Source: Meiothermus cerbereus DSM 11376 (GTDB taxonomy: Bacteria > Deinococcota > Deinococci > Deinococcales > Thermaceae). From it: DNA of 35,376 bases. The position numbers were made by a program, and so were the translations under genes. Shown in pieces: positions 1 through 35,376 of this stretch. Location of the stretch: NCBI RefSeq assembly GCF_000620065.1, contig NZ_JHVI01000032.1, positions 1 through 35,376 on the forward strand, given 5' to 3'. The stretch's first letter is position 1. The number at the start of each line of letters is the position of its first letter. The notes under the pieces are model-generated. The model was not told the DNA's origin. It ran no database searches and saw only the letters and a program-made list of their open reading frames with translations.

Positions 1-468
1 AAGGTTTACCTACGGGGTCTGGCCTTTCCGGTCTGGGTCAGTTGGTACCGCTACCCTCTGCCCAAGGGGAAATGGGAATGGCGGTATGTGGTGGCCACCT
101 TTCCCGCCAGCGGAAGGACGGTGCTCCTGTGGGGCAGGCGGAGGTTCAGCATCGAGCATTTCTTCAAGGCCATGAAAAGCGAGTTTTCTTTGGGGCAATT
201 CGGCCAGAGAACCCCCTTAGGGGTGCATCGCTTCCTGGTGCTTTGCTTTCTCGCCTACCTGCTGGCGCACTGGGTGCGGATGGAGCAGGAGGGAGAGGGG
301 CTGACCTGGCGGGAGGCGGCCAGGGAGTCCCTGCGCCTTCTCTTGCCCGGACTTGTAGCTCAGGCGGCACTGGGGGAACTTCATGCCCTAGGCCTCTGGC
401 ACCCACCGCCGGATGAAGTGAGAGGAAAAGCAGGTTTATGCAGGCTATGCAAGAGGTGCAAGTTTTGA
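1..468 (+). CDS. DDE transposase, C-terminal part (5' end outside window)
   Basis: The frame is open from base 1 and ends at TGA 466-468, giving about 155 residues of the C-terminus. The segment FSIEHFFKAMKSEFSL followed by FGQRTPLGVHRFL and a hydrophobic FLAYLLAHW stretch is typical of the last catalytic block of IS4-superfamily (RNase H fold) transposases, where the Glu of the IE motif is the third acidic residue of the DDE triad. The C-terminal tail is Cys/Lys rich (RLCKRCKF) and may overlap the element's inverted repeat, as in many compact insertion sequences. An ATG at 88 is internal and should not be taken as the start. Whether the full element encodes an intact enzyme cannot be judged. 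No CTCGAG hexamer occurs here, although this word is common in the surrounding genes, which is compatible with foreign origin. Confidence 0.8.
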   Translation, partial: KVYLRGLAFPVWVSWYRYPLPKGKWEWRYVVATFPASGRTVLLWGRRRFSIEHFFKAMKSEFSLGQFGQRTPLGVHRFLVLCFLAYLLAHWVRMEQEGEGLTWREAARESLRLLLPGLVAQAALGELHALGLWHPPPDEVRGKAGLCRLCKRCKF

Positions 469-469
469 G
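1..469 (+). mobile_element. Right end of an IS4/IS701-like insertion sequence
   Basis: The element enters from outside the window, so only its right part is seen. It holds the C-terminal coding part of a DDE transposase that reads to a TGA at 466-468. Directly after it, a phosphodiesterase reading frame begins without its N-terminal half, so the element most likely inserted into that gene. The exact right boundary is not proven. I place it near 469 because the recognisable phosphodiesterase sequence (LTNTYTPMARP) starts at 470. The left end, terminal inverted repeat and target duplication cannot be seen. Confidence 0.65.
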
Positions 470-1057
470 TTAACCAACACCTATACGCCGATGGCCCGCC
501 CGGTGCCGGGGCTTTTTGAGGTGCTCAAACACTCTGGCAGGCGCAGCGGGATGTTTTACTCCTGGGAGCCCCTGCGCGATGTGGCCCGCCCCCTGAGCCT
601 GGCGGTTTCAAAGCTAATTGCTTACGACCACAACCCAGAGGTCTCCGATGTGCGGGTGGTGGAGGCAGCGATGCCTTACATCAAGTCGGGTGAGCTCGAT
701 TTCACCTTCTTATATCTGGGCAGTGTGGATGAAGTGGGGCACCTGGAAGGCTGGATGAGCCCGGCCTACCTGCGGCAGGTGGAGCATGTGGACACCCTGC
801 TAGGCCGGGTACTGGAGGCTTTGCCCTTAGACACGCTTCTTCTGCTGATGAGTGACCACGGCGGGCACCTCAGGATGCACGGCAGCGAGCACCCCGAGGA
901 TATGACCGTGCCCTTTATTGCCTGGGGGTCTGGGATTGCCAGAGGCCTGCAAATTGCCGAACAGGTGAGTCTTCTGGAGCTGGCGCCTACTGCGGCTGCT
1001 TTGCTGGGGGTAGTTCCAGAACCAGCCTGGGAGGGGCGGGTGCTTCGCTTGGGATAG
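470..1057 (+). pseudogene. Alkaline phosphatase/phosphodiesterase family fragment, 5' end lost
   Basis: The reading frame continues upstream of the ATG at 491: codons from 470 read LTNTYTP before MARPVPGLFEVLK, so that ATG is internal to the family sequence. About 195 residues of the C-terminal part remain. Visible metal-site motifs of the type I phosphodiesterase/alkaline phosphatase superfamily are DEVGHLEGW, in which Asp and His would bind metal, and MSDHGGHLRMHG, with another Asp-His pair. The N-terminal half, with the nucleophile Thr/Ser and the first metal ligands, is missing and is replaced by the transposase. The product should therefore be inactive. The fragment has no convincing promoter or ribosome binding site. 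Alternatively, the rest of the gene lies beyond the left side of the insertion element. Confidence 0.75.
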
Positions 1058-1118
1058 TACATCCGAAGAGGGCGCCGCAAGGACGAAAGCGCTCGAGGTG
1101 GTTTGCGTTACGGGAACC

Positions 1119-1691
1119 TCACCTAAGTGGGCCGCTCCAGCGATAGGCGGTGGCCATGGCCCGACGGAGGTTCTGGGGGTTGGGTGGGCTTGCCAGGAGG
1201 CGCTCGAGTTCAGCCTCGCCGACGGCCTCGAGGGGCGGTGCGGTAGGCTCTTCACCGGCAAAGCGCATGGCCCGCCCCTCGGCTTTCCAGCGGGGCCAAC
1301 CCTCGGGCTGGGCCAGGTGAAAAAGCTCGTGACGCAGGGTGCGCTCCAGGCCCCCCCGCTCCAGCAGAACCCGCAGGCGCTGGGTGTCAATCCGGTGCTT
1401 CTGACGGTTGGCGGTAGCAAGGATAAACCACGGCAGCCCGGTGGCGTGGGTGTAGGACTTCAGGTCGGGGTGGATGACCACGCTCACCCTTGGCGGAAGC
1501 GGGTAACCGGCGGCTTGCAGGTTCCGGCGGGCCTTTTGTAAGACCGCAAAAACCTCGCGCAGGTGCGCTGCATCGGCCTTTGCCGCGACCTGTACCACAA
1601 AACCGGGGGCGTGGGCGGTTTTCCAGGTTTGCGCCAGCGCAGGGCCCAGCAAGGCCAGCAAAATAACCAAAAGACGGGCAGGCGAGGGCAT
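1119..1691 (-). CDS. Secreted gluzincin-like zinc metallopeptidase (HELFH)
   Basis: The 190-residue protein starts with a clear signal peptide (charged start, LLVILLALLGPALA, probable cleavage after residue 20, no lipobox). The centre has H121-E122-L-F-H125, and 13 residues later E138 in WKAEGRAM. This HExxH plus EG pattern is the zinc site of gluzincin peptidases (clan MA). The protein is short for a protease and may be little more than the catalytic domain. The start has a GGGG-type ribosome binding site (GCAGGGGAAAT before ATG). The gene begins 15 nt after the alpha-2-macroglobulin gene on the same strand, so the two are probably co-transcribed. A protease next to a protease-trapping macroglobulin is suggestive, but no direct link is shown. 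Confidence 0.7.
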   Translation of the reverse strand: MPSPARLLVILLALLGPALAQTWKTAHAPGFVVQVAAKADAAHLREVFAVLQKARRNLQAAGYPLPPRVSVVIHPDLKSYTHATGLPWFILATANRQKHRIDTQRLRVLLERGGLERTLRHELFHLAQPEGWPRWKAEGRAMRFAGEEPTAPPLEAVGEAELERLLASPPNPQNLRRAMATAYRWSGPLR

Positions 1692-1706
1692 ATTTCCCCT
1701 GCTGGT

Positions 1707-4700
1707 TTACTCCGTCACCCGCACCTGCTGGGCCGTTCCGACCCCCCGCACCTCCGGCTCGTACATCATCCAGGCCAGGGTGGGCAGCGCGGTGAAGCTG
1801 CCGGGGGTCTCGGCGCGCAAAACGTAGGTGAAGGTAACCGGCCCGCTCAGGTAACTGAAGAAGAACTCCACCTGCCGGTCGCGGACCTCCCGCCCATCGA
1901 ACCAGTAGTTCCAGCCGTAGTAGTCGTCGCCGTAGCGGGAGCGCACCCCGGCGATGCGGAAGGAATCGTCGTTTTCCACCACCACCAGGCCGGCTGGGGT
2001 GGGTTCCTCCACCACCACATAACGCAGCGCGCCCTGCTCGGGGCGCAGGGTGAGGGTTACGACCAAAAGCTCGCCCAACTTCACCGGGCCGCTGAGGGGG
2101 CTGCGCTCGTAGACAAAACGTTCGGCTTTGGCATCGTAGCGGGGGGTAAGCTTCTGGTAGGTGCGGGCCACCCGCAGGCCTCTGGCTTCGGGCTGCAGGT
2201 ATTCGCGTTCCTCAAAGTAGCTCAGGCTGGCGCTCACATACAGGCGCTGGCTGCCGATGACCTGTATCTCGTTCTCGCCTACCTTTAAGCCTTCCAGGCT
2301 TAGTTCGGCCCCTTTGGCCGGAACCTTCAGGCTCTGCGCCTGCCCATTAACCCGAATCTGCACCTCCTGCTCGCCGGGCTGTTCACCGGTCGCCTTCGCA
2401 AGGGCCAGGGCGGCTACCACCACCGCGGCGGTGTCCTTGGTGGAGACCCAGCGGGCCCCTCTGCGCTCCTGCATGAACCAGTTCACAATCTTGGGAATGG
2501 CGGGGTGGTTGGGGCGCAGCCGGGCCAGGGCCTCCAGACCTCGAGCGGTGGCCTCGAGGCGGTCGTCGTTCCAGGCCCAGCGCGGGGCCTGTACCTCCCA
2601 GTAGGCGGTGCGCTCCCGTTCGGTTCGCCTGGCCAGCAGACCCTCCAGGGCTTGCTCGGCCTGGGCCCGGTTGCCGTTTTGCAGATAGGCCAGCACGATG
2701 AGGGCATGGCCGTAGGGGGTGAGGTCGGGCCTCTTTAGGTAGCCTTGCAGGTAGCCAAAATCCAGCGGCGGGGCCTGCTGATAAGCGGCTCGGGTCAGGT
2801 GCGGCCGGTGGGCGTGCTGCCAACCCTTGGGTGCTCGGGCGAATTCCATCCCGATAGAGGAGCGTTCGTTGGGCATGTACGCTGGCCCGGCCAGGGCAAA
2901 GGCATAGGCGGCATAAGCCACCGCATCGGCGGCGTAGGTGTGGGCGTCGGGGCGGTTCAGGGTTTTGAGCAGGTAGGTCACGCCCTGCTCGAGCACCTCC
3001 TTACGCACCGGGTAACCGGCCTGCTGGGCTTGCAATAACCCGATTAGCACATGGGCCGAGATATAAAGCGAGGAGGTATCGTTTTGCCAGAAGCCCCAGC
3101 CACCGTCGTCGTGTTGGAAGTCGTAGAGCCGTTTGAGGCCGGCGGCCACAAAGTCGTCGAGGTTTTGTGCCAGCTCTGGGGGCAACTGGGCCAAACCCCC
3201 CGCTTGTTTGGCCAGTACGCTGGGCAAAAAGCGGCTCATGGTCTGCTCGGAGCAGCCATAGGGATAGCCGGCCAGGTACCCCAGGGCGGGGGTCACGGCG
3301 GCAGCCAGCGAGGGGGTGAGGTAGAGCCGGCCTTGCGTCTGGCCGAGGTCGGTGCGGGCGGGCAGGCTAAACCTCCAGCTATCCCCCGACTGCCCGGCCC
3401 AGCCCAGCTCCTGCTTGAGCCCTTTGGGGAAGATGGGCAGCCGGGTGCGCAGGGCATCGGAGGCAGCAGGGGTCAGGGCCGAAGCCTGCAGGGTGGCGCT
3501 GCCGCTCTGGTCGGCGCGTACCCGATAGCCGCTGGCAGCCCGGCCCCCCGCGGGAAGCTGCGCCAGGGTGGTGGGGGGGGTGAGCAGGCTGAGCCCGGTG
3601 GCCTCGAGCCGGAGCTGGCCGTCCTGGCTTTTTTCCAGGTTGTTCTGCCCGATGACCCGCAGCGTGGCCTGGTCCCCGCGCACCAAAAAGCGCGGCGTGC
3701 TCAGCCGGGCAATCACCGGCAGGGTGGTGGTTATGGTCTGGGTGGCCTGTCCCACGCTGTCCGAAAGCGAGATGGCCCGGGCCGTCAGGCGCCACCGGGT
3801 CAGGTTGTCGGGGAGGCGGGCCTCCACGCGGGCCTCGCCCTGGGCGTCGGTTTCGACCTCGGGCAGCCAGAGGATGGTATCGCGGAAGTCCTCGCGCACC
3901 TTGGGGGCGGCCAGCGCCTCCTTGCTCTGCCCAAATACCGCTTTGTCCATGGGGGCTCGAGCCGCTGTGGCGGGCGCGGGGGCCACGTTGCCAAAGTAGT
4001 AGCCCCCGGCGGTCTGGGTGCCCACCACGTTGGACCTCAGGCCCCAGAAGAAGGCCCGGATGTCCGGGGCCTTTTCGGAGCGCACCAGATAGATGGCCTC
4101 GTCCACCAGGCCCAGCGTGACCTGGCTCTGCACCGGGCGCCCGTTCCTATCGGTTACCTTGAGGCGGTAGACGGCGGTTTCGCCGGGTTTGTAGGTGGCC
4201 TTGTCGGAGGAGACCGCTACGTTCAGGAATTTCTCCACGGGCGGCAACAAGAAGCCCACCACGTCGGAGTAATATTCGCCGCCCCCCAGCACCGTAACCG
4301 AGAGGTAGCCGTTGGGGGCCATTTCGGGGGTGAGCTTTAGCTCGTAGGTGAAGGTGGAGCCCTGGAAGCGTACAATTTCGGGCTTGCTGAGGCGAGGGCC
4401 CTCCAGGTTTACCAGCGCCCAGCCGTCCGAAACCGGCGACTGCACCACAAAGCGGGCCGTCTGGCCCACCCGGTACTCGGGCTTGTCCACAGTGATCTTC
4501 AGGCTCTTGTAGTCCCAGTACCAGTACGAACCATCCGAGACCCAGACCCAGTCCTCGGCCTGGGTGGCCCGCCCGGCGCGGTCGCGGGCCTGCACCACCA
4601 GGGCATACGAGCCCTGCTTGGGCAGCTTGAGCTTTATGGTGGCCTGGCCTTGGGCGTCGGTGCGCCCCTGGACTCGGGCTCCCGGCTCGCGCTGCTCGCC

Positions 4701-6182
4701 CCGGCCCCGCACCCAGTAGGCGCGGTTGGCGCTCAGGGTAAAGGGCACCGAGACCGGGTTGCCCTCCAGGTCCTGGGCCCGCACGGTGGCGGTCAGGGTG
4801 TCCTGGGTCTGGTAGGCGTACTGGTCGGTGCGGATGTCGAGCACGATGCCGGCGCGGTAGGCGGTGAGGAAGCCGGTTCCGCTGATCTCCCGCCCGGCTT
4901 CGTCGCTCACGCCAGCCTCGAGGGTCAGCCGGTAGTCCTCCCCCTCGGGTTTTAGGGGCACCTCCACCACCAGCTCCCCCTGGGCATTGAGCCGCCCCTC
5001 GCCGCGCTCGACGATCTTGCCCTCGTAGGTGTCCTCGTATGCCTCGGTCTGGTAGAAGCCGAAGCTCGAGACATAGGCAAAGCGGTAGTAGGGCCGCTGG
5101 ATGAGGGCGTAACTGACCCTGCCACCCGAAACCGCCCCGCCAAACAGGTACTCGCCCTTCACCACAAAGCGGGCCTTCTCCCCCTGCACCGCCACGGGCT
5201 TCTCGGGGGTCACGCGCACGCTGTACTCGGGCTTGACGAACTCCTGCACCTCGAACTCACCTGTATGCTCCCGGCCTTGTATGCGTGCTACCAGCGTGTA
5301 TCCCCCCAGCCGCGCATCCAGTCCGATGCGGAACTGACCGTTAAAGCTGCCGTAGCGGTCGGTGGTGAAGCGGCCCGAGAACACCTCGTTGTCGTCGTAG
5401 TCGCGCACCACCACCTCGACGGGCTGGCCCACAACGGGGCGCAGACCGCTGGTGCTACGGGCGGTGCCCTTGAAGAAGACCGTGTGGCCGGGGCGGTAGA
5501 TCGGGCGGTCGGTAACCAGGTAGACCCGGTTTTGCTCCAGGTTCCAGCTTTGCCAGTAGGCGCTGCTAAAGGCCCAGGAAGTACCCGAGCGGGCTGCCAC
5601 AAAAAGGTTTTCGGCGTTGGGCAGGTTGCTTTGAAGCTGGGCCAGCCCGCCTTCGGCCCGCACCTGCTGCACGATGCGCTTGTCCTTGGAAACAAAAATC
5701 TGGGCGGTGCGGGGCTGCCCGCTCTCCAGGCTGGCGGTATAGGTCAGTAGGCGCTCCGAATCCGACTTAACCACCAGCCCCAGGTTGGTCACCAGCACCA
5801 GCGTGGCCGAGGTGGGACGGGGGGTGCCGATCTGGGCCAGATACAAGCCCTCGGGCAGGCGCCCCAGGCTCACCTCGCCATAGGGCCTGTTCTGGGGGCG
5901 AAAGACCAGCACGGTGCGTACCGGCGACAAGTCGAGTTCGCGGGTGCGCTGAAAATCGCGCGGCCCCCCCAGCTCCACCACCTTTTGGGGGTTCTGAATC
6001 CGCAGCAGACGAATCTGGCTGCGGCCGCCTCCGGGCAGGAAATACTCCAGCCGTACCTGCTGGGTAGGGCTGTAGGTGCCGCCCCCGTACAACTGGGGTT
6101 CCGGACGCTGGGCCGACCCCGGTATCCAGCTCAGTAAAACCGCTCCTAAAATGCCCAACCCCGCTCGCCCAAAACCCTTCAT
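1707..6182 (-). CDS. Bacterial alpha-2-macroglobulin (YfaS-like)
   Basis: This 1491-residue envelope protein begins with a signal peptide (MKGFGRAGLGILGAVLLSWIPGSA). There is no lipobox, so it is probably periplasmic and soluble or otherwise anchored. I chose ATG 6182 because AGGAGG lies 8 nt upstream; the frame extends to 6263 but that part has no signal. Macroglobulin-type beta domains fill the first half, including VYLVTDRPIYRPGHTVFFKG, the MG2 signature. A bait-like Ala/Pro/Arg region lies near residues 740-790 (PAPATAARAPMDK). The C-terminal half has the thioester site GCSEQ, with C977 and Q980, inside a helical repeat domain. Known family members trap attacking proteases through this thioester, often alongside peptidoglycan enzymes. 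The neighbours, a YfaT-like protein upstream and a metallopeptidase downstream, resemble the yfaS-yfaT cluster of enterobacteria. Confidence 0.93.
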   Translation of the reverse strand: MKGFGRAGLGILGAVLLSWIPGSAQRPEPQLYGGGTYSPTQQVRLEYFLPGGGRSQIRLLRIQNPQKVVELGGPRDFQRTRELDLSPVRTVLVFRPQNRPYGEVSLGRLPEGLYLAQIGTPRPTSATLVLVTNLGLVVKSDSERLLTYTASLESGQPRTAQIFVSKDKRIVQQVRAEGGLAQLQSNLPNAENLFVAARSGTSWAFSSAYWQSWNLEQNRVYLVTDRPIYRPGHTVFFKGTARSTSGLRPVVGQPVEVVVRDYDDNEVFSGRFTTDRYGSFNGQFRIGLDARLGGYTLVARIQGREHTGEFEVQEFVKPEYSVRVTPEKPVAVQGEKARFVVKGEYLFGGAVSGGRVSYALIQRPYYRFAYVSSFGFYQTEAYEDTYEGKIVERGEGRLNAQGELVVEVPLKPEGEDYRLTLEAGVSDEAGREISGTGFLTAYRAGIVLDIRTDQYAYQTQDTLTATVRAQDLEGNPVSVPFTLSANRAYWVRGRGEQREPGARVQGRTDAQGQATIKLKLPKQGSYALVVQARDRAGRATQAEDWVWVSDGSYWYWDYKSLKITVDKPEYRVGQTARFVVQSPVSDGWALVNLEGPRLSKPEIVRFQGSTFTYELKLTPEMAPNGYLSVTVLGGGEYYSDVVGFLLPPVEKFLNVAVSSDKATYKPGETAVYRLKVTDRNGRPVQSQVTLGLVDEAIYLVRSEKAPDIRAFFWGLRSNVVGTQTAGGYYFGNVAPAPATAARAPMDKAVFGQSKEALAAPKVREDFRDTILWLPEVETDAQGEARVEARLPDNLTRWRLTARAISLSDSVGQATQTITTTLPVIARLSTPRFLVRGDQATLRVIGQNNLEKSQDGQLRLEATGLSLLTPPTTLAQLPAGGRAASGYRVRADQSGSATLQASALTPAASDALRTRLPIFPKGLKQELGWAGQSGDSWRFSLPARTDLGQTQGRLYLTPSLAAAVTPALGYLAGYPYGCSEQTMSRFLPSVLAKQAGGLAQLPPELAQNLDDFVAAGLKRLYDFQHDDGGWGFWQNDTSSLYISAHVLIGLLQAQQAGYPVRKEVLEQGVTYLLKTLNRPDAHTYAADAVAYAAYAFALAGPAYMPNERSSIGMEFARAPKGWQHAHRPHLTRAAYQQAPPLDFGYLQGYLKRPDLTPYGHALIVLAYLQNGNRAQAEQALEGLLARRTERERTAYWEVQAPRWAWNDDRLEATARGLEALARLRPNHPAIPKIVNWFMQERRGARWVSTKDTAAVVVAALALAKATGEQPGEQEVQIRVNGQAQSLKVPAKGAELSLEGLKVGENEIQVIGSQRLYVSASLSYFEEREYLQPEARGLRVARTYQKLTPRYDAKAERFVYERSPLSGPVKLGELLVVTLTLRPEQGALRYVVVEEPTPAGLVVVENDDSFRIAGVRSRYGDDYYGWNYWFDGREVRDRQVEFFFSYLSGPVTFTYVLRAETPGSFTALPTLAWMMYEPEVRGVGTAQQVRVTE

Positions 6183-6264
6183 AACATCTGCCTCCTGAAT
6201 CCGCCTAAAAGACCCTGCGCGTGCAAACCAACAGAAGATGCTCGATTTCAGCCAAACCGACAAC

Positions 6265-7020
6265 CTAGTCGCTCGCGAGTTTCCAGCGGTAAAACCCCAA
6301 AAAGTGGGGGTTGTCGGGCCGGGGGTGCCAGTATTTCTGGGGGTGCTTGCCCAGGGTTTCCAAGCTCACCATGCGCACTTCCCCCCCTTCGGAGGGGGCG
6401 TAGCCGGTGTGGTAGACCACCAGGTTGTTTCCCAGATACACCATGCTGTGATAGGCCGAGCCCCGGGCCAAAGGGCGCACAAAAAACAAGAGGTCGCCGC
6501 GCCGGGCCTTGTCCGGGGTGCGGCCCAGGAAGACGCTCGAGTAGCGCATCAGGTACATGGCGCTGGCCCACCCCACCAGGCGGCCTGCCTGCACATCGTC
6601 GGGACGGTAGGCCCCCGGGGCAATGCGGAAGACCGCACGGCCAATCTGGGGCAGGGGATAGGCGCTAATGGGAGGGGCCTGCACCCTGGGCAGGTAGGGG
6701 AACTTCTGGAACCAGGCCGCAGTCTTTGGCTTCAGGGCCTCAAAAAAGGCAAAACGCAGCAGGCCGGCGCAGTCTTGCTCCTGGGGTAGCCAGGCGGGCG
6801 AGGGGGCGGTGAACTGGGCTTCGGCAATGGCGGCAAACCACTCCAGAAAAGCCTCGCGCTGGGCGCTGCTGTGAAACTCGGCAATGTCGGGATAGCCGTC
6901 CTGGTCGAGGTCGGCCAGGTTGGAAGGGGATGCGGGTAGGGGGGGTGCGGCCAGGGCCAGGGCCCCGGTCAAAATAAACCCCAGAAGCCCTACCCGCAGT
7001 ATGCTGGCCCAGTGCGTCAT
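6265..7020 (-). CDS. DUF1175 (YfaT-like) cysteine-peptidase-like protein
   Basis: The 251-residue protein has an N-terminal signal peptide of about 25 residues. The core shows DCAGLLRFAF (C84), later GDLLFF and AYHSMVYLG (H191), then VVYHTGY. This is the order of catalytic Cys and His seen in NlpC/P60-like folds and in DUF1175. In E. coli the DUF1175 protein YfaT is encoded beside the alpha-2-macroglobulin YfaS, and here too the gene lies 82 nt upstream of a macroglobulin gene on the same strand. Unusually, just after the signal peptide there is a 12-residue EF-hand/dockerin-type loop: D37, D39, D41, G42, D45, E48. The start ATG has only a weak ribosome binding site. Catalytic activity is inferred from motifs only. 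Confidence 0.8.
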   Translation of the reverse strand: MTHWASILRVGLLGFILTGALALAAPPLPASPSNLADLDQDGYPDIAEFHSSAQREAFLEWFAAIAEAQFTAPSPAWLPQEQDCAGLLRFAFFEALKPKTAAWFQKFPYLPRVQAPPISAYPLPQIGRAVFRIAPGAYRPDDVQAGRLVGWASAMYLMRYSSVFLGRTPDKARRGDLLFFVRPLARGSAYHSMVYLGNNLVVYHTGYAPSEGGEVRMVSLETLGKHPQKYWHPRPDNPHFLGFYRWKLASD

Positions 7021-7096
7021 GGTTAATTCCGATTGTAGCGCGAGCCAGGGTAAACTGGGCTTCGTCTAAAGGCCGTCTCAAGAGGGTGCGGAGCGC

Positions 7097-7708
7097 ATGA
7101 ACGAATGGAGCTGGCTTTGGCTTGGACTGGGGGGTTTCAGCCTGCTGGGCTTGCTATGGGCCGAGTGGCAGAAGCGGCGCACGGCTCGAGCCCTCTTCAA
7201 ATCTCTGTGCTCGTTGGGCTTCCTGCTCTTTGCCCTTAGCCTGGGCCTGGATAGCTTATTTGCCCAGCTCGTCTTTGCTGGGCTGCTGCTTTCTGCGGTG
7301 GGGGATGTGCTTTTGCTGTTGGCCTCGAGCCGGGCTTTTCTGGGGGGTCTGGTGGCCTTTCTGCTGGCCCACCTGGCCTACCTGGGGGCTTTCTTGCAGG
7401 TAGGTGCGCCCTCCCTGTGGGGTTTGCTGCTGGTGCTGCTGGCCGGGTACTTCTGGATGCGCTGGCTGTGGCCCTATATGGGAGGCTGGAAGGCCCCGGT
7501 GCTGGCCTATGGGGTGGTCATCAGCCTGATGCTCTGGGTGGGGCTGGGTGTGCCTCGGCCAGAGGTGCGGCTGGGGGCGCTCCTCTTCTACCTTTCCGAC
7601 CTGTTTGTGGCCCGGCAGCGCTTTGTGGTGCAGCAGCCGCTGAATCCGTTGCTGGGCCTGCCGCTTTACTATGCGGCCCAGTACCTGCTGGCCGGGTCGA
7701 TGCGCTGA
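7097..7708 (+). CDS. YhhN family membrane protein (lysoplasmalogenase-like)
   Basis: The 203-residue protein is almost entirely hydrophobic, with about seven to eight predicted membrane helices. Family features are the early TARALFKSLCSLGFLLFAL helix with its Lys, LLLSAVGDVLLLL with the conserved Gly-Asp, and FLGGLVAFLLAHLAYLGAF with the conserved His. These fit the YhhN/TMEM86 family, whose characterised members cleave the vinyl-ether bond of lysoplasmalogens. Whether the bacterial homologue here has that substrate is unknown. The gene diverges from the DUF1175 gene across 76 nt and converges on the GH13 gene, with only 14 nt between stops. It is the only plus-strand gene between 1119 and 16083. 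Confidence 0.85.
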   Translation: MNEWSWLWLGLGGFSLLGLLWAEWQKRRTARALFKSLCSLGFLLFALSLGLDSLFAQLVFAGLLLSAVGDVLLLLASSRAFLGGLVAFLLAHLAYLGAFLQVGAPSLWGLLLVLLAGYFWMRWLWPYMGGWKAPVLAYGVVISLMLWVGLGVPRPEVRLGALLFYLSDLFVARQRFVVQQPLNPLLGLPLYYAAQYLLAGSMR

Positions 7709-7722
7709 AGGCTGGCCCCGCT

Positions 7723-9399
7723 TCAAACCAGCCACACCACCCCATAGGGCGGTAGGCTGCCGGCGAAGTATTTGCCGCTAATCAGGTCGCGCCCCACCCG
7801 CTGGATGGGCTGGGGCCGGTTGGTCACGTTGATGTAGCAGCCCACCTGTTGGTCGCGGTAGCCCCGGATGATGCGCAGCACCTCCTTCGAGGCCATGATG
7901 GTCTGTGGTGCATTGGGATGAAAAGCCGGGTGAGACGCCCGCACCTTGAGCAGGTGGGTGAAGTGGGCCAGCACCTGGTGGGCGCGCGAGTGGGGATTGG
8001 AGAGCAGCCCATCGAGCTCCGGCCCGGTGAACTTGTGCCGGTTGAGGCGGCGGTTGATCCCGCTTTCTGCCAGGCCGGCATGGTCGGAGGGGGAACCAAA
8101 GAGGCTGTGGATGTAGACCCCTGGCACACCCTGCAAGCTCAGGAGAACGGCATTGGCGGCCATGAAGCGGGCAATCTTGAGGTCTTCGTCCTCATCGCTG
8201 TGCGGATGGTTGAGCGCATCAAATAGGGTCAGGCACAGTTCGTAGGGCACCGGGCCTTCCGGCGTGTCTTTGTAGTTGACCCGCCCTCCGTGATCGAGGG
8301 TCTGCTGAACGAGGGCAGCAATTTCTTCAGGCTCCAGAATGCCATTGGCGGGCACCACGCCCAGCCCATCATGCGAGGCCAGGAAGTTGAAAAAGGTGGT
8401 GCGCTCCGAGGGGGGCTCTAGGCCCGCTGCCCAGGCCGCAAGTTTGCTGGCATCGCCGGTGCGGAAGGTGTGCAGCACCAGCGGGGGCAGGGGGAACTGG
8501 TAGACCATCTGGGCCTCGTCGTGCCCGTTCCCAAAATACGAGATGTTGTCCTGGTGCGGTACGTTGGTCTCGGTAATCAGAACCACCTGCGGCGCGGTCG
8601 CATCCAGCACCAGCCGCATGAGCTTTACGATGCGGTGAGCGCCCTCGAGGTGCAGACAGGTGGTGCCCGGTTCTTTCCAGATGAAACCCACCGCGTCCAG
8701 GCGGATGAGGCCTGCGCCCTGCTGGACGTAAAACAAAAGCGCATCCAGCACCTCTAAAAGCACCTCGGGGTGGGCAAAGTTGAGGTCTACCTGATCGGTG
8801 GAGAAGGTCGTCCAGACCAGCTTTTCGCCGCTCTTGCTCTGGAACGGGGTAAGCAAGGGCAAAGCGCGGGGCCGGAAGACTTTGGAGAGGTCGGTGCCGG
8901 GCTCCACCGCGATGAAGTAGTTTTTGTAGCGGGGGTCGTCCTGCAAGAAAGCCTGGAACCACGGGCTCGAGGCCGAGACGTGGTTGCAGACCAGGTCGGC
9001 CATCAGGCGGAAGTCCTGGGCGATGGCCTGGATGTGCGCCCAGGTGCCCCACTCGGGCTTGACCTGTTTGAAGTCCACTACACTGAAGCCATCGTCGGAG
9101 GTATAGGGGTAGAAGGGCAGGATGTGCACCCCGGAGAACACCCCTTGCAGGTGCGCTTGCAAGAAGCGGTGCAGGGTTTGCAGGGGGGCCTCGCCGGCCT
9201 GGGTAATCTGGTCGGGGTAGGTGATGAGGATGGCGTCTTTTTCGCTCCAGATGGGCTGGGGCTGGGCGGCGGCAAGGTTTGGATAGCGCGCGAGCAGGGC
9301 CAGAAGCCGCTCCCCTACTTCTGACCCCCGGCCAGGGTAGAGGAACTCGAGGTGCTCCAGCATTTTTTGGTGTAGGTCGGTGGTGAGGGTTCGGGTCAT
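7723..9399 (-). CDS. GH13_18 sugar phosphorylase, probable glucosylglycerate phosphorylase
   Basis: The 558-residue enzyme belongs to the sucrose-phosphorylase-type subfamily of alpha-amylase family 13. The catalytic triad is readable: nucleophile D235 in LIRLDAVGF, acid/base E277 in LITETNVPH, and stabiliser D344 in FLASHDGLG. Early motifs HILPFYPYTSDDGFSVVDF and ADLVCNHVSASSPWF are also typical. Members split disaccharides with phosphate to give glucose 1-phosphate. Subfamily specificities include sucrose, glucosylglycerol and glucosylglycerate, the last described from Meiothermus as I recall. A GH63 glycerate-glycoside hydrolase gene next door favours glucosylglycerate. ATG 9399 is supported by GGAGGTGG about 10 nt upstream, and ATGA overlaps the GH63 stop, indicating translational coupling. 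Sucrose remains an alternative substrate. Confidence 0.82.
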   Translation of the reverse strand: MTRTLTTDLHQKMLEHLEFLYPGRGSEVGERLLALLARYPNLAAAQPQPIWSEKDAILITYPDQITQAGEAPLQTLHRFLQAHLQGVFSGVHILPFYPYTSDDGFSVVDFKQVKPEWGTWAHIQAIAQDFRLMADLVCNHVSASSPWFQAFLQDDPRYKNYFIAVEPGTDLSKVFRPRALPLLTPFQSKSGEKLVWTTFSTDQVDLNFAHPEVLLEVLDALLFYVQQGAGLIRLDAVGFIWKEPGTTCLHLEGAHRIVKLMRLVLDATAPQVVLITETNVPHQDNISYFGNGHDEAQMVYQFPLPPLVLHTFRTGDASKLAAWAAGLEPPSERTTFFNFLASHDGLGVVPANGILEPEEIAALVQQTLDHGGRVNYKDTPEGPVPYELCLTLFDALNHPHSDEDEDLKIARFMAANAVLLSLQGVPGVYIHSLFGSPSDHAGLAESGINRRLNRHKFTGPELDGLLSNPHSRAHQVLAHFTHLLKVRASHPAFHPNAPQTIMASKEVLRIIRGYRDQQVGCYINVTNRPQPIQRVGRDLISGKYFAGSLPPYGVVWLV

Positions 9400-10685
9400 G
9401 AGGCTTCGCCACCTCCAAGGCGGCTCCAAGCCAAGTATATGGCTGCCGTCCAGGAGAACGCCCCACCCCCCAGGCCTTGCCCGGTCTGGGGGTGGAAATA
9501 CTCGCTAAAGCCGGTAACTTCGCACAACTTCAGGGTGTCCTGGCGAATCCGCTCGGCCACTTGGGGGTAGCCGTACTCGGCAAAACCCAGGGCAATCAGG
9601 TAGTTGACCACCGCCCAGACCGGGCCGCGCCAGTAGCGCTGCGGTTCGAAGCGGGGGCTTTGGGGGTCGGTGCTGGGGACGAGGTAGCGCACCTGCCGGG
9701 CCCAGCCCTGGAGGGTCTCGTGCAGGCGCCCGGCCCTTTCCGGGCTGGCGGTTCCGGCATATAGAGGCAGAAAAGAGGCCGAGACCCCTACCCGGATGGG
9801 CTCGCCGGTGAGGAGGTCGCGGTTGAAATAGAGCCCTGCGGCCTCGTCCCACAGGCCCTCGATGCCCTGCCGGCTGGCCTCGAGCCACCCGGCGATTTCG
9901 CCTTCGTGGCCAAAACCAAACCGCTGGGAAAGCCACAGCAAATCATGGTTGGCCCGGTGCAGCACACAATCAATCAGTAGGCTGGCCACCCGAAAGGGAC
10001 CTTCTTGCAAGAGACGAAGCTGATCAAAATCCGCCCGCTTGTAGACCTCGAGCAAGGTCAGGAAGCGGTCGTACTCGGCCTGGTGGGGGCGCTGGCTGGG
10101 GTCTACGTGGGTGGTGTCGCGGCGGGTGTAGGGTGGAAGCGCCGGATCTACCTGCACCCTGGCGAGGGCCTCGTCCCAGGCCGGGCTGTTGTCGGCCCCG
10201 GTCTCCCAGGGGTGCAGCACGGTGACGAGGCCGGTGTTCTGGGGGTCGCGCTCGCGCTTGAACCAGCGGTGGTAGGCCAGAATTTTAGGGTAGAGCTGCC
10301 GGACTTTCTCCTGGGCCAAAGCCTGGTTTTGGGCCTGCTCGAGCATCCAGCGCACAAACGTTGCGACCACGGGCGGCTGGGTGATGGCAGAGGTAGGCGG
10401 GGTGCGCTTGACCCCCCAGCGCTCCGGGCCGGGGAAATAGGTGGGCTCGGGCCGGTGGAAGACGATGTGCGGCAGCATACCGTTCTCCCACTGCCCCTGG
10501 AAGAGCAGGTCGAACTCCGCCCAGGCCCGGGCTTCGTCAAACTGCATCCAGCCCAGGGCGGTAAAACCTGCATCCCACAGCCACTGAAACGGGTAAAGTC
10601 CGGCGGTGGGGATGGTGAAGCCCCCCCGGTCGTTGGCCTGAAGAATCCGACGGGCTTCTTGAACGAGGGTTTCCTGGATTTGCAT
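9396..10685 (-). CDS. GH63 mannosylglycerate/glucosylglycerate hydrolase-like
   Basis: The 429-residue protein has the (alpha/alpha)6 barrel pattern of GH63 enzymes acting on mannosyl- or glucosylglycerate. Landmarks are YPFQWLWDAGF near residue 31, WENGMLPHIVFH near 66, HPWETGADNSPAWD around 158-171 with D165 as probable catalytic acid, YWRGPVWAVVNYL near 340-350, and FSEYFHP (E395) followed by FSWTAA near the C-terminus. Such hydrolases release hexose and glycerate from the compatible solute. ATG 10685 is preferred over an upstream ATG at 10730: it lies 2 nt after the transporter ATPase stop and has GAGGT just before it. The gene overlaps the phosphorylase start by 4 nt. Specificity between the mannosyl and glucosyl form cannot be read from sequence. 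Confidence 0.82.
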   Translation of the reverse strand: MQIQETLVQEARRILQANDRGGFTIPTAGLYPFQWLWDAGFTALGWMQFDEARAWAEFDLLFQGQWENGMLPHIVFHRPEPTYFPGPERWGVKRTPPTSAITQPPVVATFVRWMLEQAQNQALAQEKVRQLYPKILAYHRWFKRERDPQNTGLVTVLHPWETGADNSPAWDEALARVQVDPALPPYTRRDTTHVDPSQRPHQAEYDRFLTLLEVYKRADFDQLRLLQEGPFRVASLLIDCVLHRANHDLLWLSQRFGFGHEGEIAGWLEASRQGIEGLWDEAAGLYFNRDLLTGEPIRVGVSASFLPLYAGTASPERAGRLHETLQGWARQVRYLVPSTDPQSPRFEPQRYWRGPVWAVVNYLIALGFAEYGYPQVAERIRQDTLKLCEVTGFSEYFHPQTGQGLGGGAFSWTAAIYLAWSRLGGGEAS

Positions 10686-10687
10686 GG

Positions 10688-11749
10688 CTACCTCACTGTG
10701 AGGGCCTGGCCGCTGCCGGGGTCGAGCCAACGCAGGCGATCGGGCTGGGGCTTGAACCAGAGGGTTTGTCCAGCTTTGACTTCGAAATCGGGGGGTACGG
10801 TGGCTTTGATATGTTGCTGGCCAAAGCTCAAGGTCAGCAGGAGGTGGGGTCCCAGGGGCTCCACCACCAGCACCTCGGCGGGGAAACTTTGCGGTTGCTG
10901 CATAGTAAAGGCTTCCAGGTCTTCGGGCCTTACGCCCAGCAAGACTTCGGGGCCGGATACCGCCGTGGGCAGATCCAGGGTGAGTGACTGAATCTTGGCT
11001 TGCTTGCCTTCGACCGGCAACTTCAAAAAATTCATGGGAGGACTACCAATAAAGCCACCCACAAAGGTATTGGCCGGCTCCTGATAGATTTTCATCGGTT
11101 CGTCGTACTGCACCACGTAGCCCGTGTTCATCACCGCAATACGGTCGGCTAGACTCATGGCCTCTACCTGGTCGTGGGTCACGTAGAGGGTGGTGGTGCG
11201 GCTCTCGGCCAGAAGGCGTTTGAGCTCGGCCCGCATCTCCAGGCGCAGCAGGGCATCCAGGTTGGACAAAGGCTCGTCCATCAGCAGCACCTCCGGCTCG
11301 ACCGCCAGGGCCCTCGCCACCGCCACCCGCTGGCGCTGCCCGCCGGAGAGCTGGGCGGGGTAGCGCCCCAGCAGGTTCTCGATGTGCATCAGGTTGGCGG
11401 CCCGCTCTACATTGGCCCTGATTTTTTCCGGTGTGGCCTTTTGCATCCGCAGACCAAAAGCGATGTTCTCGAGCACCGTAAGGTGGGGAAAAACCGCGTA
11501 GTTCTGGAATACCATGGCGATTTTGCGCGCGCGCGGGGGGAGTTCGGTCACATCCCGCTCGCCGATCCAGACCCGCCCCTTTTCGGCCTGCTCGAGGCCC
11601 GCAATGATGCGCAAGAGGGTGGTCTTACCGCAGCCCGAGGGCCCCAGCAGCACCACGAATTCCTGGTCGCGCACCTCGAGCGAAACCCCATTCAGGGCCT
11701 TGAACTTACCAAAGGTTTTCTCGATATTTTCAACTCGGATGGAAGCCAT
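10688..11749 (-). CDS. ABC sugar transporter ATPase (MalK/UgpC type)
   Basis: This 353-residue ATPase powers the transporter encoded by the preceding genes. Walker A is GPSGCGKTT (36-44), the Q-loop lies in VFQNYAVFPHL (80-90), the signature is LSGGQ (134-138), Walker B is LLMDEP (155-160) and the H-loop His is H192 in YVTHDQ. Residues from about 235 form the C-terminal OB-fold (TOBE) domain typical of MalK-type proteins (PPMNFLKLPV, LGVRPEDLEAF), which in this family contacts permeases and sometimes regulators. ATG 11749 has AGGAGG 4 nt upstream, so the longer reading frame up to 11878 is not used. It follows the second permease gene after 55 nt. Presence of the subunit in the operon suggests a dedicated rather than shared ATPase. 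Confidence 0.94.
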   Translation of the reverse strand: MASIRVENIEKTFGKFKALNGVSLEVRDQEFVVLLGPSGCGKTTLLRIIAGLEQAEKGRVWIGERDVTELPPRARKIAMVFQNYAVFPHLTVLENIAFGLRMQKATPEKIRANVERAANLMHIENLLGRYPAQLSGGQRQRVAVARALAVEPEVLLMDEPLSNLDALLRLEMRAELKRLLAESRTTTLYVTHDQVEAMSLADRIAVMNTGYVVQYDEPMKIYQEPANTFVGGFIGSPPMNFLKLPVEGKQAKIQSLTLDLPTAVSGPEVLLGVRPEDLEAFTMQQPQSFPAEVLVVEPLGPHLLLTLSFGQQHIKATVPPDFEVKAGQTLWFKPQPDRLRWLDPGSGQALTVR

Positions 11750-11804
11750 AAACCTCCTAAAGAGCCAAGAGCACAGGCGTAGATTCTTTCTGGCCTGCCA
11801 CGCT

Positions 11805-12605
11805 TTACCGGTTGGCAATGCCCCACAGCGTAAACAAATAGCGACGAATGATAAAAATGAAGACCAGGGCCGGCACAATCAGGAAGAAGCCACCTGCAAA
11901 GCGGAAGGGCAGGGGGGAGTCGTTGAGCGAGGTGAGCAGGAAGGCCGGTAGGGTACGCTCGCGCAGGGTGAGCAAGGTAGCGGCGAACACCTCGTTCCAC
12001 GAGATCACAAAGGCAAAAATGGCCGTGGCTGCTAGTCCCGGCAGGGCCAATGGCAGCACCACCCGCAAAAAGGCCTGGATGCGGTTGCAGCCCAGGGTCC
12101 AGGCCGCTTCTTCCAACTCTTTGGGGATGCCCAGAAACAGGCTGCTGGTCACCAGCACTGCAAAGGGCAGGGCCAAGGCGGTGTGTACCAGCGCTACCCC
12201 AAAGGCGGTGTCGTAGATGCCCAACTGGATGAACTGTACCGCCAGCGGAATCGCCAGAATAGCCAGGGGAAACGCCCTTGTCATCAGAATCAGCAGGCGG
12301 TAGGCGTCGGCACCCGCAAAACGATAGCGGGCCAGGGCATAGCCGGCGGGGGCCCCCAGCAACACCGAAAAAACCAGGGTCATGGCGGCCACGGTCAGGC
12401 TGTTGCGGATGGCTTTCCACACCCCCTCCACGCCAAAAAAGAAGGTCAGGGTTTCTAAAGAGAACTGCTGGGGCAAGAGCCCTTTGGGCCAGGCAAACAC
12501 CGAAGGGCGATCGCTAAAGGCCAGGGTGGTAATCAGGAAGATGGGAATCAGCACCCACAACACCAGCACGATGGCCAAAAACATGTAGAAAAGACGCAGG
12601 TTCAT
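11805..12605 (-). CDS. ABC sugar transporter permease (MalG type)
   Basis: The 266-residue inner-membrane protein has six predicted helices. It carries the cytoplasmic EAA loop KELEEAAWTLGCNRIQAFLRVVLPLALPG near residues 165-195, which docks onto the ATPase. An N-terminal helix followed by a short periplasmic stretch (FSDRPSVFAWPKGLLP) matches the MalG/second-permease type of carbohydrate uptake transporters (CUT1). Its ATG overlaps the TGA of the first permease gene (ATGA), so translation is coupled. It should form the channel heterodimer with that protein. Substrate specificity is not visible here and is inferred from the glycosidase genes of the operon. Confidence 0.93.
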   Translation of the reverse strand: MNLRLFYMFLAIVLVLWVLIPIFLITTLAFSDRPSVFAWPKGLLPQQFSLETLTFFFGVEGVWKAIRNSLTVAAMTLVFSVLLGAPAGYALARYRFAGADAYRLLILMTRAFPLAILAIPLAVQFIQLGIYDTAFGVALVHTALALPFAVLVTSSLFLGIPKELEEAAWTLGCNRIQAFLRVVLPLALPGLAATAIFAFVISWNEVFAATLLTLRERTLPAFLLTSLNDSPLPFRFAGGFFLIVPALVFIFIIRRYLFTLWGIANR

Positions 12606-13453
12606 GCGGCACCCTCCTGCTTAGAGCGCATCAGTCGCAAATAAAGTAGTGTGGCAACCACCGAGATGCCCAAAATGATGACCGAGTAAGCAGCCGCAAC
12701 CCCCGGATTTTGATAGGCGTTGTACCAGTAGTAGGCTTCCCCCGCCAGCACCGGCAGGTTGCGCCCACCCAGCGCGACCACCACTGCAAACACCTCGAGG
12801 GCCAGGATGGTGCGCAGAATCAAGGCTACTTGTAGGCTGGGCATCAAGAGCGGCAGGGTGACCTTCCAGAAGCGCTGCCAGGGGGTGGCCCCGAACACCT
12901 CGGCGGCCTCGCTGTATTCTTTAGGAATAAGCTGCAAGCCCGCCACCAGAATCACAAACACGATGGCGGTAGCCCGCCAGACCTCGGCCGCCACCACCGC
13001 CACAAAAATCATCAGGGGGGTCTCGTAGCTCAGCCACAACTGCGGTTGCTGTATTATGCCAATGCCCTGCAAGAAGCTATTGAGATATCCACGCTCGGTA
13101 AAAATTGCCAGCCAGACGATGCCGGCGGCCAGGTCGGAAATGCCCAACGGGATGGTCCACACATACAAAAACAGGTCGCGGCCCTTGGTGAGGCCTCCCA
13201 GCAGCATGGCCATGCCCAGGGCCAACACCACCTGTAAGGGCACAATCACCACCGTCAGGAGCAAGGTGTACTTGAGGGCATCGCGGAAGTAAAGGTCGGC
13301 GGCCATGCGCTGGAAGTTCTCGAGCGTCCACTGCCCCCCGCTGCCCCGCACCGACAAGAGCAGGGCTTCCAGGAGCGGCCAAGCGAACAAAAACAACAAA
13401 AACAGCACGCTCGGCAAGATGAGCACGTAGGGGATATACCGTTCACTACGCAT
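12602..13453 (-). CDS. ABC sugar transporter permease (MalF type)
   Basis: The 283-residue protein begins MRSERYIPYVLILPSVLFLLFLFAWPLLEALLLS, the usual start of the first permease of CUT1 carbohydrate transporters, and has six predicted helices. The EAA motif is KEYSEAAEVFGATPWQRFWKVTLPLLMPS near residues 180-208. I chose ATG 13453 because the first helix starts right after it; the frame extends to 13552 but that segment lies in a structured leader. The ribosome binding site is weak (AAAGGG). It is separated by 281 nt from the binding-protein gene, an unusually long gap for this operon, and the gap holds two hairpins. Such a break between binding protein and permease genes often lowers permease expression relative to the binding protein. 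Confidence 0.93.
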   Translation of the reverse strand: MRSERYIPYVLILPSVLFLLFLFAWPLLEALLLSVRGSGGQWTLENFQRMAADLYFRDALKYTLLLTVVIVPLQVVLALGMAMLLGGLTKGRDLFLYVWTIPLGISDLAAGIVWLAIFTERGYLNSFLQGIGIIQQPQLWLSYETPLMIFVAVVAAEVWRATAIVFVILVAGLQLIPKEYSEAAEVFGATPWQRFWKVTLPLLMPSLQVALILRTILALEVFAVVVALGGRNLPVLAGEAYYWYNAYQNPGVAAAYSVIILGISVVATLLYLRLMRSKQEGAA

Positions 13454-13490
13454 TGAACCCTTTCCCTTCGTTCCCGTATCGGGTGACGGC

Positions 13491-13538
13491 GCTTGGATGG
13501 AAAGGGGCCGGTAGTTGGGATTACCGACCCCTCCAAGC
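13491..13538 (-). other. Long imperfect hairpin in front of the first permease gene
   Basis: Nested inverted repeats are present: GCTTGG (13491-13496) pairs with CCAAGC (13533-13538), GGGG with CCCC, and GGTA with TACC around a short loop. The structure would form in the transcript about 40 nt upstream of the permease start. No U-tract follows, so it is not a standard intrinsic terminator. It could slow transcription, protect the upstream binding-protein message or limit translation. Confidence 0.5.
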
Positions 13539-13649
13539 GGGTCAAATCGCACCGGTGGCTATTGCGGCTTGTCAGCACCCAACCCGTGTTGCTCGCAAAA
13601 CCTCAAAGGTCGGTGCCTTCAGCTTTCCGCCCTATCGCGGTCTTCGCTA

Positions 13650-13676
13650 TTTTTGCCGCTAGGAGCAGCGGAAAAA
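13650..13676 (-). other. Ten-base-pair hairpin after the binding-protein gene
   Basis: Five T (13650-13654) and CCGCT (13656-13660) pair with AGCGG (13667-13671) and five A (13672-13676) around a six-base loop, with one unpaired G at 13655. It lies 58 nt beyond the stop of the binding-protein gene in transcript direction. It lacks a trailing U-run on the minus strand, so a role in RNA stability or partial attenuation is more likely than full termination. Confidence 0.5.
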
Positions 13677-13734
13677 CAATCCTGGAACAGCACTTGTCCT
13701 GATTGGAATTGCGCCATTCTTTCTGAAGACCGCT

Positions 13735-15024
13735 CTAGTTCACCGGGCAAGCCCCGCTGCTGACAGGGTCGGGCGACCAGCACGGAGCCCGGGTTTCGTT
13801 CATGATGCGGCGCAGGTTGCCGGCTTCGCTGTCGAGTACCCGCCGCACGTCCTCGTTGCGCAACACGATGCGGGCGAAGGTGTCCTGGAAGACCTTGTTG
13901 TACTCCCCGCCCCTGGCGCCCAGGCCCACCGGCAGCAGGCTGGGCAGGGCCACGTTGCTCTGGGCCTGCCGCGCGATGGCATCGGCGCCCATGCGAATGC
14001 CTTGGGGCAGGTTGTCGGGCAGGCGCACCTGAATGACGGGGAAGAAGCCGTTTTGCACCAGGGTGGTGATCTGCACCTCGGGGCGGGTCAGGTACTCGAT
14101 GACAGCCACGGCGGCGGCCCGGTTGGGGCTGCCCTTGGGGATGGCCAGCCCGGCCAGCACCGGCATAAAGCCCCGTCCATAGGGCCCAATGGGGGCGGGG
14201 AAGGCCACAAACTCGTTGGGTTTCTGGTTCAGGGCATCGCGCAGGCGGGCGATGTGATCCCAGGCGATCCAGACCTCACCCGCCAGCAGCGGCTCTTGCA
14301 TGAAGTCGTAGCTGGTGGACTGGGGGTTCACGTGCTGCCAGAGGTTTTTGAACTCGAGCCACATGCTCTCGGCCTCATCGCTCCTAAACTTGGTCACCGC
14401 GCTCTTGGTGTACGAGGGGTACAAGTAGCCCTGGGTAAAGCGGTGCATCAGGCCGCGGGGGCCTGCCGGAAAGCCCAGCATGCGTCGCCCGGTGGCCCGC
14501 TGGATGTTGGCGGCCCACTCCTTGAGCTGGGTGTAGGTGAGTGTATTGACGTTGGCCCCCGCCGGCAGATACTGCAGGGCCTGCCGATTGGCGACCATAA
14601 TGTAGGTGGCCTGCATCCAGGGGATATAGAGCTGGTTGCCTGTGCCCATCTTGCCCAGGTTCACGAAAGTCTGCGAAAACCGCCGGTCTTTGAGCTGGGC
14701 CATCACATCGTCTACGGTGTCCAGCGCTCCAGCCGCAATGAGCGGGGGGAAGTCGCCGTGCAGGCCCCCGGCCAGGCCCACGTTCACCCGGCCTGCGCGA
14801 ACTTCGGAAAGAATGCGGTTGGTGAAGGGAGCGTTGTCCTCGGGGATAAACTCCACCCGCCCCTGAAAATCCTTCAGGATCACCTGCCGCATCCGCTGGG
14901 CTTCCTCGATGGGGGTGAACTGCGTAGAGACAAACAGCAGCGAGGCCGTCTGTTGCGCCAGTACCCCGGATAGCACCAACAAGGTGCCCAAGAGACCCAA
15001 CCACAACCACTTGCTCTTCTTCAT
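13735..15024 (-). CDS. ABC transporter sugar-binding protein (family 1)
   Basis: The 429-residue secreted protein starts with a signal peptide (MKKSKWLWLGLLGTLLVLSGVLAQ). There is no lipobox Cys, so it may be soluble in the periplasm. The fold pattern of CUT1 solute-binding proteins is seen in RMRQVILKDFQGRVEFIPED near the start, GNQLYIPWMQATYIMVANRQAL near residue 130, and AGLAIPKGSPNRAAAVAVIEYLTRPE near residue 295. Two Cys near the C-terminus (PCWSPDPVSSGACPVN) could form a disulfide. AAAGGAGG lies just before ATG 15024, a strong ribosome binding site. The gene starts 12 nt after the lacI-type gene and is followed by the two permeases and the ATPase. The ligand is probably glucosylglycerate, mannosylglycerate or another alpha-glucoside, by context only. 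Confidence 0.9.
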   Translation of the reverse strand: MKKSKWLWLGLLGTLLVLSGVLAQQTASLLFVSTQFTPIEEAQRMRQVILKDFQGRVEFIPEDNAPFTNRILSEVRAGRVNVGLAGGLHGDFPPLIAAGALDTVDDVMAQLKDRRFSQTFVNLGKMGTGNQLYIPWMQATYIMVANRQALQYLPAGANVNTLTYTQLKEWAANIQRATGRRMLGFPAGPRGLMHRFTQGYLYPSYTKSAVTKFRSDEAESMWLEFKNLWQHVNPQSTSYDFMQEPLLAGEVWIAWDHIARLRDALNQKPNEFVAFPAPIGPYGRGFMPVLAGLAIPKGSPNRAAAVAVIEYLTRPEVQITTLVQNGFFPVIQVRLPDNLPQGIRMGADAIARQAQSNVALPSLLPVGLGARGGEYNKVFQDTFARIVLRNEDVRRVLDSEAGNLRRIMNETRAPCWSPDPVSSGACPVN

Positions 15025-15036
15025 GCCTTCCTCCTT

Positions 15037-16083
15037 TTATGTTTGCGGTGGCCCATCCGACCCCCGCAGAACCAACTCAGGAACCCAGACCTCCTGTAGC
15101 TGCGAAACCGGCGCTCCGGCCAGCCGATCCAATAACATCTTCACCAGCCGCTTGCCGGTATCCCGGAAGGGCTGGTGCACGGTAGAAAGGGGGGGATCGG
15201 TGTATTGTGCCTGAGGAATGTCGTCGTAGCCGATGACCGAGACTTCCTGCCCGCCTTTGAGCCCTCGCTCCCGCAAGGCCCGCAAAACCCCGATGGCCAT
15301 GAGGTCGTTGGCGCACAGCAGAGCGGTGGGGATGTCGGAGGTATCCAAGAGCTTTTGGGCCAGGTGGTAGCCGCTTTCCTCGCTCAGGTCGCCTTCTACC
15401 ACCCAGGTGGGACGAATGGGTATCCTGGCTTCGGCCATGGCTTGCTGGAAGCCGGCCCGGCGGTGCGCAGCGAAGTTGAGCTCGTGGGGGGCGCCGATGT
15501 AGGCGATGCGGCGGTGGCCCAGACCCAGCAGATGCTTGGTGGCGAGGTAGAAGCCTTGTTGCCCGTCTATGTCCAGATAAGGATAAGGGGTGGTGATGAG
15601 GTCGCTACGCCCGTGGGCAACGAAGGGGATGTTGTGCTCGAGCAGATAAGCAATACGCTCATCCTGGCGGCGGGTACGGGCCACCACCAGGCCCTCGACC
15701 CGTTTACCCTCCACCAAGCGCCGGTAACAGGCCAGTTCTTCCGAGCCGGGCGGGCAGGTTGCTACCAGCAAATCCAGTCCGGCATCGGAGAGTCCTTCGC
15801 CCAGCCCGGCCAATAGCTCCAGAAAAAACGAATCGGCAAAACGGCCTGGCGGTGAGGGAATCACCAGGCCGATGGTCTCGGCACGGCCCTTGCGCAGGCG
15901 CTTGCCATTTGGATTGGGACGGTAGCCCAGGCGGGTCGCAATCTCCATCACCCGTGTGCGGGTCTGGGGGCTGACCCGATCGGGGTTGTTGAGCACCCTC
16001 GAGACCGTTGCAATGGATACCCCCGCCTCTTGCGCCACGCGGCGGATATCTACTGCCAGGGGGGTGGGTTTGCGGCTAGACAT
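15037..16083 (-). CDS. LacI family transcriptional regulator
   Basis: The 348-residue repressor has an N-terminal helix-turn-helix at about residues 12-31 (DIRRVAQEAGVSIATVSRVL) and a hinge near 56-66 (RPNPNGKRLRKG). A periplasmic-binding-protein-like effector domain follows (TIGLVIPSPPGRFADSFF, ALLCANDLMAIGVLRAL, VSVIGYDDIPQA). ATG 16083 is chosen because the DNA-binding domain begins there and GGAG lies 7 nt upstream; the frame extends to 16182 across the promoter. It is the first gene of the sugar operon, 12 nt before the binding-protein gene. A LacI-type operator lies 41-52 nt upstream of its start, so it should repress the whole operon including itself. Release would be by the transported sugar or a breakdown product. 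Confidence 0.93.
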   Translation of the reverse strand: MSSRKPTPLAVDIRRVAQEAGVSIATVSRVLNNPDRVSPQTRTRVMEIATRLGYRPNPNGKRLRKGRAETIGLVIPSPPGRFADSFFLELLAGLGEGLSDAGLDLLVATCPPGSEELACYRRLVEGKRVEGLVVARTRRQDERIAYLLEHNIPFVAHGRSDLITTPYPYLDIDGQQGFYLATKHLLGLGHRRIAYIGAPHELNFAAHRRAGFQQAMAEARIPIRPTWVVEGDLSEESGYHLAQKLLDTSDIPTALLCANDLMAIGVLRALRERGLKGGQEVSVIGYDDIPQAQYTDPPLSTVHQPFRDTGKRLVKMLLDRLAGAPVSQLQEVWVPELVLRGSDGPPQT

Positions 16084-16124
16084 AGGGAGCTCCGGTGTAG
16101 GTAAGAGCTTCTCCAGTACATGAT

Positions 16125-16136
16125 GTAAACGTTTTC
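16125..16136 (-). promoter_or_regulatory. LacI-family operator of the sugar operon
   Basis: GTAAACGTTTTC is a near-perfect palindrome with a central CG: five of six positions pair across the dyad. It matches the general form of LacI/GalR/CcpA operators. It starts 3 nt downstream of the proposed -10 box and so covers the transcription start, a classic repressor position. Confidence 0.7.
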
Positions 16137-16139
16137 CAC

Positions 16140-16168
16140 AATCTACTACTGCCCCTCCATTTTTGCAA
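16140..16168 (-). promoter_or_regulatory. Promoter of the lacI-sugar operon
   Basis: On the minus strand TTGCAA (16163-16168) is a candidate -35 box and TAGATT (16140-16145) a candidate -10 box, separated by 17 nt. Each matches four of six sigma-70/SigA consensus positions. The operator follows at once. No other promoter is evident before the downstream genes, which fits a single operon. Confidence 0.55.
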
Positions 16169-16344
16169 GCCCCCCATTGCAATGCACCGTCGTGAACCGG
16201 GTAGAGGGGCTATGGCAGCGAGCTCGTCGGTAAGCTACGCGATGGGAGTTGGTTGACGATTGGGCCACCGATGTCGCACCCGCGGTTTTCTCCAGAACCC
16301 TGTACGCCGAGATCCCCCTCGGATAGGGTTGTACCCTAGTGGTT

Positions 16345-17247
16345 GTGAAGCACCTTCTCTGGTTGATGCTGCTCCTGGCGGCCTGTGTACCTGCCCCACC
16401 CCAGCGCAACCTGCGTCCGGCAGGCAGCCCCGACGTGGTGGTGATGGGCTTCTCGGGGCGCTGCGCTTCGTTGCCGGTGGTGGGCGATGGCTGCAATCCG
16501 CCCTTTGACAACTATGGCTACCTCGACGACCTGGTGTTTCCCCGTAGCAGCACGCCGCGCCAGACGGCCCAGACAGTGGTGGATACCTTTCGTGAGCTGG
16601 GCTACAGCGTAGAGTACTTTGACGTTTCGGCCTTCCTGTATGCCCATACCAGCGGCATCTCGAGGCAGCAGGAAAACGGCTACCTCGAGGCCGAAGGGTA
16701 TCTGCGGCGGATCTACCAATACTGGATTAGGGGCTTCGAGAACCCCACTCGAGTGGTGCTGTTGGCCCATTCCCACGGCACCGTCTGGGCCAGTCTCTTG
16801 GCCTGGAACCACCCCGAGGTACGGTTCGACTACTTTATCTACCTGGACGCCATCTGCAGCTTTTGGGATACGGACAACCTGCGCAATAACCGCATTATTC
16901 AGGGGTATTACGACGTGCGGGGTCTGCGCCGTCCCTTCCCGCTCAACGACGATGAAGGGGGTGGCCCCTGCAAGGTGATTGCGGTACCGGGCCAGAGCGC
17001 CAGGCAAGACCTCAACGATGTGGTTCCCCCCAACGTCCAGGTGGGCCTCGAGGTCGTCAGCCGCAGCCCACTTAACCTGGCTCCGCTCAACTTTATCCAC
17101 GACGACGATCCCGACTACCGGCTCGATGGCAGCCAGACCGGGCTTTTGCGCTTCCAGTCCCGTGAAGACCATAGCGGCGTCACGGCTCGAGGCAGCGACG
17201 CCCTGCAATGGGTGGTGTCCCAGATTCGGGGCCGAGGGGGCTTTTGA
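16345..17247 (+). CDS. Putative lipoprotein with alpha/beta-hydrolase fold
   Basis: From GTG 16345 the product has 300 residues and starts MKHLLWLMLLLAACVPAPP, a lipoprotein signal with Cys14 in an LAAC lipobox. It is therefore probably anchored in a membrane. VVLLAHSHGTVWASLLAWN contains a nucleophile elbow (S143 in HSHGT), as in alpha/beta hydrolases and lipases. Aspartate and histidine partners may lie in YFIYLDAICSF and in LNFIHDDDPDY, but this is a guess. GTG 16339 is an alternative start two codons upstream. A TACCCT box at 16332-16337 ends 7 nt before GTG 16345, with no ribosome binding site, so the message may be leaderless. An inverted repeat TAGGGT-ACCCTA (16324-16338) overlaps the box. 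The substrate is unknown. Confidence 0.6.
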   Translation: MKHLLWLMLLLAACVPAPPQRNLRPAGSPDVVVMGFSGRCASLPVVGDGCNPPFDNYGYLDDLVFPRSSTPRQTAQTVVDTFRELGYSVEYFDVSAFLYAHTSGISRQQENGYLEAEGYLRRIYQYWIRGFENPTRVVLLAHSHGTVWASLLAWNHPEVRFDYFIYLDAICSFWDTDNLRNNRIIQGYYDVRGLRRPFPLNDDEGGGPCKVIAVPGQSARQDLNDVVPPNVQVGLEVVSRSPLNLAPLNFIHDDDPDYRLDGSQTGLLRFQSREDHSGVTARGSDALQWVVSQIRGRGGF

Positions 17248-17293
17248 CCCCGGTTGGGGTCTCGTGTAACCTAAATCCAGCAGGGGATTCAGC

Positions 17294-17968
17294 ATGTCGG
17301 TTGTCGAGCGTATGCAGGCGCAGGTTCGACGGTGGGACGAAACCAACGACCACCGGGCGGTGTTTCTGAGTTGTTATTCCATGATGACCCAGAACATGCT
17401 GGCTGCGCTGGATCAGGGTGCGTTTCAAGACCCAGGCTGGGTAAACCGGCTGCTCCACCACTTCGCCGATTACTACTTTGAGGCGCTCGAGGCCTACGAA
17501 CAAGACCCGCTCACCGCCCCGACGGTGTGGCAGATTGCCCACTACGGCAGCCAGAGCCCCAGCCTGAAAGCCCTGCAAAAACTGCTGCTAGGTTAACGCG
17601 CACATCAACTACGACTTGGTATTTGCCGTAAGCGACCTGCTGCAAGATGAGTGGCTCCTTTTGAGCCCAGGGCAGCGCCAGATGCGTTACGCCGACCACT
17701 GCAAGGTGAACGTGATGATTGCCCAGACCATAGACGCCGTACAGGATCAGGTCATCGAACGCTACGACCCCAAGATGGATCTGGTGGATCGGCTGATGGG
17801 TTCGCTGGACGAGTGGTTGATTTCGCGCCTAATTGCGGGCTGGCGCGACCGGGTCTGGCGCAACGCCCTTGACCGCGGGCAGCCCCCCAGGCCGCGCGTG
17901 CGTTGCTGGCCCAGCAGGTCGAAAAGGCCTGTTTAAAGGTGGCCGATTCGATCCTGCTCCAGCGCTAG
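17294..17968 (+). pseudogene. DUF5995 family gene broken by two frameshifts
   Basis: ATG 17294 follows an AGGGG ribosome binding site and encodes about 100 residues (MSVVERMQAQVRRWDET...), then stops at TAA 17594-17596. The family sequence continues in another frame: GTT AAC GCG CAC ATC at 17592 reads VNAHINYDLVFAV, a hallmark of DUF5995. The break is one extra base or two missing bases near 17591. A second shift lies at the six-C run near 17873-17878: with one more C the frame would read AARALLAQQVEKACLKVADSI and stop at TAG 17966-17968. A 220-residue protein is thus inferred. It lies 46 nt downstream of the hydrolase gene. Decay of the gene or sequencing/assembly error could each explain the two breaks. 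Its function is unknown. Confidence 0.75.
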
Positions 17969-17970
17969 CG

Positions 17971-18246
17971 TTAGCCAGCAAACTTACGGAGCATCGCAGC
18001 AATCTGCGCTGGTTTTTGGCTGTCGCCCTTGGCGATGTCGGTGGCGCAGAGGGTAAGGAATTCCTGCAGAATCAGGGTAGAGGCCGACTCCATGGCTTTC
18101 TTGGTGGCGGTCATCTGGGTCAGCACCTCCTCGCAGGGGCGGCCTTCCTCGACCATTTTTTGTAAGCCCCGCACCTGCCCTTCGATCCGGCGCAGGCGCT
18201 TGAGAATGCCATCCAGGGTTTCACCGTTGAGGTCGGTGGTGTTCAT
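17971..18246 (-). CDS. CsoR/DUF156 family repressor, CstR-like cysteine pair
   Basis: The 91-residue all-helical protein carries the family core GILKRLRRIEGQVRGLQKMVEEGRPCEEVLTQ. Copper-sensing CsoR proteins bind the metal with Cys, His and Cys (or His), in a pattern x-C, +25 His, +29 Cys. Here C38 and C67 are exactly 29 apart, but position 63 is Phe, so the His ligand is lost. Two Cys without His is the pattern of CstR-type persulfide sensors, so sulfur sensing is more likely than copper. Other C/H-poor members sense formaldehyde or nickel. The ATG has TAGACT 8 nt upstream and no ribosome binding site, so it is probably leaderless. It converges on the broken DUF5995 gene with 2 nt between. 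No sulfur or copper gene is next to it. Confidence 0.85.
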   Translation of the reverse strand: MNTTDLNGETLDGILKRLRRIEGQVRGLQKMVEEGRPCEEVLTQMTATKKAMESASTLILQEFLTLCATDIAKGDSQKPAQIAAMLRKFAG

Positions 18247-18254
18247 ATAAACAT

Positions 18255-18260
18255 AGTCTA
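18255..18260 (-). promoter_or_regulatory. Leaderless -10 box of the CsoR-family gene
   Basis: TAGACT on the minus strand ends 8 nt before ATG 18246. No Shine-Dalgarno sequence is present. This spacing puts the transcription start at or next to the A of ATG, a common arrangement in Deinococcus-Thermus. Confidence 0.5.
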
Positions 18261-18321
18261 TCCGGTTTCCTGGGGCCGTGGGTGATTGCCGACATTTTCG
18301 GCCTACTGCACAGCGGCGTCT

Positions 18322-20202
18322 TTAATCGGCCTCCCCCTCGAGGTCCGCAGGTGTGGCCTCGAGGGCCGCCTCGCGCGGGGCCTCGGGATAAAACTTTCGC
18401 AGCCTTCCACCAAATAGCCGAACCAGCCTTTGAAAGCGGGGGTCTTCCAGTAGGCTGGCTTCACTGCCGGGTCTGGCCTCGGCCTCCTCTGGCATATCGT
18501 CGGATGGGGGTGCATCAAACGGCGAGTCTTCGGGGCTCCAGGGCTCCGGTTCGGGGGGCTCCAGGGCTGGGCTGGGCGCTTCCTGGATTGCCTCGGCTGG
18601 AGCGGGCCCGCGAGCGGTAGTGGGGGTGGGTTTATCTTCGGGGGGTAGCGGGGGGTGTGCCGGAGCAGGGGAAGGGACGGACTCGGCGCTGGCCGCCGGG
18701 TTGCTGGTGCGCTCGGGTGCGGTGGGCCTGGAGGGACGGGCCGAGGGCTCATCCGCTAGTTTTTTTTTCCCTCCCAGCCTGAGCTCCACCTGCGGGATGC
18801 CCAGCACCTCCTGCACGGCTTTCTGGATATCGCTCAGATGCTTTTGTGCGCCCTGGTGGTGGAAGCTTTTTTGCTCTGGAAACAGCAAAACCAGCCTGTC
18901 TTCTTCGAAACGGGGCTCGGCTTCGCGCACAAAAGCCCGGATGGTGGTCTTTAGCGCCCCCATGACCCGCCGCCACTCCGAGGCCAGGTCGGCCACGCTT
19001 TGCGGGGTGGGACTGGGGGATGCGGGCGCTTCTTCGCGCTCCGGAGGGCGCGCTGTCCGCCCCTCTGGCTTTCTGGGTCTGGGGTCAAACTCGGGGATGG
19101 CCGGGGTGCTGGTTGGGGTGGACGGGGCTGTTGGGGCAGCATGCAGGGCCTGAAAGGCGCTCAGCACGGCCAGCTCGAGCGAGAGGGCATCGGAGCGCTT
19201 CAGGAGGCGCTCCTGGGCCTCGTCCAGCGCGGTCATGGCGGCCACCAGGCGTTCTTCGGGCTGGTTCAGGTGGGGGCCGGTGCCCCCATAGGCGTCAGCC
19301 TGTCCCGAAGGGGATCGTCCAAGCCCCATGCGCCCGTACAGGCCGGCCCGCAGGGCTTCCAGGAGCCCCTGGGCCAGAGTGCGTGCGGCAAACCCCTGGG
19401 CGTAGAGGTGGTGGGCCTGCTCCAGCGCCCGGCGAAGCTGCCCTTGGCCCAGGGCCTCGGCCAGGGCAAACAGGGCTTCCTGGGGGGGCAGCCCCAGGGC
19501 GTCTTCGGTTTGCTTGAGGGTAAGGGGGCCCTCGAGGGTCAGCAGCCGGTCGAGCAGGCTCTCGGCGTCGCGCATGGCCCCGTCGGCCAGTCGGGCCACC
19601 AGCCCAAGGGCAGGAAGTTCGGCCTCGCGGCCCAGACCGGCCAGGATGCGCTGTAGCTTCTCTACAATCTCGGCCTCGGAAAGCCGACGAAAGCGGAAGT
19701 GCTGGGTGCGCGAGAGGATGGTGGGGGGCATCCGCTCGGGTTCGGTGGTGGCGAAGATGAAAATCACGTGCGGGGGGGGTTCCTCGAGCGTCTTCAGCAG
19801 CGCGTTGAAGGCGCTTTTGGACATCATGTGGGCCTCGTCGAGAATCACCACCTTGTGGTTGCCCAGGATGGGGGCCAGCAAGATTCGCTCGCGCAGGTCG
19901 CGCACGTCTTCTACCGAGTTGTTGGAGGCGGCGTCAATTTCCAGCACATCGGGATGACGCCCCTCCCGCACCAAGCGGCAACCTTCGCAAACCCCACAAG
20001 GTTTCGGGTTCTGGCTGCAATTGACGGCCTGGGCAATCAGCCGGGCGCTGCTAGTTTTCCCCACCCCTCTAGGCCCCGAAAACAAATAGGCCTGCGCTAG
20101 CTTGCCCTGCCGGAGTGCATTCATCAGCACTTCTTTGACATGCTCCTGCCCCACCATCTCGTCGAAGGTGGTGGGACGGGCCTGGCGGTAGAGCGCACTC
20201 AC
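18322..20202 (-). CDS. dnaX: DNA polymerase III subunits tau and gamma
   Basis: This is the clamp-loader ATPase of the replicative polymerase. From GTG 20202 it has 626 residues and begins MSALYRQARPTTFDEMVGQ, as Thermus DnaX does; ATG 20223 would add seven residues. Walker A is GPRGVGKTS (43-51), a four-Cys zinc site is C62, C69, C72, C75, Walker B is LDEAH (121-125), and sensor 1 lies in TILSRTQHF. After residue 370 comes a Pro/Ala/Glu-rich linker, then a helical tau part (RRVMGALKTTIRAFVREAEPRF) and another Pro-rich linker. It ends in DPRFQRLVRLFGGRLRKFY. An A9 run at codons 479-481 probably gives the shorter gamma form. The start follows the Y-family polymerase gene by 64 nt on the same strand. 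No ribosome binding site is clear. Confidence 0.95.
   Translation of the reverse strand: MSALYRQARPTTFDEMVGQEHVKEVLMNALRQGKLAQAYLFSGPRGVGKTSSARLIAQAVNCSQNPKPCGVCEGCRLVREGRHPDVLEIDAASNNSVEDVRDLRERILLAPILGNHKVVILDEAHMMSKSAFNALLKTLEEPPPHVIFIFATTEPERMPPTILSRTQHFRFRRLSEAEIVEKLQRILAGLGREAELPALGLVARLADGAMRDAESLLDRLLTLEGPLTLKQTEDALGLPPQEALFALAEALGQGQLRRALEQAHHLYAQGFAARTLAQGLLEALRAGLYGRMGLGRSPSGQADAYGGTGPHLNQPEERLVAAMTALDEAQERLLKRSDALSLELAVLSAFQALHAAPTAPSTPTSTPAIPEFDPRPRKPEGRTARPPEREEAPASPSPTPQSVADLASEWRRVMGALKTTIRAFVREAEPRFEEDRLVLLFPEQKSFHHQGAQKHLSDIQKAVQEVLGIPQVELRLGGKKKLADEPSARPSRPTAPERTSNPAASAESVPSPAPAHPPLPPEDKPTPTTARGPAPAEAIQEAPSPALEPPEPEPWSPEDSPFDAPPSDDMPEEAEARPGSEASLLEDPRFQRLVRLFGGRLRKFYPEAPREAALEATPADLEGEAD
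18760..18768 (-). other. A9 slippage site of dnaX (gamma production)
   Basis: On the coding strand nine A follow GGGAGGG and encode Lys479-Lys481. One added A gives K-T-S-G and then TGA, while one lost A gives Asn and then TAG. Either shift ends translation within a few codons and would yield a gamma protein of about 481-484 residues, against 626 for tau. Thermus dnaX is known to use transcriptional slippage on an A9 run for the same purpose. The GGGAGGG just upstream could also act as an internal Shine-Dalgarno-like stimulator. Confidence 0.8.
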
Positions 20203-20266
20203 GGGTTCTAGCTTAAGGCCCATAGCCCAAAGCGCAAAGCTGGGGGGCAGCCGGGCCGCCAGAATG

Positions 20267-21493
20267 CTAAATATCCGGTAGATCCAGGTCGGGGATGCGG
20301 CTAAAGGCAATGCGGGTCACGGCGCTTTGCTCGGTGCGGTGCATGCCGGCAAAGTAGAGGGCCTGGGGGCCGTATTTGCCGTTGGCCTGGTCCATGGCAC
20401 GAGCTAGCCGTACCAACTTCTGGTCGGACTCAAACAGCGGCCAGCTCAGCTCGAGCTCGGGAATCAGGTGGCCCAGGACAATACCCACCTTGAAGGGGGA
20501 GCCCTCGGGTTTTTGCTGCCAGAGCTGCAGGCTAACCCGCAGGAGGCTCAGGGTGTCCTGGCTGGGCTGGATGCGGCTATGGGCCTCCCAGCTGCGCTTT
20601 TCGGCGCCTTCCAGAAAGCGCACAAACAGGGCTACAGAACCCGCCCAGTAGCCTTCGTGGCGCAGGCGGGCTGCCGCACGATGCACCAGCCGGGTGAGCA
20701 CCGCGCGGGCCCCGGCCTCGCTACGAAATACCGGGGGCAGCACGTGCGAGTGGCTCAGGCTGCGCCGCCGGGTAGGGGCTTCGGGCAGGTCGGCCCCGCG
20801 CAGGCGATGCCACCAGCTAAAGCCGTGAATCTGACTGCCCCAGACCCGCGCCAGCTGCTGCACAGAAAGCCGGTAGAGCTGCTCCACGCTGGTTACACCG
20901 TGCTTGAACAGGCGCTGCTCCATGTTGGGGCCAATGCCCGGCAGATCGCGCAGGTGCAGCGAATAGAGCCGATGGGGCAGGTCGGAGAGCTGCAGCAGGG
21001 TCAGGCCGTCGGGTTTGTGCATCTCGGCGGCCACCTTAGCCAGAAACCGGTTGGGCCCCAGCCCCACCGAACAGCGAAGTTGATCCCCGACGTGCCGGTA
21101 GATGGCCTCTTTGACCTGTTCCCCTAGCTTTCGGGCGTGAGCAGGCTCTTTTTCCCGGCCCATCAGCTTGCAGACCATCTCGTCAATCGAGAGCACCGCC
21201 TCCACTGGCAGTACCGTATCTACTGCCCGCAGAATCTGGTGATGAATGCGGATGTACTCCTTGGGGCGGGCCTCGACGACTTCTAGCTTGGGGCACAACA
21301 GCCGGGCATCCTGTACCTGTGTCCCGGTCTTGATGCCGTAGCGCTTGGCCTCGTAGCTGGCGGCGATGCAGCAGGTGGTCTCGGCCAGCATGGGCACCAC
21401 CGCCACGGGCTTGCCGCGCAGCTCGGGCCGGAGCTGTTGCTCCACCGAGGCAAAATAGGAATTCATGTCCAGGAACAAGTAGTTGATGCCCAT
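20267..21493 (-). CDS. Y-family DNA polymerase (Pol IV-like)
   Basis: The 408-residue translesion polymerase shows the catalytic palm motifs: FLDMNSYFASVEQQ at residues 7-20, with D9 as metal ligand, and VLSIDEMVCKL near residue 101, with the Asp-Glu pair. CSVGLGPNRFLAKVAAEMHKP and a helix-hairpin-helix LRDLPGIGPNMEQRL follow, then a little-finger domain with RRRSLSHSHVLPP. Both acidic sites are intact, so it should be active, unlike ImuB-type proteins. It lacks an obvious C-terminal clamp-binding motif, although the end (IPDLDLPDI) could serve. GGAGG lies 5 nt before ATG 21493. A palindrome at 21539-21552 upstream may control it. The closeness to dnaX suggests co-transcription of repair and replication functions. 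Confidence 0.88.
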   Translation of the reverse strand: MGINYLFLDMNSYFASVEQQLRPELRGKPVAVVPMLAETTCCIAASYEAKRYGIKTGTQVQDARLLCPKLEVVEARPKEYIRIHHQILRAVDTVLPVEAVLSIDEMVCKLMGREKEPAHARKLGEQVKEAIYRHVGDQLRCSVGLGPNRFLAKVAAEMHKPDGLTLLQLSDLPHRLYSLHLRDLPGIGPNMEQRLFKHGVTSVEQLYRLSVQQLARVWGSQIHGFSWWHRLRGADLPEAPTRRRSLSHSHVLPPVFRSEAGARAVLTRLVHRAAARLRHEGYWAGSVALFVRFLEGAEKRSWEAHSRIQPSQDTLSLLRVSLQLWQQKPEGSPFKVGIVLGHLIPELELSWPLFESDQKLVRLARAMDQANGKYGPQALYFAGMHRTEQSAVTRIAFSRIPDLDLPDI

Positions 21494-21538
21494 GCGAGCC
21501 TCCGGGATGGGGGATTATGCTCACCGAACCGATCCAGT

Positions 21539-21552
21539 TAGTATGTATACTA
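21539..21552 (-). promoter_or_regulatory. Palindromic operator candidate upstream of the Y-family polymerase
   Basis: TAGTATGTATACTA has six-base arms in perfect inverted orientation around a two-base centre. It sits in a strikingly A/T-rich stretch (about 21538-21575) in otherwise GC-rich DNA, with a -10-like TATTAT on the minus strand just upstream of it in transcript direction. This placement suits a repressor of the damage-tolerance polymerase. It does not match a LexA or DdrO box that I recognise. Confidence 0.45.
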
Positions 21553-21654
21553 CATAATACATTTATTGCATTTTTGCAAGAGCCAACTATCCGGACACCT
21601 ACTGCGACCTGCTGGTGTGGGAGAGTTGGGGGGTTTGAGCAATGCTCAGGGGGC

Positions 21655-22080
21655 TCAGTCCAGGGGGTCTTTGGCGGTCTCTTTGGTATCGGGGACAAAC
21701 CCCGCAAACACAAATACTTCGTCCCCTTGGTCGCTCAGGTGCAGTTCGGCCAGCCCCTTGCGGACCATCTCGCGCAGGTGGGTGCGGGCCTGTTCGATTT
21801 CCAGCTGGCAGTGCAGCACCACCTCGGCCAGGGTGACCCGGCCCTGCATCTGCTTGGCCAGGGCCAGGATGCGTTGTTCGGATGATGTGGCTAGGTTACG
21901 AGGGTTCTTAGCGCTGGCCAGGCGATAACCCAGCGCCCCCACAATGGCAAAAAACACCGCTATGCCCGCCAGAACCCCAGGCCCCTCTTCGCCTGTGTTG
22001 CCCGAAACCAGGTCGCTGATGGCAGCTACCACAAAAAACCCGCTCATTGCCACGATGAACCATCCCAAAAAGGTTCGCAT
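21655..22080 (-). CDS. Small membrane protein with winged-helix-like C-terminus
   Basis: I do not recognise the family of this 141-residue protein. Residues 1-23 and about 36-54 are hydrophobic and should form two membrane helices. After a short basic linker, residues 65-130 (SSEQRILALAKQMQGRVTLAEVVLHC, then QARTHLREMVRKGLAELHLSD) have the helix pattern and LREMVRKGLAEL recognition-helix-like stretch of small winged-helix domains, followed by a beta hairpin (GDEVFVFAGF). It may be a membrane-tethered DNA- or protein-binding module. TATACT lies 8 nt before the ATG without a ribosome binding site, indicating a leaderless message. It lies upstream of, and on the same strand as, the Y-family polymerase gene, with 161 nt between. 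Confidence 0.6.
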   Translation of the reverse strand: MRTFLGWFIVAMSGFFVVAAISDLVSGNTGEEGPGVLAGIAVFFAIVGALGYRLASAKNPRNLATSSEQRILALAKQMQGRVTLAEVVLHCQLEIEQARTHLREMVRKGLAELHLSDQGDEVFVFAGFVPDTKETAKDPLD

Positions 22081-22088
22081 CTAGTCAC

Positions 22089-22094
22089 AGTATA
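22089..22094 (-). promoter_or_regulatory. Leaderless -10 box of the small membrane protein gene
   Basis: TATACT on the minus strand (five of six consensus matches) ends 8 nt before ATG 22080, with no Shine-Dalgarno sequence. This is the same spacing as for the CsoR-family gene. Confidence 0.55.
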
Positions 22095-22120
22095 GGCATG
22101 GGCAACATGGGCTGTGGTGC

Positions 22121-22155
22121 AAAAAGAAAGAGCCCCCAGAGGAGGGCCCTTTTTT
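22121..22155 (-). terminator. Intrinsic terminator after the SLH-barrel gene
   Basis: A GC-rich stem-loop (AGCCCCCAGAGGAGGGC region, about 22130-22150) is followed on the minus strand by CTTTCTTTTT (22130-22121). It lies 16 nt after the stop of the SLH/beta-barrel gene. A run of six T (22150-22155) on the plus side makes the element look bidirectional. Confidence 0.7.
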
Positions 22156-22170
22156 CCGTAGAGAGCGCGA

Positions 22171-23415
22171 TCAGAAGTTTAGCTTAAAGCCTGCCCGGGC
22201 TCCCAGGCCAACGTTGCCGCCGCTCTCGAAGCGGGGATTGCCTTCCACGAAGAGGCCCAGGGGGCCAAACAGGTTGAGGTCGAGCCCCACCGCGGCGGTG
22301 CCGTAGATGGGGTTGGCCAGGGCCGGCAGGAAGCGGGCCCCCACACCCACATAGGGGCTAATCAACCCACTGCCGAAGTGGCGCATCAGGTAGGCCTCGA
22401 GGCCCAGGGCATTGGTGCTGAGGTTGTAGTCCAGGCCGGCCCGCAGGCCAAAGCCCAGGAACACCTCGCGTACGCCCACCATCCCGCTGATGTTCAGGTT
22501 GCTGCTGTCGAAGATGCCACCAGCCGGCTGAGGGATGATGCCCAGGGCAGCGCCCGCGCCAAAGTAGAGGTTGCGAGTCGGAGGCGCCACGGGTGCCACC
22601 GGTCGTACTTCAGGTTGGGGCTGCGGTTGCGGTTGAGGCTGGGGTTGGGGCGCGGGCTGTTGGGCCTGCTGGCGCAGCTCGTTGACCTGGCCTTGCAAGG
22701 TGGTGACCTGGTTGCTCAGGGCGCGCACCTGCTCTTCCAGGGCGGCTACGCGGGCGGCATCGGGACGGTTGCGAATCTGTTCCTCCAAAGTGGCGATGCG
22801 GCGCTCGAGGGCCACTGCATCCTGCGGGGCGGTAGGGGCGGCGGGGGCCTGGCTCAGGCGCTGAATCTGCTGCTCCAAGACCGCAATACGGGCCTGGAGT
22901 TCGGCTGGGGTGGGCCCCGCCGGTTGGGCCGGGGCCTGAGCCAGTCGCTGGATCTGCTGTTCGAGGGCCGCCAGGCGCTCCTGCAGGGCGGCTACGCGCT
23001 GGCTGGTCTCGATGGCCTGCCTGACCTCGGCCTCGAGCGCGGCCAGCTTACCGGCCTGATCCTGGCTGGTGCGCTCGAGGGCAGCAAAGCGTTGCTGAAG
23101 TTGTTGAAGCTCGGGGGCTACCTCCTGTGCCCCCCGCTCAACGGCCAGACGGCACTCGGGGCGGGCGTTCTCGAGGCGGTTGGTCTGGTAGAGTCGGAAG
23201 AAAATCAGGGCGGCCTGGTAGCGGGTCAGGTTCTGGTTGCCCCGGAAGGTGGCATCGGGGAAACCCTCGATCAGGCCGCACTGCACCGCAAACTCCACGG
23301 CCTGGCGGGCCCAGTGCCCAGCCGGAATATCCCGAAACTGGGTCTGGGCGCTGGCAAATACTCCAAAAAATGTAGCCAGCACAAAACTGATAATGGCTAA
23401 ACGGCTTTTTAGCAT
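22171..23415 (-). CDS. SLH-domain, coiled-coil outer-membrane beta-barrel protein
   Basis: The 414-residue protein has a signal peptide (MLKSRLAIISFVLATFFGVFASA). One S-layer homology domain follows at about 25-75 (FRDIPAGHWARQAVEFAVQCGLIEGFPDATFRGNQNLTRYQAALIF). A long coiled coil extends to about residue 260, with heptads such as LAALEQQIQRLAQAP repeated, then a Pro-Gln repeat linker. The last 115 residues look like a membrane beta-barrel, with GVGARF, AAVGLDLNLF and a C-terminal FKLNF that fits an outer-membrane sorting signal. Deinococcus-Thermus bacteria use such SLH-porin proteins to tie the outer membrane to pyruvylated cell-wall polymer. AGGAGG lies before ATG 23415. A hairpin lies in its leader at 23440-23457. 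It diverges from the NlpC/P60 gene. Confidence 0.85.
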   Translation of the reverse strand: MLKSRLAIISFVLATFFGVFASAQTQFRDIPAGHWARQAVEFAVQCGLIEGFPDATFRGNQNLTRYQAALIFFRLYQTNRLENARPECRLAVERGAQEVAPELQQLQQRFAALERTSQDQAGKLAALEAEVRQAIETSQRVAALQERLAALEQQIQRLAQAPAQPAGPTPAELQARIAVLEQQIQRLSQAPAAPTAPQDAVALERRIATLEEQIRNRPDAARVAALEEQVRALSNQVTTLQGQVNELRQQAQQPAPQPQPQPQPQPQPEVRPVAPVAPPTRNLYFGAGAALGIIPQPAGGIFDSSNLNISGMVGVREVFLGFGLRAGLDYNLSTNALGLEAYLMRHFGSGLISPYVGVGARFLPALANPIYGTAAVGLDLNLFGPLGLFVEGNPRFESGGNVGLGARAGFKLNF

Positions 23416-23439
23416 ACAAACCTCCTTCTGGGCTTTTGA

Positions 23440-23457
23440 AGCCAAGGGTGCTTGGCT
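23440..23457 (-). other. Leader hairpin of the SLH-barrel gene
   Basis: AGCCAAG (23440-23446) and CTTGGCT (23451-23457) form a perfect seven-base-pair stem with a four-base loop, 24 nt upstream of the start codon. A further AGCCAAGG copy lies at 23476-23483. It could regulate translation of this abundant envelope protein. Confidence 0.45.
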
Positions 23458-23644
23458 CCGTTTCCTACGCTACGCAGCCAAGGTGAGGGCTTGCGCTGGC
23501 TGCGCTATAACTGAAATTGGGAACCCTATCACCCATTTCATGATTGGGGCGGCGGATGCAGGTGAAAAATTTGCTGGGGCCGCCTTCCTGCACCGCGCAC
23601 AACAACGACTCCCTGTGTGCGGCTCCGTTCATGAAGGCAAAATG

Positions 23645-24595
23645 ATGAAAATTCGACGTATACTTACGTTTAGTATGCGTATAATTGCTGTGTTGCCCTG
23701 GCTAATTGCCCTGGTGCTGGCCCAGGCTGGCCCCACCTATACGGTGCAGCGCGGCGACACCCTGTACTCGATTGCCAAGCGCCACGATACCACCGTGGAA
23801 ATTTTGATGCGGCTCAATGGCCTGAACGACGCCACCCTGAGCGTGGGGCAGGTGCTCCAGTTGCCACCCCAGACGGTACAGCACACTGTCCAGCGCGGCG
23901 ATACACTTTTTTCTATTGCCCGGCGCTATGGCTCCACGGTGCAGGCCATCCAGCAAGAAAACAACCTCGAGGGCACCACCCTTTCGCTTGGACAGGTGCT
24001 GCGGATTCCCCAGGTGGGCGTGGTTACTCCCAGCAACCCACCGGCTGCACCTCTCAATCCGTCCCCTACCAACCCCAATCCCGCCCCACCCGCGGGCGCT
24101 TCGGCCAATCTGGTTAACTCGACCCCGCTTCCCAGTCCCACCCCACCCCAGCCTGCACCCGAGCCCGCTCCGCCACCCCAGCCCAGCCAACCCCTCGACA
24201 CCGACTACGACCCCACCCACCCCCTGATTCTGGTGGTGCTCAAATACCTGGGCCTGCCCTATGTGTTTGGGGCCAACTCCGACCGCGCGGTGGACTGCTC
24301 GGCTTTTGTGCAGCAGGTCTTTGCCGAGGTGGGTATCAAGCTGCCCCGTACCAGCCGCGAGCAATGGGCCGCCTTCAGCACCGTACAAGGGGCCATGCGC
24401 CAGGGCGATCTGGTGTTTTTTAGCTTTGGGGGCCGCCAGATTGACCACGTGGGCATCTACCTGGGCCGCGGCGTGTTTGCCCACGCCAACAGCTACGGCA
24501 GCCGGGTGGTGATCGAAAGCCTGGACAGCCCCTTCTACAAGCGGGTCTACCGGGGGGCCAAGCGGGTGGAGGCCCTGTCGGCCCAGCAACCCTGA
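23645..24595 (+). CDS. LysM-NlpC/P60 peptidoglycan endopeptidase
   Basis: The 316-residue secreted enzyme has an N-terminal signal/anchor segment (IIAVLPWLIALVLAQA). Two LysM domains bind peptidoglycan: YTVQRGDTLYSIAKRHDTTV and HTVQRGDTLFSIARRYGSTV. A Pro-rich linker covers about residues 130-190, and an NlpC/P60 domain completes the protein. The catalytic Cys is in VDCSAFVQQVF and His in IDHVGIYLG, with a third polar residue in FAHANSYGS. It should cut stem peptides of the wall between D-Glu and the diamino acid. ATG 23645 has GAAGG 7 nt upstream; ATG 23642 in the same frame is equally possible, and longer frames lack support. The gene diverges from the SLH-barrel gene over about 230 nt, so both may share regulation in envelope maintenance. 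Confidence 0.9.
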   Translation: MKIRRILTFSMRIIAVLPWLIALVLAQAGPTYTVQRGDTLYSIAKRHDTTVEILMRLNGLNDATLSVGQVLQLPPQTVQHTVQRGDTLFSIARRYGSTVQAIQQENNLEGTTLSLGQVLRIPQVGVVTPSNPPAAPLNPSPTNPNPAPPAGASANLVNSTPLPSPTPPQPAPEPAPPPQPSQPLDTDYDPTHPLILVVLKYLGLPYVFGANSDRAVDCSAFVQQVFAEVGIKLPRTSREQWAAFSTVQGAMRQGDLVFFSFGGRQIDHVGIYLGRGVFAHANSYGSRVVIESLDSPFYKRVYRGAKRVEALSAQQP

Positions 24596-24870
24596 GGGCA
24601 TCTGGGCTCTGGCCCCTCATACCAACCCTACCTGAAGCTTTCTGGTTGGTGCAGGTCAAAACCGTCCGGATATAAGAGCAGCGTTTCGGGTAGGGATCCC
24701 AGCAAAAAGTACGAATCTAAGACACTTCTTATCAGGCAGGGTTTGCATGGCACAAGGCCCAGGGCCAACAGAGTTAAATAAACCCTATCAAATAATCTGA
24801 GTAGAAAAATCCTAAAAATAAAAACTGGACAAGCGCTGGACGCTGCTCATTAGACTGCAATAAAGGTCAT
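24596..24870 (+). promoter_or_regulatory. Intergenic region leading into the CRISPR-Cas operon
   Basis: There is no gene in these 275 bases. An inverted repeat ACCAACC (24621-24627)/GGTTGGT (24644-24650) and a TGAGGGC/GCCCCTCA pair at the NlpC stop could fold, but no U-tract follows. From about 24770 to 24870 the DNA turns clearly A/T-rich. It contains TGGACA near 24826 and TAGACT near 24852, a loose promoter pair with 19-20 nt spacing, then AAAGG 7 nt before the WYL start. CTCGAG, frequent elsewhere, is absent. The cas promoter most likely lies here. Confidence 0.5.
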
Positions 24871-25884
24871 ATGAGCTGGGAGCGTGCCCACCATAAAAAG
24901 TCGCTGCGTTTGCTGGAAGCTCGAGACCTGCTGGCAGCCAGACCCTACACGGCCCAGGAGCTAGGCGATGCGCTAGGGGTAAGTAAGCGGACGGCCTTGC
25001 GCTTGCTGGAGGATCTGCAAGCCATCCAGGTAGACAAAGAGGGGCGCTCGCCCCGGTATCAGCTTCTGCAAAGCCAGGAGCTAAGCCCCATAGAAGCCCT
25101 GATTACGCATAGCGCTTTGCGGATGCTCTACCACCACACCCCCGGCTATGAGCCCACCTACCTATCGGCCCTCAAAAAACTGGCCCTGCGGCTGCCCTCC
25201 CCCGCCCAGGAACTGGCGCTCAAAAGCACCGAAGACCTCGAGCGTCGCACCCTCCAGCAGCGGGATGAGGGATTGGCTATGGCAATGGTGGCCGAGGCCT
25301 GGTTTAAACGCCAGTTAATCGAGTTCGACTACCTTAAGCCGGGCGGCTCGGGCAGGCCGCGCAAAAGCGTACTCGAGGTCTACTTCCTGGAGATTTCCCG
25401 TACCAATCTGGGTATGTATGTGGTGGGTTATGAGCGCAACTACCGTAAGGCCCTGCGTACCTACAAGCTGAGCCGAATGCGCCGGGTCAGGATCATTGGT
25501 GAGCCTGGCGCCTACACCATCCCCCAGGACTTCGACCCCCGCCAATACCTCTCCAATGCCTGGGGGGTGATCGGGAGCAGCGGCGGTTCGCCGGTGGAAG
25601 TCCGGCTGCGAATCCGCCCCGAGGCTGCTTACCGCATTCTGGAGGGCGGCTACCCCAACCTGCGCATTGCCTCGAGGCTCCCAGATGGGGGTCTCGAGGT
25701 TTGTATTACTGTGGGAACCAACAACGACAACTTCCCGCTCGAGCTGCTCTCGTGGGTGCAAAGCTGGGGGTCGCGCATTGAGGTTCTGGAGCCAGCCAAC
25801 CTGCGGCAGCGGTGGCTTTCGGAGGCACAGGAGGTGGCAGCGCTGGCTAAAAAGGACGAGCTGGAAGACCATAACGATTCGTGA
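24871..25884 (+). CDS. WYL-domain transcriptional regulator of the cas operon
   Basis: The 337-residue protein has an N-terminal winged helix-turn-helix (residues about 8-60, YTAQELGDALGVSKRTALRLLEDLQAI). A central linker leads to a WYL domain near residues 140-215, seen in KRQLIEFDYLKPGG and LGMYVVGYERNYRKALRTYKLSRMRRV. The C-terminal WCX-like extension is PVEVRLRIRPEAAYRILEG and LLSWVQSWGSRIEVLEP. WYL domains bind ligands, possibly nucleotides or nucleic-acid pieces, and WYL regulators are known partners of CRISPR-Cas and other defence loci. ATG 24871 has AAAGG 7 nt upstream. cas3 starts 35 nt after its stop, so it is probably the first gene of the operon and may regulate itself and all cas genes. 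Activator or repressor action cannot be decided. Confidence 0.87.
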   Translation: MSWERAHHKKSLRLLEARDLLAARPYTAQELGDALGVSKRTALRLLEDLQAIQVDKEGRSPRYQLLQSQELSPIEALITHSALRMLYHHTPGYEPTYLSALKKLALRLPSPAQELALKSTEDLERRTLQQRDEGLAMAMVAEAWFKRQLIEFDYLKPGGSGRPRKSVLEVYFLEISRTNLGMYVVGYERNYRKALRTYKLSRMRRVRIIGEPGAYTIPQDFDPRQYLSNAWGVIGSSGGSPVEVRLRIRPEAAYRILEGGYPNLRIASRLPDGGLEVCITVGTNNDNFPLELLSWVQSWGSRIEVLEPANLRQRWLSEAQEVAALAKKDELEDHNDS

Positions 25885-25919
25885 CAGGATTTGTCGCGCT
25901 GAGGTGGGAGGCTATGAAC

Positions 25920-28640
25920 ATGGGTTTATCGGACAGGGCAAAAGCGCTATGGGCGAAAAGTGACCGAGAGAAGAACGACGGTTCCTGGCATCCGCTTATC
26001 GCTCATCTGCTCGATGTGGCTGCCAGCGCCGAGGTGATCCTGGAGCGCGAACCCCCCAAGACGCTCGAGCTATACGCTGCGGACTTGCAGCTCGACAGCC
26101 AGCAGGCCAAAGCCTGGATTTGTGCCCTGGCGGGGCTACACGACCTGGGCAAGGCCAGCCCGGCCTTCCAGCAGAAGTGGGATGTGGGCAAAGAGCGGGT
26201 GTGGAAAAGTGGCCTTTCTTGGACAAACAATCCCACACCCCCACCGGACGACGTTTCGCACAGCCTCATCAGTGAGGCGGTGCTGCCCAATCTCCTAGTG
26301 GAGCGAGGCTGGAAGCGTAGGGCTGCTGAGAACGTCGCGGCGGCGGTGGGCGCGCACCACGGCTTCCGGGCTACGAGGAACGACCTGGATGAAGCTTCGA
26401 CCGAAAAAGAGAAAGGCAATGCGGATTGGGACAGCGTGCGCAGCGAGCTTTTCAATGCCGTGCTCAAGGTACTCCGGGTAGGGGAGGCCCCTAAGGTTTG
26501 CATCTATAAAGGCGCCGCCTTCGAGCGACTGGCGGGCCTCACCAGCTTCGCCGACTGGATCGGCTCGAGCCTCGACTTCCACCCACTTGACGACGACCTG
26601 GGTAGGTATTACCGGCAGGCCAGAGTGCGAGCGGCGCAGAGGCTCGACAGCATCGGTTGGTTCGAGCGGGAAGCCCTGATGCCCGAGATGCAAAGCCTGG
26701 AAGCGGTGTTTGCTTACCTGGGCAAACCCGGCCAGCCGTTCAAAGCCCGCCCGCTGCAGGCTGCTCTCGAGCGCATGTTGGATCATGTGAGCGCTCCCGC
26801 CTTGTTCCTGATCGAGGCTCCAATGGGCGAAGGCAAGACCGAGGCCGCATTCTATGCCCATCTGCGCCTTCAGGCGGCCAACGGTCATCGGGGGATGTAC
26901 GTGGCCCTGCCCACCCAGGCCACCGGCAACCTGATGTTTGAGCGAACCAAGGAGTTTCTGGGCCTCTACGGGGCGTCCCGCAAGCTCGACCTGCAACTTC
27001 TGCACGGGGCCAGCGAGCTGGTGGAGGCTTACCAGAAGATACTTGTGCGCCCCAACACGCCTGAAGGGGGAGAGGAAGGGGTAGAGGCCCAGGTCTGGTT
27101 CTCCCACCGCAAGCGCGGTCTGCTCTCGGAGTACGCCGTGGGCACGGTAGATCAGGCCCTCTTGGGCATCCTGCCCACCAAGCACCAGTTTGTGCGGCTG
27201 TGGGGCCTGGGCAACCGGGTGGTGGTGTTGGACGAGGTGCACGCCTACGACACCTACACCGGCAGCCTGATCGAGACCCTGGTGCGCTGGCTTTGGGCTT
27301 TGGACTCGTCGGTTGTGCTGATGAGCGCAACGCTGCCAAAGGCCAAGCGGGAGGCTTTGCTAAAGGCGTTCGGCGCAGGGGAGATACCCGCAGCAGAAGA
27401 TAAGCCCTACCCGCGCATCACCCGCGTCGTGAAGGGCAACGCTAAACCTGTCGTGGAAACCTTTGAGGCGAGGAAACAGCCTACTCTGGTGCTAGAGGCC
27501 TTGCCGCTTGACCTCGAGGACATCGCTAATAAAGCGCTCGAGCAGGCCAAAGAGGGTGGTTGCGTGGCCTGCATCGTCAACACCGTACAGCGGGCGCAGG
27601 ACTTATACCTGAAACTGGTAGGCAACTCTGATGGCGTGGAGGTCTGCTTGTTCCACGCCCGCTTCCCGCTCGAGGATCGCTTGCGGCTCGAGCGCTGGGT
27701 CAAGGTCAAGTTTGGCAAGCATAGCGCCCTGGGTCGACGCAGACCGCACAGGGCTATCCTGGTTGCTACCCAGGTGGTGGAGCAATCCCTCGACCTCGAC
27801 TTCGATGTCATGTTCACCGACCTGGCCCCGGTGGATCTGGTGCTGCAACGCGCTGGGCGGTTGCACCGTCACCAGCGTGACCCCAGGCAGCGCCACGCCC
27901 ACACCACGCCCGTGCTGTGGGTGGCGGGCCTAGAGTGCGAAGGGGTGCCCGATTTCGGCTCTGCCGAGCAGATTTACGAGCGCTACGTCCTGCTGCGAAG
28001 CTGGCTGGCCCTGAAAAACCGTGGCCAGATTGAGCTTCCGGACGACATTGATCGTCTGGTACAGGAGGTCTACAGCGACCCTGCGCCCCAGGGGCTTTCG
28101 CACGAATGGCTCGAGGCTCTAAAGCAGGCCTGCAACCGCATGCACCGGCGGGACTCCAGGGATCTGGACGAGGCGGCCTACGCCCCCTTCGGCCTGCCCG
28201 ACGAGACCAACTGGCTCGACCCCCAGGAGTTCCCCAAGCTGCCCGACGACGAACCCAACCCCGACGACGACCCCAGCCCCACCAAAACCCGCAAAGGCCG
28301 CCCCAGCGCCACGGTGGTGCTGCTCCACAGGGTCAACGGTCAGCTCTGCCTAGACGCCGCGGGCCAGCATCCGGTCAAACTGGACAGCAAGCTCGAGCTG
28401 GCCGAGGGCAAGCGCATCTTCGCCCGCTCGGTCAAGCTCAGCCGCCACGAACTGGTGCAAGGCGACTTCGAGGCGCTGAAGGCCCACCGGAAGGCCCAGG
28501 GCCTCTCTGCCCAGCTCTGGAGCGAAACCCCGCTGCTGGCCCACGCTCATCCGGTGGTGCTCGAGGGGGGCAGGGCCGTACTGGGGGGACTTGAACTCGA
28601 GCTGCACCCTGCGCTTGGAGTGATTTACAGGAGTCAATAG
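25920..28640 (+). CDS. cas3: CRISPR-associated nuclease-helicase Cas3 (type I-E)
   Basis: The 906-residue effector degrades DNA bound by Cascade. The HD nuclease part shows H24 and H29 (WHPLIAHLLD), H74-D75 (LHDLGK) and AVGAHHG. The SF2 helicase shows Walker A MGEGKT (302-307), DEVH (438-441), SATLP, ATQVVEQSLDLDFD and the arginine finger motif QRAGR (643-647). All catalytic residues seem intact. A Asp/Pro-rich linker (DDEPNPDDDPSPTKTRKG) precedes the C-terminal domain. ATG 25920 is preferred because GGGAGG lies 8 nt upstream; ATG 25914 and GTG 25881 are also in frame. The gene follows the WYL regulator and precedes cse1 by 13 nt. Confidence 0.96.
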   Translation: MGLSDRAKALWAKSDREKNDGSWHPLIAHLLDVAASAEVILEREPPKTLELYAADLQLDSQQAKAWICALAGLHDLGKASPAFQQKWDVGKERVWKSGLSWTNNPTPPPDDVSHSLISEAVLPNLLVERGWKRRAAENVAAAVGAHHGFRATRNDLDEASTEKEKGNADWDSVRSELFNAVLKVLRVGEAPKVCIYKGAAFERLAGLTSFADWIGSSLDFHPLDDDLGRYYRQARVRAAQRLDSIGWFEREALMPEMQSLEAVFAYLGKPGQPFKARPLQAALERMLDHVSAPALFLIEAPMGEGKTEAAFYAHLRLQAANGHRGMYVALPTQATGNLMFERTKEFLGLYGASRKLDLQLLHGASELVEAYQKILVRPNTPEGGEEGVEAQVWFSHRKRGLLSEYAVGTVDQALLGILPTKHQFVRLWGLGNRVVVLDEVHAYDTYTGSLIETLVRWLWALDSSVVLMSATLPKAKREALLKAFGAGEIPAAEDKPYPRITRVVKGNAKPVVETFEARKQPTLVLEALPLDLEDIANKALEQAKEGGCVACIVNTVQRAQDLYLKLVGNSDGVEVCLFHARFPLEDRLRLERWVKVKFGKHSALGRRRPHRAILVATQVVEQSLDLDFDVMFTDLAPVDLVLQRAGRLHRHQRDPRQRHAHTTPVLWVAGLECEGVPDFGSAEQIYERYVLLRSWLALKNRGQIELPDDIDRLVQEVYSDPAPQGLSHEWLEALKQACNRMHRRDSRDLDEAAYAPFGLPDETNWLDPQEFPKLPDDEPNPDDDPSPTKTRKGRPSATVVLLHRVNGQLCLDAAGQHPVKLDSKLELAEGKRIFARSVKLSRHELVQGDFEALKAHRKAQGLSAQLWSETPLLAHAHPVVLEGGRAVLGGLELELHPALGVIYRSQ

Positions 28641-28653
28641 TAGGAGGTATGTC

Positions 28654-30198
28654 TTGCCCACGTTCAATCTAATAACCCAACCCTGGATTCCCGCGCGACA
28701 GCAGGGTGCGCTGAGACTCGTCAGCCTCGAGCAAGCCCTGCTCGAAGCCCGCCGGTTCGAGCGCATCGAAGACCCCAGCCCATTGGTGACGGTGGCCCTG
28801 CACCGCTTGCTCCTGGCGATCCTGCACCGGGCGCTGGAGGGCCCGGGCGATGCTTATGAGGCGGCAGAATGGTTCAAAAACGGCTTTGACCAGGGGAAGA
28901 TCCGCGCTTATCTGGTCAGGTACCACGACCGTTTCGACCTGTTCCACCCCGAGCGGCCCTTCTACCAGGTGCCCGACTTCACCCTCGAGCGCTCCAGCCG
29001 CTCCTGGACGGTGCTGGCCCCCGAACTCAACTCCGACAACAACAAGGTGCTCTTCGACCACACCATCACCTCGCGGCCTCGCCCACTCCAGCCGGATGAG
29101 GCCGCCCGCCTACTGGTGGCCAACCAGACCTTTGCCCTTTCTGCGGGCAAAAGCGTGCTGTGCCACACCGCCACCGCACCGGTCGCCACCGCGGCCCTGG
29201 CCCTGATGCTGGGCGAAAACCTTCACCAGACGCTGTGCCTGAACTTGGTTGCCTATCAAAAGCACGAACTCGAGCGCGACTTCGCTACCTGGGAAAAAGA
29301 GCCCCTGCGGGTTGCCGACCTGGCGGACTGCGAGCGGGCAAAGGCCAGCGCCAAGGGCATCGTTCACCGCTACACCTGGCTCTCGCGCGCGGTTCGCTTC
29401 GAGCCCGAAGAAGAAAGCGGTCAGACAGTTGTGCGCTGGATCGCCTACGCCTCGGGGGTTCGCTACGAGGAGAGCCAGGTTCGCCGCGACCCGATGGTGG
29501 CGGTTCGCCCTGATCCCAAAGACCCCACCAAGGAGCGTCCCCTCGGTTTCAGCGAAGGTAGGGCCTTGTGGCGGGACTTCGCCGCCCTGCTGCCCAAGCC
29601 CGGCTCGGCCCAGGGTCTGGAGGTGGCTAACCATGCCTGCAACGTTTACGACAAGCTGCACTGCCATTTCGAGAAGCGGGGTATCCCCGTGATGGTGGCG
29701 GGGCAGGCCAACGATCAGGCCAAGATCGAACTCTGGCGTGGCGAGACGTACCGCCTGCCTGAGGCCATTTTGGGCAAAGCCGATCTACACGTTTTCGTCA
29801 AAAAGTGCCTGGATCAGGCCGAAGAGATGGGAAAGGCCTTGAATGGGGCCGCTCGAGCCCTGGCCACCGAACTCCTGACCATGGGGGATCGGCAGCCTCA
29901 TAAAGACGACGTGAGCAGGCTGGTTCAGAGCTTTCCTCACCAGGCGGCTTACTGGTCGGCGCTCGAAGGCCAGTTCGCCGACTGGATACTGCGGCTCGGC
30001 CCCGATTTCCTAGAGCAGCAGGCCCGGCTCGAGCAAGACTGGCAGCAAACCCTCAAACGCGAAGCCCTGCGGGCCTGGGAACTCACCGCTCTGGTCGCTG
30101 GAAATGACGCCCGGGCGCTAAGAGCCATTTACAAGAGCGAGGGCATTTTGCTCTCCCGTTTCTACCGAAAGGAGGCAGTGGGTGCAAAAGGAAATTAG
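28654..30198 (+). CDS. cse1: Cascade large subunit Cse1/Cas8e (CasA)
   Basis: The 514-residue protein begins MPTFNLITQPWIPARQQGALRLVSLEQAL, the standard Cse1 opening. The subunit recognises the PAM and recruits Cas3. Further family segments are HPERPFYQVPDF, LLVANQTFALSAGKSV and the C-terminal four-helix bundle region (LEQDWQQTLKREALRAWELTA). The start codon is TTG: AGGAGG at 28642-28647 lies 6 nt before it, and the only nearby ATG (28649) is out of frame. A rare start may set a low level of this one-copy subunit. The stop overlaps the cse2 start by 17 nt. Confidence 0.95.
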   Translation: MPTFNLITQPWIPARQQGALRLVSLEQALLEARRFERIEDPSPLVTVALHRLLLAILHRALEGPGDAYEAAEWFKNGFDQGKIRAYLVRYHDRFDLFHPERPFYQVPDFTLERSSRSWTVLAPELNSDNNKVLFDHTITSRPRPLQPDEAARLLVANQTFALSAGKSVLCHTATAPVATAALALMLGENLHQTLCLNLVAYQKHELERDFATWEKEPLRVADLADCERAKASAKGIVHRYTWLSRAVRFEPEEESGQTVVRWIAYASGVRYEESQVRRDPMVAVRPDPKDPTKERPLGFSEGRALWRDFAALLPKPGSAQGLEVANHACNVYDKLHCHFEKRGIPVMVAGQANDQAKIELWRGETYRLPEAILGKADLHVFVKKCLDQAEEMGKALNGAARALATELLTMGDRQPHKDDVSRLVQSFPHQAAYWSALEGQFADWILRLGPDFLEQQARLEQDWQQTLKREALRAWELTALVAGNDARALRAIYKSEGILLSRFYRKEAVGAKGN

Positions 30199-30778
30199 TA
30201 GAGAACAGGCTTTTGTGCAGTACCTGCGAAAGCACAGTGAGTCCGCCGACCTGGCGCGGATGCGCCGTGCCCTAGCTGATCCGGGAGCGGAGGTGATCCC
30301 GTTGGTCGAGGGATTCTTGGCGCGTATTCAGGACGATTACGAGGCTCGCTGGGAGCGGATTTGTTACTACCTGGTGGCGGGGTTGTGGGCGAGCGCGGTG
30401 TCCTCGTCGGAGCTGGAGCGCTTTCGCCGGCAGCCCGAGGAAGAACCTGAAGTGAGCCAGGGCGACCAAAGCAACGTGAACAAAGGCTACCGTCGCACAC
30501 TGGGCCACGCCATCGCCCAGCTTTACCTCGCCCGTGGCCAGTCCAAAAGCATCGAGCAGCGCTTCGTCGCCTTGCTTGATGCCGATGAGGAACAGCTCCC
30601 ATACCGGATGCGCCAGATGGTGCGGCTGCTCAAGAGCGAGGAAGGCATCCCCATCTACTGGTCGGAACTCTTGCGTGACCTGCTGGCTTGGGACTACGAG
30701 CACAGGCCGGTGCAGCAGAAGTGGGCCAGGGCTTTTTACCGCACTGTGGCAAAAGAAACCCAAGGAGGAGAAGAATGA
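30182..30778 (+). CDS. cse2: Cascade small subunit Cse2 (CasB)
   Basis: The 198-residue helical protein forms the Cascade belly dimer that holds the non-target strand and crRNA backbone. Family features are ADLARMRRALADP near residue 22 and the Arg-rich RRTLGHAIAQLYLARGQ and LPYRMRQMVRLLKS segments, which suit nucleic-acid contact. The start is GTG 30182, 6 nt after GGAGG and inside the end of cse1, so translation is coupled. Its TGA overlaps the ATG of the next gene (ATGA), a DUF2939-like gene that is not a normal member of type I-E operons. Length is usual for the family. Confidence 0.93.
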   Translation: MQKEISREQAFVQYLRKHSESADLARMRRALADPGAEVIPLVEGFLARIQDDYEARWERICYYLVAGLWASAVSSSELERFRRQPEEEPEVSQGDQSNVNKGYRRTLGHAIAQLYLARGQSKSIEQRFVALLDADEEQLPYRMRQMVRLLKSEEGIPIYWSELLRDLLAWDYEHRPVQQKWARAFYRTVAKETQGGEE

Positions 30779-31305
30779 ACACCGAAAGCCAAGAAAAATC
30801 CACCCCCACCCCCAGGAAGCCGCTTCTCTTTTTGGCCGTATTGGCTGGATTGTTACTGCTGCTGGCTTACGCCTGGTTTTCGCCCTACCTGACGCTTAGG
30901 GGCATCCAGCAGTCCATCCAGCGCAACGACCCTTCGGCGCTCGAGCGCTACATTGATTTTCCCCGTGTGCGTGAAAGCCTCAAGGCTGACCTAAACCGCA
31001 TGTTGGTAGAGCAGGCCAGACAAGACCAGACCGGATTTGGGGCGCTGGGTCTGCTGTTTGTGGCCCCGCTGATAGATCAGTTGGTAAGCGTGCTAGTCAC
31101 CCCCGAAGGCCTGGCCAGCATCGGCACCGGCCAGGAGCCGCAGAAGGGCGACCTCGAGGCGGTTCGTGACTGGCGCCTCAAGCGAGAGGGATTTTCCCGA
31201 GCTTTGCTGCATCCCAAAGATAACCCTAGCGAGGGGCTCCTGATGGAACGACGGGGCCTGAACTGGAAAGTTGTACGGCTACAGGTCAACACCCTGCCCA
31301 AATAG
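30775..31305 (+). CDS. DUF2939-like membrane-anchored protein inside the cas operon
   Basis: The 176-residue protein has a polar, Pro/Thr-rich start, one membrane helix at about residues 18-38 ([19 protein letters not shown]), and then a soluble domain. [27 protein letters not shown] and [15 protein letters not shown] match the DUF2939 pattern: a helix pair followed by a Tyr-Val/Ile-Asp-Phe motif. A second hydrophobic segment ([18 protein letters not shown]) may be a helix against or in the membrane. A C-terminal beta strand pair ([20 protein letters not shown]) closes it. The ATG overlaps the cse2 stop, with GGAGGAGAAG before it, and cas7 starts 8 nt after its stop. It is therefore tightly built into the Cascade genes. 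No catalytic motif is seen. Function is unknown; a membrane link for the immune complex is only a hypothesis. Confidence 0.85.
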
Positions 31306-31313
31306 GAGAAAAC

Positions 31314-32516
<1,203 letters not shown>

Positions 32517-32517
32517 G

Positions 32518-33213
32518 ATGCCCACCTTGCTGTTGCGCCTGGCAGGCCCCATGCAGTCCTGGGGCACCAAGAGCCGCTTTGACGAGCGGGACACCGACCT
32601 CACCCCATCCAAGAGTGGGGTGATCGGCCTGCTGTGCGCCGCGATGGGTATAGATCGCGAAGAGCGCGAGCTGGTGCTGCAACTCGCAGACTTACGGATG
32701 GGCGTGCGGATAGATCAGCCGGGGGTGCTGCGCTACGACTACCAGACCGCGCAGAACGTGATCGCCGCCGACGAGTCCAAGATACACCCCACCACCGTCT
32801 CGCGGCGTTACTACCTGGCCGATGCGGTCTTCCTGGTGGGGCTGGAGGGAGAGGATCGGGGGCTGCTCGAGCGCGTTCACCAGTCGCTCAAGAATCCAAT
32901 CTGGCCCATCTTTCTCGGTAGAAAAGGTTATGTGCCAAGTCCGGGTGTATACCTCGAGGACGGCCTGTGCAAGGCGCCTTTGAAAGAAGCGCTGCAATAC
33001 CGCTACCTCGGGCGGCAGTGGCCAAAGGACGACCAGGGAAAAGACCTCGAGTCGGCCAGATTGCCGGTGCTGCTGGAAAATCGGGGTTCAAGTGAAGGCT
33101 CTTTGCGCATGGATCAGCCTCTGGGCTCCTTTGCCGAACGCCGCTTTGGAGCCCGTTTTGTGATTTCTGATGTTGTGGAGGTAAGGCATGTACCTGAGCC
33201 GTCTTTTGCTTGA
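32518..33213 (+). CDS. cas5: Cascade subunit Cas5e (CasD)
   Basis: The 231-residue RAMP protein caps the 5' handle of the crRNA. The start MPTLLLRLAGPMQSWGTKSRFDERDT is the type I-E Cas5 signature, followed by PSKSGVIGLLCAAMG, a Gly-rich loop. DYQTAQNVI, SRRYYLADAVFLVGLEG and LGRKGYVPSPGVYL complete the pattern. I chose ATG 32518, directly after the cas7 stop, rather than the longer frame from 32473 that overlaps cas7. The 3' end overlaps cas6e by 26 nt. Length is usual. Confidence 0.95.
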   Translation: MPTLLLRLAGPMQSWGTKSRFDERDTDLTPSKSGVIGLLCAAMGIDREERELVLQLADLRMGVRIDQPGVLRYDYQTAQNVIAADESKIHPTTVSRRYYLADAVFLVGLEGEDRGLLERVHQSLKNPIWPIFLGRKGYVPSPGVYLEDGLCKAPLKEALQYRYLGRQWPKDDQGKDLESARLPVLLENRGSSEGSLRMDQPLGSFAERRFGARFVISDVVEVRHVPEPSFA

Positions 33214-33841
33214 CCCCCGCTCCAAACAGGCCCGCACCGACCTGGCCAACCCCTACAAAATGCACGCCACCCTTTGCCGTGCTTTTGCCGAACCCGATCA
33301 GACACCGCCGCGCTTTTTGTGGCGGGCGGAGGAGGGAAAAACCCCGACGGTGCTGGTGCAGAGCCTTGAAACGCCGAACTGGGAAAAACTGCTACAGCGC
33401 TTCCCCGGCTACTTCGCCCAAGCGCCCCAGTACAAGCCGGTTCCCCTCGAGCACCTCCAGCCCGGTCAGGTGCTGCGCTTTCGCCTGCGGGCCAACCCCA
33501 CCGTTACCCGCAGGGATCCGCACAACCCCACTAAACGCAAGCGCTACGGCCTCAGGAGCGTAGAAGAGCAGCTCGAGTGGCTTGTGCGGCAGGGCACTAG
33601 CGGCGGGTTCAATGTGCTGGGCGCGATGGTGGTTCAAAGCGAGAAGGTCAGGTTCTACAAGCATTCCAAGAACGCCGATGAGTCCGGGCCTTCGGAGGCC
33701 TTGCCCATTGTGTTGCAGTCGGTGTTGTACGAGGGGCACCTGAAGATTGCCGACCTTGAGGCCTTCCAGCAAACCCTGGCGGCGGGCCTGGGCCACGCCA
33801 AAGCCCTGGGCTTCGGCCTGCTTTCCATTGGCAAGGGATAG
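33188..33841 (+). CDS. cas6e: crRNA-processing endoribonuclease Cas6e (Cse3/CasE)
   Basis: The 217-residue RNase cuts the repeat hairpin to make crRNAs. Active-site Y23 and H26 lie in NPYKMHATLCRAF, at the same numbers as in the Thermus enzyme. Two ferredoxin-like halves end in the Gly-rich loop GLGHAKALGFGLLSIG that grips RNA. RLRANPTVTRRDPHNPTKRKRYGL supplies basic residues for repeat binding. The repeat in the array, with a seven-base-pair stem, is a fitting substrate and would leave the eight-base 5' handle AUGAACCG. The gene begins inside cas5 and ends 2 nt before cas1. Confidence 0.96.
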   Translation: MYLSRLLLDPRSKQARTDLANPYKMHATLCRAFAEPDQTPPRFLWRAEEGKTPTVLVQSLETPNWEKLLQRFPGYFAQAPQYKPVPLEHLQPGQVLRFRLRANPTVTRRDPHNPTKRKRYGLRSVEEQLEWLVRQGTSGGFNVLGAMVVQSEKVRFYKHSKNADESGPSEALPIVLQSVLYEGHLKIADLEAFQQTLAAGLGHAKALGFGLLSIGKG

Positions 33842-33843
33842 CC

Positions 33844-34806
33844 ATGAGGTACGAGACCCGCAACCTGCAAGAGCTGCCCAAGTTCCGCGACGGGCTTTCG
33901 TACCTCTACCTGGAGCATGGCCGCCTCGAGCAGCAAGACCAAGCCGTGGCCTGCTATAGCCAGGAAGGCGTGGTCATGATTCCCGCTGCTGCGCTGGGTG
34001 TGCTGATGCTGGGCCCGGGCACCTCCATTACCCACGCGGCCATACGCCAGCTTGCCAACAACGGCTGCTCGGTGTTTTGGGTAGGAGAGGAGATGGTGCG
34101 CTTTTACGCCAGCGGGATGGGGGAAACCCGCTCCAGCGCCAACCTGATGCGCCAGGTGCGGGCCTGGGCCGACCCAGAAGCCCACCTCGAGGTGGTCAAG
34201 CGGCTCTACCGGCTGCGCTTTGCCGAGCCCCTCTCACCCGAACTGACCCTCGAGCAGATTCGAGGCCTGGAAGGGGTGCGGGTGCGCGACACTTACGCCC
34301 GCTGGAGCCGCGAAACAGGCGTGGAGTGGAAGGGCCGCAACTACGACCGGGGCAACTGGGCGGCTGCCGATCCCATCAACCGGGCGCTTTCCGCCGGGGC
34401 GGCTTGTCTGTATGGCCTGGCCCACGCCGCTATCCTCTCGGCGGGCTACAGCCCGGCCCTGGGTTTCATCCACACCGGCAAGCAGCTTTCGTTTGTTTAT
34501 GACGTAGCCGACATCTACAAAGCCGAGACCCTTATACCTACTGCTTTTCGGGTGGTGGCCGAGTCGGATTCGGGCGTCGAACGCCGGGTGCGCCACACCT
34601 TACGCCAGCAACTCAAGGAAGTGAAGCTCCTGGAGCGCATCGTCTCCGACCTGCATAGCCTCTTCGACGCGCTCGAGACCCCCGACCCCTACGCCGCCGA
34701 CCCTGCGGCCCCAGGTGAGCTGTGGGACCCCGAGGGCCCGGTTCCGGGCGGGATAAGCTATGGTAGTGATCGTTCTGGAGAAGGTGCCGAAGACCCTGAG
34801 GGGTGA
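33844..34806 (+). CDS. cas1: CRISPR adaptation integrase Cas1 (type I-E)
   Basis: The 320-residue protein inserts new spacers together with Cas2. The metal-binding catalytic residues are present: E143 in GLEGVRVRD, H210 in GFIHTGK, and D220/D223 in FVYDVADIYK. They are shifted by two from E141, H208, D218 and D221 of E. coli Cas1. The N-terminal beta domain contains MIPAAALGVLMLGPGTSITHAAI. The C-terminal tail after residue 285 is Pro/Asp/Gly-rich and probably disordered; its last 47 nt overlap the start of cas2. No cas4 is present, as expected for type I-E. Confidence 0.96.
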   Translation: MRYETRNLQELPKFRDGLSYLYLEHGRLEQQDQAVACYSQEGVVMIPAAALGVLMLGPGTSITHAAIRQLANNGCSVFWVGEEMVRFYASGMGETRSSANLMRQVRAWADPEAHLEVVKRLYRLRFAEPLSPELTLEQIRGLEGVRVRDTYARWSRETGVEWKGRNYDRGNWAAADPINRALSAGAACLYGLAHAAILSAGYSPALGFIHTGKQLSFVYDVADIYKAETLIPTAFRVVAESDSGVERRVRHTLRQQLKEVKLLERIVSDLHSLFDALETPDPYAADPAAPGELWDPEGPVPGGISYGSDRSGEGAEDPEG

Positions 34807-35140
34807 GCTTTCACGCTGGATGCTCGAGGTGAGCACGGGCGTGTTTGTGGGCAGCGTTTCGGCACTGGTGCGCGATTTGCTCTGGGAAAAGTGCATTGCC
34901 AAGAAAAGCTCGGGCCGCTGCTGCTTGCTCTACCGCACCAACAACGAACAGGGCTTTGCTATTCGAACCCATGGCGATACCACCCGCACCCTGATAGACT
35001 TTGATGGCCTGACCCTGGTAGCAGTGAAAAATGCCGAATGGGAGCGTATGCATCACAAGCGAAGCAGAAAAAGCAAACCAGGGGCGAATCTTGACAAAGT
35101 AACTCGGGATTCTGACACTTCCGAGGGGTCTAGCAGCTAA
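34760..35140 (+). CDS. cas2: CRISPR adaptation protein Cas2 (type I-E)
   Basis: The protein begins MVVIVLEKVPKTLRGELSRWMLEVSTGVFVG, the usual Cas2e start, with a ferredoxin-like core to about residue 95 (RTLIDFDGLTLVAVKNAEWE). It is the structural partner of Cas1 in spacer integration. At 126 residues it is longer than the E. coli protein of about 94. The extra C-terminal 30 residues are Lys/Ser/Asp-rich (RSRKSKPGANLDKVTRDSDTSEGSSS) and run into the region that should be the array leader, so this part of the DNA may serve both as coding and as leader sequence. The start overlaps cas1 by 47 nt. The stop TAA lies 20 nt before the first repeat. Confidence 0.93.
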   Translation: MVVIVLEKVPKTLRGELSRWMLEVSTGVFVGSVSALVRDLLWEKCIAKKSSGRCCLLYRTNNEQGFAIRTHGDTTRTLIDFDGLTLVAVKNAEWERMHHKRSRKSKPGANLDKVTRDSDTSEGSSS

Positions 35141-35160
35141 TTTTGCTGTTAGAATCAAGT
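35130..35160 (+). promoter_or_regulatory. CRISPR leader: hairpin and extended -10 box
   Basis: CTAGCAGC (35130-35137) pairs with GCTGTTAG (35145-35152) apart from one G-T pair, with a seven-base loop that includes the cas2 stop codon. TG-T-TAGAAT (35147-35155) is an extended -10 box with five of six consensus matches and ends 5 nt before the first repeat. No good -35 box lies 17 nt upstream; a perfect TTGACA at 35091-35096 is too far for this -10. Transcription would begin at about the first base of repeat 1. The cas operon transcript may also run into the array. Confidence 0.5.
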
Positions 35161-35376
35161 GTATTCCCCGCACCCGCGGGGATGAACCGGCACGCAAGGC
35201 GGCTACGCCATTTGTTCGTTGGTATTCCCCGCACCCGCGGGGATGAACCGAAACCCTGTCGCAATGGAAGGCCAAGGTCATCGTATTCCCCGCACCCGCG
35301 GGGATGAACCGGATTCCTCAACGGCGACCGAAGCCCCTCTACCGTATTCCCCGCACCCGCGGGGATGAACCGCTGC
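35161..35376 (+). CRISPR. Type I-E CRISPR array, first four repeats (continues past window)
   Basis: A 29-base repeat occurs at 35161-35189, 35222-35250, 35283-35311 and 35344-35372, identical in all four copies. Spacers at 35190-35221, 35251-35282 and 35312-35343 are each 32 bases; a fourth begins at 35373. The repeat starts GTATTCCCC and ends GATGAACCG. TCCCCGC and GCGGGGA pair around ACCC, the Cas6e hairpin, and the last eight bases ATGAACCG give the crRNA 5' handle. Orientation agrees with cas genes upstream, so the leader end with the newest spacers is shown. I found no match of the spacers elsewhere in this window. Confidence 0.98.

Follow-up and report, generated by a model that had tools for sequence, protein, structure and literature searches.

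Putative programmed transcriptional slippage at a nine-adenine run in dnaX of Meiothermus cerbereus, with an apparent recurrent reversal of the DNA-encoded product among Thermaceae

Transcriptional slippage in dnaX of Thermus thermophilus was reportedly described by Larsen et al. in 2000, and the dnaX site of Escherichia coli has a conserved internal Shine-Dalgarno sequence at about 10 nt. As given in passages of later sources, the T. thermophilus gene slips at nine consecutive adenines (A9), the short form making up about 50% of the product (PMC1088944, PMC5009743), its slippage being also described in part of a further paper (PMC4320859). The relevant passages of Atkins et al. 2016 (PMC5009743) tell of T. 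thermophilus dnaX mRNAs with extra As, suggest that two tRNA-Lys anticodons, UUU and CUU, may be relevant to polymerase slippage in that species, point out that at an efficiency near 50% the roles can be swapped by a single nucleotide, and link E. coli gamma to Pol IV function. Extracts of Antonov et al. 2013 (PMC3711429) take shifts of opposite sign within a single gene family to indicate transcriptional realignment as against ribosomal frameshifting, and describe dnaX fs-genes with gamma in frame and tau produced by recoding, the run being A10 in 9 of 17. Portions of two other papers have the tau C-terminal domains of E. coli and Taq sharing no homology (PMC4703070) and the length of Deinococcus radiodurans dnaX as unsettled (PMC11219805).

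Both the slippage mechanism and the reversed, gamma-in-frame type of dnaX are already published. A full-text search of one library, for dnaX with Meiothermus and for Meiothermus with transcriptional slippage, found no paper. The locus considered here would carry productive RNA polymerase slippage, of which Thermus is the textbook example, over to a Meiothermus genome.

The dnaX run and its setting

The window, i.e. the whole stretch of 35,376 nt from Meiothermus cerbereus DSM 11376 that was analysed (contig NZ_JHVI01000032.1), carries a dnaX gene (NCBIfam PRK14963, E 9.7e-242; TIGR02397 dnaX_nterm, E 2.4e-108) whose product has the Pfam clamp-loader domains (AAA+) and a C-terminal tau extension. 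Besides the GTG start used here for numbering, ATG at 20223 or TTG at 20310 could serve as in-frame starts.

18322..20202, minus strand: dnaX, full-length (tau) frame, 626 codons plus stop, GTG start at 20202
18769..18996, minus strand: DnaX_C, residues 403-478, the last globular domain that the predicted gamma would retain
18769..18775, minus strand: Gly-Gly codons just ahead of the run (GGGAGGG), unconserved among relatives
18760..18768, minus strand: putative A9 slippage run, codons 479-481, AAA AAA AAA; A9 or A10 in 44 of 44 Thermaceae loci spanning the site
18756..18758, minus strand: TAG, at which A8 (or A11) transcripts stop; the A8 product, 481 aa counted from GTG, ends ...GGKKN
18749..18751, minus strand: TGA stop for A10 transcripts; product ...GGKKKTSG, 484 aa from GTG
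18325..18759, minus strand: tail specific to tau, 145 codons, rich in Pro/Ala/Glu and for the most part predicted to be disordered
18412..18465, minus strand: C-terminal helices and motif of the tail (within LEDPRFQRLVRLFGGRL), which the predicted gamma would lack

The plus strand at 18760-18768 reads TTTTTTTTT, i.e. A9 on the minus strand, positioned where the DnaX_C domain of the 626-codon gene ends and in phase as GGA GGG AAA AAA AAA CTA GCG GAT GAG (a recoded version of the run is AAGAAGAAG). The first-pass annotation had claimed a nine-A run in dnaX at this place, GGGAGGG directly before it and stops within four codons in both alternative frames; all are present on the minus strand, the A8 reading ending ...GGKKN and the A10 reading ...GGKKKTSG. 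Of all codon positions in the window's dnaX, 0.5% have a stop at four codons or fewer in both other frames. Its description of the tail also holds, there being 32 Pro, 24 Ala and 20 Glu among 145 aa, a length greater than the 63-133 aa of all 23 Thermus genomes measured.

Genome-wide, A9 occurs 3 times on both strands of 3,034,817 bases, exact A8 runs number 49 (55 placements less 2 per A9 run) and exact A7 runs 356. The two A9 runs outside dnaX lie only in Pfam-less reading frames (they overlap five mechanical ORFs of at least 60 aa, with Pfam matches in 0 of 5), so dnaX has the sole A9 in a recognisable gene of this 3.03 Mb genome. A genome-wide depletion of A9 was considered, with 3 seen against about 7 extrapolated from the exact A7 and A8 counts; the shortage is mild and is not leaned on.

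An AlphaFold model built on an alignment of the window protein with 31 relatives (32 sequences) is of high confidence for the greater part of the AAA+, collar and DnaX_C regions, and its pLDDT falls under 50 where the Lys run begins, at residue 479. Pfam places DnaX_C (PF20964, E 1.1e-22) at residues 402-497, and the region aligns to the Thermus tau C-terminal chain 4iqj_M, which covers DnaX_C and, judged by eye, the terminal motif of the tail. The tail is predicted to be disordered except for short helices at 580-585 and 588-597 (mean pLDDT 70-76), which lie within EDPRF..L..LFGGRL, a motif recurring order-wide and conserved in alignment A1. Since the run stands at the end of the last predicted domain, gamma would keep DnaX_C and lose the flexible linker and the terminal motif. 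In some of 25 loci of other phyla the DnaX C-terminus is related-looking by eye (VVEIFDGEL or AQALFGDVV).

Very probably, then, the site is one of programmed transcriptional slippage (realignment), A9 giving tau and other lengths gamma. RNA polymerase on nine template Ts would make mixed mRNAs with 9 plus or minus n As; those with 9 (or 12) would be read through to tau, and those with 8, 10 or 11 would meet a stop in one to four codons and yield a gamma made up of the ATPase, collar and DnaX_C domains without the flexible tail of 145 residues or the conserved terminal motif that goes with it. What is established is the run with its phase and its two stops, conservation within the family, and the domain boundary as set by Pfam and predicted structure; we infer that slippage occurs, how often, and that the clamp loader takes up both forms. 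Thermus-like slippage, as the first-pass annotation proposed, is thus the best reading and is backed by the family-wide comparison below, though its statement that the mechanism had been shown to extend to this genome asked more of sequence than sequence alone can give.

As to the neighbourhood, a Y-family DNA polymerase gene (IMS, Pol IV-like) lies on the same strand 64 nt upstream of dnaX, at 20267-21493. An IMS polymerase is directly upstream in 11 of the 17 Meiothermus loci with at least 250 upstream bases and in 0 of 70 other loci, an absence weakly tested in that only 14 of the 70 have at least 1200 upstream bases. On the plus strand the ORF list, taken by itself, suggests that 17294-17596 and 17616-17936 are two pieces of a single small-protein gene interrupted near 17596.

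The run and its stops among relatives

An order-wide search of 111 genomes gave a match in 105, and 90 loci were analysed, with 15 matching genomes left out. A draw across the class, with Deinococcus in view, brought up genomes of this same order and no others. The Thermaceae sample (family f1, in which named records with the same sites indicate that genus g1 is Meiothermus and g4 Thermus) took in 48 of 49 matching genomes; 44 loci span the site, three others (G026, G029, G036) ending before it and one (G025) being broken by a scaffold gap. The run is A9 in 41 of the 44 and A10 in 3. Its codon phase varies by lineage, mostly KKK in Meiothermus and EKK(S/T) in Thermus, and in genus g13 of the sister family f4 it is KKN on A8 (5/5). 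AAA accounts for 29% of the other Lys codons in the dnaX of 15 Meiothermus genomes and for 13% in that of 23 Thermus genomes. With AAA a minority codon and the phases differing, it is therefore the run itself that has been kept, and not merely lysines.

The stops are also well represented. A one-extra-A stop is found within 6 codons in 34 of the 35 Thermaceae genomes with tau in frame, the background over all codon positions of these genes being 8.4%, and a one-less-A stop in 24 of the 35 (background 12.6%), the 35 being mutually related so that these counts are not independent cases. In one Thermus genome (G070) the one-extra-A stop is 12 codons from the run, and in 9 of the 35 relatives the one-less-A stop is 24-86 codons off, which counts against the slippage reading. 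Because the one-extra-A stop is near in so many more genomes than the one-less-A stop, the comparison leans towards extra-A transcripts as the main source of gamma, which agrees with the extra-A mRNAs described for T. thermophilus.

Departures from the pattern deserve mention in their own right. Two complete DnaX frames in genus g14 of the sister family f4, of 522 aa (L059, from G018) and 499 aa (L087, from G019), are without an A-run at the gamma/tau junction and apparently specify tau only. In two Calidithermus loci (L025 and L105) dnaX is interrupted near codon 364 by a scaffold gap of 100 N, and what follows is unrelated; DnaX sequence was sought in every frame past the gap in G025 and none was found. 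Several further Thermaceae assemblies break off in the same part of dnaX, perhaps on account of the repetitive Pro/Ala-rich linker. Further afield, in two Fibrobacterota MAG loci (L159, L166) dnaX has A9 at about codon 380, its DNA frame ending after 411 or 405 aa and the one-less-A frame running to 472 or 462 aa with an acidic C-terminus common to both, a possible independent case of slippage.

Gamma written in the DNA

Which product does the DNA spell? In 6 of the 41 Thermaceae genomes whose frame is intact up to the run the DNA frame is that of gamma, tau requiring a shift of +1 nt in G027, G031 and G033 and of -1 nt in G023, G054 and G055, the latter three carrying A10. Another three (G060, G062, G068) were rejected as shifted-frame genomes and are not among the 41 because their protein is already out of frame before the run, breaks that resemble assembly error. 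On a quick maximum-likelihood tree built from the shared part of the protein, four frame changes are needed, and the starred branches force four. Records with the flipped sites are those of M. rufus DSM 22234 (L100), a Thermaceae MAG (L101), M. granaticius NBRC 107808 (L102) and T. brockianus YIM 77927 (L111); they are probably the same assemblies as the flipped genomes and so no independent check, and each flipped genome is a single assembly.

By dN/dS, a crude test of selection on tails this short, the tau-frame tail gives 0.25-0.55 in six pairs that include a flipped genome and 0.29-0.37 in five in-frame pairs. For the last 35-40 codons the values are 0.11 (G031 vs G000) and 0.15 (G023 vs G024); for the last 40 codons they are 0.63 in G054-G050 and 0.71 in the in-frame pair G050-G065, where few changes are available, and the whole-tail value of 0.54 for G054-G050 comes with little divergence. 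The pair G033-G027 has no estimate because a contig end cuts the G027 tail at 27 codons. The terminal motif is retained in the five flipped tails not so cut, and the shifted tails look to be still coding and under constraint.

Flips of this kind in Thermaceae are what role reversal by one nucleotide near 50% efficiency predicts. On balance we incline to the view that in this family the DNA frame is nearly neutral and has switched at least four times between tau-written and gamma-written, with opposite shift signs, while selection maintains the run of As, the stops close to it and the tail that is out of frame. If true, several species with dnaX annotated as gamma only would rely on RNA polymerase slippage for the tau of their replisome, and genes like that of M. 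rufus may get called gamma only, hiding tau. What the family comparison adds to the published cases is apparently a repeated, bidirectional reversal of the DNA-encoded product within one family, with the tail seemingly under selection. Sister species with the frame reversed either way, and sister lineages with shorter runs or none, are natural controls with which cultured strains could directly show whether it matters which product the DNA spells.

Flanking signals, other readings and described systems

In the 60 nt downstream of the window's run there is no RNA hairpin (z +1.8 against base shuffles, +0.9 against dinucleotide shuffles), and no significant fold was found on either side of it; hairpin-aided slippage or frameshifting was for that reason rejected. 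Mean z for the downstream fold is -0.33 in 15 Meiothermus genomes and -0.12 in 23 Thermus genomes, structured flanks (z < -2) being exceptions: downstream in 1 and upstream in 3 of the 15, and upstream in 1 of the 23. GGGAGGG was likewise rejected as a Shine-Dalgarno stimulator, abutting the run and not being conserved in relatives, and probably does no more than encode Gly-Gly. Ahead of the run, close relatives carry GGTGGG, GGCGGG, GCTGGGG or GGTGCAT, most Thermus TCCTGG, and the Thermus genome G070 GGAGGGAG, which is GGAGG-like. No conserved internal Shine-Dalgarno sequence at an E. coli-like spacing was found, GGGAGGG adjoining the run, and the heptamer A_AAA_AAG is absent, the run being followed by C, AAAAAAAAACTAG. 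Among the genome's tRNA-Lys genes both anticodons, UUU and CUU, are represented.

Could the run be an ordinary Lys-Lys-Lys stretch that slips, if at all, by accident, with a gamma that serves no purpose? The A9 of dnaX is the window's only run of A8 or longer, and its bare presence in 35 kb is unremarkable because the two A8 matches observed were reached in 18 of 100 dinucleotide shuffles of the window (mean 0.70). Retention in all 44 Thermaceae loci that span the site, in different phases and against codon usage, together with the adjacent stops and the frame flips with coding tails, nevertheless makes this scarcely tenable. More substance attaches to -1 ribosomal frameshifting on A_AAA_AAA in a uniform A9 mRNA, in the style of E. 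coli dnaX, as the source of gamma: the run contains A-only slippery heptamers, the best-kept stop is in the -1, i.e. the one-extra-A, frame (34/35 within 6 codons), GGAGGG is upstream with G070 also GGAGG-like, and a passage of PMC4320859 states a translational frameshift signature for the T. thermophilus gene. Against ribosomal FRAMESHIFTING, however, there is no downstream hairpin at the window site, GGAGGG abuts the run and is unconserved, the heptamer is other than A_AAA_AAG, and tau of the A10 genomes G023, G054 and G055 would call for the opposite shift. With opposite shift signs among the flips RNA polymerase slippage therefore fits better, and we regard the ribosomal route as unlikely.

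The flips themselves might reflect DNA-level phase variation or homopolymer assembly error and not compensated transcriptional slippage. Homopolymers do mutate and get mis-sequenced, and the pre-run breaks in G060, G062 and G068 resemble assembly error; yet one flip is common to G027 and G033 and another to G054 and G055 (identical across the shared protein part), and G031 is still A9, differing in upstream bases and not in homopolymer count. Such an origin is in our estimation highly unlikely, and it would weaken, not replace, the slippage reading of the window's dnaX.

A contrasting picture comes from family f5, Trueperaceae by named matches, whose dnaX has A6, A7 or (once) A9 right before an in-frame stop in 21 of 26 loci, often as ...AAAAAA(A)GNNTGACGGGG. 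Downstream folds in these 21, the loci with at least 6 A before the in-frame stop (3 of the other five are cut by the end of the stretch), have a mean z of -1.6, with 7 of 21 below -2. In such loci, e.g. L060, L061, L064, L065, L120 and L129, the longer frame is usually open after a -1 shift, and the gene looks like a candidate for ribosomal frameshifting with gamma in frame.

How, finally, does transcriptional slippage at the window's run compare with what has been described? The E. coli case, a -1 programmed ribosomal frameshift, concerns the same gene and likewise yields tau and a shorter gamma, but it employs the A_AAA_AAG heptamer, a spaced Shine-Dalgarno sequence and a hairpin, which the window's dnaX is without, and the gamma predicted here differs in retaining the DnaX_C domain. 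The dnaX fs-genes of Antonov et al. 2013 have the architecture of the six flipped relatives, and a possible overlap of flipped Thermaceae with that gene set is to be borne in mind, whereas the window's gene is of the ordinary tau-in-frame type. Closest is T. thermophilus dnaX: an orthologous gene, A9, tau in the DNA frame and both other frames stopping nearby. It differs in phase (EKK in the Thermus genus g4, KKK here), in its stops and in its tail (63-133 aa in 23 g4 genomes against 145 aa); and slippage that has been measured in T. thermophilus is what we infer for M. cerbereus.

Follow-up and report, generated by a model that had tools for sequence, protein, structure and literature searches.

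A DUF2939 membrane-protein gene between cse2 and cas7 of a type I-E CRISPR operon in Meiothermus cerbereus, and its possible part in defence at the envelope

The stretch of DNA considered here (the window, 35,376 nucleotides of contig NZ_JHVI01000032.1 of Meiothermus cerbereus DSM 11376) carries a complete type I-E CRISPR operon, followed by the beginning of its array. Most of its genes are recognised by Pfam or other profiles (Cas3, E=8e-49; Cse1, 6.5e-112; Cse2, 4.7e-29; Cas7, 5.8e-130; also Cas5, Cas6 and Cas1), while cas2 is assigned by its position and its match to related operons. Lodged between two genes for Cascade subunits is a gene of the DUF2939 family. The features needed to follow the argument are these:

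25881..35140 (cas2 end about 35140), + strand: type I-E operon cas3-cse1-cse2-DUF2939-cas7-cas5-cas6-cas1-cas2
30182..30778, + strand: cse2, the upstream neighbour (PF09485, E=4.7e-29; TIGR02548)
30775..31305, + strand: DUF2939 gene, 176 aa, between cse2 and cas7 (Pfam PF11159, E=9e-29; PADLOC PDC-S55, E=1.7e-32)
30775..30778, + strand: ATGA, where the DUF2939 start codon overlaps the cse2 stop
30850..31119, + strand: part coding for residues 26-115, to which the Pfam DUF2939 profile aligns
31314..32516, + strand: cas7, the downstream neighbour, 8 nt past the DUF2939 stop (PF09344, E=5.8e-130; TIGR01869)
35160..35372, + strand: CRISPR array, four repeats up to the window end, with a 61-nt period

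The first-pass annotation, made from the letters of the window, had the reading frame, its family, its coordinates and its tight coupling right, and its view that the protein is made together with the Cascade subunits is borne out by the start/stop overlap and the 8-nt spacing. An AAGGAGG motif (30762-30768) lies 6 nt upstream of the DUF2939 ATG, and cas7, which begins 8 nt after the TAG, is preceded by a GGAG of its own. The ATGA overlap with cse2 recurs in the other A-type operons, and is replaced by an 11-nt overlap in genome G016. Membership of the family is clear: the protein scores 100.1 bits against PF11159 (curated cut-off 24.8 bits) and shows, after its N-terminal membrane helix, the conserved P...YVDFPxVRxSLK region; residues R58, D61, F62, P63, G161 and W164 are invariant in the two DUF2939 alignments A1 and A2. 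NCBIfam profiles gave no match to it. Further upstream in the window are a gene for a cell-wall hydrolase with LysM and NlpC/P60 domains (23237-24595) and one for a WYL/WCX-domain regulator (24871-25884), which overlaps the cas3 start by 4 nt and finds its best PADLOC match in the N-terminal part of Cas3c models with a WYL region.

The arrangement extends well beyond this strain. Among 50 genomes of the Thermaceae, DUF2939 is present in 27 and Cse2 in 31. The order cse2-DUF2939-cas7 is found in nine of them (G000, G007, G009, G010, G012, G016, G018, G022 and G023), and G015, where DUF2939-cas7 stands at a contig end cut before cse2, is counted as the tenth. These ten genomes span three genera, with 56-96% protein identity, and include records named Meiothermus luteus, M. 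rufus, M. taiwanensis, Calidithermus roseus and C. chliarophilus. An insertion confined to one strain, which the first-pass annotation had named as fatal to its proposal, is thereby ruled out, as is a sequencing artefact. The claim that chance does not account for the gene also stands, for dN/dS between diverged DUF2939 pairs is 0.12-0.26, similar to that of cse1, cse2 and cas7 (two cas5 values involving G018 were left out as apparent computing artefacts); judged from these codon comparisons, the operon gene is under purifying selection. Within this I-E lineage, 10 of 11 operons have the gene, the exception being G002. A Cas protein or Cascade subunit should be present consistently in I-E operons, and many lack this gene: cse2 directly adjoins cas7 in G002, G003, G006, G008 and the Thermus I-E operons. 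The cse2-cas7 junction may accept cargo. In the operon of Calidithermus chliarophilus type (L097, 9105-9356), cse2 is separated from DUF2939 by a second small gene, DUF4177-like (22.5 bits, narrowly below the cut-off of 25), which overlaps both.

All operon copies of DUF2939 form one clade, with an orphan gene of G020 nested inside it and the chromosomal gene of G014 as its sister, and entry into the I-E operon was therefore a single event. The operon gene would descend from a chromosomal DUF2939 gene of the Thermaceae. A phage origin was considered and rejected, with no PHROGs match below E=0.1 and no DUF2939 match in phage records. Since its entry the slot has had an eventful history, visible when the window is compared with G023:

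30482..31456, + strand: exchange tract (end of cse2, DUF2939 gene, start of cas7), about 97% identical in DNA to G023, against about 79% outside

Between these two operons, dS is 0.03 in the DUF2939 gene as against 0.44-0.88 in cse2, cas7, cas5 and cse1, while in G016 the DUF2939 gene is only 62% identical inside an operon that is otherwise 79-88% identical. Read from such alignments, the slot undergoes allele exchange between operons. In G002 the flanks of the exchange tract are shared, the DUF2939 gene is gone and cse2 and cas7 overlap by ATGA, as if the gene had been deleted between ATGAA repeats. Ancestral absence is unlikely, since both tract flanks are shared and G002 groups with G023 in the cas7 tree (support 99/96); on this comparison G002 has lost DUF2939 by clean deletion and retained the rest of the operon.

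This history bears upon the idea of a Cas accessory, the main one of the first-pass annotation: by binding Cascade or Cas3, directly or via its cytosolic tail, the protein would position or control it at the membrane. In favour of this are the translational coupling of the gene to its two Cascade neighbours and a co-occurrence with I-E systems that holds even when the genes are unlinked (see below). Yet related I-E operons do without DUF2939, one operon has dropped it while keeping everything else, and, whether by exchange or by divergence, the alleles in the slot have a history separate from that of the cas genes around them. The predicted layout of the protein weighs in the same direction:

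30823..30879, + strand: predicted membrane anchor codons, residues 17-35 (hydropathy scan; helix 15-49 in the AlphaFold2 model)
30880..31302, + strand: predicted extracytoplasmic domain codons (residues 36-176), four strands following on helices in the AlphaFold2 models, with NTF2-like structure matches

The one clear membrane helix reported at first pass is indeed there, with a mean hydropathy of 2.56, three K/R ahead of it and two among the 15 residues that follow; what had been overlooked is a second hydrophobic segment around residues 88-107, with hydropathy of up to 2.14, modelled as a helix within the predicted domain. Built from 19 and from 40 sequences, the AlphaFold2 models (mean pLDDT 80 and 87, respectively) consist of a long N-terminal helix, more helices and four strands. 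A Foldseek search with them returned nothing significant (E 0.14 or worse), and sequence searches gave no convincing relative of solved structure. In a second structure comparison nearly all top matches were NTF2-like, with Z up to 6.6, which makes this fold a lead for the modelled domain. Matches to MlaC/Ttg2-like and CaMKII-hub structures fell in the same weak band and are not taken as pointing to a function.

As for orientation, K/R outnumber D/E ahead of the anchor in all members examined, and some DUF2939 proteins of Acinetobacter run on into a C-terminal domain that other plasmids encode as a protein of its own, its beginning resembling a signal peptide; the protein therefore looks N-in/C-out, with its globular domain predicted outside the cytoplasm, the stretch at about 88-107 leaving some doubt. 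The predicted cytosolic tail has 16-20 residues in the allele group of the window and just 5 in G016 and G022, so that a conserved Cascade docking site there is unlikely. With the domain predicted outside, tails this short and the clean loss in G002, the placing of Cascade or Cas3 at the membrane finds no support, and we hold a role as Cas accessory to be improbable.

In Thermus-like genomes DUF2939 is not linked to the cas genes and occupies one of two places in the chromosome (gene names read from sequence): 3' of arginase, beside nuo genes, or between prepilin peptidase and nitroreductase. The G014 gene stands behind carboxypeptidase Taq, a neighbour of the latter site. At the arginase/nuo site several Thermus genomes (L083, L086, L088 and L096) carry a copy that is truncated or interrupted by stop codons. 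The unlinked gene tends to go with type I-E: among 27 Thermus genomes, Cse2 is present in 10 of the 11 with an intact gene and in 6 of the 16 without (p=0.0076; p=0.0028 when the two least complete genomes are omitted), while DUF2939 is associated neither with Csm1 of type III-A (p=1.0) nor with Cas8c of type I-C (p=0.37). When pairs are counted on an rpoB tree from which the operon genomes were left out, all informative independent pairs agree in direction, but they are few, and the median p is 0.06 (range 0.016-0.5). The co-occurrence shows in the plain Thermus counts (p 0.003-0.008) and weakens once phylogeny is considered; it is suggestive, not proof.

The check proposed at first pass, a search for DUF2939 between cse2 and cas7, succeeded in the ten Thermaceae genomes and in none of 50 outside loci: at 8 kb, with tblastn of I-E proteins, no DUF2939 stood beside I-E cas genes there. 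None of 27 DUF2939 genomes outside the family has Cse2, and the neighbours of the gene in Xanthomonadaceae and Brevundimonas are conserved core genes (names again read from sequence). The root function of the family is therefore probably something other than defence, and homologues in such surroundings are a further point against a dedicated Cas role.

They also give substance to the main rival explanation, according to which DUF2939 is a passenger, a housekeeping envelope gene relocated by chance and kept for its old function, with the cas operon supplying nothing but expression. Besides those core-gene contexts, it can draw on the fact that operon and chromosomal copies never occur together in the 50 family genomes, a pattern that replacement of one by the other would produce, and on the orphan of G020, which is diverged and intact in a genome without Cse2. 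On the other side, roughly half the family has lost DUF2939 or carries a disrupted copy or none, which argues against an essential housekeeping gene there; its Thermus copies go with I-E and not with III-A or I-C; and it has been recruited independently elsewhere, into type I restriction-modification (R-M) operons and at the edge of another I-E locus. All told, we find the passenger explanation possible and somewhat unlikely.

That second I-E locus is in G019, where a DUF2939 gene of a different clade starts 68 nt beyond the final repeat of an array of five. The locus (L081, 1-1337 and 9317-9590) has an array on each side, and a recognisable cas1-cas2 pair is absent within the 19 kb of sequence around it. 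The G020 orphan, for its part, has a type I-C operon at a distance of about 2 kb. A type I-C Cas3 of 1079 aa, fused to an N-terminal HTH-WYL-WCX regulator (L080, 11995-15234), is encoded some 2 kb downstream of an orphan DUF2939.

The R-M connection comes through PADLOC, where DUF2939 is already known as a defence candidate, PDC-S55 (PDLC05037), in the database of 2023. This model matches residues 20-171 of the window protein over profile positions 7-178 of 182, and it matches every DUF2939 protein tested. PDCs are candidates from a guilt-by-embedding screen, mostly unvalidated (PMC12988326). Embedding of this one in known defence operons is what we find, type I-E in the window and type I R-M in Acinetobacter; our literature search, preprints lying outside its scope, found no paper on DUF2939 or PDC-S55. 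The order hsdM-hsdS-DUF2939-hsdR occurs in eight of nine Acinetobacter plasmids inspected, mostly with one or more small genes before hsdR (for one of the eight, L238, the hsdM row is missing from an incomplete gene table), and on a Polaromonas plasmid DUF2939 stands two genes ahead of a type I restriction gene. Behind DUF2939 in the Acinetobacter plasmids (L235-L243) there is a small protein whose start resembles a signal peptide, fused to DUF2939 in some; L238 has LRAT-family genes at that place instead. The R-M-embedded members of Acinetobacter score highest against PDC-S55, at 221-240 bits versus 111 for the window protein. Common descent of the I-E- and R-M-embedded genes is rejected by an AU test: they are not one clade (p=0.00094), and recruitment into defence operons was therefore independent. 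With the I-E operon, the R-M operons and the edge of the G019 locus, there are thus at least three occasions on which DNA-cleaving defence loci acquired a member of the family.

R-M operons are without Cascade, yet another difficulty for a Cas accessory. Because the family was separately built into such operons in other bacteria, the DUF2939 protein of Meiothermus and its close relatives is probably involved in envelope-level defence against foreign DNA. The link to defence drawn at first pass has accordingly gained ground, through the ten operons, PDC-S55, the type I R-M embedding and the I-E-specific co-occurrence in Thermus. An abortive-infection effector, set loose or activated once invading DNA is engaged by Cascade-Cas3 or HsdR and then damaging the membrane, would fit a single membrane anchor and a place within DNA-cleaving operons of two kinds; we rate it as very improbable nonetheless, for housekeeping-type homologues exist in many genomes, and a single anchor with a folded outer domain bears no pore-like or enzymatic signature in Pfam or structure matches.

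Our tentative preference, given a little less than even chances, is that an envelope protein was recruited as an additional, membrane-level layer of defence at DNA entry and is made with Cascade; its antiphage action we infer. A DUF2939 gene entered the I-E operon once and is now translated with Cascade by way of the start/stop overlap. Its product would be an inner-membrane protein with one N-terminal helix, N-in/C-out, and an NTF2-like domain outside the cytoplasm, topology and fold both being predictions. There it may hinder, slow or sense phage or plasmid DNA entry, while Cascade-Cas3 would destroy the DNA that gets past this step; the protein would thus be a separate layer, not a Cascade subunit. 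Type I-E CRISPR and type I restriction both use helicase-nuclease motors, Cas3 and HsdR. A broader version, in which DUF2939 is a periplasmic, NTF2-like, general envelope partner of DNA-degrading immunity, acting on foreign DNA or its entry and raising the efficiency of cytoplasmic nucleases, seems to us distinctly unlikely.

CRISPR and restriction are viewed as machineries of the cytoplasm. That operons of both kinds should independently have taken up a membrane protein of one family would suggest that nuclease-based immunity includes an envelope step. The Thermaceae offer a natural set in which to test this directly in culturable thermophiles: the gene is present in ten operons, cleanly deleted from that of a close relative, left as an orphan in one genome and unlinked in Thermus. 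To the candidate already listed, the present analysis adds the insertion within Cascade genes, its single origin with allele exchange, the separate recruitment by R-M operons and the I-E-specific co-occurrence.

It remains to set the locus against known systems. Compared with a standard type I-E operon (cas3-cse1-cse2-cas7-cas5-cas6-cas1-cas2), the window has all eight cas genes in the same order, plus an array, and differs by one added non-Cas gene between cse2 and cas7. Most members of PF11159 found outside the Thermaceae are chromosomal, in core contexts without I-E, whereas that of the window is inside an I-E operon. The modelled domain has a helix-plus-sheet arrangement similar to that of membrane-anchored NTF2-like domains (for example the N-terminal domain of PBP2a, TcpC, BB0238), but with Z of only 5-6.6 and identity of about 10%, which permits no functional inference. 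With PDC-S55, finally, the window protein shares a full-protein match and the position of a single gene inside a defence operon; by contrast, the model fits the Acinetobacter type I R-M members far better, and the insertion between Cascade genes is a separate recruitment.
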